Of a stretch of 64,000 nucleotides of DNA, positions 1 through 64,000 are shown piece after piece (within the stretch, counting starts at the first letter, position 1; each line of letters begins with the position of its first letter). A program made the position numbers and the translations under genes. Source of the DNA: Geminocystis sp. NIES-3709 (lineage in GTDB: Bacteria; Cyanobacteriota; Cyanobacteriia; Cyanobacteriales; Cyanobacteriaceae). Below the pieces are notes generated by a model. It did no database searches. It had not been told where the DNA came from and saw nothing but the letters and a program-made list of their open reading frames with translations. The stretch covers positions 496,001-560,000 of the forward strand of contig NZ_AP014821.1 in the NCBI RefSeq assembly GCF_001548115.1, written 5' to 3'.

Positions 1-33
1 ATATGTTGATAGATTGTTAATTAAGTAAAACTT

Positions 34-2076
34 ATGTTCAAATTTATTAGGCAAAATTTTTGGCAAAAATTAATTTCTATTCCTCTAGGAGTTTTAACCA
101 CAACTCCTGTTATGGCAAGTATTCCTCGCAATCCCGATCAAGTAGTAGAATGTGAGATTTTAGTAGTAGGTAGTGGTTTAGCCGGTGCCGCCACCGCTTA
201 TGAAGCCTTGTTAATGGGTAAAACTGTTTGTTTAACAGATATTACGGACTGGGTTGGGGGACAAATTTCCTCTCAAGGCACATCTGCATTAGATGAACGT
301 AGTACTCAGAGAAAAGAGCTATTTTTTCCTCGTGGTTATTTAGAATTAAGAGCGAATCTTGAGAAATTTTACGGCAAATCAAATCCGGGAGAGTGTTGGG
401 TTAGTAGTTCCTGTTTTTTACCAAAAGACGCTGGTGAAGTTCTCAAAAATCAGTTAAAAGAAGCAGCTAAAAAAGGAAAAGGTACTTTAAAATGGTTTCC
501 CAATACCGTTATCAAAGATTTAAAAATTGAAACTGTAGCTAATGCAGGTACAGGACAACAAATTGTTGAAGCGATCGCAATTCAGCACGAAGCACAACCA
601 AATACACCGCCTTTAAATACTGAACCGTTATCTAAAGTTATTGAAGATGCTTATACCTATGCGGATTCTCCTAGATTAAAGAAGAATATTATCAAATTTA
701 CTTCACCGAAAAACCCAAAAACAAAAGGTAAAGCAAATTGGTTTGTAATAGAAGCAACAGAAACGGGAGAATTAATCGGTTTAACGGATGTACCTTATCG
801 TTTAGGTATTGATCCTCGATCGGAATTAGAACCATCCTCATCAAGTACCACACAAGATCCCTATTGTACTCAAGGGTTTACTTATACCTTTGCTATGGAA
901 CAAACTGCCGAACCTCAACCGCAACCCGAACCCAGTTTTTATAAGCAATATGAGCCATATTATAGTTATGAATTAAAAAGATTAGCTGATTTTGACCTAG
1001 TTTACACCTATAGACGTATTTGGAAAGCTGAACCCAGTGAAACCGTTACATTTGAAGGTATTAATTTTAGCAAACCTACTCCGGGTGACATTTCTATGCA
1101 AAACTGGACTTGGGGAAATGATTATCGTCCGGGTACATCAAAAGATAATTTAATCTATACAAAGGAACAATTGCAACAAACCGGGCAATTTAAACCGGGT
1201 GGATGGATGGGAGGCTTACGCACGGAAACTCTACGCAAAGGAGAAGAAAATGCCATCGGGTTTTATCATTGGTTAGTAGCAGGTACAACGGATTCTCAAT
1301 TAGGTGATGGAGTTAAAAAACCTTATCCTAATCAAAAATTATTAAAAGGGTTAGATTCTCCTATGGGGACAATGCACGGTTTATCTAAGTATCCTTATAT
1401 GAGGGAAGGTAGAAGAATCATTGGCAGACCAAATTATGCCCATCCTGATGGTTTTATGGTCAATGAAATAGATATTTCTCGCCGTAACTATCAAGATGAC
1501 TATTATCGTAAAACTTTACCCCCCGATCAATATCGCCGTTTACAAGCGTTATTATCTGGTTTAGAGGGATTTTCGGTGTTGAGTGGTCAAGTTTCTCCTG
1601 ATGAAGTCAAAAATCGCACTCGATCGACAATTTACCCTGATGCCGTAGGAATTGGACACTATGCGATCGATTTTCATCCTTGTATGACAGAAAGCCCTCA
1701 CGAAAAACCGGGTAATAAAGAGAGAAAAGGAGAAAGACGGGGACAAGGACAGGCTTATCCGTTTCAAATACCGTTATCTGCAATGATTCCCCAAAAAATT
1801 GACAATATGCTAGTGGTAGGAAAAAGTATTGCCACCAGTCATATAGCCGCCGCCGCCTATAGAGTACATTCCTTTGAATGGTCATCTGGTGCCGCCGCAG
1901 GAATTACAGCGTCTTTAGCATTAAAAAAAGGTATTTTACCCTATGAATTTACAGAAGGTTTTGCTTTTAAGAACAAAAATTTACAAGAATTAAAAATAAC
2001 TTTAGATAAAAGTGGAAATCCAACTCAATTTCCTAATACTTCAATTTTTAATCAAAATTGGGATGATTGGAGATAA
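34..2076 (+). CDS. Exported FAD-dependent oxidoreductase (FAD_oxidored family)
   Basis: The 680-residue protein begins with a hydrophobic segment after a short basic N-terminus (about residues 13-28, ending in VMAS), which fits a secretion signal or membrane anchor. A dinucleotide-binding fold follows at about 42-70, with the motif GSGLAG. A second FAD-family signature lies near the C-terminus, where MLVVGKSIATSHIAAAAYR resembles the LLVAGRCI-type segment of the FAD_oxidored family. The length is normal for cyanobacterial members. The substrate cannot be read from sequence. The gene stands alone, and the next 440 bases hold only small repeats. The start at 34 is the only Met that keeps the signal segment. 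The family call is firm and the function is unknown. Confidence 0.8.
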   Translation: MFKFIRQNFWQKLISIPLGVLTTTPVMASIPRNPDQVVECEILVVGSGLAGAATAYEALLMGKTVCLTDITDWVGGQISSQGTSALDERSTQRKELFFPRGYLELRANLEKFYGKSNPGECWVSSSCFLPKDAGEVLKNQLKEAAKKGKGTLKWFPNTVIKDLKIETVANAGTGQQIVEAIAIQHEAQPNTPPLNTEPLSKVIEDAYTYADSPRLKKNIIKFTSPKNPKTKGKANWFVIEATETGELIGLTDVPYRLGIDPRSELEPSSSSTTQDPYCTQGFTYTFAMEQTAEPQPQPEPSFYKQYEPYYSYELKRLADFDLVYTYRRIWKAEPSETVTFEGINFSKPTPGDISMQNWTWGNDYRPGTSKDNLIYTKEQLQQTGQFKPGGWMGGLRTETLRKGEENAIGFYHWLVAGTTDSQLGDGVKKPYPNQKLLKGLDSPMGTMHGLSKYPYMREGRRIIGRPNYAHPDGFMVNEIDISRRNYQDDYYRKTLPPDQYRRLQALLSGLEGFSVLSGQVSPDEVKNRTRSTIYPDAVGIGHYAIDFHPCMTESPHEKPGNKERKGERRGQGQAYPFQIPLSAMIPQKIDNMLVVGKSIATSHIAAAAYRVHSFEWSSGAAAGITASLALKKGILPYEFTEGFAFKNKNLQELKITLDKSGNPTQFPNTSIFNQNWDDWR

Positions 2077-2178
2077 CCTAAAACTCATGTAGTTCACTGT
2101 TCGTAAAAGTAAGACAGAGAGACAAGAAGACAGGTGGACAAGGAGAAAGAATTATTTATTTATCATTAAATTATATGC

Positions 2179-2196
2179 AAGTTAAATGCGTCTTAG
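2179..2196. repeat. 18-bp repeat shared with 17877-17894
   Basis: AAGTTAAATGCGTCTTAG occurs here and again exactly at 17877-17894, both times between genes. At the second site it forms one end of a 110-bp inverted-repeat structure. Here no convincing partner end was found, so this may be a solo end of a decayed element. Confidence 0.5.
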
Positions 2197-2316
2197 CTTA
2201 AACCAAAAAAGCAGGATTATTTCATTCTCTAAAAATAAATTCTTTATAGAAGACACGTGGATGGAAAAGTAAATAGATAAGAGAATTTTTATTATTAATA
2301 AATCATGAATTTAAAA

Positions 2317-2412
2317 TATAGCGTTTTTCATAGTTACGGGGTACAAAAATAAAATTAAAGTTTCCTTGATTAAAAGATTTAATCGTACCTCATAATGGTA
2401 GAAAATGCTATA
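2317..2412. mobile_element. IS630-type MITE, copy 1
   Basis: This 96-bp segment starts TATAGCGTTTTTCATAG and ends AAAATGCTATA, with GGGGTACA and GTACCTCATAATGG just inside the two ends. These match the terminal inverted repeats of the IS630 element at 38977-40011. It has no coding capacity. The TA at each end fits the TA target duplication of the IS630/Tc1 group. It sits in the 438-base gap between the FAD oxidoreductase and the aldo/keto reductase. Confidence 0.75.
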
Positions 2413-2514
2413 GATAGTTAAAAAACTTTTATAGATATTTTTGGTATTTTCTTGATAATTTTAAGATTTTAAAAAGAGGTTATTTAGCTTATAAATTAAT
2501 CATATTGCTATATT

Positions 2515-3642
2515 ATGAAATATCGTCGTTTTGGAAAAACCGAATTAAATTTGTCAATATTTTCGTTAGGTTTAATGAGATGTTGTTATGAAGAATCTCA
2601 ATTGTTAAATACTTTACAAAAGGCATTAGAATTAGGAATCAATCATTTAGAAACTGCTAGAGGTTATGGTGAAAGTGAAAAATATTTAGGGTTAGCTTTA
2701 CAAAAGCTAAAAATACCGAGAAATCAAATATTTATTACTACAAAATTAACTCCTGTTAATGATAGTCAAGTAATGAAAAAATGGTTAGATGAATCATTAC
2801 AAAATTTGGGGATTGATTATATTGACTGTTTAGCAATTCATGGTATAAATACATGGCAACATTTAGATTTATTAACTGAAGGAAATAGTTATTTGACAGT
2901 TTTAAGTCAAGCAAAAAAAGAAGGAAAAATAAGACATTTAGGATTTTCAACTCACGGTAGTTTAGAATTAATTTCTGCTACTCTTTCTACTGGTTTTTTT
3001 GAGTTTGTAAATCTTCATTATTATTACTTTTTTCAACATAATTATCCGATTGTTGAGTTAGCAGAAAAAATGGATTTAGGAGTTTTTATTATCTCTCCTG
3101 CTGATAAAGGAGGGCGTTTATACCAACCATCGACTAAATTAAAGCAAATTTGTCATCCTTTTTCTCCTTTACTGTTAAATTATCGTTTTCTTTTGAATAA
3201 TCGCAGTATTACGACTTTAAGTGTAGGGGCAAGTAATCCTGAAGAATTAACCATTCCCCTATCAGTAGCCGATGAGGATGGAGAATTAACCTCTTTAGAG
3301 TTAGAAATCTTTGATAAAATAGACAAAACCCTTCAAGATACTTTAAAACTCGATCGATGTTCACAATGTTATCAGTGTCTGCCTTGTCCTGAAAATATTA
3401 ATATTCCAGAAATTTTGCGGTTACGAAACTTAGGAGTTGCTTTGGATATGACAGATTATGCTAGTTATCGTTATCAAATGCTAGAAAATGCAGGACATTG
3501 GTTTTGGGGTAAAAAAGGGGATAAATGTACAGATTGTGGTGAATGTTTACCTAAATGCCCAGAAAATCTCAATATTCCTGATTTATTAAGAGATAGTCAT
3601 ACTCGGTTTAATGGTAGTGCAAGGCGACGCTTATGGGAATAA
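2515..3642 (+). CDS. Aldo/keto reductase with C-terminal 4Fe-4S ferredoxin-like domain
   Basis: Residues 1-270 form an aldo/keto reductase barrel. The expected catalytic residues are visible: Tyr51 in ARGYGES, Lys77 in TTKL and His109 in AIHG, while the usual Asp of the tetrad appears to be Glu46 (HLETA). Residues 282-291 (CSQCYQCLPC) and 338-348 (CTDCGECLPKC) are two cysteine clusters typical of the iron-sulfur tail of one AKR subfamily. A flavin or ferredoxin-linked redox role is likely, but the substrate is unknown. It is preceded by a MITE and followed tail-to-tail by the zinc-ribbon protein with 61 bases between stops. Confidence 0.87.
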   Translation: MKYRRFGKTELNLSIFSLGLMRCCYEESQLLNTLQKALELGINHLETARGYGESEKYLGLALQKLKIPRNQIFITTKLTPVNDSQVMKKWLDESLQNLGIDYIDCLAIHGINTWQHLDLLTEGNSYLTVLSQAKKEGKIRHLGFSTHGSLELISATLSTGFFEFVNLHYYYFFQHNYPIVELAEKMDLGVFIISPADKGGRLYQPSTKLKQICHPFSPLLLNYRFLLNNRSITTLSVGASNPEELTIPLSVADEDGELTSLELEIFDKIDKTLQDTLKLDRCSQCYQCLPCPENINIPEILRLRNLGVALDMTDYASYRYQMLENAGHWFWGKKGDKCTDCGECLPKCPENLNIPDLLRDSHTRFNGSARRRLWE

Positions 3643-3703
3643 TCTCAACTGCCGTTGTACCTTCTTCAATTGAATAGAGAATTGAGAGAGATAATCTCTA
3701 AGA

Positions 3704-4933
3704 TTATTGTTCATTTTCATTTTGCACTGTTCCACAATGATAACAATAGGGCATCAATTTATAAGTTAAACTTTGACAATTATGGCATTCTACATATTGA
3801 CTATAACCGCAATGGGGGCAATGATGATGATCTCTTTGAATTTTTTTTCCGCAATTTAAACACCGAGATTTTTCGACTCTTTTACTAGCTTGATTTTTAG
3901 GATTAAAAACAATTTGTTGAAAAAATTTGATGATACCAAAACCAATAGCGGGGATTAAAAAAATATACAAATAATTAATTAAAAATAGTAATCCTCCAAA
4001 AATAACAGTAATAATATCAAAGAAAAATTTAAAAATTACTCCTATTTGTAAAAATTCAAATATTTTTATCAGTAATGGAATAAAAAAGATTACCAATAAA
4101 TGCCAACTCATTAAAGAAATTAATCCATATCCTTTTTTGATCGATAATTTATGAACAAATAAACTGATAAATATTAGAGGTAATAAAAACAGAAGCTGAA
4201 AAATAATTTGAATACTAGGATACCAAAATAGTGCTTTTTCATAACCTTGTTTTACTTCATTAAATTTAATTTCTGAATTAAGAAAAGAAATAAAATTTAC
4301 ACTTTCTGGGGTTGCTAATAATTGTTGTTTTAAATCCTTAATTTCTTTTTGAAGACTATTTATATTAAGATTATTTTTATCTAATTCTTGCCTTGCTTTT
4401 TGGGCTTCAACTTGATTTATTGATAAATTACTAGGCTGTCCTGCAATTTTTTCTAATAAAGTAGAGTCGTACTGATTACGAATAGTCTGGTTTTTTTCTT
4501 CGAGAGAAGTTACTTGTTTTTGCTTATCTTCTATGGTGGTAAAAATTAGCTTATTATTAGGTTTATTGATATTATCTTTTAGAGTGGTAAAATTAATACA
4601 AATTGGAGATACTTTTCCTAAGTGTCCTTCTGGAGATTCTTCATAATTTTCAGGTGAATTATAAACTTTATTTAAGGCTTCACTTACTATTAAAAAATCT
4701 CGATCGACTCTTGTATCTTGTTGATAATTTTGCCATTGACTATAACAAGGATAGGCTTGAGAAGGGCTTAAATACCATCGACTAATATCGTCTAATCCAG
4801 CAAAAACATTAAAAAGAATAAACAAATCAATAATAATAATAACTGTTAAACTTACTTTATTAACTGGTTCATTATTAATATTTCTTGATTTTGTAAAAAA
4901 TAGACTAATAAAACTTTGTATTTTTCTTAACAT
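3704..4933 (-). CDS. Membrane protein with coiled coil and C-terminal double zinc ribbon
   Basis: This 409-residue protein has a transmembrane segment at about 27-47, a long charged helical, probably coiled-coil, stretch at about 128-213, several more hydrophobic segments at about 238-345, and a cytoplasmic-type tail at 356-409. The tail has four CxxC pairs (CLNC, CPHC, CHNC, CYHC), a double zinc ribbon. I do not recognise a named family beyond the zinc ribbon. The arrangement suggests a membrane-anchored scaffold or sensor. An antisense open frame over the tail is a shadow of the cysteine codons. It ends close to the convergent aldo/keto reductase gene. Confidence 0.7.
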   Translation of the reverse strand: MLRKIQSFISLFFTKSRNINNEPVNKVSLTVIIIIDLFILFNVFAGLDDISRWYLSPSQAYPCYSQWQNYQQDTRVDRDFLIVSEALNKVYNSPENYEESPEGHLGKVSPICINFTTLKDNINKPNNKLIFTTIEDKQKQVTSLEEKNQTIRNQYDSTLLEKIAGQPSNLSINQVEAQKARQELDKNNLNINSLQKEIKDLKQQLLATPESVNFISFLNSEIKFNEVKQGYEKALFWYPSIQIIFQLLFLLPLIFISLFVHKLSIKKGYGLISLMSWHLLVIFFIPLLIKIFEFLQIGVIFKFFFDIITVIFGGLLFLINYLYIFLIPAIGFGIIKFFQQIVFNPKNQASKRVEKSRCLNCGKKIQRDHHHCPHCGYSQYVECHNCQSLTYKLMPYCYHCGTVQNENEQ

Positions 4934-5082
4934 ATTTGTTTTTAATTTTTATTAATTTGGCTATAGTAGTTATGATAAATTATTTGTTAGCTCAATATAG
5001 TCTTAATCATTTTGAGAATGCTATTTTTATAGATTAACCGTTTTAATTTAACCGAATACCTACTACCTAACACCTTGTTTTA

Positions 5083-7227
5083 TTATTCATCATAATTAAT
5101 AAATCCTGTTTCTGGTTGCCATTGAATAGCACCATTATGCCACGAGAGTATTTTAATATTATTGATAGATAAATCTTCTAAATTCTTTTTATTGAGTGTA
5201 GATAAATTTGTGATTAATACTTTAGGTTTTAATTTTAAAATTTGAGTAATTTTGAGATTATTAGGAGATATTATTATGTCTGTTTTTATGGTTTCAGGAA
5301 AGATAATATTTTTAGTTTCTTGTAATAATAACCATGAACTATTAAACAATTGAAAGTAAATATAATTATTATTTTTATCAATTATTTGTAAAGAGTTTAT
5401 TGTTTTTTGTGTAGGATAAATAACAGATTCGATCGAGATATACTTTTGCAATACTTTTAAAGCTAATTGATTACTAGTATTATTATTTACTAAAACTAAT
5501 TCTAGGTTATTAATACCCTGAGATTTCAGGAAACCAAGGAGATTAAAAAGAACATTATTTTTATCATTAAGATTAATTATTGCATTTTTTCCTCGATTTT
5601 GGATCACGATAACAGGCTTATCTCTTGTTGTCATGATAGTTAATTGTTGCAAAGTAAATTTTTGATAAATTAGAGGTATTGTTAAGAAAATAAAAGTAAA
5701 TAAAGTTAAAGATAACCAATATTTTTGACACCATTTATTAAAGGTAATTAAAATAATAATAAGATAACCTAAAATTAAACTAATTATACTTATTTTTCCG
5801 ACAGCTAAAGAACTAAAAGGTAATTTATTACTAATTTCTACTAAAATAATTAATAACCTTATAACAGGATATAATAAAAATGCGATCGAGCTTCCTAAAA
5901 CGGGAATAAAAACACCGATAAAAGCGGAAAAAATACCAACTAAAGTAATAATAATAACGAAAGGAGTTGCCAGAATATTAGTTAATATTCCGTAAACAGG
6001 AATATGATTGAAATGATAACAAACAAGAGGTAAAGTCCAAATAGTCGCCGCCAGAGGTACAGCCACAAGATTAGCAATGGTAGGGGGTAACCAATCCAAC
6101 TTATTCACAATAGGAGATAAAGAAACGATTAAACCTAATGTAGCCAGAAAACTTAATTGAAAACCGATGTCCCAAATCCACAAAGGATTGATTAACAGTA
6201 ATATTACTCCGGCTAATAACAATATACCAGAACTTTTAACCGATCGCTCATTAATCATGGCAATTAAACCGACAATACCCATCAAACTCGATCGTAAAAT
6301 TGAAGGGTAAAACCCTGTTACAGTGGTATAAATGAGTAAAGACAAAATGCCAATCCATAAACGGTGACGAGGAGATAAAGATCGAGTGAAAAATAAAACC
6401 GTACCCAGTAGTAAAGACACATGAAAACCAGAAGCGGCAAGAGTATGAGCTAATCCAGCAAGACGAAAAGAGTTTTGTAAATCGAAATCTAAATCTACGG
6501 CACGACTACCAATCACCATCGAACTAACCAAATTTCCCAAAGGCACATCTAAATAACGCACATGGGTTTGAATCATTCTTAGACGTAAATAAAATAATGC
6601 TTTTTGCCACCAATTACCCTCTTTTTTCAAAGAAACACTTTTAGCAGATAAGCCCGAAAAAATACCTTCTCTTTCCAAATAACTAGCAAAATCGAAACCA
6701 CCCGGATTGAGAGGGGGGAGAGGTTGATATAATTTTCCGATGACAGTGAGTTGAGTAGAAGGAAATAAACCTATCACCGATAATAAAGGTGCAGTGACAT
6801 AAACTTTTCCCGTGACTGTTGGTGAATTGCCTTCAGAAGTTATTAACTTTTCTGCCTGTAAAACGAATCTAGCCTTTTGATTTTGATTAAGTCGGGGATT
6901 AGAGATGATTTTTCCCGTCACAGCCACGTTATTAGCAGAATTAACAGAAGATATTTGATTACGAATATCGAGACTATCAAGAGAAGGAAAGCGCCAATAG
7001 TAGTAAAAAAATCCGCTAATCACAATTAAACCCAGAAGAAAGATACTAGAGATATTTACTCCTGTGATGGGTTTGAAAAAAATTATAACACTGATAACAA
7101 TACTAATGGTAAGGATACCAATAGAAAATAATAAACCTTGAGACTGAAGAAAAAATCCTGTGAATAGCAAACCAGCTATATAAGCAATTAATCCCCTATA
7201 AATATCAAGATTATTTTTTTTTGTCAT
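5083..7227 (-). CDS. comEC: ComEC/Rec2-family DNA uptake channel
   Basis: The 714-residue polytopic protein has a DUF4131-like soluble region near residues 50-200, followed by the ComEC/Rec2 competence domain. The competence core includes the segment GLAHTLAASGFHVSLLLG near residue 260 and many membrane helices to about 520. The family carries single-stranded DNA across the inner membrane during natural transformation. The C-terminal portion (about 535-714) has the position and fold pattern of the metallo-beta-lactamase-like domain, but I see no HxHxDH metal motif, so this domain looks degenerate. The gene stands alone. Start ATG at 7227 precedes a lysine-rich N-terminus typical of the family. 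Confidence 0.88.
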   Translation of the reverse strand: MTKKNNLDIYRGLIAYIAGLLFTGFFLQSQGLLFSIGILTISIVISVIIFFKPITGVNISSIFLLGLIVISGFFYYYWRFPSLDSLDIRNQISSVNSANNVAVTGKIISNPRLNQNQKARFVLQAEKLITSEGNSPTVTGKVYVTAPLLSVIGLFPSTQLTVIGKLYQPLPPLNPGGFDFASYLEREGIFSGLSAKSVSLKKEGNWWQKALFYLRLRMIQTHVRYLDVPLGNLVSSMVIGSRAVDLDFDLQNSFRLAGLAHTLAASGFHVSLLLGTVLFFTRSLSPRHRLWIGILSLLIYTTVTGFYPSILRSSLMGIVGLIAMINERSVKSSGILLLAGVILLLINPLWIWDIGFQLSFLATLGLIVSLSPIVNKLDWLPPTIANLVAVPLAATIWTLPLVCYHFNHIPVYGILTNILATPFVIIITLVGIFSAFIGVFIPVLGSSIAFLLYPVIRLLIILVEISNKLPFSSLAVGKISIISLILGYLIIILITFNKWCQKYWLSLTLFTFIFLTIPLIYQKFTLQQLTIMTTRDKPVIVIQNRGKNAIINLNDKNNVLFNLLGFLKSQGINNLELVLVNNNTSNQLALKVLQKYISIESVIYPTQKTINSLQIIDKNNNYIYFQLFNSSWLLLQETKNIIFPETIKTDIIISPNNLKITQILKLKPKVLITNLSTLNKKNLEDLSINNIKILSWHNGAIQWQPETGFINYDE

Positions 7228-7382
7228 TAAAACTATTGAAACTTAATAACAAGTTTTTTAATGTCAATTGTAGTTTAAAAATTAAAAACTCTTACAGTAT
7301 CGACATATTTCTTTAGAAAATTATTTTCAAGCCATTTGATCAATATTTTCCGATTTTATCACGATCGTTGCAGGACGATTAG

Positions 7383-7606
7383 CGGTACTTTTTACAATTT
7401 ATGAACAATAGAATTATAGTTTTGAATCTATTACTTTTCCCTTTTCATTCTCTTTACGAGAATGAGTTGAAAGCTATTCCATTATATTTTTTGTTTACAG
7501 GAGTTTTCATTTCTTTAAATCACACTTTGCATTCTCCTTTGCGACTTTGCGACTTTGCGAGAGATAAAAAATGTAGTTTTTCATTGGAAAAATGCTGTAA
7601 GTATCG
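7383..7606. mobile_element. MITE-like element with IS701-type ends
   Basis: The left end CGGTACTTTTTACAATTTAT and the right end (reverse complement CGATACTTACAG) are inverted repeats, and each is flanked by a YTAR-type tetramer (TTAG and CTAA). The first eight bases match the end of the IS701 element at 40031. It fills most of the 561-base gap between comEC and manC. Two short open frames crossing it (7401-7610 plus, 7507-7701 minus) resemble no protein. A direct repeat of TTTGCGAC (about three units, 7538-7561) lies inside. Confidence 0.5.
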
Positions 7607-7788
7607 CTAATTTCCTTGCCGTTAAAGATTCTGCATTGTGCTCCTAATTCCTCTTTTTCGGATAAGATAATCGAAGTATAATTATCAAGTAAGTTTTTCA
7701 AAATCTAAAACTGTTGTTAACATCAGTTAGTTTATCAATTAGCTTTTACTAAAGAATTCATTATCTATCAAATAATTACTTATACACA

Positions 7789-8853
7789 ATGACTACTAAA
7801 AAATTTATACCTGTTATTTTAGCTGGAGGAAAAGGCGAAAGATTTTGGCCTCTTAGTCGTGTACAATATCCTAAACAATTTCTTTGTCTCGATCGAACTG
7901 GGAGAAGTTTACTACAAAATACTGCCCTTCGACTATTATCTTTAGCACAAGGATGGGAAAATATTATTGTTATTACCTCCGAGTTATTAGCGGAAGGTGT
8001 AAAACAGCAATTACCTCTATTACCCCTAAATAATATTTTAGTCGAGCCAATGGGAAAAGATACTGCCCCTGCCGTAACATGGGCTAGTCTATATATTAAA
8101 TCTTATTATGGCAACGACTCGATCGTGGGTTTTTTTCCGGCTGATCACTATATAGGTAATCAAGAAGAATTTGAAAAAATTATTGAGACAGGGGTGAATT
8201 TTGCCCAAGAAAATGAGGCTATTGTAACTTTAGGTATCAAACCGGATTATCCTAGTACTGGTTATGGTTATATTGAACAAGGAGAAGTTACTACAGAAAA
8301 AAATAATCGCCCAATATATAGAGTAACTCGTTTTACCGAAAAGCCCGATCGAGTCACTGCCGAAAAATTTATCGCCACAAATAGATATAGTTGGAATAGT
8401 GGAATGTTCATTTTTCAGGTTGACATAGTCTTAAAAGAATTAGAAAAATATGCCCCAGAAATTTTACAAAACCTACAAGAAAAAGGGAAATTGGCTTATC
8501 AAGACTTAGAAAAAATTAGTATCGATTATGCCTTAATGGAAAAGACAACCCTTGCTTATATAATTCCCTCTGATTTTGGTTGGGATGACTTGGGAGATTG
8601 GAATGCCTTAGAAAGATTGTTAACCCCAGAAGAAAGTAACGTAGTAATTGGTAATCATATCAATCTCGATACAAAAAACTCCATTATTTATAACAATCAA
8701 TCAGAAGAAGTGATTATGACAATAGGCTTAGAAGACGTAGTAATAGTAAGAGAAGGTAACGCCACCCTCGTAGTTAATAAAAACAAAACCCAAGACATAA
8801 AAAAAGCCTTACAAATTCTACAACAAAAAAAAGATAGTCAAAATTTTCTCTAA
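7789..8853 (+). CDS. manC: Mannose-1-phosphate guanylyltransferase
   Basis: The 354-residue nucleotidyltransferase makes GDP-mannose from mannose-1-phosphate and GTP, feeding polysaccharide and glycan synthesis. The signature GGKGERFWPLSR at residues 13-24 and the segments GKDTAPAV and FFPADHYI define the guanylyltransferase (ManC/GMP) family. The length corresponds to the short, single-domain form, with no C-terminal mannose-6-phosphate isomerase domain. Glycosyltransferases at 53-58.6 kb and the thymidylyltransferase at the right edge are possible functional partners. It is monocistronic, with a small mobile element on each side. Confidence 0.9.
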   Translation: MTTKKFIPVILAGGKGERFWPLSRVQYPKQFLCLDRTGRSLLQNTALRLLSLAQGWENIIVITSELLAEGVKQQLPLLPLNNILVEPMGKDTAPAVTWASLYIKSYYGNDSIVGFFPADHYIGNQEEFEKIIETGVNFAQENEAIVTLGIKPDYPSTGYGYIEQGEVTTEKNNRPIYRVTRFTEKPDRVTAEKFIATNRYSWNSGMFIFQVDIVLKELEKYAPEILQNLQEKGKLAYQDLEKISIDYALMEKTTLAYIIPSDFGWDDLGDWNALERLLTPEESNVVIGNHINLDTKNSIIYNNQSEEVIMTIGLEDVVIVREGNATLVVNKNKTQDIKKALQILQQKKDSQNFL

Positions 8854-8970
8854 AACAAGAAAGAATGGTATAGAATTGTATCTCAAGTTAAAAATAATCA
8901 TCAAGAAGTCTTAGGTTTTAGAAACTCCATTTGAGGTTTAATTAAAGTCTTAAATTCCTAATTCCTAATT

Positions 8971-9231
8971 AGGCTTTGCTGAATAAATCAGGAAGCTATA
9001 AGAATCAAGGCTCAAGAAATACGACATTAACAAAAAAGTGTGCCGTTTTAGCATTTTTTACTCAAAAACTTGACTTTTTCTCTCCCAAAGACACAAAGAT
9101 AATTCTTTTTTTTGTCTTGATATTAATCACTTTTTGTAAGAAATTAAACTAAGCTCAATACCAGAGTTTTTCATTGTTTAACCTAATACCCAATACCTAT
9201 TCCCCACCAAAAAACTTTTTCAGCAATCCCT
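8971..9231. mobile_element. 261-bp MITE, family A copy 1
   Basis: The left end AGGCTTTGCTGAATAA and the right end (reverse complement AGGGATTGCTGAAAAA) form imperfect inverted repeats, flanked by AATT on both sides (8967-8970, 9232-9235). Internal segments such as TTACTCAAAAAC are shared with 22024-22264 and 27728-27964. No open frame is present. Its right end lies nine bases before the ATG of the permease at 9241, so the permease leader is essentially this element. Confidence 0.7.
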
Positions 9232-9240
9232 AATTATTAA

Positions 9241-11040
9241 ATGGATATTTCTCCCATCTTCCTAACTATTATCGTTTTAATTGTTGCTTTAATCGCATTC
9301 ATTGCTGAATGGTTGCCCGTTGATTTAACCTCCTTATCTGTTGCCGTCGTATTAATGGTTTTAGGCTTAGTTTCTCCAGATGAGGGAATTTCAGGTTTTG
9401 GGAATTCAGCCACTATTACCGTTATGGCAATGTTTATCTTGAGTGGAGGCATTACCAAAACGGGTATTTTAAATATTGTCAGAGATTGGTTAATTAAATG
9501 GGGGGGTAAAAATCCCACTCGACAAATTCTAGTAATGGGAACTATTGTTGGTTCTATTAGTGCCTTTATTAATAATACCGCAGTCGTGGCAATTTTTTTG
9601 CCGATCGTAGAACAATGGAGTAAACAAACCAAAGTTTCTGTTTCCAAATTATTAATACCCCTTTCCTATGCCACAGTATTAGGGGGTATGATTACAGTAT
9701 TAGGTACTTCCACTAATATTTTAGCTAGTGGAGTAGCAGTACAATTAGGTTATCCTGCATTTAGTATTTTTCAATTTACTGCTTTAGGTTTACCTGTTTT
9801 TATTATCGGTTTAATCTATCTTTCCTTAGTCGCACCAAAAATACTACCCGCAAGAAAACCAGCAGGAGGAGAGTCTTTAAGTGAAGATTATGAATTAAAC
9901 GAATATGTCAGTGAGATGATTATCCCACCTAAATCTAGTTTAATTGGACAAACTTTGCGCACCAGTGAAATTCAAAGAAAGTTTGATTTAGATATTTTAG
10001 AGATTATCCGTAATGATGAACATTTTCCGCCTCCTTTAGCGGATAAACTTTTAGCGGTAGGAGATATTTTATTAGTAAGAGGAAGCAGAAATAATTTACT
10101 TAATATTAAAGACGAAAGAGGGGTTGAAATTTTAGCTGATTATAAATTTAATTCAGATAACTTAGAGAAAGATAATAATAATAAAGAAGAAAAAATTGCC
10201 GAAGTTTTAATATTATCTAATTCTCGCTTAATTGGTTCAACTTTAAAAGATATACGTTTTCGTCAACGTTATAATTGTACAGTTTTAGCCATTAGAAGAG
10301 GACAAGAATTAATTAGAGAAAGACTCGGCAAAGTTTCCTTGAAATTTGGAGACTTACTATTAATTCAAGCACCTAAAGAAAGTTTTATTGGTTTACAAAC
10401 TACCAGAGAATTATTAGTTTTGGAAGAAAAAAATAGAGATGGTTTACGACAAGATAAGGCTTTAATTGCTTTAGTTATTATTATTGGAGTTATTTTAATT
10501 TCTGCTTTAGATATTGTGCCTATTTTAGTAAGTAGTTTAGTCGGAGTAATTTTAATGGTAATTACAGGATGTCTTAAACCCGGTGAAATTTATGGGGCGG
10601 TGAGATGGGATATTATTTTTTTGTTAGCTGGGTTAATTCCCCTTGGCATCGCTATGGATAATTCTGGTACAAATCAATGGTTAGCAGATAACTTATTGGG
10701 GGTAGCGGGTAACTTATCAGGGTATTGGATTCTTGTGTTATTTTATTTTGCCACTTCCATGTTAACGGAGGTTTTATCTAATAATGCGGCAGTAGTTTTA
10801 ATGATTCCCATTGCGGTAAAGATAGCTGAAAATTTGGGTTATGACGCCTTATCTTTTATGTATGTTGTCACCTTTGCTGCTTCTAATAGCTATTTAGCTC
10901 CGATCGGTTATCAAACAAATACAATGGTATATGCTCCTGGTGGTTATAAATTTTTAGACTATACTCGCATTGGCTTACCTCTTACTGTCACCTTAACTTT
11001 AATAACTCCCTTGTTGGTAATTAAAATTTTTGGTATTTAG
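9241..11040 (+). CDS. SLC13-family anion permease with two TrkA-C (RCK_C) domains
   Basis: Of 599 residues, about 1-195 and 400-599 are hydrophobic halves of the divalent anion:sodium symporter fold. Each carries an asparagine-rich re-entrant motif (FINNTAVVAIFLP and VLSNNAAVVLMIP). The middle, about 205-390, holds two TrkA-C/RCK_C regulatory domains, each ending in a LLV/LLIQ strand. Cyanobacterial and algal proteins of this architecture include sulfate transporters, so sulfate is a reasonable guess, but selectivity cannot be read. The start is set by the first hydrophobic helix. The upstream region is a MITE, so its promoter may have been replaced or supplied by the element. Confidence 0.85.
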   Translation: MDISPIFLTIIVLIVALIAFIAEWLPVDLTSLSVAVVLMVLGLVSPDEGISGFGNSATITVMAMFILSGGITKTGILNIVRDWLIKWGGKNPTRQILVMGTIVGSISAFINNTAVVAIFLPIVEQWSKQTKVSVSKLLIPLSYATVLGGMITVLGTSTNILASGVAVQLGYPAFSIFQFTALGLPVFIIGLIYLSLVAPKILPARKPAGGESLSEDYELNEYVSEMIIPPKSSLIGQTLRTSEIQRKFDLDILEIIRNDEHFPPPLADKLLAVGDILLVRGSRNNLLNIKDERGVEILADYKFNSDNLEKDNNNKEEKIAEVLILSNSRLIGSTLKDIRFRQRYNCTVLAIRRGQELIRERLGKVSLKFGDLLLIQAPKESFIGLQTTRELLVLEEKNRDGLRQDKALIALVIIIGVILISALDIVPILVSSLVGVILMVITGCLKPGEIYGAVRWDIIFLLAGLIPLGIAMDNSGTNQWLADNLLGVAGNLSGYWILVLFYFATSMLTEVLSNNAAVVLMIPIAVKIAENLGYDALSFMYVVTFAASNSYLAPIGYQTNTMVYAPGGYKFLDYTRIGLPLTVTLTLITPLLVIKIFGI

Positions 11041-11342
11041 CTTATGTTACCCAATATAAATGAAAATGTCTTATGTAAAATATGATTCTCAGCACCTCTT
11101 TGATAACTTTAGTAAATATTTAAAACTTTAAATAACTGAAATAGAAATACTACTGATTATTTTCTTCCCTTTAGTAAAAGTGAGCTTATTATATAATTTA
11201 AGTATCCAACAAAAATTATTAACACAACACCAAAAAGTTTAAGTCTTTTAATTTCTTTGTAAATTTTTTACAAACATAAAATTTATCATTTATTTTGCAC
11301 ATCTACCTATAACTAAAAAATATCAAAATTGTCGGTATAATA
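11041..11342. other. Gene-free AT-rich stretch
   Basis: These 302 bases hold no convincing open frame or RNA gene. The only structure seen is the palindrome at 11256-11274, described separately. Confidence 0.6.
11256..11274. promoter_or_regulatory. Palindrome TTTGTAAA-TTT-TTTACAAA upstream of Nudix gene
   Basis: Perfect eight-base arms flank a three-base centre, 69 bases before the Nudix start. It is not followed by a T-run on the plus strand, so a protein-binding site is more likely than a terminator. No regulator can be named. Confidence 0.3.
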
Positions 11343-11894
11343 ATGTCAAAAAAACAAGAGTTACCAGAAATTTTAGCACCTCGTTTATTTTTTCAAGGAC
11401 GAAAATTTCAGTTTGAAGTAAATAAGTTAAAATTACCTAATGGTGCCCAAGGAGAATGGGAATGTATTCGTCATCCGGGGGGTGCTTTGGCTGTACCTGT
11501 AACCGATGATGGGGAATTAGTTTTAGTGCGACAATATCGCTTTGCCCTGAAAAGTCGATTGTTAGAATTTCCTGCCGGCACTGTGGAAAAAGGAGAAAAT
11601 CCAGAAACCACGATTAAAAGAGAAATTGAAGAAGAAACAGGATACACCGCTAAAAAATGGCAAAATTTAGGAACTTTTCCCCTCGCCCCCGGATATTCTG
11701 ATGAATATATTTATGCTTTCCTTGCTCAAGATTTAGAAAAGTTGCCTAATCCTCCCAGTCAAGATGATGACGAGGATATTGAAGTTGTGTTGATGACTCC
11801 TTCTGCTTTTGAGAAATTAGCACTAACCAGTAACGAAATTGATGCGAAAACTATTACGAGTTATTTTTTAGCCCGTCATTTTCTGGTATCATAA
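11343..11894 (+). CDS. Nudix hydrolase, ADP-ribose pyrophosphatase-like
   Basis: The 183-residue protein carries a complete Nudix box at residues 79-101: Gly79, Glu85 and REIEEETGY at 93-101 fit G-x5-E-x7-REUxEExGU. The N-terminal GGALAVPVTDDGELVLVRQY strand pattern is like the ADP-ribose/sugar-nucleotide pyrophosphatase group (NudF-like). It probably hydrolyses ADP-ribose or a related nucleoside diphosphate sugar in the cytoplasm. It is a single gene between two gaps. The start at 11343 gives the family's usual length. Confidence 0.88.
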   Translation: MSKKQELPEILAPRLFFQGRKFQFEVNKLKLPNGAQGEWECIRHPGGALAVPVTDDGELVLVRQYRFALKSRLLEFPAGTVEKGENPETTIKREIEEETGYTAKKWQNLGTFPLAPGYSDEYIYAFLAQDLEKLPNPPSQDDDEDIEVVLMTPSAFEKLALTSNEIDAKTITSYFLARHFLVS

Positions 11895-12030
11895 AGTTAT
11901 AATGGGCTTATTGTGTCTCAAAATTAATTTTATCCCTTCAATTTTCCTTTATAAATAATTACTTTTTCGATCGATACTGATAATAATTTACGATAAAAAA
12001 TTCATCATTAATTATTAAGTTAATAAAAAA

Positions 12031-13656
12031 ATGGCACCTTCAAAATCAAAAAAAAACGGCGGTTGTTTCACCTTTTTCATATTAACATTATTAGCCACAG
12101 GAGCAGGTTATTATTATGGTAAAAACTTCTTATTAGGTAGTGAATTAACTCTTGAGAGTAGCAGTCAAGTTATTCCTCAATCAGCATTAGCTAACACTTT
12201 TATTTCTACTAATCAAGAACAATGGGCAAAATTAGAAGAATTTTCTACTCCTTTCACTCAAGAAATGATTGATAAAAATTGGAAAAAATTAGTAAATGAT
12301 AATTTAGGACAACAAAATCAAAATATAGATTATCAACAAGATATATTACCTTGGTTAGGTGGTATTTCTTTTGCTGTTTTACCTTCCTCTGAATCTGAGA
12401 TAAATTATGATATTGTTACTATTTTAGGAATTAAAAATAAGTTAAAAGCAAATAGTTTTTTACAAAAAATTAAACAGAATAATACTGAAAAACCGATCGA
12501 AACAAAGTATCAAAATATTACGATTTATCAAATAGACAATAATAATAATCAGATTTGGGTAAGTGTTTTTAATAACTATTTAGTAATTGCAGAAGAAGAA
12601 AAAATTATTCAAAAAATTATTGATACTTATAAAGGAGGAGAATCTTTAGCTGACGTATCTTCTCAAAATCTCCCCTCTCAAAATGGTATTTTACAAGTTT
12701 ATTTGCCTGATTATAATAATTGGTTTTTAAATATAATTAAAGACACTTTACCAGAAATAAATATAGAAAATTCTGCTCAAGCACAACTAGGAAAAATAGA
12801 TTCTATTACGATGAATTTAAGTGTAGAAAATCATGGACTTAAACTTAGTAGTTTAGTAAATTTATCTCAGCCTGTTACGTTTAATCCCAATATTAAACCT
12901 GTGTCTAATAATTTATTAACTAAAATTCCTGACAACACGATTTGTTTGGTTAGTGGTGGTGGTGTTAATCAAATTTGGCAAGAATTAAACAAAGAAAAAC
13001 AAAATATTCCCGAATTAGATTTATTTATTAGTCAAGCAAAAATTGTCACTCTTCAATGGTTAAATTTAGATTTGGATAAAGATATTTTTAGTTGGCTAGA
13101 CGGTGAATTTGCTTTAGCGTTACTTTCACCAAATAATAATCAATTTTCTCAAGGTTTAAACGGCTTACTACTTTTAGAATCTAGTAATAAAACCCAAGGA
13201 GAAGCTACTTTTAAGAATATTGAAAATGCGGCTAGATTATTCCCTTTTATTCAGATTAATCAAAATAATATTGATGGAATTAGTATAACAGAATGGAGTA
13301 GTCCACAGGAAAAATTATTATCCTATGGATGGGTAAATAATAACAATTTTTTACTTACTTTTTCTAGTAATTTTCAAGATATAAAAAATATGGAAAAATC
13401 TAATTCTTTATCTGAAAATAATGTGTTTAAAATTGCTACAGAATCTTTACCAAAAACTAACTATGGTTACTTTTATTGCAATTTAGAAAAAGCCTTTAGT
13501 TTAGCTGAAAATCTTGATGATAATTTATGGGATTCTTCCACTCTTGAATTTAAAGCTTTTGCTAATTCTATCACTGCGATCGCTATAACTAATTCCCCTG
13601 TTAATAATAGTACTAATCAAGTAGATTTGAACATTTCTTTATCCAAAAATAAGTAA
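12031..13656 (+). CDS. DUF3352-family membrane-anchored protein
   Basis: The 541-residue protein has one N-terminal transmembrane segment (about 13-34, after a lysine-rich start), then a long Asn-rich extracytoplasmic region. Features of the cyanobacterial DUF3352 family are visible: LPWLGGISFAVLPS near 108 and the repeated motif DIFSWLDGEFALALLSP near 352. This suggests two similar halves. The function is unknown. It is not obviously in an operon with its neighbours. The family assignment is from recognition of the repeated WLGG/WLDG segments. Confidence 0.75.
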   Translation: MAPSKSKKNGGCFTFFILTLLATGAGYYYGKNFLLGSELTLESSSQVIPQSALANTFISTNQEQWAKLEEFSTPFTQEMIDKNWKKLVNDNLGQQNQNIDYQQDILPWLGGISFAVLPSSESEINYDIVTILGIKNKLKANSFLQKIKQNNTEKPIETKYQNITIYQIDNNNNQIWVSVFNNYLVIAEEEKIIQKIIDTYKGGESLADVSSQNLPSQNGILQVYLPDYNNWFLNIIKDTLPEINIENSAQAQLGKIDSITMNLSVENHGLKLSSLVNLSQPVTFNPNIKPVSNNLLTKIPDNTICLVSGGGVNQIWQELNKEKQNIPELDLFISQAKIVTLQWLNLDLDKDIFSWLDGEFALALLSPNNNQFSQGLNGLLLLESSNKTQGEATFKNIENAARLFPFIQINQNNIDGISITEWSSPQEKLLSYGWVNNNNFLLTFSSNFQDIKNMEKSNSLSENNVFKIATESLPKTNYGYFYCNLEKAFSLAENLDDNLWDSSTLEFKAFANSITAIAITNSPVNNSTNQVDLNISLSKNK

Positions 13657-13776
13657 GAAAAATAAGTTATTATTAATTGCTTTTAACTATAGGGCTAATA
13701 ACAGTTTATAAAAATATATCTGAATTTTTTTTAGTTAGGGAATTACTATATCTTAAGTTGAGAAATAAATTGTTTT

Positions 13777-14610
13777 TTATAAAAAATTAACGAGATTTGG
13801 GGTAATTTCTTTGGAAAAATGCTCTTGGGGGTAATGTTTTGCTTCTTCTAAAACTATTAATTTAAGTTTATTATTATCCTTAACTAACTCTTCTAATGGT
13901 TCAAATTTTAACCAAGGATCATCTTTTCCCCAAATAATTAAACAGGGTTTTTCCCATTGTTTTAAACCCATTTCAATTTCTTCTGTTACTTGTTTTATAT
14001 TTAATTTTTTGACGATCGTAACTAATGTTCTACCTGCTAAAGATGAGGTAACAATTGGTTTACGATAAAATGCCAAATTTTGATCAGAAATTACAAAACC
14101 TGATCCTTTTTCTAAAGTTCGATCGACTATTAAAGGATCTTGTGTTACCATATCTCCTAACAGAGGAAAACCACATTGAGCCATTTGCCAAGGTAATTTT
14201 TCAGAAGAAAAAATAGGAGTATTTAAGATAACTAATTTATCAATTTTATCAGGATATTGTAAAGCATATTGAATGCCCACCGTTGCCAAAAAACCTTGTA
14301 CTACTAAAGATATTTTTTCTAACTTTAACTCCTCAATCAATGCTTTAAAAGCTGTTATGTAAGCAGAAGGAGTATAATCAAAATCTCGTTTATCAGGCTT
14401 ATCAGACAATCCCCAACCTAACCAATCAGGAGCGATCGATCTATAACCATATTCTGCTAAAATGGGCATAATTTCAAGCCAACAAAAACTTTGAGACATT
14501 AAACCGTGAAGTAAAACTACTGGAGTTTTATCATTATTTTCACAGGGCAAATTTTCTCGATAAAACCACTCTAATGAGCCGACTTTTACTTTATTTTCCG
14601 TTGATTTCAT
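13777..14610 (-). CDS. Alpha/beta-fold hydrolase-like protein lacking the nucleophile
   Basis: This 277-residue protein has the oxyanion segment VVLLHGLMSQ (31-40), the WLGWGLSDKP loop (64-72), an acid-loop segment WGKDDPW and a late HYPQEH histidine, as in the haloalkane dehalogenase/epoxide hydrolase branch. At the nucleophile elbow (102-108) it reads LVVQGFL, where relatives have Asp (VVQDWG) or Ser (GHSMGG). The expected nucleophile is therefore Gly. It may be non-hydrolytic, use another residue, or act as a binding protein. Codon use matches its neighbours. The fold is certain and the activity doubtful. Confidence 0.8.
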   Translation of the reverse strand: MKSTENKVKVGSLEWFYRENLPCENNDKTPVVLLHGLMSQSFCWLEIMPILAEYGYRSIAPDWLGWGLSDKPDKRDFDYTPSAYITAFKALIEELKLEKISLVVQGFLATVGIQYALQYPDKIDKLVILNTPIFSSEKLPWQMAQCGFPLLGDMVTQDPLIVDRTLEKGSGFVISDQNLAFYRKPIVTSSLAGRTLVTIVKKLNIKQVTEEIEMGLKQWEKPCLIIWGKDDPWLKFEPLEELVKDNNKLKLIVLEEAKHYPQEHFSKEITPNLVNFL

Positions 14611-14826
14611 GATAATTAAATTTTATGTATTATAAAGATAAAAAGAAATAATTGTTAACTCCTAATTCCTATCGTATTCCTAAATAATTTGTAAGAATTT
14701 TAGATACTTTTAATTAAAGTGATTAGCTTTTAGCTTTTGGCCTTTTTTCCATTAAAGAATAAGTAATCAATTAAAGAAATTTAACTTCACAATAGCTGAC
14801 AACTAATTGCTAATTGCTGACTGCCA

Positions 14827-15687
14827 TTATCTATTCCCAATAAAACAAAGAGCATTTTTATTATTTGGACAAAATTGGCGAGATACAGGATTATCATGAA
14901 TATAAAGTTGCTTTAAACTATCTAAATCCCACAAAGATTCTATGTCAGAATCCGTAATTTTATTATTATTAAGGGATAATTCTTCTAAATTTTTTAAAGT
15001 ACTTAAAGGACTTAAATTTGAAATCTCATTTTTATCTAAATATAATTCTTGTAAATTAGTTAAATTACTCAAAGGAGTTAGATCAAAAATTTTATTATTG
15101 TTAGCATATAATTCTCTTAAATTAGTTAAATTGTTTAAGGGTTGTAAATCACTAACATTATTTTCATTAATATAAATAGTTTGGAGTTTTGTTAAAGAAG
15201 ATAAAGGTTTTATATCATCAATTTTGTTATCACTAATATAAAGTTTTTCCAAATTAGTTAATGAATTAAGAGTGGTTAAATCTGATATTTGATTATGACC
15301 TAAAATTAATTTTTTAAGATTAATCATGGACTTTAAAGGAGAAATATCCACAATTTCGTTATCATATAAAGTCAACTCAGAAATGTTAATAAAACTGGCT
15401 AAAGGACGTAAATCGGAAATCTCCTGACTACTGATATTTATACTAAAAACTTTTGGTACAATTTCTGCTGCCTGTTGACAATTTTCTACTCTTAAAGATT
15501 TAACTATTGCATTAATTGTCTTTTGAGTCGCTTCAGGTAAAGATTTTTCTTGACTACACCAGTCACTAAAACTGGTTATACTAATATTAGTCTGTGCGAT
15601 CGTGAAACGGTGCTGGGCGATCGCATTTCCTGTACTTAAATTAGTGGCCAAAAAACCAACTATTAAACTAAATTTAAACAAAGACAT
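14827..15687 (-). CDS. Exported leucine-rich repeat protein (internalin-like repeats)
   Basis: A signal peptide (about 1-24, ending NAIAQ) precedes a cap region and about eight leucine-rich repeats of exactly 22 residues from about residue 88 to 265. The consensus is LxxLxxLxNLxxLxLxxNxIxD. The C-terminus (about 266-286) has two cysteines, Cys269 and Cys278, that may close the solenoid. Such proteins bind other proteins at the cell surface or in the periplasm, but no partner is evident. The repeats create an antisense open frame at 14942-15175 that is not a gene. It diverges from the Npun_F0494-like gene with about 106 bases between. Confidence 0.85.
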   Translation of the reverse strand: MSLFKFSLIVGFLATNLSTGNAIAQHRFTIAQTNISITSFSDWCSQEKSLPEATQKTINAIVKSLRVENCQQAAEIVPKVFSINISSQEISDLRPLASFINISELTLYDNEIVDISPLKSMINLKKLILGHNQISDLTTLNSLTNLEKLYISDNKIDDIKPLSSLTKLQTIYINENNVSDLQPLNNLTNLRELYANNNKIFDLTPLSNLTNLQELYLDKNEISNLSPLSTLKNLEELSLNNNKITDSDIESLWDLDSLKQLYIHDNPVSRQFCPNNKNALCFIGNR

Positions 15688-15793
15688 TGTTACACTCCCA
15701 CATCAAAATTAATTATTAACAGATTTTAATTGAATCTTTGACCTATAGAATAAATATAAACACTCACGGGATCATTTTTATTTTAATTGTGTC

Positions 15794-16201
15794 ATGACTT
15801 CTCCAACACCTATAAAATCCTCATCAATTTACTATTCTCCTAACACCATTAAACGAGGAGAAAAAGCATTGCGTTGTACTCCATTTCAATTAACTTTATT
15901 TATGACAATGATTAATGCTAGTGTCGATTTAAAAGAGATAACTCTACAAAGAGGGTTAGAAAAAAATTACACTGTAAAATCGATTCCAGAAAATAAAGTG
16001 GAAAATGAATTGATGTGGTTAATTAAAGTCGGTATTTTAAGACGAGAAGTTGATGGACAAGGTATTACAGATAGTTTTAGGTTAACTCCTTTAGGTAGAA
16101 TTATCATGGAAAATTGGCAAAAAGACTTCGGCAAAATTCCTCCAGCTACATGGAAAGATTATCTTTTGAATTTTTTAAATTATTACCTAAATTTGGGATA
16201 A
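15794..16201 (+). CDS. Npun_F0494-like small cyanobacterial protein
   Basis: The 135-residue protein has a winged-helix-like pattern: a helix RGEKALRCTPFQLTLFMTM, then ENELMWLIKVGILRREVD, then TDSFRLTPLGRIIM. I associate this with a conserved cyanobacterial family named after Npun_F0494, of unknown role. The DGQGITDSFRLTPLGR stretch is its most conserved part. It lies 76 bases upstream of cobQ on the same strand, so co-transcription is possible. Confidence 0.6.
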   Translation: MTSPTPIKSSSIYYSPNTIKRGEKALRCTPFQLTLFMTMINASVDLKEITLQRGLEKNYTVKSIPENKVENELMWLIKVGILRREVDGQGITDSFRLTPLGRIIMENWQKDFGKIPPATWKDYLLNFLNYYLNLG

Positions 16202-16277
16202 TGTGAGTTCACTATTTACTATCAACCATTGTATAATCGTGATACATTACAACTACTAAAACTATTCACTATTTACT

Positions 16278-17768
16278 ATGAAAGCAATTATGGTAGTGGG
16301 CACAACCTCCCACGCAGGAAAGTCATCTTTAGTTACAGCTTTATGTCGTTTACTGTGGCGTAACGGTTGGTTAGTAACCCCCTTTAAAGGGCAAAATATG
16401 GCACTCAATGCCTATGTAACTGCTACGGGAGGAGAAATGGGTTATGCTCAAGCCTTACAAGCGTGGGGGGCGAAAGTAGTGCCTAGGGTAGAAATGAATC
16501 CTATTTTACTCAAGCCTCAAGGTAATATGACTTCTCAAGTAATTATGAAAGGTGAGGTTGTAGGTGTTACTAATGCAAAGGAATATTATCAAAACTATTT
16601 TGAGAAAGGTTGGGAAGTCATCACGGAAAGTTTGGAGACTTTAGCACAAGAATTTGATTTAGTGGTATGTGAAGGAGCTGGTAGTCCTGCCGAAATTAAT
16701 CTTAAACATCGTGATTTAACTAATATGCGAGTGGCAAAACATCTCAATGCAGATACTATTTTGGTGGCAGATATTGAAAGAGGCGGAGTTTTTGCTCATA
16801 TTGTTGGTACTTTAGAACTATTAGACCCAGAAGAACGATCGTTAATTAAGGGTATTGTTATTAATAAGTTTAGAGGAGATAAAACTATTTTAGATCCGGG
16901 TATTGAATGGTTAGAAAATTATACGAATATTCCCGTGCTGGGGGTTATTCCTTGGTTTGATTCTGCTTTACCATCGGAAGATTCTTTAGGATTACTCGAT
17001 CGATCGAGTCGCAAAAAAGTTTATGAATTAAAGATTAATGTGATAAAGTTGCCCCATATTTCCAATTTTACGGATTTTGATCCCCTTGAAGCGGAAGACA
17101 GTGTATTAATTGAATATATCGAACCCAATGGAAAATTAGGCTATCCTGATGCAGTAATTATCCCCGGTACAAAAACGACGATCGCAGATTTAAAAATTCT
17201 CGAAAAAACCGGTATGATGTCACAAATTAGAGAATATGTGGAATCGGGAGGAACAATTTTAGGTATTTGTGGCGGTTTTCAAATGTTAGGGAATAAAATA
17301 TTAGATCCTGAACATCTTGAAGGATTAGAAGAAAATTGTCAAGGATTAGACTTATTACCCATCAAAACCATTTTAAAACAAGAAAAAATCACCCGTCAAC
17401 GGGAAGTCTCCGCTAATTATCCTCAACAGGGTTTGCCAGTCGATGGTTATGAAATTCATCAAGGATATACTGAAATGATCCCTTTTCTTGTAAAACAGAG
17501 AAAAATTCGTTATCTTCCTTTATTTGATGATGAAACTCTAGGAATAGTTAACGAAATTCAATCAGTATGGGGGTGTTATCTTCATGGTATTTTTGATAAT
17601 GGTGCATGGCGTAGAGCATGGTTAAATAGTTTAAGACAAAAAAGAGGTTTACCATCCTTACCGACTGGTATTAGTAATTATCGTCAGCAAAGAGAGGAAT
17701 TACTAGATTCTTTAGCGGATTTAGTGGAAAAACATCTTAATCTTGAATCTTTCTTTCATAATTTCTAA
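16278..17768 (+). CDS. cobQ: Cobyric acid synthase
   Basis: The 496-residue enzyme amidates four side chains of adenosyl-cobyrinic acid a,c-diamide, using glutamine and ATP, in (pseudo)cobalamin synthesis. The N-terminal dethiobiotin-synthetase-like P-loop is GTTSHAGKSS (8-17). The C-terminal class I-like glutaminase domain has nucleophile Cys331 in GICGGFQMLG and His436 in YLHGIFDN. The length is standard. No cobalamin riboswitch was seen upstream. The neighbour downstream is unrelated. Confidence 0.95.
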   Translation: MKAIMVVGTTSHAGKSSLVTALCRLLWRNGWLVTPFKGQNMALNAYVTATGGEMGYAQALQAWGAKVVPRVEMNPILLKPQGNMTSQVIMKGEVVGVTNAKEYYQNYFEKGWEVITESLETLAQEFDLVVCEGAGSPAEINLKHRDLTNMRVAKHLNADTILVADIERGGVFAHIVGTLELLDPEERSLIKGIVINKFRGDKTILDPGIEWLENYTNIPVLGVIPWFDSALPSEDSLGLLDRSSRKKVYELKINVIKLPHISNFTDFDPLEAEDSVLIEYIEPNGKLGYPDAVIIPGTKTTIADLKILEKTGMMSQIREYVESGGTILGICGGFQMLGNKILDPEHLEGLEENCQGLDLLPIKTILKQEKITRQREVSANYPQQGLPVDGYEIHQGYTEMIPFLVKQRKIRYLPLFDDETLGIVNEIQSVWGCYLHGIFDNGAWRRAWLNSLRQKRGLPSLPTGISNYRQQREELLDSLADLVEKHLNLESFFHNF

Positions 17769-17784
17769 TGAATTTATTGTTTAT

Positions 17785-17894
17785 CTAAGCTCGTTTGCAT
17801 TTAAGTTTACTGATGAGGATAAGGGAAAAGGTAATAGTTAAGAATTTGAGACATTTTTAAGGATTAGAAAAAATCTAAGTTAAATGCGTCTTAG
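17785..17894. repeat. 110-bp inverted-repeat element
   Basis: The left end CTAAGCTCGTTTGCATTTAA and the reverse complement of the right end, CTAAGACGCATTTAACTTAG, share CTAAG and GCATTTAA. Its right 18 bases recur exactly at 2179-2196. It lies between cobQ and the nucleotidase gene and has no coding capacity. It may be a decayed MITE. Confidence 0.4.
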
Positions 17895-17986
17895 TTTACT
17901 TGTCGTTAATAATCAAGTTCGATGATTATGGTAAAAATAAGACAAATCATTGATAATAAATTATTGTTCATCGATCGTTCTGTTTT

Positions 17987-18958
17987 ATGAGTTATCAAAC
18001 TGAAAAAGAAATTGCTATTTCGGCAGTAATAGAGGCCGCAAAATTATGTGAAAAAGTGCGTCAAGATATTCCACCAGCATTAGAAAAACAAGATAAGAGT
18101 CCTGTTACAGTAGCAGATTTTGGTTCTCAGGCGATAATTTGTAAGGCATTAAAAGAGGCTTTTCCTGATATTCCTATTGTCGGAGAAGAAGACGCTACGG
18201 AAATACGGCAATCCACTTCTGGGGATACCATAAAAAAAATTACTGACTATGTACGGGAAATTATTCCCTCTGCCACGACTGATCAAGTTTTAGATTGGAT
18301 TGATTATGGTAATGGTAAAGTAACAAATAAATTTTGGACATTAGATCCGATCGATGGCACAAAAGGGTTTTTACGTCAAGATCAATATGCTATTGCACTG
18401 GCTTTAATTGAAGATGGAGAGGTAAAATTAGGCATAATGGGATGTCCTGCTTTAAAATTAGGTACGGAAGAAACAGGATTTATTTTCGTAGCAGTTAAAG
18501 GTGAGGGTAGTTATAAAATGTCTTTAACAGGAGGTGAATGGAGTAAATTACAGGTAGTTTCTCAAGAAGATAAGACTCGTTTTCGTTTTGTGGAAAGCGT
18601 AGAAGCTAGTCACGGTGATCAAGATCAACAAAATGCGATCGCTAAAGCTGTTGGTATTACGACTAATTCTGTCAGAGTTGATTCTCAGTCAAAATATGGT
18701 ATTGTCGCCGATGGTGAAGCTGGGCTATATCTTCGATTACCGAATCCCAAGTACCCGAATTACCGAGAGAATATATGGGATCATGCCGCAGGTTCGATCG
18801 TAGTGGAAGAAGCAGGAGGAAAAGTTACAGATATGTATGGTAAACCTCTAGACTTTGCCAGTGCTAGTAAGATGAATGATAATCGAGGTGTGGTAGTGAC
18901 GAATGGTTTAATTCACGATACAGTTATTTCCGCTTTGTCAATGATGAATAGTCAATAA
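17987..18958 (+). CDS. 3'(2'),5'-bisphosphate nucleotidase (HAL2/CysQ-like)
   Basis: The 323-residue member of the inositol monophosphatase superfamily shows all metal and substrate motifs: GEEDA near 67, WTLDPIDGTKGF near 117 and WDHAAGSIVVEEAGG near 264. The length and the FLRQDQYAIALALIEDG segment match the HAL2 type, which converts PAP to AMP and relieves inhibition in sulfate assimilation; salt sensitivity is a known trait of the family. Its position 64 bases before ktrB is in keeping with a salt/ion context, but this is only an inference. Confidence 0.88.
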   Translation: MSYQTEKEIAISAVIEAAKLCEKVRQDIPPALEKQDKSPVTVADFGSQAIICKALKEAFPDIPIVGEEDATEIRQSTSGDTIKKITDYVREIIPSATTDQVLDWIDYGNGKVTNKFWTLDPIDGTKGFLRQDQYAIALALIEDGEVKLGIMGCPALKLGTEETGFIFVAVKGEGSYKMSLTGGEWSKLQVVSQEDKTRFRFVESVEASHGDQDQQNAIAKAVGITTNSVRVDSQSKYGIVADGEAGLYLRLPNPKYPNYRENIWDHAAGSIVVEEAGGKVTDMYGKPLDFASASKMNDNRGVVVTNGLIHDTVISALSMMNSQ

Positions 18959-19022
18959 CAATGAATAATGAATAAAAAAAGTTCAATTCCTAACCCGTAA
19001 TCCCTAACCCCTAATACCTTAA

Positions 19023-20360
19023 ATGACTATTGCTAGAACTATTTGTCTGGGTTTTATTGCTGTAATTTCTATTGGTACATTATTATTAATGATGCCTTTT
19101 TCCACGGAAACAGGAGAATGGGGAGATTTTATCACCGCATTATTTACTTCAACATCAGCCGTGTGTGTAACGGGTTTAACCGTCGTAGATACAGGCACTT
19201 ATTTTTCCTTGTGGGGAGAGTTTTTTCTGATGTGTCTGATTCAAGTAGGAGGATTAGGTTATATGATTACGACTACTCTTCTAATCCTTTTAATCGGTAA
19301 AAAGTTTGATTTTAGACAAAAAATAGCGATAAATGACTCATTCGATCGACCTTTTCTCCAAGGAAGTCGGAATCTCGTTATCTCAGTTTTTGCCACTACA
19401 TTTATTTTAGAGTCTGTAGCTATTGTCGGATTATTTTCCGTGTTTGCGAAAGATTATGGATTTTTACAAGGATTATGGTTAGCCATTTTTCATGCCATTA
19501 GTGCTTGGAATAACGCCGGATTTAGTTTATTTGTCGATAATCTGATTGGTTATCAAACTTCTATTCCCGTAAACCTAATTATTTCGGCTTTAATTATCTT
19601 TGGTGGTATCGGTTATCAAGTTATCATTGAATGTTTTTTCTGGATTCTCGATAAATTTAATTCTAAGAACAATCAAAAATTTGATTTATCTCTTAACTTT
19701 AAAGTAGTAACTAGAACCACTCTTATTTTATTACTATTCGGTACGATCGCATTTTTTATCACAGAATCTCATAACGAAAACACTTTCGCTAATTTTTCTT
19801 ACCATGAACAATTAATCATGGCTTGGTTTCAGTCTGTAACTACAAGAACTGCTGGATTCAACTCCATTGATATTGGCAAAATGACTATGGCTGGACTATT
19901 TATCAGCATTGGCTTAATGTTTGTGGGAGCTAGTCCTAGTGGTACAGGAGGAGGAATAAAAACTACTACTTTAAGTATTTTGCTGAATAGTACAAAAGCA
20001 GTACTTAGAGGACAAGAAAAAGTGATAATGTATAAAAGAGAAGTAGCGGTATCTTTAATCTTAAAAGCGATGGCAGTGGTTTTTGGTTCAGCAATGACAG
20101 TGGTAATGATGACTCTAATTATCTCTTTACTTCATCCAGATTTTCAATTTATTGCTATATTGTTTGAAGTAGTCTCTGCTTTTGCTACCGTTGGCTTATC
20201 TACAGGTATTACAGCTAGTTTATCAGCATTGGCAAAATTAGCCTTAGTTTTTACTATGTATTTAGGACGAGTAGGAGTATTATTATTTATGGGAGCTATT
20301 GTCGGAGATCCTCGTCCTAGTCGTATTAATTATCCTCCAGAAAATTTGTTAGTAGGTTAA
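19023..20360 (+). CDS. ktrB: Potassium transport channel subunit KtrB
   Basis: The 445-residue membrane protein of the TrkH/KtrB family has four pore-loop repeats with the family's filter segments, including TSTSAVCVTGLTVVDTG near 44, SAWNNAGFSLF near 160, TRTAGFNSID near 278 and FATVGLSTGI near 388. It forms the K+ (sodium-dependent) translocation subunit and works with the cytosolic gating ring from the next gene, whose ATG lies six bases after this stop. In Synechocystis, KtrABE is the main K+ uptake system under osmotic stress (established). The start gives a normal first helix. Confidence 0.93.
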   Translation: MTIARTICLGFIAVISIGTLLLMMPFSTETGEWGDFITALFTSTSAVCVTGLTVVDTGTYFSLWGEFFLMCLIQVGGLGYMITTTLLILLIGKKFDFRQKIAINDSFDRPFLQGSRNLVISVFATTFILESVAIVGLFSVFAKDYGFLQGLWLAIFHAISAWNNAGFSLFVDNLIGYQTSIPVNLIISALIIFGGIGYQVIIECFFWILDKFNSKNNQKFDLSLNFKVVTRTTLILLLFGTIAFFITESHNENTFANFSYHEQLIMAWFQSVTTRTAGFNSIDIGKMTMAGLFISIGLMFVGASPSGTGGGIKTTTLSILLNSTKAVLRGQEKVIMYKREVAVSLILKAMAVVFGSAMTVVMMTLIISLLHPDFQFIAILFEVVSAFATVGLSTGITASLSALAKLALVFTMYLGRVGVLLFMGAIVGDPRPSRINYPPENLLVG

Positions 20361-20366
20361 AACTTT

Positions 20367-21119
20367 ATGAGTGACAATAATAATCCTTCTTCCAACACCG
20401 CTCAACAAAAACTTAAAAATTTTTTTAGTTTAGATCTTAGTTCGTTAAAATTCTTAAATAGTCTGAGAAAAAGTTCTCGTCAATTTGCCGTCATTGGTTT
20501 AGGTAGATTTGGTAGAGCCGTCTCTGAGACTCTTTACAATATGGGCTATGATGTTTTAGGTGCTGATGTGGATGAAAAATTGGTTGCTCAAGCCTTAACG
20601 GATAAAATTGCGACTAATGCCATTCGTCTTGATTGTACAGAAGCTAATGCTTTAAAAGAAGCAGGTATTTTTGAACTAGATACTGTAATTATAGCCATCG
20701 GTAACTACTTGGAAGAAAGTATTATTACCACCTTAAATGTAAAAGAAGCTGGTGTAAAATATATTGTTGCGAAAGCATCCTCCGAAACTCACGGTAAATT
20801 GTTAAAAAAAGTTGGTGCTGATTTAGTTGTTTATCCTGAACATGATGCCGGTTGCGAATTAGCTTACACTTTGACTAAACCAGGTATTCTCGATCGATTT
20901 GAATTAGATCCAGATAATAGTATCGTAGAAGTCTGTATCCCTCCAGAATTTGACGGCAAAACCTTAGCCGAAGTAAAACTCCGCAGTCAATATGGTTTGA
21001 ACGTTTTAGCTGTAGGTAACGATGACAAATTTATTATTAACCCTCCCCCTCAATATGTGTTGACTCAAGGATTATCGATGGTAGTTATCGGTTCAAATAA
21101 AGATATTAATAGACTATAA
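20367..21119 (+). CDS. ktrA: Potassium transport gating subunit KtrA (TrkA-N/RCK)
   Basis: The 250-residue protein has an N-terminal extension of about 35 residues, then an RCK/TrkA-N nucleotide-binding domain with VIGLGRFGRAVSETL at about 42-56 and Asp at the end of beta-2 (GADVD). A TrkA-C domain follows at about 165-250. It forms the octameric ring that gates KtrB on ATP/ADP or NAD(H) binding. It is almost certainly co-transcribed with ktrB, with a six-base gap. The plus strand ends soon after in an IS630-type MITE. Confidence 0.92.
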   Translation: MSDNNNPSSNTAQQKLKNFFSLDLSSLKFLNSLRKSSRQFAVIGLGRFGRAVSETLYNMGYDVLGADVDEKLVAQALTDKIATNAIRLDCTEANALKEAGIFELDTVIIAIGNYLEESIITTLNVKEAGVKYIVAKASSETHGKLLKKVGADLVVYPEHDAGCELAYTLTKPGILDRFELDPDNSIVEVCIPPEFDGKTLAEVKLRSQYGLNVLAVGNDDKFIINPPPQYVLTQGLSMVVIGSNKDINRL

Positions 21120-21127
21120 TTTTTTGT

Positions 21128-21234
21128 TATAGCGTTTTTTACAATTATGAGGTACATTTTTTATTTTCTCTTGCCTTTTGCCTCTTGCCTTTCAACGACA
21201 ATCTTTGTACCTCACTAAAACGGAAATTGCTATA
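21128..21234. mobile_element. IS630-type MITE, copy 2
   Basis: This 107-bp element begins TATAGCGTTTTTTACA and ends AAATTGCTATA, with GAGGTACA and TGTACCTCACT inside the two ends. The first 29 bases match the resident IS630 terminal repeat apart from a few changes. It lies nine bases after the ktrA stop, so it may form part of the 3' end of the ktrBA transcript. It is nearly identical to the copy at 55400-55492, including the central TTGCCTTTCAA segment. Confidence 0.8.
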
Positions 21235-21354
21235 TATTCAATTTTAAAGATAAATTTTTTGTAGGTTGGTCTTGTGGTAAGATAGCCCAACCATATCACG
21301 TTTTTTTCAGTTTGAAGACCCGAACATAAAGACAATTGAGTAATTAGAGATAAA

Positions 21355-21513
21355 CTAATTATTCAAACTATACACTTTGGGAAGGTTAAGTGTATCTTCT
21401 TCCTGTTGACAATGGGGACAGGGGACAGGATAGTAATCAAAAGAATTAAGATATTCAGAAAGTCTTTTTTCTAAAATTTTTCCTGTTCCTTTGCATTTAA
21501 TACAAACCTTCAT
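21355..21513 (-). CDS. 52-residue CxxCxGxG zinc-finger-like protein
   Basis: Reading from ATG at 21513 on the minus strand gives a 52-residue frame that starts MKVCIKCKGTGKILEK, contains VPCPHCQQEE and ends at TAG. CIKCKGTG is one DnaJ-type CxxCxGxG unit and CPHC supplies the second cysteine pair, so one zinc ion could be bound. An AAGGAT ribosome-binding sequence lies about 10 bases upstream. It is shorter than most gene-finding cut-offs. The gene is isolated in a 1.2-kb gap. Small proteins of this kind are often assembly or chaperone factors, but no function can be assigned. Confidence 0.7.
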   Translation of the reverse strand: MKVCIKCKGTGKILEKRLSEYLNSFDYYPVPCPHCQQEEDTLNLPKVYSLNN

Positions 21514-22023
21514 TTATTTATTATCCTTTTTTTATATTAAATAATTGCTGTTATATTTCCTACTCTACTTATTTTTATAAAATATCAGATCAATGAGATT
21601 ACGGATCTTTTTTCTTTATTTATCGTAATAATTTGTTAAATTTTATTGGTAGTATAAATTTTTATATTTATTTCAAGAAATAATGTATAACAATTTATTA
21701 AAATCTAGTGGTAAATATAAAGTAATTATAAAATTTTTATGATCATTCGATAACCTCATATATAATTCCCCTTTAAAATAAACTCAATGTAATAAAAGAT
21801 TTTATTTTATAAATAAGCGTTAAGTTTAATTACAAAAAGTTATACTTAAGTGATGATAATTTTTGATAGATAAAATTTTATAATACTTATTTTTTGTATT
21901 AATGCGACATTGTTAACGAAACAAAAAGGGGAAAATCAATTTTAGGAGTTTTAAAATCAATCCTTGTTACTATTTTCTCTCGTCACCGAGAATTTATGAT
22001 AAAGGTACAAGATCTATCTAAAC
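21514..22023. other. Gene-free AT-rich stretch
   Basis: No open frame, RNA gene or clear promoter could be supported in these 510 bases. The promoter of the 52-residue protein should lie at the left side. Confidence 0.5.
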
Positions 22024-22264
22024 AGGGTTTGCTCAATAAATCAGAAAGCAATAATCAAGAGTTCAGAAATACTACATTAAGAAAAAAAATGAGCTTTCTT
22101 TGAGAATTTTTACTCAAAAACTTCACCTTTTTATAATATTGATTTTAGTTGACAACTAAGTTGAATAATACTAAACTACTAATAAAATCTCCGTTATTCA
22201 ATAATTTTACTGACTTCTCTCTCCTAACTCCTACCTTCACCAGAATACGTTTTCAGCAGACTCT
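22024..22264. mobile_element. 241-bp MITE, family A copy 2
   Basis: The left end is AGGGTTTGCTCAATAAATCA and the right end, reverse complemented, is AGAGTCTGCTG. The interior shares AATAAATCAG, ACATTAA and TTACTCAAAAAC with the copies at 8971 and 27728. This is the most diverged copy, and the flanking tetramers (AAAC, AAAT) match only in part. No coding frame. Confidence 0.6.
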
Positions 22265-22326
22265 AAATAACACATAGTTTTTTAAAGATCTGATTTTTGA
22301 CTATGAATTGCTAATTGAGTTAATTA

Positions 22327-23070
22327 TTAACTATTCATACCTAAATAGGCGGCGATAAGGAATAAAGCATCAGTAAAAATTGTACTTAACACAGCACCGG
22401 CAAAGGCAATATAGTGTGTCTCTTTTTTTTGTAAGGCATATAAACTGATACCTAATAAGACATTTGCTAACAATACTGCCCAACTAATTCCCCAGACGGT
22501 CTGGACTTGTGCGATCGAACTCTGTAGAATGGGTTTAACTAGACTAGGATCAGTAATCATTAATTCTCGCCAGTAGGGTATTAAACCAGCGATATAAAAG
22601 TATAGATCCGTTATAGCAGTACCAATTAATGAACCAAGATAGAAATAGTTACCGATTAACCCCCATCCTTTCCAAATACACCATAAAGCAAAGGGTAAAC
22701 CAATTGCCTCAATGGGAATATGAATCGCAGGATTATCTCGTAACCATCCCCAATATATTGAACCACAAAGCCAACTCCAACTAAAACCCCACAGTATATC
22801 TCCCCAGATATACGATTCTGGTTGACGTTTTAAAGAAAAACTGAGTTGAATCCACACAAAAGTTAACAGAAGACTTATTAAAGGAAAAAGCCTAACTAAA
22901 GGTGCTTGAAAAAAGACTGGAATAGAGACTAAAAAAGCCGAAGCGAAAAAAACTAAAACATTTTGACGCTTTTCTTTTTGCCACCACCAACTAAAAAGAA
23001 TCTCTGCAAAATTCTCTCTGACAGTAGGGAAAAAAGTAGTTAACTGTGATAAAAGGCTATGATTTAACAA
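22327..23070 (-). CDS. DUF3120-like cyanobacterial membrane protein
   Basis: The 247-residue protein has about six hydrophobic segments. The segment SIPVFFQAPLVRLFPLIS near residue 49, and aromatic-rich helices such as WGFSWSWLCGSIYWGW, point to the cyanobacterial DUF3120 family, which has no known function. The start at 23070 is adopted because it leads directly into a short soluble N-terminus before the first helix. It lies 146 bases downstream of the large hybrid kinase on the same strand, but co-transcription is uncertain. Confidence 0.65.
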   Translation of the reverse strand: MLNHSLLSQLTTFFPTVRENFAEILFSWWWQKEKRQNVLVFFASAFLVSIPVFFQAPLVRLFPLISLLLTFVWIQLSFSLKRQPESYIWGDILWGFSWSWLCGSIYWGWLRDNPAIHIPIEAIGLPFALWCIWKGWGLIGNYFYLGSLIGTAITDLYFYIAGLIPYWRELMITDPSLVKPILQSSIAQVQTVWGISWAVLLANVLLGISLYALQKKETHYIAFAGAVLSTIFTDALFLIAAYLGMNS

Positions 23071-23216
23071 GATTGCTTAAAATTTCTTTACTTATCGTTA
23101 CTTTATATTAAATTATCTTAAGGGCAATCTCAATAATTTTTTTTGAAATTAGATAATGAGTCACTTTTTAACCCCCCTATGGGGATAATTATAAACGAAA
23201 AAGAAGAAAACTTAAA

Positions 23217-26200
23217 CTATAATTTTGATAAACTTTGACTGAGTTCCTTTATCACAATAGGTTTGCTAATATAATCATTCATTCCTGCATTTAAGCATAT
23301 TTGTCGATCGCCTTCCAAGGCATTTGCGGTTAAAGCAATGATATAAGGTTGAGATTGTGATGATTCACGGATAATTTTAGTGGCGGTTAAACCATCCATT
23401 TCTGGCATCTGCATATCCATTAAAATGAGATCGTAAAATTGTTTTTCTAACATCTGCAATACTTCTACACCATTATTAGCAATGTCAGCAGTGTAGCCCA
23501 GTTTTTTGAGAGTTAAAAGGGCGACTTTTTGATTGACTTTGTTATCTTCGGCAAGGAGAATTTTAAGATTTGATTTGTCACTTTGTAATGATTCTAGCGG
23601 TTTTTCGGTAATTTTTGCTTCTTGAATATCACTGTCAAGGCTGGTTTTGAGTCGGAGAGTAAAATAAAATGTCGTTCCTTCAGTACATGAATCTAACACC
23701 CAATTATCATCAGGATTTCCACCAATATTGCCTTTGCTTTCGATCCAAATTGTACCGCCCATTAAATTGATTAAACTTTTACTAATAGCTAATCCTAACC
23801 CCGTACCGCCATATTTACGACTAATAGAAGCATCTGCTTGGCTAAAGGGTTGAAATAGTTTTTTAAGACGATCGCCATCTATACCAATACCAGTATCTTT
23901 AACACTCACTATCAAATTTTCTGAGGAATTCTTGTAGTTAGTAATATTCATAAAAATCTCTCCTTGATGGGTAAATTTAATGGCGTTGCCCATGAGATTT
24001 AACAAGATTTGACGCAGACGGGAAGTATCTCCTAAAAAGTTGGTTGCGACATCAGGATTAATGCTATATTTCAGATTAAGATTTTTGCTTTCTGCAATTT
24101 GAGACATCAGATTAGATACTGATTTGATTAATTTTGGTAAATTGAAAGGATGTTCTTCTAACTCTAATTTGCCTGATTCAATTTTCGAGAAGTCCAAAAT
24201 ATCGTTAATAATAGTCAACAATGCGTCTCCACTATCTTTAATAGTTTTAACAATATCTTGTTGTTCATCGGTAAGATTAGTCATAGAAAGTAGTTGCGTC
24301 ATTCCTAATACACCATTCATGGGGGTGCGGATTTCGTGACTCATATTCGCCAAAAATTCACTTTTAGCTTGGGTGGCGGCTTCGGCGGATTGTTGTGCTT
24401 TTTGCAATTGAGTATTTTTTTGTGCTAGTTCTTGTAATCGTTCTTGTTCTTGTTTTAATAGTTTAGATTGGGCGATCGCAATGCCGAATTGTCCTGCCAA
24501 AGATTCCAGTAGTTCAATTTCATCCTCTGTCCAGTGATGATGTTTGTCGCAATGATGTAATCCGATTGCACCATTAACTTCTCCTTGATAAAATGTACCG
24601 GCGGCTAACAAGGATTTAATTTGCATTAATTCCATAATATTTTGAACGTTGGCTAATGGGAGATAAGTAGTAACATCATCCACCGGAATTGCGCCTTCTT
24701 GGGTAACGAGAGTTTCCATATAAGGATTACCAATGACAGGAATTTCGATGTTTAAGAAAGAAGGATAATCACCACTAATATATACTGCCACCGATACAAC
24801 TTTAGTGATATTTTTTTCTTTATCAGGATAACAAGTAAAAATCACGGCACGATTGACGTTAAATACTTTGCCAATTTCATTGACACCAGATTCAAGGATT
24901 ATTTCTATTTCTAAACTTTGACGAATCTTATCACTGATTTTTCGTAGAAGGATAATTTTATTAAACTGACTCTGTAAGGTTTTTTCTGCTTTTTTTCTCT
25001 CAGTAATATCTTCTACAATACCTTCGATGGCTACCACATTACCGTTATTATCTCTGGCGGGATGTTGAGAAACTTGTATGGTATGCACACTATTGTCAGG
25101 ATGAATAAAAGACATCTCGAATTGCATAAAATCTGCTTTATTTTCCGTCATTTGAATAATAGAGTCTGTCGCAATTTCGATGGATTCTGGCAACCAATTT
25201 ATAGATTTCCCCCAATATTTATCAATCATATTCTCCTGACTTACACCAAAAACTGAAGCAAAACCTCCACTGAGATAGTTGACGATGCCTTCTATACCGT
25301 TATGACTAAAAACAACGAATTTTTCCCCTATATCCTCTACTAATCGCTGAAATTTAGCTTGACTTTGTTGTAATTCTATTTCTATTCTTTTACGATCGCT
25401 AATATCAATAAATGTGACGATAACTTGTTTAATTTCTCCTTTACTATCAAACTCAGGAAAAGCATCAACTAAAACCCAAACTCTTGATTGATCAATTGGT
25501 CTATTAATGCCTACAAGATAATTTCTCAAAGGTTGTTGTGTTTTTAACACCTGGTTGACGGGATAAGCCTCAAAGGGCATGATTTCGCTATTTTCCAGAA
25601 AGAAGTGCCAAGCAGGATCGATCGCCGTTTTACCTGACATTTGCTCGAAGGTTAATCCTAGAAGTTTACTGGCGGTAGAATTACATAAAGTAATAGCACT
25701 ATTTTTGTCATGAACCACCATTCCAGCGTGTAAATTATTAATTAATTCTCGATATTTTCTTTCGCTGTCTTTTAGCTCTAATTCTGTTTGAATACGATTA
25801 TGAATATCGCTATGAGTGCCAATAAATCTTAATGGTTGTCCTTTGTCGTCTCTTTCAATTACTTGCCCTCGATCTAAAATCCATTTATAAGTACCATCTT
25901 TACAGAGCATTCGATGTTCATTTTGATAAATGGTTGTTTCTCCCCGCAAATATTTGGCAATATCTTCATAACAAGAGGCTATATCATCAGGGTGTACTCG
26001 ATCGCTCCATTCTTCTATACGATCGCCAATTTCATCATCATCATAACCTAACATCAGTTTCCACTGACGAGAAAAATGTACTTGATTAGTTTGAGGATTC
26101 CAGTCCCAAGTACCGTCTCCAGAGCCTTCTACTGCTAACTGCCACCGAGCTTCACTTTCTTGCAAAGTAGTCAACGTTATTTCATATTTAGCCTCAGATT

Positions 26201-27518
26201 CTTTTAAAGCTCTTTCCACATTATTAAAGGATTCCTGAATTTGTTGTGCCATTTGATTAAAAGAAACAGATAAAATTCCTATTTCTCTAATAAAATGATT
26301 TTCCGATAAAGCCTCATAATCTTCTCCTTTGGCTAAGGATTTACTGGCTTGACTTAAGCTTGAAATAGGCGCACTCATCCAACGGGCAGTTAAAATACCG
26401 ACTCCCGTTGTCGTAATTAATGTCAAAAAAGATAAGAAAATAGTGCGACGATTGTTGTCTTCAATTTTTGTCGTAAAATCTGATTCAGGTACAACTACCA
26501 CAATTAACCAATCTAAGTCTAAATTTCCCTCATAGGGTACAACTTGTACAAATTGGCGATCGCCATTATCCTCTCTCAAAAAATCTAATGGTAACTTTTG
26601 ATTAATATTATTAAAACCATTAAATTGATTAGTTAAATAGCGACTGGTAGCTTGAATTAAAGAATCTTCACTGTCTATGGCTTTAATTTTTTCAAGGATA
26701 ATTTCACCATTTTTTTCTGTTTTATGAAAAGGTAAATGATTAGTAGAATTACCTATTAAAAAGCCATTTTTATCAACAATAAATACTCGCCCATTTTTAC
26801 CAATTTGTAAACTAGAAATATATTTACGAAAAAAGTTTAAATCCGAGGCGGCAGAAAAAACTCCTAATAATTTACCAGTTTTGGAATCATAAATAGGATA
26901 GCTGCTATTAAGAGAAAGATCAGAATTATCCGATAATTGAAAGATAGGTATTCGCACTGGTTTACCCGCTTTGACGGCAAATTTATACCAAGGGCGAGAT
27001 TGGAGATTAAAGGGTTGAAAAGAGTTAATTAGTTGAGTTTTTTTGCCTTTTTCATCTACTTTATAAACATCAAGTTGGTTAGGTTTATTAGGATTTGTCT
27101 CTAGGATACTCGGAGAAGGATTACGATTCGCCACCCGAAAAACGCCTTTTTCCGTACCTACCATGATATGACTAACCTTCGGAAATTGTTGCAATTGATT
27201 ATAAAGATATTGTTCCAACTGAGATGTATTGTTAAGATTGAGGTATCCGAGACGAAAAGCGTCCGCATTGATACGATTTATTAACACAGGGGTAGCTAAA
27301 TAGTTATCTAAATACCCCACTACGTTATTGGTAGTTTCCCGATGGATTTCCACGATTAATTCTTTGATAGATTCTCGATCGCTCTTATAAGACAAATAGC
27401 CCACTAAACCTACAGCACCTAAAATTTGTACCACAAAAGGTACAATCAACACCCATTTCAGAGAAATATTAGAAAATGGTGTTTTTTTTGATTTATTGGA
27501 TTGCAATAGTTGTGGCAT
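23217..27518 (-). CDS. Hybrid sensor histidine kinase: Cache-HAMP-PAS-PAS-PAS-GAF-HisKA-HATPase-REC
   Basis: The 1433-residue protein has transmembrane segments at about 22-44 and 365-385 flanking a periplasmic Cache-type sensor ([19 protein letters not shown]). A HAMP follows, then three PAS regions (about 450-580, 585-710, 715-845), a GAF (about 850-1010) and a coiled coil. The HisKA has the phosphorylated His near 1057 ([12 protein letters not shown]). The HATPase_c (about 1160-1310) has DTGIGI and GGTGLGLAI, and the C-terminal receiver carries Asp near 1366 ([13 protein letters not shown]). All catalytic motifs are intact. The ligand is unknown. The first ~370 residues resemble those of the kinase at 30771. 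Confidence 0.93.
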
Positions 27519-27727
27519 TTATAGAAAGAATATTTAAGCTAACATAATAGAAATCTTAAAAATGCAATACACGACAAAAAATAGGGGAAGATTTAAGGGT
27601 TTTTTTCGATCTTTAAATAATAATTATAAATTCTTTTATTCTATAATCAATCTAAATAAGTTGTCATAAATTTATTTGAATATCCCTTTTATTAAAGTAG
27701 ATTAGGGGACAATAAAATATTATAAAT

Positions 27728-27964
27728 AGGGTTTACTGAATCAATCAGAAGACTATTAAAATCAAGGGTTTAGACATAAAACATGAACAAAAAAGTGCGC
27801 AGTTTTAGCAATTATTACTCAAAAACCTCGCATTTTTCACTTATTTTTTTAAGAACCAGTTTATTTATGTGTAATATACACATAACCTTAAAACCTTGAT
27901 TTTTTTATTATTTAACCTAAAACCTAACACTTTCCCTCATCAAAATACTTTTTCAGCAACCCCT
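27728..27964. mobile_element. 237-bp MITE, family A copy 3
   Basis: The left end AGGGTTTACTGAATCAATCA and the right end (reverse complement AGGGGTTGCTGAAAAA) are inverted repeats with a perfect AAAT duplication on both sides (27724-27727, 27965-27968). The interior aligns with the copy at 8971 (ACAAAAAAGTG, TTTTAGCA, TTACTCAAAAAC, TTTAACCTAA). It also contains a 19-bp palindrome at 27866-27884 (TATGTGTA-ATA-TACACATA). It lies 56 bases beyond the end of the RodZ-like gene. Confidence 0.75.
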
Positions 27965-28020
27965 AAATAGTTTTATATTAATTCAGATAGTTATTAATAT
28001 AAACTCGTATTTTTTTTAGG

Positions 28021-28863
28021 CTACGATCGAATTGGAAGTTCAAAAGTAGCTTCTTGTACTTGTCCTACTTTACCTAATTCTTGAGGTTTTTCGCCATTGA
28101 CACTAATTAATAAACCACCAGCGTTTCCTGCACGAATAGTAACTTTTTGTTTCCCAACCCACTGTTTTTGTAATCCTTTATTAAGCACACCTTCAAAAGT
28201 AGGTTTACCATCGACAGAAACTTTCACCCAACAATCATCTTTTACGGTGACTTTGACGGTTAATTCTTCTGGAGTTGGTGGCTTTTCTTGTTGTTTCTCC
28301 ACAATAGAAATTATTTCGGGATTGGTATTAACAGGGGGAGATGCGGTAGGAGGATTCGTATTTGTCTCAAAGATTTGTTTTTGAGGGATTTTTGTTTGAG
28401 TAAATAGAGGCGATTCTAAAATAGTACTTAAATTTCTAATGGAAAAAAACAAGAGTAAAAAATAGAATAGATATAAGTGTTGAGGTTTAATGTTTAATTT
28501 AAAACTAAAATTTAACCCTTGAAAACCATATTTTTTTTCCTTAATTTTAGAAGTTAATTGTACGGGAAACTTATCTGTTAGTTCATCTCCATTTAATTTA
28601 AGATAATTAGCATACTTTCTAATTAATTGTTGAGTAAAAACTGGCTCAGGTAAATGGGATAAATCAGCAGATTCAATGGCTTTTAAAATGCTAACTGGAA
28701 TGTGTAAATGATTAGATATAATTTCTTGATCGAAATCTAATTCTAACCTTTTTTCCTTAATTAATATAGCTATTTTATCTAATTGTTCCTGCCTTATTTG
28801 GTTATAATCGATCGTTTCTATAAAAGGTTTTTTAAAAAAATTCATAATTGAGCTTTTCCTCAC
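28021..28863 (-). CDS. RodZ-like protein: N-terminal HTH, transmembrane helix, DUF4115
   Basis: The 280-residue protein has an N-terminal helix-turn-helix of RodZ type (about 22-85: LHIPVSILKAIES and LIRKYANYLKLNGDEL) and one transmembrane segment (about 131-149). A proline-rich linker follows, then a C-terminal beta domain of DUF4115 type (about 205-275: VTVKDDCWVKVSVDGK). RodZ links MreB filaments to the wall elongation machinery. The cyanobacterial short form may instead be a membrane-bound regulator. It is followed 5' by the pseudouridine synthase gene on the same strand, with 120 bases between. Confidence 0.8.
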   Translation of the reverse strand: MRKSSIMNFFKKPFIETIDYNQIRQEQLDKIAILIKEKRLELDFDQEIISNHLHIPVSILKAIESADLSHLPEPVFTQQLIRKYANYLKLNGDELTDKFPVQLTSKIKEKKYGFQGLNFSFKLNIKPQHLYLFYFLLLFFSIRNLSTILESPLFTQTKIPQKQIFETNTNPPTASPPVNTNPEIISIVEKQQEKPPTPEELTVKVTVKDDCWVKVSVDGKPTFEGVLNKGLQKQWVGKQKVTIRAGNAGGLLISVNGEKPQELGKVGQVQEATFELPIRS

Positions 28864-28983
28864 GGAATAATTAAGATAATAAATAATTAATGACTAAAGT
28901 GATATTAAAATAACTTATAAACTTTAAAATAATAATTAATAATTCTCAAAATGTTGTCATTGCTTAATTCTAAATTTTACATC

Positions 28984-29739
28984 CTAAATTTGATTACGCA
29001 CTAATTTTTCACTTTGTTTTAAGATTGTAATTTCTTCTTTTGTTAAATGGCGATAATTTCCGTAGGGTAAAGAACCAACTTTTAGAAATCCGATCGCTTT
29101 TCGATGTAAACTGATAACAGGATAACCAAAAAACTCAGCAATGTTACGAATTTGACGATTACGTCCTTCTTGAAGTATGATCTCCATCTTAGTTTGATTG
29201 TTGTGTCTTTGATTGACAGTAATTTCTGCCGGGAGAGTCTGTTTTCCTTCCCACATAAATCCTTCCGACCATTGCTGTATAATTTTATTAGGAATATTGC
29301 CTTTTAAGGTGACAATGTAAGTTTTTTCTAAGTGATAACGGGGATGAGTTAAATTGAGAGTCAATTCTCCATCATTAGTTAATAATAACGCTCCCGTAGA
29401 ATTGCGATCGAGCCTCCCTACTGGATGTAATCCTTTACCTGACTTCAACTGCGGAGGTAATAAATCCATAACTGTTTTTCTTCCTTCAGGATCATCACAG
29501 GTACAAATGTAATCTTTAGGCTTATTCAGTAAAAGATACACTAAGGAAGGACGATAATTTTTATTTAAGATTTTACCATCAACTTCTATGGTGTCGATCG
29601 AGGGATTAGCTTTGTCTCCCAATTGGGTATTAACTCCATTAACTTTAACTCTCCCCTGTAAAATCATTGTTTCCGCCTCTCGACGGGAAGCGATACCCCA
29701 TTCTCGTAATATTTTTTGTACTCTTTCAATCATAAACAT
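28984..29739 (-). CDS. RsuA/RluB-family rRNA pseudouridine synthase
   Basis: The 251-residue protein has an S4 RNA-binding domain (about 4-45: ERVQKILREWGIASRREAE) and the catalytic domain with Asp111 in GRLDRNSTGALLLTNDG. The late EGRNRQIRNI motif completes the family. It isomerises a uridine in large- or small-subunit rRNA, most likely 23S as in RluB, though the exact site cannot be read. Translation could also start at Met3 (29733). Genes of this type often adjoin rodZ-like genes in cyanobacteria. Confidence 0.88.
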   Translation of the reverse strand: MFMIERVQKILREWGIASRREAETMILQGRVKVNGVNTQLGDKANPSIDTIEVDGKILNKNYRPSLVYLLLNKPKDYICTCDDPEGRKTVMDLLPPQLKSGKGLHPVGRLDRNSTGALLLTNDGELTLNLTHPRYHLEKTYIVTLKGNIPNKIIQQWSEGFMWEGKQTLPAEITVNQRHNNQTKMEIILQEGRNRQIRNIAEFFGYPVISLHRKAIGFLKVGSLPYGNYRHLTKEEITILKQSEKLVRNQI

Positions 29740-29924
29740 TCTCTATTATTATCTATCTTTATCTTGAATTAGAGATTAAGTGAAAGCAAACAGGAAATAA
29801 ATTGACGATTTTTGCGGAATCATTTATTTTTGTTTTATCTCAATATTTTCATAAAAAAGATTTTGCAGAAAATATTGTAACAACTTTATCGTTTAAATTT
29901 AAAATAAATCCTAAAAATTAATTC

Positions 29925-30644
29925 ATGACTATAAAAAGTAAATCGGAAATTATTACTCGTTTCCTCACTCCTGCAATTAAATTTTGGTTGCGTAGTCAAT
30001 TAGAAACAGTAGAAGATTTGAAGATGGAAATTCATGCGGGAGATAAACAAATTTTAACAGGAAAAATTAATCAAGTATCTCTTGAAACCACCAAAGCAAT
30101 TTATCAAGGTATTCATGTTAGTAAAGCCTCCGTTAATACTGAAAATATAGCAGTTAATTTAGGAGGAATATTAAGAGGAAAACCTTTAAAACTATTACAA
30201 CCAATTTTTGTTAATGGAGAAGTAATCTTAACTGATAATGATTTACAAACTTCTCTTGAATCTAGTCTTTTACATCAAGGATTAATAGATTTAGTTCATC
30301 TTCTTTTAGAGCATCAAGAAATACTTAACTATGAAAATATTTTAGCTCAATATAAATTCTTTTGGAATAACATCACACTAAAAGATGACAAGTTTATTTT
30401 AACCGCAGTTTTAACCAATTCGATCGAAGAAAATTTTAACTTAACCATTACCTCTAGTTTAACATTAAAGAACGATCGAATTCTCCTATTCAATCCCATA
30501 AAAATTATTGGTATTCCCGAAATAAAAAATATTATTATTACTGAGTTTGAAGTTGACTTAGGAAATGATGTTTCTTTAGAAAAGTTAATTTTAACTTCTC
30601 AAAATTTATCTTGTATTGGGAAACTAAAAGTTATTAGTGAATAA
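29925..30644 (+). CDS. DUF2993-family protein
   Basis: The 239-residue protein shows the DUF2993 (LmeA-like) pattern: an N-terminal helix with FWLRSQLETVEDLKMEIHAG, then the strand-rich GKINQVSLETTKAIYQGIHVSKASV, then LGGILRGKPLKLLQPIFVNGEV. Actinobacterial LmeA is a periplasmic lipid-binding protein of mannan synthesis. Cyanobacterial members lack a clear signal peptide and have no assigned role. It is a single gene transcribed away from the pseudouridine synthase and towards the kinase at 30771 (126-base gap). Confidence 0.78.
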   Translation: MTIKSKSEIITRFLTPAIKFWLRSQLETVEDLKMEIHAGDKQILTGKINQVSLETTKAIYQGIHVSKASVNTENIAVNLGGILRGKPLKLLQPIFVNGEVILTDNDLQTSLESSLLHQGLIDLVHLLLEHQEILNYENILAQYKFFWNNITLKDDKFILTAVLTNSIEENFNLTITSSLTLKNDRILLFNPIKIIGIPEIKNIIITEFEVDLGNDVSLEKLILTSQNLSCIGKLKVISE

Positions 30645-30770
30645 TGGGTTTTGGGCATTAGATTTTAGATTGAGTAACTATATTTTTAATTGCACAAATA
30701 TTAACAAATAATTTTTAAACGATCGTTATTTATAAAAATAAATAAGATTGCTACATAACCAATAAAATCT

Positions 30771-33521
30771 ATGATGAAAATATCTAAGATAACCAAAAAT
30801 TTTAACAAATTGCCTTTACAAATTATCTTAATTATTTCCTTTCTTACTCCAACTATAACTTTAGTAGGATTGGTGGGTTATTTATCCATTAAAAATAGTG
30901 AAAAAATAGTTAAAGAAATGATTAATAATCTCAGTCAAGAAATTGCAACTCAAGTAGTGCAAAATCTTGATTCTTATTTAGCATTACCTCAACAAATTAG
31001 TCAAAATAATTATAGATTAGTTCAAGGTAATTTTTTAAGTTTTGATAACTTGCAATCTTGGGAATATCATTTATGGCAACAAATACAAGACTTTCCTAAT
31101 ATAGCTTTTATTGCTGTTGCTAATACAAATGGAGAATATCGAGCAGGAGAAAGATTAAATAATAATATTTTTACCATTAATATGGTTTCTCCTAATAATA
31201 ACTTTACTTTTAAATCTTTTAATACCAATGAATTAGGAGAAAAAACGAACCTTTATAAGAGTTTACCTAACAAAGATATTCGGGAACAAATTTGGTATAA
31301 AAAAGCTATTACTCAAGGGAAACAAGTTTGGAGTGATTTACACGTTTCTTATTTAGAACCAGTTTTATTAATTTCTAATTTACGACCGATCGATATTGAT
31401 AATAATGGTAAATTTGAGGGTTTTTTAAACACTACCATAAAATTGGATCAACTCAGTAATTTTTTAAGTTCTTTAAAACTTAGTCCATCATCCCAAGTAT
31501 TTATTGTGAATAACCAAGGAGAATTAATCGCTAATTCTACTCTAGAAATACCTTTTAATCAAAAAGATAAAACCTTAATACTTGCCCAAAATAGTGATGA
31601 TAAATTAACTAGCTTTATTGCTAAATCTTTAAAAAATAAAATATCGAACTTTGCCGAAATAAAAAATACTGAAAAATTTATTTTTTCCCTAGATAATGAT
31701 AATTATTTTACTCAAGTTATTCATTATCAACATTATTTAGGATTAGATTGGTTTGTGGTAGTAGTTGTACCTCAATCTGATTTTATGAAGCCAATAAATG
31801 CTACTTTTAAAGTTACTATTCTTATTCTTTTATTAGCTTTAATTATTGCCATTATTATTAGCCTCTTAACTTCTCGTTGGTTGGCAAAACCGATTCAAGA
31901 ATTAGCTACCGCAAGTTACGATCTTTCTCAAGGTAATTTAACTAAAAAAATTAAAATCCAAGGAGTAAAAGAATTAACTAATCTTTCTCATGCTTTTAAC
32001 TATATGGCTGAACAATTATTGACTTCTTTACACGCTTTAGAAAAAGTTAATAATGAATTAGAAAATCGTGTTTTAACTCGTACTCAACAGTTAGCAGAAG
32101 CAAAAGATAAAGCAGAAGTAGCTAACCAAGCTAAAAGTACTTTTTTAGCTAATATGAGTCATGAATTACGAACTCCTCTTAATGCAATTCTAGGTTTTGC
32201 TCAATTAATGATGCGATCGAACACACTCCCACCACAAGATAAAGAAAAAATAGGAATTATTAATCGTAGTGGAGAATATTTACTAACCTTGATTAATAAT
32301 GTATTAGATTTAGCCAAAATAGAAGCGGGTAAAATGTCCTTAAATCCTCAAAAATTTGACCTTTATAGGCTTTTAGATGAGTTAGAGGACTTTTTAAGAC
32401 TAAATGCAGAACAAAAAGGCTTACAGCTTATTTTTGAAAAACACAAAGAAACCCCAAGATACCTAGAAACGGACTCAGTAAAATTGCGACAAGTATTAAT
32501 TAATCTTCTAAGCAATGCCTTTAAATTTACTCAAGAAGGAGGAGTTAGTTTATTCGTTAAACCTGAAAAATTAAACTTAGAAAATGAGCCAAAAAAAATT
32601 AATTTAAGATTTGAAATTAGCGATACTGGAAGCGGTATCGAAGAAAAGCAAATACAAGAATTATTTAAGCCTTTTAACCAAACTGATACAGGTAAAAATT
32701 CCCAAGAAGGTACAGGTTTAGGTTTAGTAATTAGTCGCAAATTTATAGAATTAATGGGAGGAGAAATAACCGTTAAGAGTGAAATAACTGTCGGTACAAC
32801 TTTTCTATTTAATATCCTTGCCAACAAAGTTGACAATATCCCCATGGAAAAAGAATCTTTTGTTAGTAGAGTAATCGGTTTACAATCTCAAGATGTAGCA
32901 AGTCGTATTCTGGTAGTAGATGACAAGACTGTTAACTGTCAATTACTAAGTAGTCTGCTCATTCCCATTGGTTTTGCCGTCAGAGAAGCCTATAATGGTC
33001 AAGAAGCCTTAAATGTTTGGGAAGAATGGCAACCTCATCTTATTTTTATGGATATGCGAATGCCTGTCATGGATGGATATGAAGCCACTCAAGCTATAAA
33101 AAGTACTATTAAAGGCAACGCTACTGCCGTAATTGCCTTAACTGCCAGTGTGTTAGAAGAAGAAAAAGTCATTTGTCTATCTGCTGGGTGTGATGATTTT
33201 CTTCGTAAACCTTTTCGACAACAGGCTATTTTTGAGATCATTCAGAAACATTTGGGGGTAGAATATATCTATGAGTCTGATTCTTCTTTTGTCGATCATA
33301 ATTACGATATTTTAACTACAGAAAATTTGATGGTAATGTCGGATAATTGGTTAAAAGAAATGTATTCAGCAACACTAATTTTAGATGAGGATAAAATTCT
33401 TAATTTGATCAGAGAAATTCCTCCTGAGAATCAAAATTTAGCCAATAGTTTACAAGAATTAGTAAATAATTTTCAACTAGAACAAATAACTCAATTAATA
33501 GAGACTATTATTCAAAAATAA
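30771..33521 (+). CDS. Hybrid sensor histidine kinase: Cache-HAMP-HisKA-HATPase-REC
   Basis: The 916-residue protein has a transmembrane segment at about 18-38, an extracytoplasmic Cache region, a second transmembrane segment at about 346-366, and a HAMP to about 425. HisKA follows with His near 463 (NMSHELRTPLNA), then HATPase_c (DTGSGI, GTGLGLVI) and a receiver with Asp near 760 (LIFMDMRMPVMDG). About 90 C-terminal residues follow the receiver. The N-terminal third is paralogous in layout and local sequence (GLVGYLS, NLDSYLALP, FLIVVVVP-like strand) to the kinase at 23217. It is probably co-transcribed with the response regulator-kinase 84 bases downstream. Confidence 0.93.
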   Translation: MMKISKITKNFNKLPLQIILIISFLTPTITLVGLVGYLSIKNSEKIVKEMINNLSQEIATQVVQNLDSYLALPQQISQNNYRLVQGNFLSFDNLQSWEYHLWQQIQDFPNIAFIAVANTNGEYRAGERLNNNIFTINMVSPNNNFTFKSFNTNELGEKTNLYKSLPNKDIREQIWYKKAITQGKQVWSDLHVSYLEPVLLISNLRPIDIDNNGKFEGFLNTTIKLDQLSNFLSSLKLSPSSQVFIVNNQGELIANSTLEIPFNQKDKTLILAQNSDDKLTSFIAKSLKNKISNFAEIKNTEKFIFSLDNDNYFTQVIHYQHYLGLDWFVVVVVPQSDFMKPINATFKVTILILLLALIIAIIISLLTSRWLAKPIQELATASYDLSQGNLTKKIKIQGVKELTNLSHAFNYMAEQLLTSLHALEKVNNELENRVLTRTQQLAEAKDKAEVANQAKSTFLANMSHELRTPLNAILGFAQLMMRSNTLPPQDKEKIGIINRSGEYLLTLINNVLDLAKIEAGKMSLNPQKFDLYRLLDELEDFLRLNAEQKGLQLIFEKHKETPRYLETDSVKLRQVLINLLSNAFKFTQEGGVSLFVKPEKLNLENEPKKINLRFEISDTGSGIEEKQIQELFKPFNQTDTGKNSQEGTGLGLVISRKFIELMGGEITVKSEITVGTTFLFNILANKVDNIPMEKESFVSRVIGLQSQDVASRILVVDDKTVNCQLLSSLLIPIGFAVREAYNGQEALNVWEEWQPHLIFMDMRMPVMDGYEATQAIKSTIKGNATAVIALTASVLEEEKVICLSAGCDDFLRKPFRQQAIFEIIQKHLGVEYIYESDSSFVDHNYDILTTENLMVMSDNWLKEMYSATLILDEDKILNLIREIPPENQNLANSLQELVNNFQLEQITQLIETIIQK

Positions 33522-33605
33522 ATATATTAATTTTAAGTGATTTAACTCTATATAAAATAAAATATTTAAGGAAAATATTATTAAAGAAACACTATAATAT
33601 TAAGT

Positions 33606-35180
33606 ATGAAAATTAATAACTATCAGAATAAAAGGGATATTTTAATTGTTGATGATTTACCGGATAATTTAAGAGTATTATCTGAAATTTTAATAGAAAG
33701 AAATTATCAAGTCAGAAAAGCTATCAATGGTAAAACTGCTATTCGAGCAGCACAGCTTTCTATGCCTGATTTAATTCTTTTAGATATAAAAATGCCTGAA
33801 ATGGATGGTTATGATGTTTGTAAAGAGTTAAAATCTAATAAAAAAACCGCAGAAATTCCGATTATTTTTATAAGTGCTTTAGATGATACGATCGATAAAA
33901 TAAAGGCTTTTGAAGTTGGAGGAGTTGATTATGTAACAAAACCATTTCATGTAGAAGAAGTATTAGCTAGAATTGAAAGTCAATTAACGATTCAAAGACA
34001 AAAAAAACAATTACAAAAAGAGATTGAACAAAGAAAATATACAGAAGAAATCTTACATCAATCAAGAGCAGTTTTATCCAGTGTATTAAATAGTTCTCTT
34101 GATGGAATTGCTGCGTTACAAGCCATAAGAGATAATTCTACAGGAGAAATAATTGATTTTCGTTGTTTAATAGTTAATCCTGTAATTGCGAAAGTTTTTG
34201 GAAAAAATAAAAATGATTTAGTAGGTAAAATTGGCATCAGAAAAATTATTGATAAAATTGATAATAATCTATTTAATTCCTTAGTAAAAGTAGTAGAAAC
34301 AGGAAAATCTTTAAGTACTGATTTATATTATCAGTGCGATTCTTTAAAATATTGGTTTCATTTTATTGCCGTCAAATTAGGTGATGGTTGCTCCGTTACT
34401 GTCAAAAATATTACCAGTCGAAAAGAAACAGAATTAGAACTAAAAAAAATTAATTTAGATTTAGAAACATTCTCTCGTAGTGTTGCCCATGATTTACGAA
34501 ATTATATCAATAATATTAACTTTGCCGGTAATTTATTAGCAGAAGAAATTAATTTAGATGGCTCGGAAAATGAAAAAGAATTAATTGACATAATCAATCT
34601 ATCTTGTGATCGAACTATGAGTATTTTGGAAGGGATTACTCAACTATCCCAGTTAAAATCTGAACCGATTAAACCCATTTCTTTTAATCTTTCTCCATTG
34701 GTTAGTGAAATTTTAAATTATCTCCAAAATAACGAACCAAGAATAAATATTAAATTTATGATTCAAGATGATGTTTTTGTAAATGCCGATCGAAAACTAC
34801 TTAATATTGCGATCGAAAATTTAATTAAAAATGCTTGGAAATATACAAAAAAAACCGATGAAACTATAATCGAATTTGGGGAAATAAAATCTACAGAAAA
34901 ACTATGGCAAGAAAAAATTAAATTAATAGATATTTCTCCTTTACAGTTTAAACAAAAAAGTATTTATTTTATTAAAGATAATGGTATCGGTTTCAATTCA
35001 GTCTTAGAGAAAGAACTATTTACACCTTTTAAGAAGTTACATGGAGATTCCGATTTTGATGGCACGGGTATTGGCTTATCTATTGTGCGCCGAATTATTG
35101 AACTTCATGATGGTGTTATTTGGGCAGAATCACAGTTAAATCAAGGGGCTGCTTTTTATTTTATTCTTGCCACCGATTAA
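33606..35180 (+). CDS. Response regulator fused to PAS and histidine kinase
   Basis: The 524-residue soluble protein begins with a receiver domain (about 10-130, phosphoacceptor Asp60 in LILLDIKMPEMDGY, Lys in TKPFHVEE). A coiled segment and a PAS-like domain follow (about 150-270), then a HisKA with His near 294 (SVAHDLRNYINN) and a HATPase_c (KDNGIGF, GTGIGLSIVRRI). Such REC-PAS-kinase proteins relay phosphate from an upstream hybrid kinase. The gene directly upstream is the obvious candidate partner by position. No output DNA-binding domain is present, so the signal must pass on elsewhere. Confidence 0.9.
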   Translation: MKINNYQNKRDILIVDDLPDNLRVLSEILIERNYQVRKAINGKTAIRAAQLSMPDLILLDIKMPEMDGYDVCKELKSNKKTAEIPIIFISALDDTIDKIKAFEVGGVDYVTKPFHVEEVLARIESQLTIQRQKKQLQKEIEQRKYTEEILHQSRAVLSSVLNSSLDGIAALQAIRDNSTGEIIDFRCLIVNPVIAKVFGKNKNDLVGKIGIRKIIDKIDNNLFNSLVKVVETGKSLSTDLYYQCDSLKYWFHFIAVKLGDGCSVTVKNITSRKETELELKKINLDLETFSRSVAHDLRNYINNINFAGNLLAEEINLDGSENEKELIDIINLSCDRTMSILEGITQLSQLKSEPIKPISFNLSPLVSEILNYLQNNEPRINIKFMIQDDVFVNADRKLLNIAIENLIKNAWKYTKKTDETIIEFGEIKSTEKLWQEKIKLIDISPLQFKQKSIYFIKDNGIGFNSVLEKELFTPFKKLHGDSDFDGTGIGLSIVRRIIELHDGVIWAESQLNQGAAFYFILATD

Positions 35181-35321
35181 TTGAAGAATATTCGTGTTAT
35201 AGTTGATTTAGCCAATTTTGAGTCTTTTTAGTGGTCAAACGCACTTATTTTCTATTGTTTTTTAAACTGGGAGAACTCAATCATCAAAATTTGACAGACT
35301 AATTGCTATTGTATCTTTTCT

Positions 35322-36794
35322 ATGTTAGAAGTAATCCAAGGGGTTGATCAAATTGTCTCAAATATAAGACAAGACCTATATGGAAAAATGAAAAATCAAC
35401 ACTCCTATAGATTTCTCAGCATATCCATAGAGATTAAAAACGTTGACCCATTGGTTGTGTTACAAGCAATTATTCCCACTCATCAAACTTTTTTTTACTT
35501 AGAAAATCAACAGCAACAATTAACAGTATTGGGGTTTGATGTCGCTCAGATTTCTGTTGGCAAAGGAGATCAACGATTTTCTCAAGGACGAGATTTTATT
35601 CAAGATTGTTTAAGTAATACGCTGATAATCGGATGTAATCATCTTCCCTTCAGTGGCCCTCATTTTTTTTGTAACTTTACTTATACTCCCAGTGAAATAC
35701 CTCAGATTTGGCATAATACAGTTTTTCCTGATGCAACAATTTTATTTCCTCAGTGGCAAGTTATACGATCGAGTGGGTTATCCTTAGTATCACGAAATGG
35801 CACTGCTCCATCATCTCATCATTGTCTGTTAGTTGCTAATTTAGAAATCGAACCTAGTAAACTTACCCTGCACGATCGAATAGAGAAAATTATAGAGCAA
35901 GTTACCGAGAAATTACGAGAATTAGAAAAATTTAGCTACCAATCAGTAATCCTTGCACAACCTTCATTGAAAGAATTACAGGGAAAATATGTAATTCCTT
36001 TAAAGGACTATAAACGAGGAGTTGAAAGAGCAGTCAGAGCTATATCCGCTAATCAATTTCAGAAAATTGTCCTTGCTAATGCCATCGACATCAAAATTAC
36101 TCGCCCCTTTCAAATTGCATCATCTTTACAGATTTTACGCCACACTTATCCTGAATGTTATTTATTTGCTGTTCGTCATGGTGGTACAGCTACTTTTTTA
36201 GGTGCTACTCCTGAAGTTCTTTTGCGAACAAATGATGGTAAATTGATTACAGAAGCTATGGCCGGTTCAGCACCGAGAGGAAACACAAAAATAATCGATG
36301 TGGAGATAGCAAATCGTCTATTACAAAGTGACAAAGAGCGTTATGAGCATTTAGTGGTAGTCGATTTTATCGTTGATTGTTTGGAAAAATTAGGACTCAT
36401 ACCTCAAGTAATTAAAACCTTATCTTTACGACAATTATCTAATATTCAGCATTTGTGGACTCCTATCTATGCCAATTTACCAAATAATCTTCATCCTTTA
36501 GATATTGTGGCTCAGTTGCACCCAACACCCGCTATGGCTGGTATTCCTCGAAATCAAGTATTAACTAAATTACAAGATTATGAACCCTTCGATCGACTAT
36601 TATATGCGGCCCCTTTAGGCTGGGTAAATGCCCAAGGTAACAGTGAATTTGTGATGGGGATTCGATCGGCTTTAATTGAAGATAATCAGGCTCGTCTTTA
36701 TGCTGGAGCTGGAATAGTTGCAGGTTCAAATCCAGAGCAAGAGCTAGCAGAAGTTCAATTAAAATTCAGAACATTACTAAATACTTTAGTTTGA
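35322..36794 (+). CDS. menF: Isochorismate synthase
   Basis: The 490-residue chorismate-binding enzyme converts chorismate to isochorismate, the first step to menaquinone or, in cyanobacteria, phylloquinone of photosystem I. The hallmark segments ITEAMAGSAPRG and LHPTPAMAGIPRN, and the C-terminal YAGAGIVAGSNPEQE, are intact. The N-terminal 200 residues are less conserved, as is usual for this family. A siderophore-type EntC is the alternative, but no siderophore genes lie nearby. The gene is monocistronic by spacing. Confidence 0.9.
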   Translation: MLEVIQGVDQIVSNIRQDLYGKMKNQHSYRFLSISIEIKNVDPLVVLQAIIPTHQTFFYLENQQQQLTVLGFDVAQISVGKGDQRFSQGRDFIQDCLSNTLIIGCNHLPFSGPHFFCNFTYTPSEIPQIWHNTVFPDATILFPQWQVIRSSGLSLVSRNGTAPSSHHCLLVANLEIEPSKLTLHDRIEKIIEQVTEKLRELEKFSYQSVILAQPSLKELQGKYVIPLKDYKRGVERAVRAISANQFQKIVLANAIDIKITRPFQIASSLQILRHTYPECYLFAVRHGGTATFLGATPEVLLRTNDGKLITEAMAGSAPRGNTKIIDVEIANRLLQSDKERYEHLVVVDFIVDCLEKLGLIPQVIKTLSLRQLSNIQHLWTPIYANLPNNLHPLDIVAQLHPTPAMAGIPRNQVLTKLQDYEPFDRLLYAAPLGWVNAQGNSEFVMGIRSALIEDNQARLYAGAGIVAGSNPEQELAEVQLKFRTLLNTLV

Positions 36795-36828
36795 AGATAA
36801 TAAATAGAAAAATATAGACACATTAACT

Positions 36829-37037
36829 AACCTCAGTTCGATGCAAGATTTATAAGTAAGAACAAGGTATTAGGTATCAGTTGTTAGGTATTAGGTTAAA
36901 TAATTGATAAAAAACTATTAACAATTGATTTTACTTGGATTAATTTAATTTAATAATTAAATCAGATTTGGCAAAATAAACCTAAAACCCTTTCCTAAGC
37001 CTACCTAAATCAAAGATTTTTGCGTCGAACTAAGGTT
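36829..37037. mobile_element. 209-bp element with terminal inverted repeats
   Basis: The left end AACCTCAGTTCGATGCAAGA and the right end (reverse complement AACCTTAGTTCGACGCAAAA) match at 17 of 20 positions. There is no coding frame; the interior holds TAGGTATT-type short repeats. It occupies most of the 321-base gap between menF and the multicopper oxidase. It is not related to the other small elements here. No clear target duplication was seen. Confidence 0.5.
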
Positions 37038-37115
37038 TTTTGTGAACAATTATTGCATTGAGAATATAAATTAGTTAAAATATATCAAATAAATAATAAT
37101 TTTTATCAATAAGCT

Positions 37116-38081
37116 ATGGTCATATCTCGCCGCCAATTATTACAATCCGCAATAATGGGTGGAGGATTAGTTAGTTTAGGGAGTTTATATTCTAAGGTTT
37201 CCGCAAAGTCATCTTCTGTCATTATTCCCCCCTTGCCTTTAGTTCCAGATTTACAACATAATTTTAACCCCTTGATATTATCAAGAGAATTTGACTATGG
37301 CACGGTAAAAAAGGAAAAAGGACTGACAGTAAGAGAATTTCAATTAACAGCGAATAGTCAAACAATTCAATTGAATAGTGCAATTTCTTTTGTTAGTTGG
37401 AATGTAAATAATCGAATACCTGCACCAACTTTAAGGGCAAAACAAGGAGATATATTAAGAATCTTTTTTAATAATGAAGATGGTCACTCTCACACTTTAC
37501 ATTTTCATGGCATTCATGGTTCAGAAATGGATGGGGTAACTCCGATAAAAAGAGGAGAAAACTTTATTTATGAATTTGAAGCCAAGCCTTTTGGTGTTCA
37601 TTTATATCACTGCCATATTCCACCAGTAACTCGTCATGTTAGTAAAGGATTATACGGAGTTTTGATTATTGATCCTCCAAAACCTCGTCCACCTGCTGAT
37701 GAAATAGTATTAGTGATGGGGGGTTATGACATTAACAATGATGATAAAAATGAGCTTTATGCTTTTAATGGTATTCCCAATTTTTTCCGTGATTATCCCA
37801 TCCCTATTTATCAACATCAATTAATTCGTCTTTATATTTTGAATATGATCGAATTTGATTCAGCTACAACTTTTCATATTCACGGTAATATGTTTCGAGT
37901 ATATCCTACAGGAATGACATTAACTCCTAGTTATACTAGTGATGTAATTACAATGGGTGTAGCAGAAAGACATATTTTAGAATTTACCTATGATTATTTA
38001 GGTAAGTTTATGTTTCATCCTCATCAAGATTATATTGCAGAACATGGATGTATGGGAAATTTTCAAGTTGTTTCTCGTTAA
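37116..38081 (+). CDS. Two-domain multicopper oxidase, Tat-exported
   Basis: The 321-residue protein opens with a twin-arginine-type signal (SRRQLLQ, residues 4-10, then a hydrophobic stretch). Domain 1 has HTLHFHG (H126, H129, H131) and YHCH (H165, C166, H167) with H174, so a type 1 copper site is predicted in domain 1. Domain 2 has FHIHG (H254, H256) and HPHQ (H301, H303), where the usual Cys of HCH is replaced by Pro. This suits a trimeric two-domain oxidase with trinuclear copper at the subunit interface. The substrate may be a metal ion or phenolic, undetermined. It is followed 39 bases later by an exported partner. Confidence 0.85.
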   Translation: MVISRRQLLQSAIMGGGLVSLGSLYSKVSAKSSSVIIPPLPLVPDLQHNFNPLILSREFDYGTVKKEKGLTVREFQLTANSQTIQLNSAISFVSWNVNNRIPAPTLRAKQGDILRIFFNNEDGHSHTLHFHGIHGSEMDGVTPIKRGENFIYEFEAKPFGVHLYHCHIPPVTRHVSKGLYGVLIIDPPKPRPPADEIVLVMGGYDINNDDKNELYAFNGIPNFFRDYPIPIYQHQLIRLYILNMIEFDSATTFHIHGNMFRVYPTGMTLTPSYTSDVITMGVAERHILEFTYDYLGKFMFHPHQDYIAEHGCMGNFQVVSR

Positions 38082-38120
38082 ACTTAGGCAAATTATTTTA
38101 TTTTTACGATCGTAAATATT

Positions 38121-38885
38121 ATGAAAAATAGTCAATTATTTTCTTTTTTAAGTTTATTAACTATATCTTTTACTTTTACCTTATTTATGAGTGATTATGG
38201 TTTAAAAGCATTAGAAGTAAATAATAGTTATTATAAACAACACAAGATAGATCACTCTCAGCATCAAAAAATACTTGATAAAGACTTAGATTTTATGACT
38301 AATTTAGGCTTAATTAAAGGTCATTTAATGCTAGGAAAAGAATTATTAGTTTTGGGTGAATATGAACAAGCAGAGCCACATTTTGGTCATCCTGTCGATG
38401 AAATTTATGGAAATTTAGAACCAGAATTAGAAGCAAGAAATATTCTTAGTTTTAAAACTGAGTTAACAATATTACATGATCTGGTTAAATTTTCTCCTCA
38501 AGATAATAAAGTCATGAGTCAATATGATCAGGCAATGGTAAAAATAGACGAAGCAATTTCTAATTTATCGGTTGAAAAGAGAAATAATTCAGAATTTATT
38601 TCACAAGTAATTAAAAATCTTTTAGCTACGGTTAAAGAAGAATATAGTGCTGCAATTATTGGGAATAAAGTTGTTGAAAATGTTGAATATCAAGACTCAA
38701 GAGGATTTGTACTTTATAGCTTAATTTTGTATGAAAATATGGATAATAATTCTCCTTTAAAAGCTAAAATGCAACCTATTTTATTTCAAATAAAAGATGC
38801 TTTCCCTCAAGCAATACCCCCTGAAACAATTATTTTTTCTTCTGAAAAAATGGAACAATTAGTAAATAATTTTCCGGTTAATTAA
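38121..38885 (+). CDS. Exported protein of unknown function, partner of the oxidase
   Basis: The 254-residue protein has a hydrophobic signal or anchor at about 7-28, then a mostly helical soluble region. Conserved-looking parts are HSQHQKILDKDLDFMTNLGLIKGHLMLGKEL and EYEQAEPHFGHPVDEIYG, with several His and Glu that could bind metal. I do not recognise a named family. The short gap after the oxidase on the same strand suggests an operon and a shared extracytoplasmic job, perhaps copper or iron handling. That role is inferred from context only. Confidence 0.7.
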   Translation: MKNSQLFSFLSLLTISFTFTLFMSDYGLKALEVNNSYYKQHKIDHSQHQKILDKDLDFMTNLGLIKGHLMLGKELLVLGEYEQAEPHFGHPVDEIYGNLEPELEARNILSFKTELTILHDLVKFSPQDNKVMSQYDQAMVKIDEAISNLSVEKRNNSEFISQVIKNLLATVKEEYSAAIIGNKVVENVEYQDSRGFVLYSLILYENMDNNSPLKAKMQPILFQIKDAFPQAIPPETIIFSSEKMEQLVNNFPVN

Positions 38886-38976
38886 GATTCTAAAAAGGTT
38901 TTAGGTTTAAAAAAATATTTAAACTTTTTTCTAATAATTAGTATTTGCTGAATAAGTATAAAACTTAAACACAATA

Positions 38977-40011
38977 TATAGCATTTATCAGAATGATGAG
39001 GTACAGTAACAGCAATGGGTGAACCAATTGTGCATATCTAACTGTGTTACTTGCTCCATGGCTTTTCCAATCGCCTCTACTAGATCATGATAATTTCTCG
39101 GTTTTAGTTTTCTGATCTGATTTTTGACTTTCGACCAAAAATTTTCAATGGGTGAAAAATCTGGGGAATAGGGTGATAAATACACCAATGATGCCCCCAC
39201 TTTCTCTATTTCCTTTCTAATTGTTTCTCCTAAATGAATTTTTGCATTATCCATAACTACACAAGCTCCCACCCATAATTTGGGCACTAAATCTCTGATC
39301 ACAAAAGCCTCAAAAGTTAATCCATCTACAGAACCATAAATATTTCTTGATGCTACTACTTCCTTTAAGGATATTGCCGTCACTATAGAAACATTACCCC
39401 CTCTTTTCTGGGGTTTTTCTCCTCTGACTCTGTACCCTTTTTTTGCCCTACCATAAAGGCGAAGCATTGCTAAATTACTTCCCGATTCGTCCACAAAAAT
39501 TAAGTCCTCTTCATTAATTTCTCTCACTTTATCCCAATATTCAGATCTTTTTTGTTGAACTCTCTCACTATGTTTTTCTGTGGCATACAGTGTTTTTTTT
39601 TGACAGTATCGTCAAATTTACGACTGATTCTGTCAATAGTCGATGTACTGAGTTTAAGTCCAGTTTTTTTCTCAAATAACTCGGCTAATTCCCAGAGAGT
39701 AGCATCATTATTTTCGTTGATAATTTCTAACAGGACAACCGTTTGTTCAGGATTTATTTTGGGGGGTCTTCCCCCTGAATGACGAGGTTTGAGATCCCCA
39801 GTTTCTTGATACTGCTTGATTATCTTTTGTACAAAACTTTTTGCCACACCAAAATTCTTAGCTAATTGACGAATGGAGCATTGTTGCTTTTCACGAGCAT
39901 GAATAATCTTTTGTCTTAAATCCAAAGAGTAGGGACGCATTAGATTAATGTTAATATCGTCTACATTTTTTCATCTCAAAATTGTACCTCATCATTGTAA
40001 GAAACGCTATA
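38977..40011 (-). mobile_element. IS630-family insertion sequence
   Basis: The element of about 1.03 kb has terminal inverted repeats of about 29 bp (TATAGCATTTATCAGAATGA and, from the right, TATAGCGTTTCTTACAATGA, both continuing TGAGGTACA) with TA at each end. It carries one transposase in two frames. The transposase triad appears complete, so the element may still move. Its ends match those of the three short elements at 2317, 21128 and 55400. Confidence 0.85.
38988..39940 (-). CDS. IS630-family transposase, two frames joined by slippage at A9
   Basis: Frame 1 (ATG at 39940) encodes a helix-turn-helix region (SIRQLAKNFGVAKSFVQKII) and linker. Frame 2 runs to 38988 and encodes the catalytic DDE_3 domain with Asp in FVDESG, Asp in VVMDNAKIH and Glu in SPIENFW. 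A run of nine A at 39601-39593 lies where a -1 shift joins the frames: after VKKK the reading becomes TLYATEKHSERVQQKRSEYW, continuous with frame 2. The joined product is about 317 residues, normal for the family. Programmed or transcriptional slippage is more likely than decay because both halves are otherwise intact. Confidence 0.8.
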
Positions 40012-40030
40012 TTATTCAGCCATCTACTAA

Positions 40031-41382
40031 CGGTACTTAGACAAAAATTATGCCCAAATAAACCCTAAACTTGCTTTATATAAGCTAAATACTTCCACAT
40101 TATCTTTTAACCATTGAAAGAAACGAAAAGATACTGCCGTCCGAAACGCTTCCAATGCCTCTGCAAAAGTATTTAAGGGTTTATTTCCCCATTGCCTTCT
40201 CAATCCCCCTGTCAAACGATGCCATTGAATAAAAGTATCGGCGCAAAATACCAATATAAAATGTCTCATTAAACTTCTTTTATTTCTCACTTGGTATTCT
40301 GATAAGCCTAACCATCCCTTAATTTCACGGTAAAATACTTCTATCCAATTTCTTGATGTATAAGTTTCTACTATCCAATTTGCACAGACTTTTTCTCCTG
40401 TTTCATTGGTCATTAAATAATCAATATCTGTGGACTTTTCAAAACTGGGAGCATTCATGACGATAGCTACGGTTTTTATTCCTGATAAGGCTGATAATTT
40501 AATTTTTATGGTTGCTACCCAAAGAGTTTTTTCTCCATTTTTACCTGTTTTTATTTCTTCAAAACTCTCTTGAGGTAATAATTTAGCTATTTCATCTATT
40601 CTTTTTTCAGACTCTCTCAAATCTTCTTTTACTACTTGTACTAATCTATTTTTTGCAATAATTCCTATATATTTTAAATTTTTTTGTTCTAATTTTTCTA
40701 ATAAATTAGTATTGTTCCCATAACCCCCATCCATTAAAATTATTTGAGGATGGTAATTTCGGTTTAAACATTTTTCAATTAAATTAAAGGCAATATCGGG
40801 TTTTTTTTGAAATTGTGGGTCATCTTTTCCCAAGGGGAAATTTTCCGCTTTTTCATATAATTCAACGTCTAAGGGAAAACTTCTGACCCCATCATAAATG
40901 TGGGTGGTGACTGCGGATATTACCATTATCAGTTTTGCCAATTTCACCAATATATTGTCGTCCCACACAGTCAGTAAAATTGCCACTTTTACGATGACCT
41001 GAATCATCGATAATTAAAGAGAAAGAGCGACTTATTTTAGTTTGACGACATGAGGCAATAATTTCTAGTCTTTTATTATTTACCTCATCATAATTCCAAG
41101 TGGATTCTGTTAGGAAATGATGTAACTTATGATAAGTAATATCAAGATTATTATGGGCAATTTGAGTGAGATTTTTTCTTTGAGAATCACCTAATAAACC
41201 GCCCAAATAATTTCTAAACTCTCGTTTTTGTGCTTTTGTTTTTAATACAGGGTCTATTTTTTGGCACCAACGCTCGAAACAGGGTGGCATTGATGAAGAT
41301 GTGATTTCTTTCATTTTGACCTAAAAACAATATAATGTAAATATTATAGCTTAATTGTTGTTATTGTTTTGTCTAAGTACCG
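40031..41382 (-). mobile_element. IS701-family insertion sequence, 1352 bp
   Basis: Terminal inverted repeats begin CGGTACTTAGACAAAA at both ends. The four-base target duplication CTAA is present at 40027-40030 and 41383-41386 and fits the YTAR duplication known for IS701 elements. The perfect duplication indicates a fairly recent insertion. Its transposase frame is broken by one base. Confidence 0.85.
40048..41314 (-). pseudogene. IS701-family transposase, frameshifted
   Basis: The N-terminal frame from 41314 ends soon after IIDDSGHRKSG and GRQYIGEIGKTDNGNI. The C-terminal frame continues with AVTTHIYDGVRSFPL, then ILMDGGYGN and WIEVFYREIKGWLG. Removing one C at about 40915-40916 restores one frame of roughly 420 residues containing all three acidic positions. 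The family has a single uninterrupted gene, so this is read as a recent inactivating insertion of one base (or a sequencing error). The DDE assignments come from the motif context. Confidence 0.75.
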
Positions 41383-41439
41383 CTAATTGCTAATTGCTAA
41401 CAGCTATTCTCATGAAAAAACTTTTTTAGCAAAGCCTAT

Positions 41440-43035
<1,596 letters not shown>

Positions 43036-43190
43036 CTATAGCGAACTGTTAAGAAATATAAAAATTAAAATAGAGTGGCTAATACCCACAATTCAAAATC
43101 TTATACTATAACCCATCACCAATTGTTAATAACTCATTAATTTTGATTCTCGATCGATAATAATAAATTAAATTTTCTATTATTAATTAT

Positions 43191-44003
43191 TTATCCAAAT
43201 CGACCACTAACATAATCTTTGGTAGATTGTTCTTGAGGATTACTAAAAATTTTCTCAGTTTTATCAAATTCCACTAAATAACCAATTTTACTACCCTTCC
43301 CCACTGCTTCAGCATTAAAAAAAGCAGTCATATCGGCGACTCTTGTGGCTTGTTGCATATTATGGGTTACGATCACGATCGTATAATTTTCTTTAAGTTC
43401 TTGCATTAATTCTTCTATTTTCAAAGTAGAAATAGGATCAAGAGCAGAACAAGGCTCATCCATTAATACTACTTCAGGTTCAGCCGCGATCGTTCTTGCA
43501 ATACATAATCTTTGCTGTTGTCCACCAGATAAAGAAAAACCGCTTTCCCCTAATTTATCTTTCACCTCATCCCACAAAGCCGCACGACGGAGGGATGTTT
43601 CTACTAACTCATCTAAATCTCCCTTATAACCATTTACCCTTGCACCATAGGCAACATTATCATAAATGGTTTTAGGAAAAGGATTTGGACGTTGAAACAC
43701 CATACCGATACGTTTTCTTACTTCTACGGGATCAATATCTTTAGCATATAAATTTTGTCCGTGATAAGTAACACTTCCTTTGAGTTTAAAAGAACTTATC
43801 AAATCATTTAAGCGATTTAAACATCTTAAGATAGTACTTTTACCACATCCAGAAGGCCCAATAAAAGCAGTAATTTTATTTTGAGCAATATCGAGATTGA
43901 CTTCCCGAACAGCCTTATAACTGCCATAAAATATATCTACATCTCTTAATTCGAGAACTGCATTCCTGAGAGATTCTTCTTCATTAATAAGTGATTCTTG
44001 CAT
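43191..44003 (-). CDS. pstB: Phosphate ABC transporter ATP-binding protein
   Basis: The 270-residue ATPase has Walker [10 protein letters not shown] (49-57), the signature LSGGQQQR, Walker B VVLMDEP and the PstB-typical segment [18 protein letters not shown]. It powers high-affinity phosphate import through PstCA. It is the last gene of the pst operon, with 136 bases between it and pstA. Confidence 0.96.
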
Positions 44004-44139
44004 AACTTTTTTTCTATTTAATATAATATAACGTGACTAATGAATGGCATTTTTAGAACTTATAGCAATCCTATCTGAATCGTGAGATTTTAAATAAGGG
44101 TAGGAAACAGGAGATAGTATGACTAATTGTTCATTGTTA

Positions 44140-45024
44140 TTAATAGATTTTTCTACGGGTAGCCAAACGAGCAATAATACTTGTACCTAATACTAAAAAT
44201 ACCAAAATTAATGAGCCGGCCCACGCTAATTCTTGTTGTGGGGGAAAAGGTAAAATAGCAAAGTTATATACTAAGACAGATAAAGTTGCGATCGGTTCTA
44301 ATAATCCTTGAGGAGATATATTAGGCCAAAAATTGGAAAATAACGCCGTAAAAATTAAAGGAGCTGTTTCTCCTGCCGCCCTTGCGATCGCTAAAGTTAC
44401 CCCAGTAATAATACCGGGTAAAGCAGCCGGGAGGACTATTTTTAATACTGTTTGATAGTTATAAGCACCAACTCCTAAAGCCGCCCATCGAATTTCTTGG
44501 GGAACAATTTTTAAAGCCTCGTCAGTGGTACGAATAATAGTTGGTAACATCAATACCGCTAAAGAAACTCCCCCGGCGATGGCAGAAAAACCAACAATAC
44601 CACTAGACACCAATAAACCGTAAGCAAAAATCCCAGCAATAATCGAAGGTACACCACTTAAAACGTTGGTGGCAAATCGAATACTTGTGGCAAACTTATT
44701 ACCATTACTGAATTCTGACAGATACACGGCAGCCAAAACCCCGATAGGAACGGCTAAAATTGCAGCAATCCCTACTACAGCAAGAGTACCAATAATAGCA
44801 TTAGCTAGTCCTCCTTCATCTAACCCCGGAGGAGGAGGAAGTTGAGTAAATAAATCAACGTTGAGACGACTAAATCCTTGTATGATTACAAAATAAAGTA
44901 CTGCGATTAAAGGAATTAAAGTTAATACCATACATAAACCACTTAATCCCGTCATCACCGATCCCAAAATCACTCTAGGGCTAGAGGACTTCTTTTTTAA
45001 ACTGCCGATGGTAGTAGTAATCAT
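44140..45024 (-). CDS. pstA: Phosphate ABC transporter permease PstA
   Basis: The 294-residue membrane protein has about six helices and the permease coupling segment EALKIVPQEIRWAALGVGAY. It pairs with PstC to form the phosphate channel. The N-terminal cytoplasmic stretch before the first helix is about 30 residues. It follows pstC after 60 bases that include a period-7 repeat. Confidence 0.95.
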   Translation of the reverse strand: MITTTIGSLKKKSSSPRVILGSVMTGLSGLCMVLTLIPLIAVLYFVIIQGFSRLNVDLFTQLPPPPGLDEGGLANAIIGTLAVVGIAAILAVPIGVLAAVYLSEFSNGNKFATSIRFATNVLSGVPSIIAGIFAYGLLVSSGIVGFSAIAGGVSLAVLMLPTIIRTTDEALKIVPQEIRWAALGVGAYNYQTVLKIVLPAALPGIITGVTLAIARAAGETAPLIFTALFSNFWPNISPQGLLEPIATLSVLVYNFAILPFPPQQELAWAGSLILVFLVLGTSIIARLATRRKIY

Positions 45025-45062
45025 ACAAACTAGTTTTTAATATAAATACAGATGCAATAATT

Positions 45063-45086
45063 GTTCATTGTTCATTGTTCATTGTT
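45063..45086. repeat. Period-7 tandem repeat (GTTCATT)
   Basis: About three and a half units of GTTCATT lie between pstC and pstA. Similar seven-base repeats of different sequence occur at 48911-48933 and 61854-61890. Such short tandem repeats are common between cyanobacterial genes. Confidence 0.7.
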
Positions 45087-46044
45087 ATTCGTATTTAGCT
45101 TTAACTTGATTAACAATATATTCAGCTAAGATATTTACAATCAAAGTTAAAATCATTAACACTAAACCTGCATACATCAAAGCAGATATTTGTAGTCCAC
45201 TGGCTTCTGCAAATTGATTGGCAATTAAAGAAGCGATCGTATTAGCAGGATCTAAGATAGAAATACTTAAACGGTTAGAGTTCCCAATAATCATCGTTGC
45301 TGCCATAGTTTCACCCATAGCACGACCTAATGCTAACATGATACCTCCCATAATACCAGAAATTGCACCCGGAATTAAAACTCGAAAAATAGTTTCCCAA
45401 CGAGTTGCCCCTAATCCTAAAGAGGCTTGACGTAAATCAGGGGGTAAAGAAGCTAAGGAGTCCCGGGAAATGGCAATGATAATAGGTAAAATCATAATAG
45501 ATAATACAATACCAGCAGGTAGCATTCCGGGGCCTGCAGGTTCAGTACTGAACAAAGGAAACCATCCAAAGTTACCATGCAACCAAATACCAAAAGTTTT
45601 AGTAATGGGAATTAAAATAAAAATCCCCCATAATCCATAAACTACACTGGGAATAGCTGCTAAAATTTCCACTAAAAAAACTAAAACCGAGCGAATTTCT
45701 TCGGGGATAAAATCTTCACTTAAAAAAACAGCCGCTCCAACTCCTAAAGGAATAGCAATAATAAGAGAAATTAAAGCACTAACGATCGTGCCATAAATTA
45801 CGGCGATAACACCATATTCATCAGTGACGGGATTCCAGTTACTATTAGTAAAAAAACCAATGTTAAATTTAGCAATGGCAGGATAAGCACCCATAAAAAT
45901 AATGATGGCAATACTAACCAAAACTAAACCAATACTGATGGCTAATCCAAAAGTTAACCACTTAAAACCTTGATCTAATATCTTTTCTAAGGGAGATCTC
46001 TCCCCCATCATGGGATTATCTGTCGTAGAATCAGACTGTGTCAT
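45085..46044 (-). CDS. pstC: Phosphate ABC transporter permease PstC
   Basis: The 319-residue permease has about six helices and the coupling loop SLASLPPDLRQASLGLGATRWETI. The residues GRAMGETMAATMIIGNSN near the C-terminal third are typical of PstC. It is the second gene of pstSCAB. The 254-base gap to pstS carries a small hairpin that may separate expression levels. Confidence 0.95.
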   Translation of the reverse strand: MTQSDSTTDNPMMGERSPLEKILDQGFKWLTFGLAISIGLVLVSIAIIIFMGAYPAIAKFNIGFFTNSNWNPVTDEYGVIAVIYGTIVSALISLIIAIPLGVGAAVFLSEDFIPEEIRSVLVFLVEILAAIPSVVYGLWGIFILIPITKTFGIWLHGNFGWFPLFSTEPAGPGMLPAGIVLSIMILPIIIAISRDSLASLPPDLRQASLGLGATRWETIFRVLIPGAISGIMGGIMLALGRAMGETMAATMIIGNSNRLSISILDPANTIASLIANQFAEASGLQISALMYAGLVLMILTLIVNILAEYIVNQVKAKYE

Positions 46045-46199
46045 TTTACTTTGAATTACATTATTCTTTTACATCAACACAATTAAAAAATCATTAGCTT
46101 AGTTTATATTTAAGTTGATTAATTAAGTTTGTGTTTTCGATTAATTATAAAAAGTTAATTTTTGTTGTAATTATTGCTAGGCTAACATTAATTAGGGAT

Positions 46200-46216
46200 A
46201 CTTTCTAAAGGAAAGT
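46200..46216 (-). promoter_or_regulatory. Intercistronic hairpin between pstS and pstC
   Basis: Six-base perfect arms (ACTTTC and GAAAGT, loop of five) lie about 85 bases after the pstS stop. There is no T-run, so it is not a strong terminator. It may stabilise the upstream pstS message. Confidence 0.3.
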
Positions 46217-46298
46217 TTAATTAAAAATAATTGATATTATCTTTCCCTTATTATCTAAAATAATTACTCTCTATAACCTAGACTATGAAGGTTAAATT

Positions 46299-47438
46299 TT
46301 AGTTAACATTGATAGTGAAGTCTGGAGTAATTTGATCCGCTATCCCCGCTACTTTTTGAGCTACATTGGGAGGTAAAGGCACATATCCCAACGCAGGGGC
46401 AACTTTTTGACCTTCGGTTAAAGCGTATTGAATCATCGCTTCCATGGCGATCGCTTTATTTGCATCGTCATACTTAGGATAAGCAAGAATCCAAGAATAA
46501 GTGACAATAGGATAAGACTGTTCGCCTTCTGGATCTGTAATAAAAGCGCGTAAATTTTCAGGCAACTCTACGCTAGCTAAAGTGGCGGAAGCGGCCTCAT
46601 CAGTCGGAGTAATAAATTGACCTGCTTTATTTTGAATCGTCGCCATAGTTAGATTATTATTTTTAGCATAACCATATTCTACATAGCCGATCGCTCCTTC
46701 ATTTTGTTGAATGGTAGCTGTTATCCCTTCATTACCTTTACCGCCTAAGAATTTACCACCATCAGGGCCCCATTGAACGGTTTTACCTTCTCCTACTTTA
46801 GTTTTCCAATCTTCGCTAATAGAAGATAGGTGCATCGTAAATACTCCGGTTGTACCGCTACCATCAGAACGATGAACAAAAACGATCGGTTTGTCAGGTA
46901 GAGTTAAATCAGGATTATCGGCTACAATTTTAGGATCATTCCATTTACTAATTTTTCCTAAAGCAATATCAACGTAAGTCTCCCTACTTAATTTTAAACC
47001 TTCAACACCGGGTAAATTATAGGCAAAGACGATCGATCCTGCAGTGACAGGTAACATTAGAACACCTTTACTGACTTTAGCAATTTCATCGTCTTTCATC
47101 GCTGTGTCACTAGCACCAAAATCCACTGTACCAGCCGTAAACTGTTCAACACCTGCACCACTACCAACAGATTGATAGTTAACCTGTAATTTGGGTAATT
47201 TTTGATTCAAGGCAACAAACCAGTTTTGATATAAAGGAGCAGGAAAACTAGCACCTGCACCAGTTAAAGCAACATTACTTTCAAAAGGAACACTAAGAGA
47301 AGAAGTCTGCTCTCCAGTTTCAGTCTCTCCAGTACCTTCTGTTGTTGTTGTTGGAGTCCCACCACCACAAGCCGTTAAACTTAACGCGAAAGTCAGTGCA
47401 GATAATGATCCAATTAATCTATTTTTACTTTTTATCAT
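46299..47438 (-). CDS. pstS: Phosphate-binding lipoprotein PstS
   Basis: The 379-residue protein has a lipoprotein signal with lipobox LTAC (Cys24), then a Thr/Glu-rich linker. The phosphate-binding fold follows with GAGASFPAPLYQNW, SVGSGAGVEQF, GASDTAM and HRSDGSGTTGVF, the residues that wrap phosphate in PstS. It delivers phosphate to PstCA. Two CTTAACCT-like repeats lie 71-89 bases upstream of its start, so PhoB/SphR-type control is likely. Confidence 0.95.
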   Translation of the reverse strand: MIKSKNRLIGSLSALTFALSLTACGGGTPTTTTEGTGETETGEQTSSLSVPFESNVALTGAGASFPAPLYQNWFVALNQKLPKLQVNYQSVGSGAGVEQFTAGTVDFGASDTAMKDDEIAKVSKGVLMLPVTAGSIVFAYNLPGVEGLKLSRETYVDIALGKISKWNDPKIVADNPDLTLPDKPIVFVHRSDGSGTTGVFTMHLSSISEDWKTKVGEGKTVQWGPDGGKFLGGKGNEGITATIQQNEGAIGYVEYGYAKNNNLTMATIQNKAGQFITPTDEAASATLASVELPENLRAFITDPEGEQSYPIVTYSWILAYPKYDDANKAIAMEAMIQYALTEGQKVAPALGYVPLPPNVAQKVAGIADQITPDFTINVN

Positions 47439-47508
47439 GATACTTTTCAGAATTATTTTGATATTTAGACCGTTCAGGTTTTTATAATAGTATAATGAGG
47501 TTTTTTTT

Positions 47509-47527
47509 TGGTAAAGAGAAGGTTAAG
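47509..47527 (-). promoter_or_regulatory. Candidate Pho box upstream of pstS
   Basis: On the minus strand the repeats CTTAACCT-TCT-CTTTACCA occur, eight bases plus a three-base spacer, matching the known cyanobacterial SphR/PhoB box arrangement. A TATACT -10 candidate follows 10-15 bases downstream, before the pstS start. Confidence 0.6.
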
Positions 47528-47624
47528 AACTTAAATTTTCTTTAAAAAAATATCTTGTTTCTTTCAAATATTGTAGGATTATGAATAGAAAAAAACTGTT
47601 AGTTTTAAATAATAAAGATGATAA

Positions 47625-47643
47625 AGGTTAAGGATTAATTAAG
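47625..47643. promoter_or_regulatory. Second candidate Pho box between pstS and sphX
   Basis: AGGTTAAG-GAT-TAATTAAG again has an 8+3+8 layout and lies about 200 bases before the likely sphX start. It could serve sphX or add to pstS control. The orientation is the same as the first box (facing pstS), so assignment to sphX is uncertain. Confidence 0.4.
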
Positions 47644-47847
47644 AAAATTAAACAAAACAAAACTTAATAAATATACACAGAATAATATTACTATAGAAAG
47701 TGTAAATAAATTATGAAATTTGATTGGTTTGCCTTTGTTTTTATAAAGGAAATTATAAGGAAATATCCCAAAATAATTTTAAATTATTATTTTATGACAT
47801 TAGCAGAATTCAAAGAGTATCTTATAAAAAATATTCGATCACTATTT

Positions 47848-48891
47848 ATGATTAAAAATAACTCATTATTTTCCAACAAATATGTGTGGACTGCATTGAT
47901 TTTGTCGGGAGTGTTATCTGGTTGTGGTAGCATAAAATCTGAAGAATCAAAAACAATCTCGATCGATGGTTCAAGTACAGTATTTCCTATTACTAATTTA
48001 ATTGTAGAAAAATTTAACGCTTTAGATACTGATGATATTAGTATAGAATCTAATTTCTCGGGATCGATCGGCGGATTTCGTAATTTTTGTGAAGGTAAAA
48101 CCGACATCAATAATGCTTCCGTACCAATTCCTAAAGATTTCATGGAAGAATGTAAGAAAAATGATATTGCTTATATTGAATTGCCCGTAGCCTTTGATGC
48201 TTTAACTGTCGTAACTCATCCTTCCAATAGTTGGGCTAAAACCATGACAGTGGAAGAATTAAAAACTATATGGCAACCATCTGCAGAAAATAATATTACT
48301 CGTTGGAATCAAGTTAACAGTCAATGGCCCGATAAAACCCTTAATTTATTTGGGCCTGGCAAAGACTCTGGTACTTTTGAATACTTTACCGTTGCGATTG
48401 TAGGAGAAGATAATAGTCGTAATGACTATGTATATAGTGAAGATGATGAGGCTTTAGTTAACGGTGTAGTACAAGATCCCAATGCTTTGGGTTATTTTGG
48501 TTATGCTTATTATTCCCAACATCAAGACAAGTTACAAGCTGTAGCGATCGATAACGGTAATGGTGCGATAATGCCCTCTGATGCCACAATCATTGATAAT
48601 TCCTATCGTCCTCTAACCCGTCCTTTATTTATTTATGTTAATGCAAAAAAAGCACAGGAAAATAAAGGTTTAGCAAAATTTGTGGATTTTTATTTAACTA
48701 ATGCGTCTCAAATAGTCCATGAAGTCGGTTACTTACCCTTACCTCAATCCGCTTATGGAGTTGCAAAAATTCACTTTAACAAACATCAAGTAGGTACAGT
48801 TTTTAATGGTCAACCTGTACTAAATGCCACGATAAACGAGTTACTAACCAGAACCTATGCTTCTGAAGGCAAAGAAGGCTATGTTTATTAG
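47848..48891 (+). CDS. sphX: SphX-like phosphate-binding lipoprotein
   Basis: The protein has 347 residues from the ATG at 47848. An upstream in-frame ATG at 47713 would add 45 residues before the signal peptide and is rejected, because the later Met starts a clean lipoprotein signal ending LSGC (Cys26). The phosphate-binding fold is visible in IDGSSTVFPIT, NFSGSIGGFRNF and GPGKDSGTFEYF. Cyanobacterial SphX is a Pho-regulated second binding protein of the Pst system (established). It diverges from pstS, sharing an upstream region with two Pho-box candidates. Confidence 0.85.
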   Translation: MIKNNSLFSNKYVWTALILSGVLSGCGSIKSEESKTISIDGSSTVFPITNLIVEKFNALDTDDISIESNFSGSIGGFRNFCEGKTDINNASVPIPKDFMEECKKNDIAYIELPVAFDALTVVTHPSNSWAKTMTVEELKTIWQPSAENNITRWNQVNSQWPDKTLNLFGPGKDSGTFEYFTVAIVGEDNSRNDYVYSEDDEALVNGVVQDPNALGYFGYAYYSQHQDKLQAVAIDNGNGAIMPSDATIIDNSYRPLTRPLFIYVNAKKAQENKGLAKFVDFYLTNASQIVHEVGYLPLPQSAYGVAKIHFNKHQVGTVFNGQPVLNATINELLTRTYASEGKEGYVY

Positions 48892-48910
48892 TGAAAATAG
48901 AGAATAGAGA

Positions 48911-48933
48911 ATTAACAATTAACAATTAACAAT
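48911..48933. repeat. Period-7 tandem repeat (ATTAACA)
   Basis: Three units of ATTAACA occur between sphX and ndhB. This is the same period but a different sequence from the repeats at 45063 and 61854. Confidence 0.65.
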
Positions 48934-49006
48934 CGACAATTTAAAAATTCTCCCAATCTCCCCATCTTTCCATCTCCCTATCTTCCTTCGCTTCTCTGAT
49001 TAATTC

Positions 49007-50569
49007 TTATAAAACCGTTTTGATTTCCCTCGCAGAAAGAGTATTAATACTAGCTTCCATAGATGGCTGTAATACTAAACTACTGTTAACAGATTTATTA
49101 GCGATCGTAACCACTGGATTAGATAAAATGCCGATCAAAGAAGTAGCAACGATTAAAAAGACTAAACTTACCTGAATAGGACGCATTCCGGGTAAATTCC
49201 AACGAATAGGAGGATATTTTTTGACCACTTCTGACATTTCATGAGGTTCTTTTACTACCATCATTTTTACAACTCTAATATAGTAATAAATAGAGATAAC
49301 GCTAGTCACTAAAGCCACTAAAACCAAGCTATAAAGTCCTGCTTGCCATCCTGCCCAGAAAATGTAAATTTTGCCAAAAAATCCTGCTAAGGGGGGAATA
49401 CCACCCAAAGAAAGCAAACAGAGGCTTAATCCAAGGGTTAATAGGGGATCTTTTTGATATAGTCCGGCATAATCACTAATTTTATCTGTACCCGTTCTCA
49501 AGGAAAAGAGAATCACACAAGCAAAAGCACCTAAGTTCATGAATAGATAAGTAAACAAGTAGAAAATCATACTTGAGTAACCAGCTTGACTACTAGCAAC
49601 TAAACCAATCATAACGAAACCTGCTTGACCGATGGAAGAATAAGCTAACATTCTTTTCATGCTAGTTTGAGCTAAAGCTACCACGTTACCGAGTACCATA
49701 CTAAGAATAGCTAAAGCGGTAAAAATAAAGTGCCATTGTTCGGTGACAGGAGCGAAGACGGTTACTAATAATCTAATAGCGAGGGCAAAACCGGCTGCTT
49801 TTGAACCAACAGATAAGAAAGCTACCACAGGAGTTGGTGAACCTTCATAAACATCAGGAGTCCACTGGTGAAAAGGTACAGCAGAAATTTTGAAAGCGAT
49901 ACCAGCGATCATAAAAACTAAAGCAATGGCTAAACCAAGAGATTCTAAACCCTCTCCAGCCAGTAAAGTGGTGCTGATAGTATTTATGTTTGTCATTCCC
50001 CCCGATAATCCATAGAGTAAGGATGAACCATATAAAAAAATGGCAGAACTAGCCGCTCCAATTAATAAATATTTCAAGGCTGCTTCATTCGATCGAGGAT
50101 CTCGTTTCATATAGCCTGTCATCAGATAGGAAGAAATACTAAGCATCTCTAAAGAGACAAAAATCATCACTAATTCTGATGCACCACAAAGAAACATACC
50201 TCCTAAAGTGGCACTTAACATGATGCCGATAAATTCTGCTAAGGATGTTCCCGTATTTTCAATATAAGCGATCGATAATAAAATAGTAATTGCAGTAGAT
50301 AAAGCTACGATCGCACGGAAAACAATACTCAAATTGTCACTGGTAAAAGAACCAAGAAAGGAAGTAGGATGAGGATTATCCCAACCATAGAATAACGCAC
50401 CGACAGAAGCGAGTAAACCAAAAATAGCTAAATAAGGCAACCACGATACAGATTTACGCCCAAAAATTAAATCAAAAATTAATACTAATAGTAAAGTCAC
50501 AATGACAATTCCTTCGGGAAGAATAGCCATAGCGTTCAATTGACTGGCAATTTGACTAGAAAAATCCAT
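49007..50569 (-). CDS. ndhB: NAD(P)H-quinone oxidoreductase subunit (NuoN/NdhB type)
   Basis: The 520-residue membrane protein has about 14 helices. It carries the antiporter-like core [22 protein letters not shown] (lysine- and glutamate-bearing helices near 150) and the segment [20 protein letters not shown], which defines the NuoN/NdhB subunit. In cyanobacteria it is part of the NDH-1 complex of the thylakoid, in respiration, cyclic electron flow and CO2 uptake. It is a single gene, as is usual for ndhB in cyanobacteria. It diverges from gyrB. Confidence 0.95.
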
Positions 50570-50740
50570 AATTTATCAATTTGATAACTCTCAATAGTCA
50601 AATCTTACCTGAAAATCGATTCAACCAGAACAGAATTAGATTTTGTCTAAATATTGTCAGGAAATTTTACTTTGACGAATAAAAAACTTTTTGACGAGAT
50701 TCTAGTTATCTTCCATCTCTTTTTAAATATTACTTGAGTC

Positions 50741-50764
50741 ACAGTTTAAATAATGCTAAACTGT
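50741..50764. promoter_or_regulatory. Inverted repeat ACAGTTTA-N8-TAAACTGT in the gyrB leader
   Basis: Perfect eight-base arms with an eight-base spacer end 78 bases before the gyrB ATG and abut a TATAAA -10 candidate (50765-50770). This resembles an operator, but no regulator is known to me. Confidence 0.4.
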
Positions 50765-50827
50765 TATAAATAAAAGTTTTTGATAAAAATATCATTCAAA
50801 GAGAAAAAACTCTAAAAAAAGCCCTAA

Positions 50828-52780
<1,953 letters not shown>

Positions 52781-52894
52781 TTATCTCTTAGTAAGGGTTT
52801 TATACCTTATTTTTCTTAGATAGATACAGTAAATTCCCTCAAATTTTTGAGTCCAATCATCGACATGGCAGAATAATTCATCTAAATTAGACAT
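52781..52894 (-). pseudogene. Transposase N-terminal remnant
   Basis: The minus-strand frame from ATG 52894 encodes 37 residues starting MSNLDELFCHVDDWTQKFE, which resembles the N-terminus of cyanobacterial transposases (xLFCxVDDFxQxF type, as in IS982-like elements). It is then lost in unrelated sequence and stops at 52781. No terminal repeats were found. It is probably a decayed IS fragment. Confidence 0.45.
52792..52814 (+). terminator. Possible weak terminator after gyrB
   Basis: TAAGG and CCTTA arms (five bases) around an eight-base loop are followed by TTTTT, 11 bases after the gyrB stop. The stem is short, so this is a tentative call. Confidence 0.3.
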
Positions 52895-53002
52895 AGGGCA
52901 ATATAGTAATTAAAATTTTGTGATTATTTTTAGCTTACTATTTGTCCACTTTCTTGTGGCTAACTAAGGTGAATATAAATTTTTCAGAGAGAAAAACGAA
53001 GG

Positions 53003-55387
53003 ATGTGCATAAAATTAACAAATATGATTAAACAATATTTATTAATTGATGATTATGATAATGCCTTAGTTTTCTGCGAAAACTTGATCAAAAATAATCC
53101 AAATAATTTAGATTATTATTGGTATTTAGGACTAATTTATCTGTTAATGGGAAAGGAATCTTCTGCAGAAAATATTTGGATGTCAGTAATCTTTGATAAT
53201 GTAGAAAATATTGCAGATATTAGTAATAATTTAGTTTTATTTTTAGATAATTATGGGGTTTATCAATTAGAAGAAAATAAGATTAATAATGCTATTAAAA
53301 TCTATCATAAAATACAAGAAATTGAACCAAATTATATTACTTTATCTTTAGAATTTAGTCGAATTATTAATCAATGGATAAATGAAGCAATTAATTTAAC
53401 TAAAAATCACCTATTTAATCCCGCTAAAACTAAATATCAATTGATTATTCAATTTGAAACGAATAATGCTTTAATATGGCATAATTTAGCTTTAGTTTAT
53501 TATGAATTATTAGAATATCAACAAGGTTATCAAGCAATTATTAACGCTATAAATTTAGATCCGAGTAATTTTCTTTATTATTTTTACGCTGGAATTTTTT
53601 TAGAAAAAACTAATTATAGTCAAGATGCGATCCTCTTTTATCAAAAAGCTATTAATTTGAATCCAAATCATATAGATAGTTATAATAACCTTGGTAATAT
53701 ATTCATTGAAAATAATCAACTTAAAGAAGCAGAAAAATGTTATAAATTAGCGATCAAAATAGATAATAAAAATTATGGAACTTATATAAATTTAGGCAAC
53801 TTATACTTAAAACAAGGTAAAATTGATGAAAGTTTAGGCAATTATCAACAGGCAATTATATTAAATAATGATGAGGAAATTTATTTTTGGATAGTTAACA
53901 ATATTCGTTCATTTAATTATATTCAAGAGGCTATTAAATTTGCAAAAGATAATAGTAAATTTTTCCCTAATAATTTATTAATAAACTTAGTTTTTTATTC
54001 AATATTACCCTATATATATCAACAAGAATCAGATATTAATTATTATCGAAATAATGTCACTTATTTTTTAGAAAAAATATCTACTGCCTTAACAGTAACT
54101 TCAGAAAGCAATAAAAAATCTGCATTAAAAATTATTGATTTATATACTAATTATCATTTGAATTATCAAGCTCAAAATGATTTATATTTGCAGTCTTTAT
54201 ATGGTAATTTTATTCATGAGGTAATGAAGGCAAATTATCCTCAATATTGCCAACCTATCAAAAATAAATTAACTTTAAATGACGGTAAAATAAAAGTAGG
54301 TTATATTTCTTATTGTTTAAGATCTCATGTGGTAGGAAAGTTATCTTTAGGATGGATAAAGTATCATAATAAAGAAAGTTTTGATGTTTATTGTTATTAT
54401 CTAGGAGACTTTTTAGAAGATAAAATTACTTTAGAGTTTAAACAACATTCAACAAAATTTTATCATTTTAGCGATCGTCTTAGTACGGAAAATATTGCCC
54501 AACAAATAAGAGAAAATGACTTAGATATTTTAGTTTTTTTAGACTTGAGTATGTATCCGAGAATGTCGCAGTTAGCTGGATTGAGGTTAGCTAAAATTCA
54601 ATGTACCACTTGGCTACACCCTATCACATCAGGAATACCGACGATCGATTATTTTATTTCTAGTGAATTAATAGAAAAAGAAAAAGCGGAAAATCATTAC
54701 TCGGAAACCTTGATAAAGTTATCTAATTTAAGCATAGTTTATGCACAAAAAGATATTCCAAAAGTTAATAAAGATAGATCAAAATTTTATCTAAAAGACA
54801 ATAATATTATATATATAACATCTCAGTTTCCATCTAAATATTTACCTCAATATGATTATATTTATCCTGAAATTGCTATGAATATAAATGATTGTCAATT
54901 TGTATTTATTCATCCTAAAGTGAATCAAAATAATGAACAAATTACAAATGAATTATGGAGAAGAATTAAAAAAAATTTTACTAAATATGGACTTAATTGG
55001 CAAAATTATTGTATTTTTTTACCCACTATTAATAATTCGGAAGATTATTGGCAATTGTTTACCAGTTGTGATATTTTTTTAGATACAATTGGTTTCACGG
55101 GTTTTAATTCAACTTTAGATGCTTTGGAATCTTTTTTACCAGTGGTTACATATTCTGGTGATTTTTTTCGTACTCGACAATCAGAAGGAATTTTAAAAAT
55201 GATTCAAGTTATTGATACTATTGCTAAAAATGAACAAGATTATTTAAAAATAGCGATCGAATTAGGAATAAATAGTAAATTTAGAGAAAGTATTGTTAAT
55301 AAAATTAAACAAAATATTAGGTTAGTATATGATGATTTAACACCAATTAAAGCCTTAGAAAACTTTTATCATAATATAATTATATAA
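53003..55387 (+). CDS. TPR protein with O-GlcNAc-transferase-like (SPINDLY/GT41) C-terminus
   Basis: The 794-residue protein has tetratricopeptide repeats over about 1-310 (for example NPNHIDSYNNLGNIFIENNQ and AWHNLALVYYELLEYQQGY-like units). A GT41-type region follows at about 425-794 with KVGYISYCLRSHVVGKLS and TTWLHPITSGIPTIDYF, and a late DIFLDTIGFTGFNSTLDALE matches the donor-binding segment. It may glycosylate proteins in the cytoplasm or act in surface glycan synthesis. The start could be Met8 (53024). It sits before a MITE and a second large glycosyltransferase on the same strand, about 260 bases apart. Confidence 0.8.
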   Translation: MCIKLTNMIKQYLLIDDYDNALVFCENLIKNNPNNLDYYWYLGLIYLLMGKESSAENIWMSVIFDNVENIADISNNLVLFLDNYGVYQLEENKINNAIKIYHKIQEIEPNYITLSLEFSRIINQWINEAINLTKNHLFNPAKTKYQLIIQFETNNALIWHNLALVYYELLEYQQGYQAIINAINLDPSNFLYYFYAGIFLEKTNYSQDAILFYQKAINLNPNHIDSYNNLGNIFIENNQLKEAEKCYKLAIKIDNKNYGTYINLGNLYLKQGKIDESLGNYQQAIILNNDEEIYFWIVNNIRSFNYIQEAIKFAKDNSKFFPNNLLINLVFYSILPYIYQQESDINYYRNNVTYFLEKISTALTVTSESNKKSALKIIDLYTNYHLNYQAQNDLYLQSLYGNFIHEVMKANYPQYCQPIKNKLTLNDGKIKVGYISYCLRSHVVGKLSLGWIKYHNKESFDVYCYYLGDFLEDKITLEFKQHSTKFYHFSDRLSTENIAQQIRENDLDILVFLDLSMYPRMSQLAGLRLAKIQCTTWLHPITSGIPTIDYFISSELIEKEKAENHYSETLIKLSNLSIVYAQKDIPKVNKDRSKFYLKDNNIIYITSQFPSKYLPQYDYIYPEIAMNINDCQFVFIHPKVNQNNEQITNELWRRIKKNFTKYGLNWQNYCIFLPTINNSEDYWQLFTSCDIFLDTIGFTGFNSTLDALESFLPVVTYSGDFFRTRQSEGILKMIQVIDTIAKNEQDYLKIAIELGINSKFRESIVNKIKQNIRLVYDDLTPIKALENFYHNIII

Positions 55388-55399
55388 ACATGAATAATT

Positions 55400-55492
55400 T
55401 ATAGCATTTTTTACAATTATGAGGTACATTTTTTATTGCCTATTGCCTTTCAAAGACAATCTTTGTACCTTACTAAAACGGGAATTGCTATA
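55400..55492. mobile_element. IS630-type MITE, copy 3
   Basis: This 93-bp element begins TATAGCATTTTTTACA and ends GGAATTGCTATA, with GAGGTACA and TTGTACCTTACT inside the ends. The centre TTGCCTTTCAA matches the copy at 21128-21234. An open frame at 55419-55601 that crosses it is not a gene. It lies between the two glycosyltransferase genes. Confidence 0.8.
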
Positions 55493-55651
55493 TATAAAAA
55501 AGATATTAAAATATAATATACATAATTTTATTTCAAAAAACTTCATTGCTTTTTTTGACAACTTAATTAATTTAGAACTACTCAATAGATTACTAGATTA
55601 GGGATATAATAATATCAACAAATATACTAATCATATAAACTGTCTTTTTTT

Positions 55652-58606
55652 ATGAGAGTTTTAATTGCTGAATTTGATGTCTTTCACAAAATTGGAGGAG
55701 GACAAACATTTTATCGCCGTCTTATTGAAACAAATCCAAACATAGATTTTTACTATTTAATAGTGGAAGAAAAATCTAATAATTTTCGTCCTAAAAATGC
55801 TAAAGTTTTACCCTATAAACAACAATATATAAAGTCAGATTTACAAGACTTATCTACAAGTTTACCCTTAGAAAAAATGTATCGTCCTTTTTTGATAGCT
55901 AGTAATATTAGTTATTCAGTTAAAGGTTTTGATTTTGATATAATCGACTATCCCGATTATGAACAATTCGGACTTTTTTTAGCTTCTGCTTTGAGTTATC
56001 ATCAAGTCAAATTTAGCAAAATAGTAATTTCCTTACATGGTATTGTTTCTCAGAGTTTACTTCATGATTGGGAAATAAATAAAGAATATATTAATAACTT
56101 GGAATTTGTCGAAAATTTACAATACAAAATTGCTGATATTCGTTATGGTATCAGTAAAAATTATCTCGAATGGTGGCAAAAAATTAATGATATTCCTAAC
56201 TATTATTATCATCCGTTACATTTTCTTGATTTAACTCCAAAACTCAATTATCAACCATCAAAAACGAAACCTAGTTTAAATTTTATTGGCAGAAAAGAAA
56301 AAGGAAAAGGAGTCGATATTTTTATTAATTTAGTCAGTTTTTTACCTAAAAATCTCTATAGTGAAGGGAATATCATTGGCAGTAATCCCGAAACCTTAGA
56401 TGGAAAAACAGGGGAATTTTATTTGCAACAAATGTTAGCTTTGCGTTTTAGTTCAATAAATATATTACCTGCTGTGACTCGCTACGCATTACAAGAAAAA
56501 TTTGCTCTTAATTCAGTAACGATTTTGCCTTCTCGATTTGATACTTTAAATTTAGTCGCTTTAGAGTCTTTATTTAGTGGTTGCCCCACTATTATTAGCC
56601 AAAATGCCGGAGTATGTCGTTTCCTAGAAGATAATTTTTCTCACATACCTTTCATTAAATTAGACATTGATAATTTCTATTCTTCTTTGCCTCAAATTAC
56701 TGAATTGTTAAATAATTATCATGAATATCGTCTTAATTTGCAGGAAAAAATAACTTCTTTTTCATGTAAACTCGATCGAAAAGAATTAAATTTAGTTGAT
56801 ATTTATAAACAATCTAGCAATTTTGAAGAAGAAACAAGAAAAAAAGCTCATCAATGGTATAAAGAATTAATTAATCATTGTCAAAAAAAACAGTATTGGG
56901 GAAAATCACAACTCATTGAAATAACGAAAAAAAGGGTTAATCCAATAGTTAATCTAGTAAAAAATCAAGTTAATGAGACAAAAATCAAAGTTAATGAGAG
57001 AAAAAATATTGTAACCAATCAATTAATTAAGAGTGTCTTCTTTTCGGCTGAATATGAGAGAGTATTGAATCTTTCATATACTTCAGGGAAAGAGATTGAT
57101 GACAAAATTAATAAGTTAAAAAACTTAAGTCATCCCCTTAAGTTATCTTCTCAAAAAAAAGTTAATAAACTAAAAAGCGGTTATTATGTAAATCGTCTAA
57201 AAATTTGGCAAGAAATTGCAAGACTTGAAAAAATAAGGGAAAATAATTTATTATCTGCTAGTTATGAAATCAGAATTATTCGTCTTTTAAATCAAGATAA
57301 ATTTAATCAACTGGAAACTGTCACAAATATTTTAGTTAATAATAATTTTGATAAGGAAGCATTTCTCTTAAAGTTATTATACTCTCCTGCTAAAAATTCT
57401 CCTCAATTAGCTTATGAATATCTTTTAAATAATTATCAAAGTCTTCTTAACTATCAAGAAAAATCTTATGAATTTATTAAAGATTATCGTCAGAAAAAAA
57501 ATTATCGAGTTTCGATCGTGGTTTCGTTATACAATGCAGAAAATAAACTAAAGCACTTTCTGTCAATTTTAGCCCAACAAACTATTTTACTAAAACAAGA
57601 TGCTGAAATAATCTTAATTGATAGTGGTTCACCCCAACAAGAATATCAAGTTTTTCAACAACTGTTACCAACTCTAAACTTACCTATTCTTTACGCTAGA
57701 AGTGAAGAAAGAGAAACTATCCAAAGTGCATGGAATCGAGGTATTTTATTATCTCAGTCTCCTTATATCACCTTTTTAGGAGTCGATGAAATGATAACTG
57801 CTGATGGTTTAGAGATTTTAGCTGATAAACTCGATCGAAATGATAACCTAGATTGGGTTGTTGGTAATAGCTTAGTTACAGAAGTTGACGAAAAAGGTAA
57901 CTGGCAAAAAGATTTGATGACATATAACCGCAGGAATTTTAACCAAGATTTAGTTTATCTGGATACCTGTTATTTAACCTATGTTGGAGGATTATATCGC
58001 CGTAATCTACATTTCCGTTTCGGCTTTTATGATGAGACATTTCGAGGTGCCGGTGATACGGAGTTTAAAAATAGAGTCTTACCCTATATCAATTGTGAAT
58101 TAGTGGAAAATGTTTGGGGTATTTTTTGGAATTATCCAGACGATCGTACTACTCAAAGTCCTTTAGCTGAAATAGAAGATATAAAAGCATGGTATATTTA
58201 TCGCAGTTTAGGAGGAATAAAATACGCTTTCGAGAATCAAAATCCTTCCAAGGCGGAAAAATTATTATTACATTGTCTAAATTATCGTAAAACTTTTTTA
58301 AATAATAATAGTACTGACTTTGATTTAGCTTATCAACTAATATTGTGGTTAGACGAAAATTTTCCTCAATCTACCTTCTTACAATTCGCTGAAGGAGTCG
58401 GAAAAATTCGTAATGCTTATCAAAATTTAGAATACTGTCAAGATGAGAGATTGATTTTGTGGCAACTATGGCAAACCAAAAAATTAACAGAAAAAATTTC
58501 TTATCATCACCAAAAAATTGCCCAAAATTTAGAGATAAATAACTTTAACCCTAACTATCAAATTTTTTATGATAACCGCTATCAACAACACTCTTTATTA
58601 TGGTGA
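55652..58606 (+). CDS. Fused glycosyltransferase: GT4-like N-terminus, GT2 C-terminus
   Basis: Residues 1-390 look like a GT-B retaining glycosyltransferase: RVLIAEFDVFHKIGGGQTFY at the start, FIGRKEKGKGVDIFINL, and the donor segment LPSRFDTLNLVALESLFSG. A charged linker of about 220 residues (390-615), helical and of unknown role, follows. Residues 617-850 are a GT2 domain (RVSIVVSLYNAENKL, ILIDSGS, FLGVDEM) with the late GAGDTEFKNR acid pair. Two sequential sugar additions by one protein is a reasonable model. The 5' partner and MITE suggest a surface-glycan locus, inferred. Confidence 0.82.
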   Translation: MRVLIAEFDVFHKIGGGQTFYRRLIETNPNIDFYYLIVEEKSNNFRPKNAKVLPYKQQYIKSDLQDLSTSLPLEKMYRPFLIASNISYSVKGFDFDIIDYPDYEQFGLFLASALSYHQVKFSKIVISLHGIVSQSLLHDWEINKEYINNLEFVENLQYKIADIRYGISKNYLEWWQKINDIPNYYYHPLHFLDLTPKLNYQPSKTKPSLNFIGRKEKGKGVDIFINLVSFLPKNLYSEGNIIGSNPETLDGKTGEFYLQQMLALRFSSINILPAVTRYALQEKFALNSVTILPSRFDTLNLVALESLFSGCPTIISQNAGVCRFLEDNFSHIPFIKLDIDNFYSSLPQITELLNNYHEYRLNLQEKITSFSCKLDRKELNLVDIYKQSSNFEEETRKKAHQWYKELINHCQKKQYWGKSQLIEITKKRVNPIVNLVKNQVNETKIKVNERKNIVTNQLIKSVFFSAEYERVLNLSYTSGKEIDDKINKLKNLSHPLKLSSQKKVNKLKSGYYVNRLKIWQEIARLEKIRENNLLSASYEIRIIRLLNQDKFNQLETVTNILVNNNFDKEAFLLKLLYSPAKNSPQLAYEYLLNNYQSLLNYQEKSYEFIKDYRQKKNYRVSIVVSLYNAENKLKHFLSILAQQTILLKQDAEIILIDSGSPQQEYQVFQQLLPTLNLPILYARSEERETIQSAWNRGILLSQSPYITFLGVDEMITADGLEILADKLDRNDNLDWVVGNSLVTEVDEKGNWQKDLMTYNRRNFNQDLVYLDTCYLTYVGGLYRRNLHFRFGFYDETFRGAGDTEFKNRVLPYINCELVENVWGIFWNYPDDRTTQSPLAEIEDIKAWYIYRSLGGIKYAFENQNPSKAEKLLLHCLNYRKTFLNNNSTDFDLAYQLILWLDENFPQSTFLQFAEGVGKIRNAYQNLEYCQDERLILWQLWQTKKLTEKISYHHQKIAQNLEINNFNPNYQIFYDNRYQQHSLLW

Positions 58607-58743
58607 GAATCGGTAAAGTTGCTACTTTAGATTTTTATTCATTTTTCTCCAAAATTTCTTTTTGGCAATTACTTATATTAATTAGAGTTGTTTTAAGTAC
58701 TGGCATCTTCATTTTTATATTATTATTTTCCTTCTCAGAATAA
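58600..58743 (+). CDS. Possible 47-residue membrane peptide
   Basis: An ATG overlaps the end of the glycosyltransferase gene by seven bases and opens a 47-residue frame. It has a basic N-terminus and one strongly hydrophobic segment (about 22-46: FWQLLILIRVVLSTGIFIF). The overlap allows translational coupling. AT-rich DNA often yields such frames by chance, so this is a candidate only. Confidence 0.3.
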   Translation: MVRIGKVATLDFYSFFSKISFWQLLILIRVVLSTGIFIFILLFSFSE

Positions 58744-58923
58744 CGTAAAATTCCGTTTCATTTAAAAACTTTCTAATTAATGCTAAGGTTTTTTGTCTTC
58801 TATTTATAACAATAATAATAATGTCTCAATTGATATATCTTTTCCTTAAGTTTTTACTTATAAAAAAAATGTTTCATCAGTGTTATTATTATTAAATAAT
58901 ACATTATAAATTTAATAGTAAAA
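58744..58923. other. Gene-free stretch, toxin promoter region
   Basis: There is no gene here. A TATAAA -10 candidate at 58905-58910 and TCAGTGT at 58877-58883, one change from the antitoxin operator half-site TCAGTAT, lie before the toxin start. Confidence 0.35.
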
Positions 58924-59271
58924 ATGAAAAAATTTGCTTTTATTAATGATGCAGCGGAAAGAGAATATAAGGAACTACCAAAAGAGATTCAACAGGATTT
59001 CGGAGTAAGTTTAAAAGCAATACAAGAGAATAAGAAACCATTTTTACATATAACCCCACTAAAAAGTATTGGGGTTGGTGTTATTGAACTGAAAATCAAT
59101 GGCAGTCCTGCATTTAGGTGTGTTTATATTGCTAAATTTATGAATACTGTTATTGTTTTACATTCTTTTAAAAAAACAACGAATCAAGTAGATAAACAAG
59201 CGATGAAAACTTTAACACAAAGGTATAAAGAGTTACAAGTAGAAATATCCAAAATAAAAAAGAATAATTAA
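58924..59271 (+). CDS. HigB/RelE-like toxin (phage-derived Gp49-like family)
   Basis: The 115-residue protein matches the pattern of the Gp49-like/HigB toxin family: EREYKELPKEIQQDF near 13, an ITPLKSIGVGVIEL strand near 43, FRCVYIAKFMNTVIVLHSFKK (strand plus basic end) and a C-terminal helix. Toxins of this type cleave mRNA on the ribosome. The start gives the usual length. The gene runs into a HTH antitoxin on the opposite strand, with the two stops abutting. Confidence 0.8.
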   Translation: MKKFAFINDAAEREYKELPKEIQQDFGVSLKAIQENKKPFLHITPLKSIGVGVIELKINGSPAFRCVYIAKFMNTVIVLHSFKKTTNQVDKQAMKTLTQRYKELQVEISKIKKNN

Positions 59272-59589
59272 TTATGCTGTTATTGGCATTTTTTCTATTA
59301 AAATTGAAGCTTGATTAATATTTGTAAAAGTAAAATTTGCTCTAAAACCAAGTTTATCTAAGACTAAAAAAAGCATATCTAAAGTAAATTTATCAATTTT
59401 TCCATTAATTAAATCTGAGATACGAGGTTGAGTTAATTCTAGTCTTTGAGCTGCTTCTATTTGAGTCCAACCTTCTTGTTCAATAATATCTCTAATCATA
59501 ATAGTTAAATCTGTTTTCAAAGCATTTTTACTAGCAATTTCAGGGCTTTGTGTCACATGAAAAGGAGTTTCATAAAATTTTAGTGCCAT
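59272..59589 (-). CDS. XRE-family antitoxin (HigA-like, HTH_37)
   Basis: The 105-residue protein has a helix-turn-helix at about 40-70 (EGWTQIEAAQRLELTQPRISDLINGK) and a C-terminal dimerising part, as in HigA-type antitoxins that pair with Gp49-like toxins. It is oriented tail-to-tail with the toxin: TAA of the toxin is followed at once by TTA, the reversed stop of this gene. A strong -35/-10 promoter lies upstream on the minus strand, among inverted copies of the ATACTGA half-site, so it probably represses itself. Confidence 0.8.
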   Translation of the reverse strand: MALKFYETPFHVTQSPEIASKNALKTDLTIMIRDIIEQEGWTQIEAAQRLELTQPRISDLINGKIDKFTLDMLFLVLDKLGFRANFTFTNINQASILIEKMPITA

Positions 59590-59613
59590 GATTTTTACTT
59601 TAAATACTTTTTA

Positions 59614-59701
59614 TATACTGACTATACAAAATTTTATATATTAATGTCAATGATACTGAACTGATACCGTTTAAATTATTATCACATTTTCGTCAGTATC
59701 A
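59614..59701. promoter_or_regulatory. Operator-like half-sites of the antitoxin promoter
   Basis: TATACTGA (59614), TGATACTGA (59651-59659) and the exact inverse TCAGTATCA (59693-59701) lie around the promoter. One overlaps the -10, one abuts the -35. Spacing and symmetry suggest binding by a dimeric HTH protein, most simply the antitoxin. Confidence 0.5.
59621..59650 (-). promoter_or_regulatory. Sigma-70-type promoter of the antitoxin gene
   Basis: On the minus strand TTGACA (59650-59645) and TATAGT (59626-59621) are separated by 18 bases. The predicted start lies about 24 bases before the antitoxin ATG at 59589. Confidence 0.65.
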
Positions 59702-59764
59702 TACTTTGATAAGCCAAAATAACTTTTGCCTTTTGTCTACCTTCACTAAATTTCAATTATTCCC

Positions 59765-60268
59765 TTACTTAGTATAACTCCAACGTAATAAAGTGATTCC
59801 TAAACCATATTTTAAAGCCTCTAAAACCCAGTAACCTTCATGCCATGAAATCATTGCAGATGGCATTGTTAAACTAGGATTAAATTGATTTAAACATAAT
59901 CCCCATGCACTTAAATTAGGAATAAATAAATAAGTGTAAGCTAAAGCAATTAAAAATAATAAACTAGAGAAGATTATAAACAAACCTTGTTTTTGTTTGT
60001 CAAAATTATGGTTAACAGAAAAGACAAATGCAGTAGTTAAAACCAAAGATGCGCAAATTAATTCTATGCGATTAAACACCCCAAAAATTAAAAATCCAGC
60101 ACTAGCAAAACCGCCTTCCGTCATCATTCCACTAACAGAAAGGGCTGGAATTAATACAAAATCTAGTAGTAAACTACCACTAAGCCAAAATCCTAATGCA
60201 AATAAAATAATAGCAGACCAATTTATTTCTTTATGTTCTCTATGATTTGAGTGAGAAATAGTATTCAT
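59765..60268 (-). CDS. Four-helix membrane protein of unknown function
   Basis: The 167-residue protein has about four hydrophobic segments (near 17-39, 55-85, 95-117 and 145-163) with conserved-looking polar residues FNRIE and WHEGYWVLEALKYG. I do not recognise a named family. No signal peptide is present; the first helix follows a 15-residue basic/polar tail. It is a single gene on the minus strand. Confidence 0.65.
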   Translation of the reverse strand: MNTISHSNHREHKEINWSAIILFALGFWLSGSLLLDFVLIPALSVSGMMTEGGFASAGFLIFGVFNRIELICASLVLTTAFVFSVNHNFDKQKQGLFIIFSSLLFLIALAYTYLFIPNLSAWGLCLNQFNPSLTMPSAMISWHEGYWVLEALKYGLGITLLRWSYTK

Positions 60269-60406
60269 AATATTAGTACCTTTTCATACTTATACTATTT
60301 AGAATAACTTATTATTTTCTTTTTCTCTATTAAGTATTTTAACAGGTTTTTATTAAGTTTATTTAAGCAACAAAAATAAGTATTTTTACTTATAAAAATT
60401 TTCTCC

Positions 60407-60991
60407 CTAACTTTGACAATCTCTCAACCAAAGTTTAACACTTTGCCCAATTATTCCCTCACTACTATCACGGGGAGGAGAAGAAATAAAGTTTTGATTG
60501 TTTAAATCATCAGGATAACCTAATTTTGTTAACAACATAATCATTTGCCAACCTTTAGGAGTTTCTGTTACCATTAACCAATGAAAATTTTGAGTTTCAA
60601 TAATTAGATCGTTACTAGAATACTGTCTTTCTAAAGTAGTGAAAAAAACTTGTTTAATATCATCTTCTGAAGAAGACTTTAAAGTAGTTTTATATTGATT
60701 TTGAGCAAGAGGTAAAGATTGTAATTCAGTGTTTCCAGCCGTTATAACATAAATAGGAAAAAAGTCTAAAGGATGAGAATGAATACGACTTCTTTGAATA
60801 ACTCGGTTAGCATAATCAGGAATATCTTTAACTAATAACTTTGATAAATCATCTAAATTATAATCACATTTTTTTTTATTAATTACTGTCTCAGCTAAAG
60901 CAATGTTTGGATAATTACACCAGATAAATAAATTATTAAATAAGGTAAATATTAATAATAAATATCTGGTTAAATAAATGTCTATTTTCAT
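60407..60991 (-). CDS. Exported protein of unknown function, upstream partner pyrF
   Basis: The 194-residue protein starts with a hydrophobic signal segment (about 8-33, ending NIALAET) and has a mostly beta region with a single late Cys pair near the ends. A conserved-looking part is RSRIHSHPLDFFPIYVITAG. No family name is known to me, but such a gene often adjoins pyrF in cyanobacteria. It follows pyrF on the same strand after eight bases, so the two are probably co-transcribed. Confidence 0.7.
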   Translation of the reverse strand: MKIDIYLTRYLLLIFTLFNNLFIWCNYPNIALAETVINKKKCDYNLDDLSKLLVKDIPDYANRVIQRSRIHSHPLDFFPIYVITAGNTELQSLPLAQNQYKTTLKSSSEDDIKQVFFTTLERQYSSNDLIIETQNFHWLMVTETPKGWQMIMLLTKLGYPDDLNNQNFISSPPRDSSEGIIGQSVKLWLRDCQS

Positions 60992-60999
60992 GGTTATTC

Positions 61000-61701
61000 T
61001 TAAGATAATTCTACTTCTTCCACAATTTTAGACCATGCTATTTGAGGATGTTCTGCTTTTGTGATAGGGCGCCCGATAACAAGATAATCGGCACCTTTTT
61101 GTAATGCTTGTTTTGGAGTCATAATCCTTTGTTGATCTTCTGCTGTAGCCCATACAGGGCGAACTCCAGGACATACTAATAAGAAATCTTTCCCACATAC
61201 TTCTTTTAGCTTTTGTACTTCATGAGGAGAACATACTCCTCCATCAATGCCACACTCTTTAGCCATCATAGCGTTGTTTAAAGCGTATTCGGGTAATTCT
61301 AGGGGAATTTTGAGGTCAAAAGCCAATTGACGGCTATTAATGCTTGTTAAAACGGTAATGGCTAACAATTTGAGACGATCGTCACCACTATTTTTAACCA
61401 CTTCTTTAGCGGCCGTTAAGGCTTCTCTACCAGCCATAGCATGAATTGTTAATAAGTCAACTTGATGTTGTAAAGCCGATCGTGTAGCATTTTTAACAGT
61501 ATTGGGGATGTCGTGGAATTTAAGATCAAGAAAAATACGCTTATTTTTATCTTTCAGGAATTTAAGTATATCCGCTCCTGTAGCGACAAAAAGTTCTAAG
61601 CCAACTTTCCAAAAACTGACTTCTGGTAATAATTTTACAAGCTCGATCGCACTTTTTAAATCAGGAACATCGAGAGGAACAATTATTTTATCTTGATTCA
61701 T
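61000..61701 (-). CDS. pyrF: Orotidine 5'-phosphate decarboxylase
   Basis: The 233-residue enzyme makes UMP from OMP. The catalytic array Asp59-x-Lys61-x-x-Asp64 is present in [13 protein letters not shown], and the phosphate loop is [11 protein letters not shown] near the C-terminus. It is normal in length and all motifs are intact. It precedes the unknown exported protein gene by eight bases. Its product UMP leads to UTP, the substrate of pyrG elsewhere in the window. Confidence 0.95.
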
Positions 61702-61853
61702 GATCTATATTATTTAAGTTGTAAAAAAAATGTAAAGATTTTGTCATTGGTAAAAAGGATTTGGGCTGATTTTTGATAATTTTTGATTGTTCACAAATAA
61801 TTTAGGAATGCTATATTTTATAAATCTTTATCAAAAACATTAACTCAGTTCGT

Positions 61854-61890
61854 ACTTATTACTTATTACTTATTACTTATTACTTATTAC
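61854..61890. repeat. Period-7 tandem repeat (ACTTATT)
   Basis: Five full ACTTATT units plus two bases lie between pyrF and trpB, ending just outside the trpB stop. This is the longest of the seven-base tandem repeats in the window. Confidence 0.8.
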
Positions 61891-63131
61891 AAATCAATAC
61901 CCTCAATATGTTTCGCCACCGTTTGCACATCTTTGTCACCTCGTCCAGAACAATTAATGACAATACGAGGGCTACCTTCAAGATTAGGACAAAGTTTCTT
62001 CAAATAAGCAAAAGCATGGGCAGTTTCTAAAGCTGGAATAATACCTTCTAATTTACATACTAACTGAAAAGCCTCTAAAGCCTCATCATCAGTAACACTA
62101 TAATATTCTCCTCTCCCCTCATCTTTTAAGTAACTATGTTCTGGTCCTACTCCCGGATAATCTAACCCCGCACTGATAGAATGAGCTTCTGTAACTTGTC
62201 CTTCGGTATCCTGAAGTAAATAACTCATAGCACCGTGTAAAACACCGGGTTTGCCTTGAGTTAAAGTAGCAGCGTGTTTTCCCGAAGCAATACCACTTCC
62301 TTCAGCTTCCACACCTATCAAACGTACGGAAGCATCCCCTACAAACTCATAGAATAAGCCCATAGCATTTGAACCACCGCCCACACAAGCGAGTAAAATA
62401 TCGGGTAAACCGCCCCATTTTTCTAAACATTGGCTACGGGTTTCTTTGCCTATTACCCCATGAAAATCTCTTACCATCATGGGATAAGGATGAGGGCCTG
62501 CAACAGAACCTAAGATATAATGAGTACTCTCAACATTTGTTACCCAATCTCGAATGGCTTCTGATGTAGCATCTTTGAGTGTACCAGTTCCAGCAGATAC
62601 AGGTTCAACTTTTGCTCCTAATAGTCGCATTCTGAAAACATTTAGCTTTTGGCGTTCCATGTCTTCTACGCCCATATATATTACACAATCTAAACCAAAA
62701 CGAGCGCATACGGTAGCGGTAGCAACTCCATGTTGTCCGGCTCCTGTTTCAGCAATAATTCGTTTTTTCCCCATACGCACAGCGAGTAAAACCTGCCCTA
62801 ATGCGTTGTTAATTTTATGCGCTCCTGTGTGGTTTAAATCTTCTCTTTTTAAGTATATTTGCGCACCTGTACCGTCTGATTTTGCGTAATGTTTAGTTAA
62901 TCTTTCAGCAAAATATAGGGGATTTGCTCTACCAACATAATCTTTAAGTAACTGATTTAATTCTTGTTGAAAATCTCGATCGTTTTTATACTGATGATAA
63001 GCGGTTTCTAGTTCACTTAATGCAGGCATCAAAGTTTCAGGAACATATTTACCGCCGTATTGTCCAAAGCGTCCGAAGTTATCAGGTACTTGAGTAAATT
63101 TAGAAGTAGTTTTAATGGGTGTAACAGTCAC
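61887..63131 (-). CDS. trpB: Tryptophan synthase beta chain
   Basis: The 414-residue PLP enzyme joins indole with serine to give tryptophan. The PLP lysine is Lys106 in [13 protein letters not shown], and the phosphate-cradle GGGSNAMG near 245 and [10 protein letters not shown] segment are intact. It is the TrpB1 form that pairs with TrpA, which is not in this window. It is monocistronic here. The opposite-strand frames over it are shadows. Confidence 0.96.
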
Positions 63132-63322
63132 AATTTTTAAGATTTAATTTATTTATTCTGTTACTATTTTAGCTGAGTTAAGCTAGTTATCATGTAAGTT
63201 TACTTATTAAAGATAAGTCAAAAAAAAGCTACTTGATAAGAAGGGCGAAATGGATTAATCTAAGTGAATCTTAAATCTAATAAAAAATTATTAATCATCC
63301 TAGAAAAAATAGGTTATTATTT

Positions 63323-64000
63323 GTGAAAGCATTAATTCTATCCGGAGGAAAAGGTACTCGCTTACGCCCTCTTACCTACACTGGAGCAAAACAATTAGTA
63401 CCTGTGGCAAATAAACCTATTCTTTGGTACGGCATTGAAGCCTTAGTTAATGCTGGAGTTTATGATATTGGTATTATTATCAGTCCAGAAACTGGAGGAG
63501 AAATTCAGAAGAAAACAGGTGATGGAAGTCGTTTTGGTGCAAATATTACCTATATTCTTCAAGAAAACCCTGATGGTTTAGCTCATGCTGTCAAAATTGC
63601 TCGGCCTTTTCTGGGTGATTCTTCTTTTGTGATGTATTTGGGAGATAATTTAATTGCTGATGATTTATCTCAATATTTGGATGAGTTTACTACTAAAAAT
63701 TTAGATGCTTTAATTCTGCTCAGAAAAGTCTCTAATCCTTCTGCTTTTGGTGTGGCAACAATTAATGATTATGGAGAGGTTTTAGAATTAGTAGAAAAAC
63801 CTAAATATCCTCAATCGAATTTAGCTTTAGTTGGTATTTATTTTTTCTCTCCTGAAATTCATAACTCGATCGAGACATTGAAACCTTCTGCTAGAGGAGA
63901 ATTAGAAATAACTGATGCCATTCAATCTTTATTACTATCTAAAAAATTAGTTTCTGCTAGAAAGTTACAAAATTGGTGGTTAGATACAGGAAAAAAAGAT
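63323..64000 (+). CDS. rfbA: Glucose-1-phosphate thymidylyltransferase, 5' part (cut by window end)
   Basis: A GTG start at 63323 opens 226 codons that run off the right edge. The protein starts [18 protein letters not shown], the nucleotidyltransferase signature, followed by [19 protein letters not shown] and MYLGDNLI (metal-binding Asp). The segment [11 protein letters not shown] and the open right end suit the long RmlA/RffH-like form of about 355 residues. It makes dTDP-glucose for rhamnose and related sugars. GTG is chosen because the family starts exactly at this Lys-Ala-Leu-Ile. Confidence 0.85.

Follow-up and report, generated by a model that had tools for sequence, protein, structure and literature searches.

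A resident IS630-family insertion sequence in a Geminocystis genome and the type II MITEs that it could move in trans

A stretch of 64,000 nt from the genome of Geminocystis sp. NIES-3709 (C1:496001-560000 of an assembly of 4.43 Mb in 12 contigs; hereafter the window) contains an IS630-family insertion sequence (IS) and three short elements, M1 to M3, with similar ends. The locus raises the question of whether the IS could move the short elements in trans. All four elements lie at the positions proposed for them by a first-pass annotation of the same DNA (Table 1). Their eight ends do fit a common 28 bp pattern, TATAGC-N17-GGTAC; when the whole window was searched with TATAGC-N(8-16)-..GGTAC-like patterns, no ninth end of this class came up. 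The specific wording first given for the shared ends, GAGGTACA, is exact at both ends of the IS, but at only three of the six MITE ends, namely both ends of M2 and the left end of M3. The two ends of M1 read GGGGTACA and GAGGTACG instead, and the right end of M3 reads AAGGTACA.

Table 1. Features of the IS630-family element and of the short elements, in window coordinates
Feature	Position	Strand	Properties and evidence
IS630-family insertion sequence	38977..40011	- (transposase strand)	1035 bp; five full copies in the genome; HTH and DDE_3 matches
IS left terminal repeat, TATAGC-N17-GGTAC	38977..39004	+	Outer TA read as target duplication; TA duplication supported at other copies
IS right terminal repeat, TATAGC-N17-GGTAC	39984..40011	-	Pattern scan of the window
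ORF1, N-terminal HTH DNA-binding part, 138 aa	39524..39940	-	HTH_32 (7e-15), PAX (5e-8), HTH_Tnp_IS630 (1.6e-5)
A9 run, overlap point of ORF1 and ORF2 frame, proposed slippage site	39593..39601	-	A-run of at least 8 in 27/28 homologous loci
ORF2 frame, DDE catalytic part; stop inside IS left end	38988..39602	-	DDE_3 (1.3e-30)
Short element M1, 96 bp, type B	2317..2412	no strand	End scan and paired-pattern scan
Short element M2, 107 bp, type A, three YTTGCCT heptamers	21128..21234	no strand	Absent in 4/4 same-genus genomes
Short element M3, 93 bp, type A, two heptamers	55400..55492	no strand	End scan and paired-pattern scan

M1 to M3 are without a gene, as originally described, and the nearly identical interior noted for two of them is shared by M2 and M3, which differ by 14 bp; this difference sits in and beside a heptamer array of three units in M2 and two in M3. 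The elements are short and gene-less, with IS-like ends and interiors unrelated to the IS, which is the make-up of type II MITEs. Comparison of the interiors of M1 to M3 and of a further type from this genome, type C, with the IS gave short chance-level matches only, the best being one of 14 bp for type C (E 0.013). This piece of the type C interior (L027:1501-1596) resembles window positions 39007-39020, just inside the IS left end, at 13 of 14 bases, and is perhaps a remnant or chance. An origin as type I MITEs, by internal deletion of the IS, was rejected, since resemblance to the IS does not extend far past the ends; the 14 bp match of type C is the sole hint in the other direction. In the DNA search with the IS, four MITE places were matched, each over 34 end bases, and the places 3358145 and 3064660 proved to be cut-down IS ends, not MITEs.

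Further copies, which the first-pass annotation had proposed to look for, are present across the genome. A scan of the 4.43 Mb without a length limit identified 82 TATAGC...GGTAC ends, with none for the reversed control, and the paired end pattern (total length 81-111 bp) occurred 23 times, again with none for the reversed pattern. Sorted by eye, 18 of the 82 ends derive from the IS (five full copies, three interrupted copies and two solo ends), 50 belong to 25 two-ended short elements of 93-114 bp, and 14 are single, about ten of these apparently being complete short elements whose second end has mutated, and four being truncated. The short elements are thus multi-copy, as is typical of type II MITEs, with 25 two-ended copies; the flanking TA was part of the search pattern. 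The five full IS copies comprise the window copy, three copies without a difference and one with two differences, and all matches beyond these among the 20 obtained in the IS DNA search of the genome are partial. Six of the seven type C MITEs are identical over 96 bp and lie at different sites. The near-identity of the IS copies, together with the six identical type C MITEs, suggests that both kinds of element have been active recently.

No other transposon-sized element was seen by eye between a pair of such ends in the genome end scan. The genome contains 74 DDE_3 matches, and the five other IS630 groups with definable borders fall into three end classes, none of which is like TATAGC...GGTAC. 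For further IS630 copies (L038-L040, L074, L075 and L077), such an end was not found within the examined stretch. One of the other resident groups has at least 24 matches of 191 aa, with at least 99.7% identity between the members compared. Window positions 2181 and 17879 each carry 16 bp of the end of another resident IS630 group, one of them directly left of M1, and these pieces are likely solo ends. A region of ~103 bp at 8966-9068 of the window matches many places in three same-genus genomes (G002-G004), and represents a short dispersed repeat that is not of the TATAGC class.

The proposal that the ends of the MITEs and the IS pair better than chance was upheld at the positions that the search left free. 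The search pattern fixed 11 of the 28 end positions, and in the 17 free inner positions the 50 ends of the 25 two-ended elements agreed with the closer of the IS ends at a mean of 11.3 bases, compared with 5.8 after shuffling. The dinucleotide TT at positions 9-10 is invariant over the 50 MITE ends, though the pattern left both positions free. Over all 28 positions, identity between MITE and IS ends averages 22.3 (range 18-26), a mean difference of 5.7 (range 2-10). The end class goes with the transposase in relatives: of the 17 loci with transposase identity of at least 57%, 16 have the outer TATAGC at the 3' end, TACAGC is found in 7 of 7 loci below 45%, and the six loci between 45% and 57% are mixed. 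In this comparison, two rows that represent one place (L086 and L225) were counted once, and the inner GGTAC is imperfect in several loci. The MITE ends were only slightly closer to the IS of the host family in which they occur than to other IS, and not significantly so (p 0.094).

The mean of 5.7 in 28 bases by which the MITE ends depart from the resident IS end is consistent with a different history, in which the MITEs are the remains of an older, lost IS630 relative of the same end class and the resident IS came later. Similarly, three genomes of the same family (G003, G009 and G014) carry MITE types of this genome and have no transposase match at E 1e-40. Against this, the end scan revealed no other transposon-sized element with these ends, and the six identical type C copies, as well as the absence of M2 from four of four relatives, show movement in this lineage. 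We consider descent of the MITEs from a lost relative to be unlikely, and favour mobilization by the resident IS. Across 100 genomes, host included, the MITE pattern was not associated with a transposase match (12 of 31 MITE-bearing genomes vs 32 of 100 overall, p 0.23), where a match was E 1e-40 or better, gene wholeness was ignored and TACAGC-type elements were included; 19 of the 31 MITE-bearing relatives were without a match at this threshold. IS DNA matches were associated with the MITE pattern (18 of 31, p 0.006), a result that is partly circular because end-only matches count. After the fact, the missing co-occurrence could be attributed to the loss of repeats from draft assemblies and to loss of the IS after a burst.

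Sites at which copies interrupt genes provide a record of movement. A type C MITE at G000:C1:1542984 splits a DUF7149/DUF7814-type gene, whose frame continues once the element is removed and one TA is kept. Pfam DUF7814 spans the rejoined junction, and a Dysgonomonas protein, the sole relative found in genome contigs, aligns across it with 49% identity. Likewise, the IS copy L005 splits a RusA-like gene, with PF05866 (3e-6) spanning the junction; this gene seems to be damaged upstream as well. Insertion at TA with duplication of the TA was accordingly seen at two of 28 joined copies (one MITE and one IS), and at the remaining joined copies there is no gene from which the former site could be read. 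An empty site in close relatives, as looked for from the outset, was recovered in part at 21128: the element is absent from four of four same-genus genomes and both flanks are kept, but the spacer is too diverged for the exact old site to be read. Relatives carrying the same short element at the same locus without the IS, which would have spoken against a link between the two, were thus not encountered there, all four same-genus genomes being element-free. For M1, M3 and the window IS, the neighbouring genes lie apart in the four same-genus genomes. From the gene-splitting copies and the absence of M2 in relatives, it follows that this lineage has seen movement of the IS as well as of MITEs. 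On the minus strand of one further locus (L085, positions ~1034-1348), an open frame seems to run into a type C MITE and stop there, and the protein would carry a MITE-coded tail.

The position and folding of the short elements could also reflect retention for a host role, for example as hairpins with a terminating or protective function at the 3' side of transcripts, with the shared ends as a by-product. M2 and M3 begin 8 and 12 bp past the stop of an open frame, and four of five elements gave RNA folding z scores of -3.4 to -5.2, the fifth giving -1.85. However, any inverted-repeat element folds likewise, there was no Rfam match within the window, the M2 locus is element-free in four relatives and one MITE copy breaks a gene. 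A host role as the reason for these elements is, in our judgement, very improbable.

Mobilization by the resident IS depends on its transposase, the motifs of which had been described as intact. This holds for the two functional parts, as both the HTH and the DDE parts are matched, but not for the gene, in which an A9 run divides the coding sequence between two frames. ORF1 matches paired-like HTH models (HTH_32, PAX and HTH_Tnp_IS630), and ORF2 matches the catalytic domain of the IS630/Tc1/mariner group (PF13358, 1.3e-30; NF033545, 4e-30). By sequence, the nearest solved chain is the Sleeping Beauty transposase (E 1.4e-4), and among plasmid relatives of the transposase, the best 20 of 1106 matched records are all cyanobacterial.

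Among 28 homologous loci, the window locus included, 27 have an A-run of at least eight at this position, which represents a slippage signature. Relative to the upstream frame, judged by an upstream open stretch of at least 114 codons, ORF2 lies in -1 in nine loci, in +1 in 13 and in frame in two, and was unread in four. The occurrence of both -1 and +1 relations within one transposase subgroup is easier to reconcile with polymerase slippage than with a ribosomal shift of fixed kind, and it is this signature in the sequence that leads us to propose that polymerase slippage may yield the full-length transposase of the window IS. In another genome (G099), transposase copies vary in open-frame length, four being of 332 aa and most of 210 among the matches listed, as if the length of the A-run differed among copies.

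These observations support a window composed of a resident IS630 and type II MITEs that the IS could move in trans. The shared ends, the many copies, the TA target and the recent activity all contribute to this support, and we infer that mobilization in trans is the best reading. In the mechanism that we propose, the HTH part of the transposase would bind the bipartite 28 bp ends (outer TATAGC, inner GGTAC), after which the transposase would pair two ends, cut, and reinsert the element at a TA that is duplicated in the process. Full-length transposase would arise solely on a frame change at the A8-A9 run, most simply by polymerase slippage, and this dependence would keep the protein scarce. 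Because only two ends would be needed, a stretch of 90-110 bp between such ends could be moved in trans, with an interior that is unrelated to the IS and often carries host repeats such as heptamers. Short DNA is stiff, and two bound ends would be expected to pair efficiently only when they lie on matching sides of the helix, a demand that would leave mostly elements of ~96 or ~106 bp to survive. Taken as a whole, the explanation (an active IS630, type II MITEs moved in trans, slippage, and lengths related to helical phase) appears to us highly probable.

The last part of this model concerns the lengths of the short elements, which are widespread in relatives. TATAGC-type elements were found in 195 of 388 genomes of the host order (controls 0). 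The TACAGC type was seen in 16 of the 100 relatives scanned, and the 15 genomes of the host family had none. TACAGC-type short elements with other interiors are numerous in three genomes (G070, G067 and G085, with 34, 14 and 11 forward matches, respectively). Three scans of viral contigs with exact patterns revealed no such elements.

For the analysis of length, 177 elements, distinct within a genome, were taken from pattern-scan loci and from 99 places hand-picked among the matches listed, a further blindly chosen place (L434) having yielded no element; per-genome loci came from the first matches listed, the source scans covered total lengths of 81-111 or 82-141 bp only, and many copies resembling repeats of one already taken were left out. 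Here and in the grouping of interiors into families, a heptamer array was defined as 12 of 14 matches at lag 7, which 37 elements carry and 140 do not. The 140 heptamer-free elements fall into two main length classes, with 55 at 93-97 bp, six at 98-102 bp, 62 at 103-110 bp and 17 elsewhere. The same gap is seen in the modal lengths of 50 heptamer-free interior families (22 at 93-97 bp, none at 98-102 bp, 22 at 103-107 bp and six elsewhere), and it stayed empty of modal lengths with looser or stricter grouping (40 and 71 families). The strength of a 9.5-12 bp period within 86-111 bp was reached in none of 2000 simulations from smooth and flat distributions. The means of the two family groups are 95.7 and 105.4 bp, the second including lengths of 108 and 109, giving a spacing of 9.7 rather than 10.5 bp, close to a turn of the helix without equalling it. 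The 37 heptamer-bearing elements showed no two-class pattern, and spread over 99-137 bp.

The length classes may reflect a requirement for helical phase in bringing together the two transposase-bound ends of a very short element, an unproven interpretation. Very short transposons reportedly depend on helical phase in the laboratory, as in the length and twist constraints of IS50/Tn5. That is an assay result, whereas the present data concern IS630 MITEs in genomes, for which a natural length pattern is proposed. The chief alternative is descent, in which a few ancestral MITE lengths were kept in the absence of any phase demand. Descent accommodates the other lengths taken by heptamer-bearing elements and the breadth of the longer class, and the interior families may be related beyond detection. 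It sits less easily with the 22/0/22 division of the 50 families, with the presence of both classes in six of 20 tabulated host families (f1, f5, f9, f12, f14 and f32), assigned by hand from tables, and with the occurrence of both classes with TATAGC and TACAGC ends alike. In addition, a single interior family of nine members, from which one locus with another palindrome (L410) is left out, covers 87-108 bp (87, 88, 96, 96, 97, 101, 106, 106 and 108 bp). Descent from a few founders is a serious possibility, though somewhat short of probable. We hold with similar reserve, as a tentative proposal, that MITE lengths across the order are set by the helix (~96/~106 bp), in elements of unrelated interior that also repeatedly carry, and maybe spread, heptamer and palindromic repeats of the sorts described from cyanobacterial genomes.

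Heptamer arrays are concentrated in the short elements. With an array defined strictly as 13 of 14 matches at lag 7, a period-7 array was present in 10 of 64 elements and in 30 of the 3410 windows, each of 50 bp, taken from the flanks (Fisher p 1e-9). The 64 elements, one per locus, comprise 62 loci of relatives and two of this genome, with interiors that vary around 50 bp. By the same definition, 10 of the 62 relatives' loci alone have a period-7 array, and none has an array of period 3-6 or 8-12. The arrays differ in sequence between genomes, and we take them to belong to the repeats called STRR. To our knowledge, the spread of cyanobacterial tandem repeats lacks an explanation, and the link between these ends and heptamers would offer a vehicle for them.

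Systems that combine an IS630 with type II MITEs are already known; the additions made here concern the divided transposase gene, an end class that extends across the order, the two classes of length and the association with heptamers. A limited search of the open-access literature, which gives a weak negative, did not return this end motif, these classes of length or a connection to heptamers. What may be new is that a mechanical constraint on transposition would be recorded in natural genomes, as a length gap whose flanking peaks lie about one helical turn apart and which recurs across interiors without detectable common sequence.

Among known elements, ISY100 (ISTcSa) of Synechocystis PCC 6803 is described in PMC2170065 as a member of the IS630/Tc1/mariner group with two HTH motifs, a DDE domain and a TA target that is duplicated, and its 24 bp imperfect ends suffice with little else. 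It has in common with the window IS a small size, a cyanobacterial host, an HTH part, a DDE domain and the duplicated TA, the end letters lying outside the comparison; ISY100 is 947 bp long with one frame of 282 aa, whereas the window IS has 1035 bp and a gene split at an A-run (PMC2170065). A Roseiflexus IS630 is reported in PMC5009743 as being read via polymerase slippage (transcriptional realignment); the two have in common an IS630 with slippage, which for the window IS is known from its signature alone. With respect to the short elements, PMC3542288 records 147 complete or partial type II MITEs in Anabaena sp. 90, with short inverted repeats and mostly intergenic, and according to that paper these have no matching IS in their own genome, whereas the matching IS is resident here. 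Nezha, a cyanobacterial MITE cited in PMC10969869, is alike by kind as a short inverted-repeat element, its sequence lying outside the comparison. Finally, a MITE of Porphyromonas gingivalis that contains a minisatellite (PMC4596501) has a tandem repeat inside, as here; in the elements described in this study, the repeats are heptamers of differing sequence, within one end class and in several genomes.
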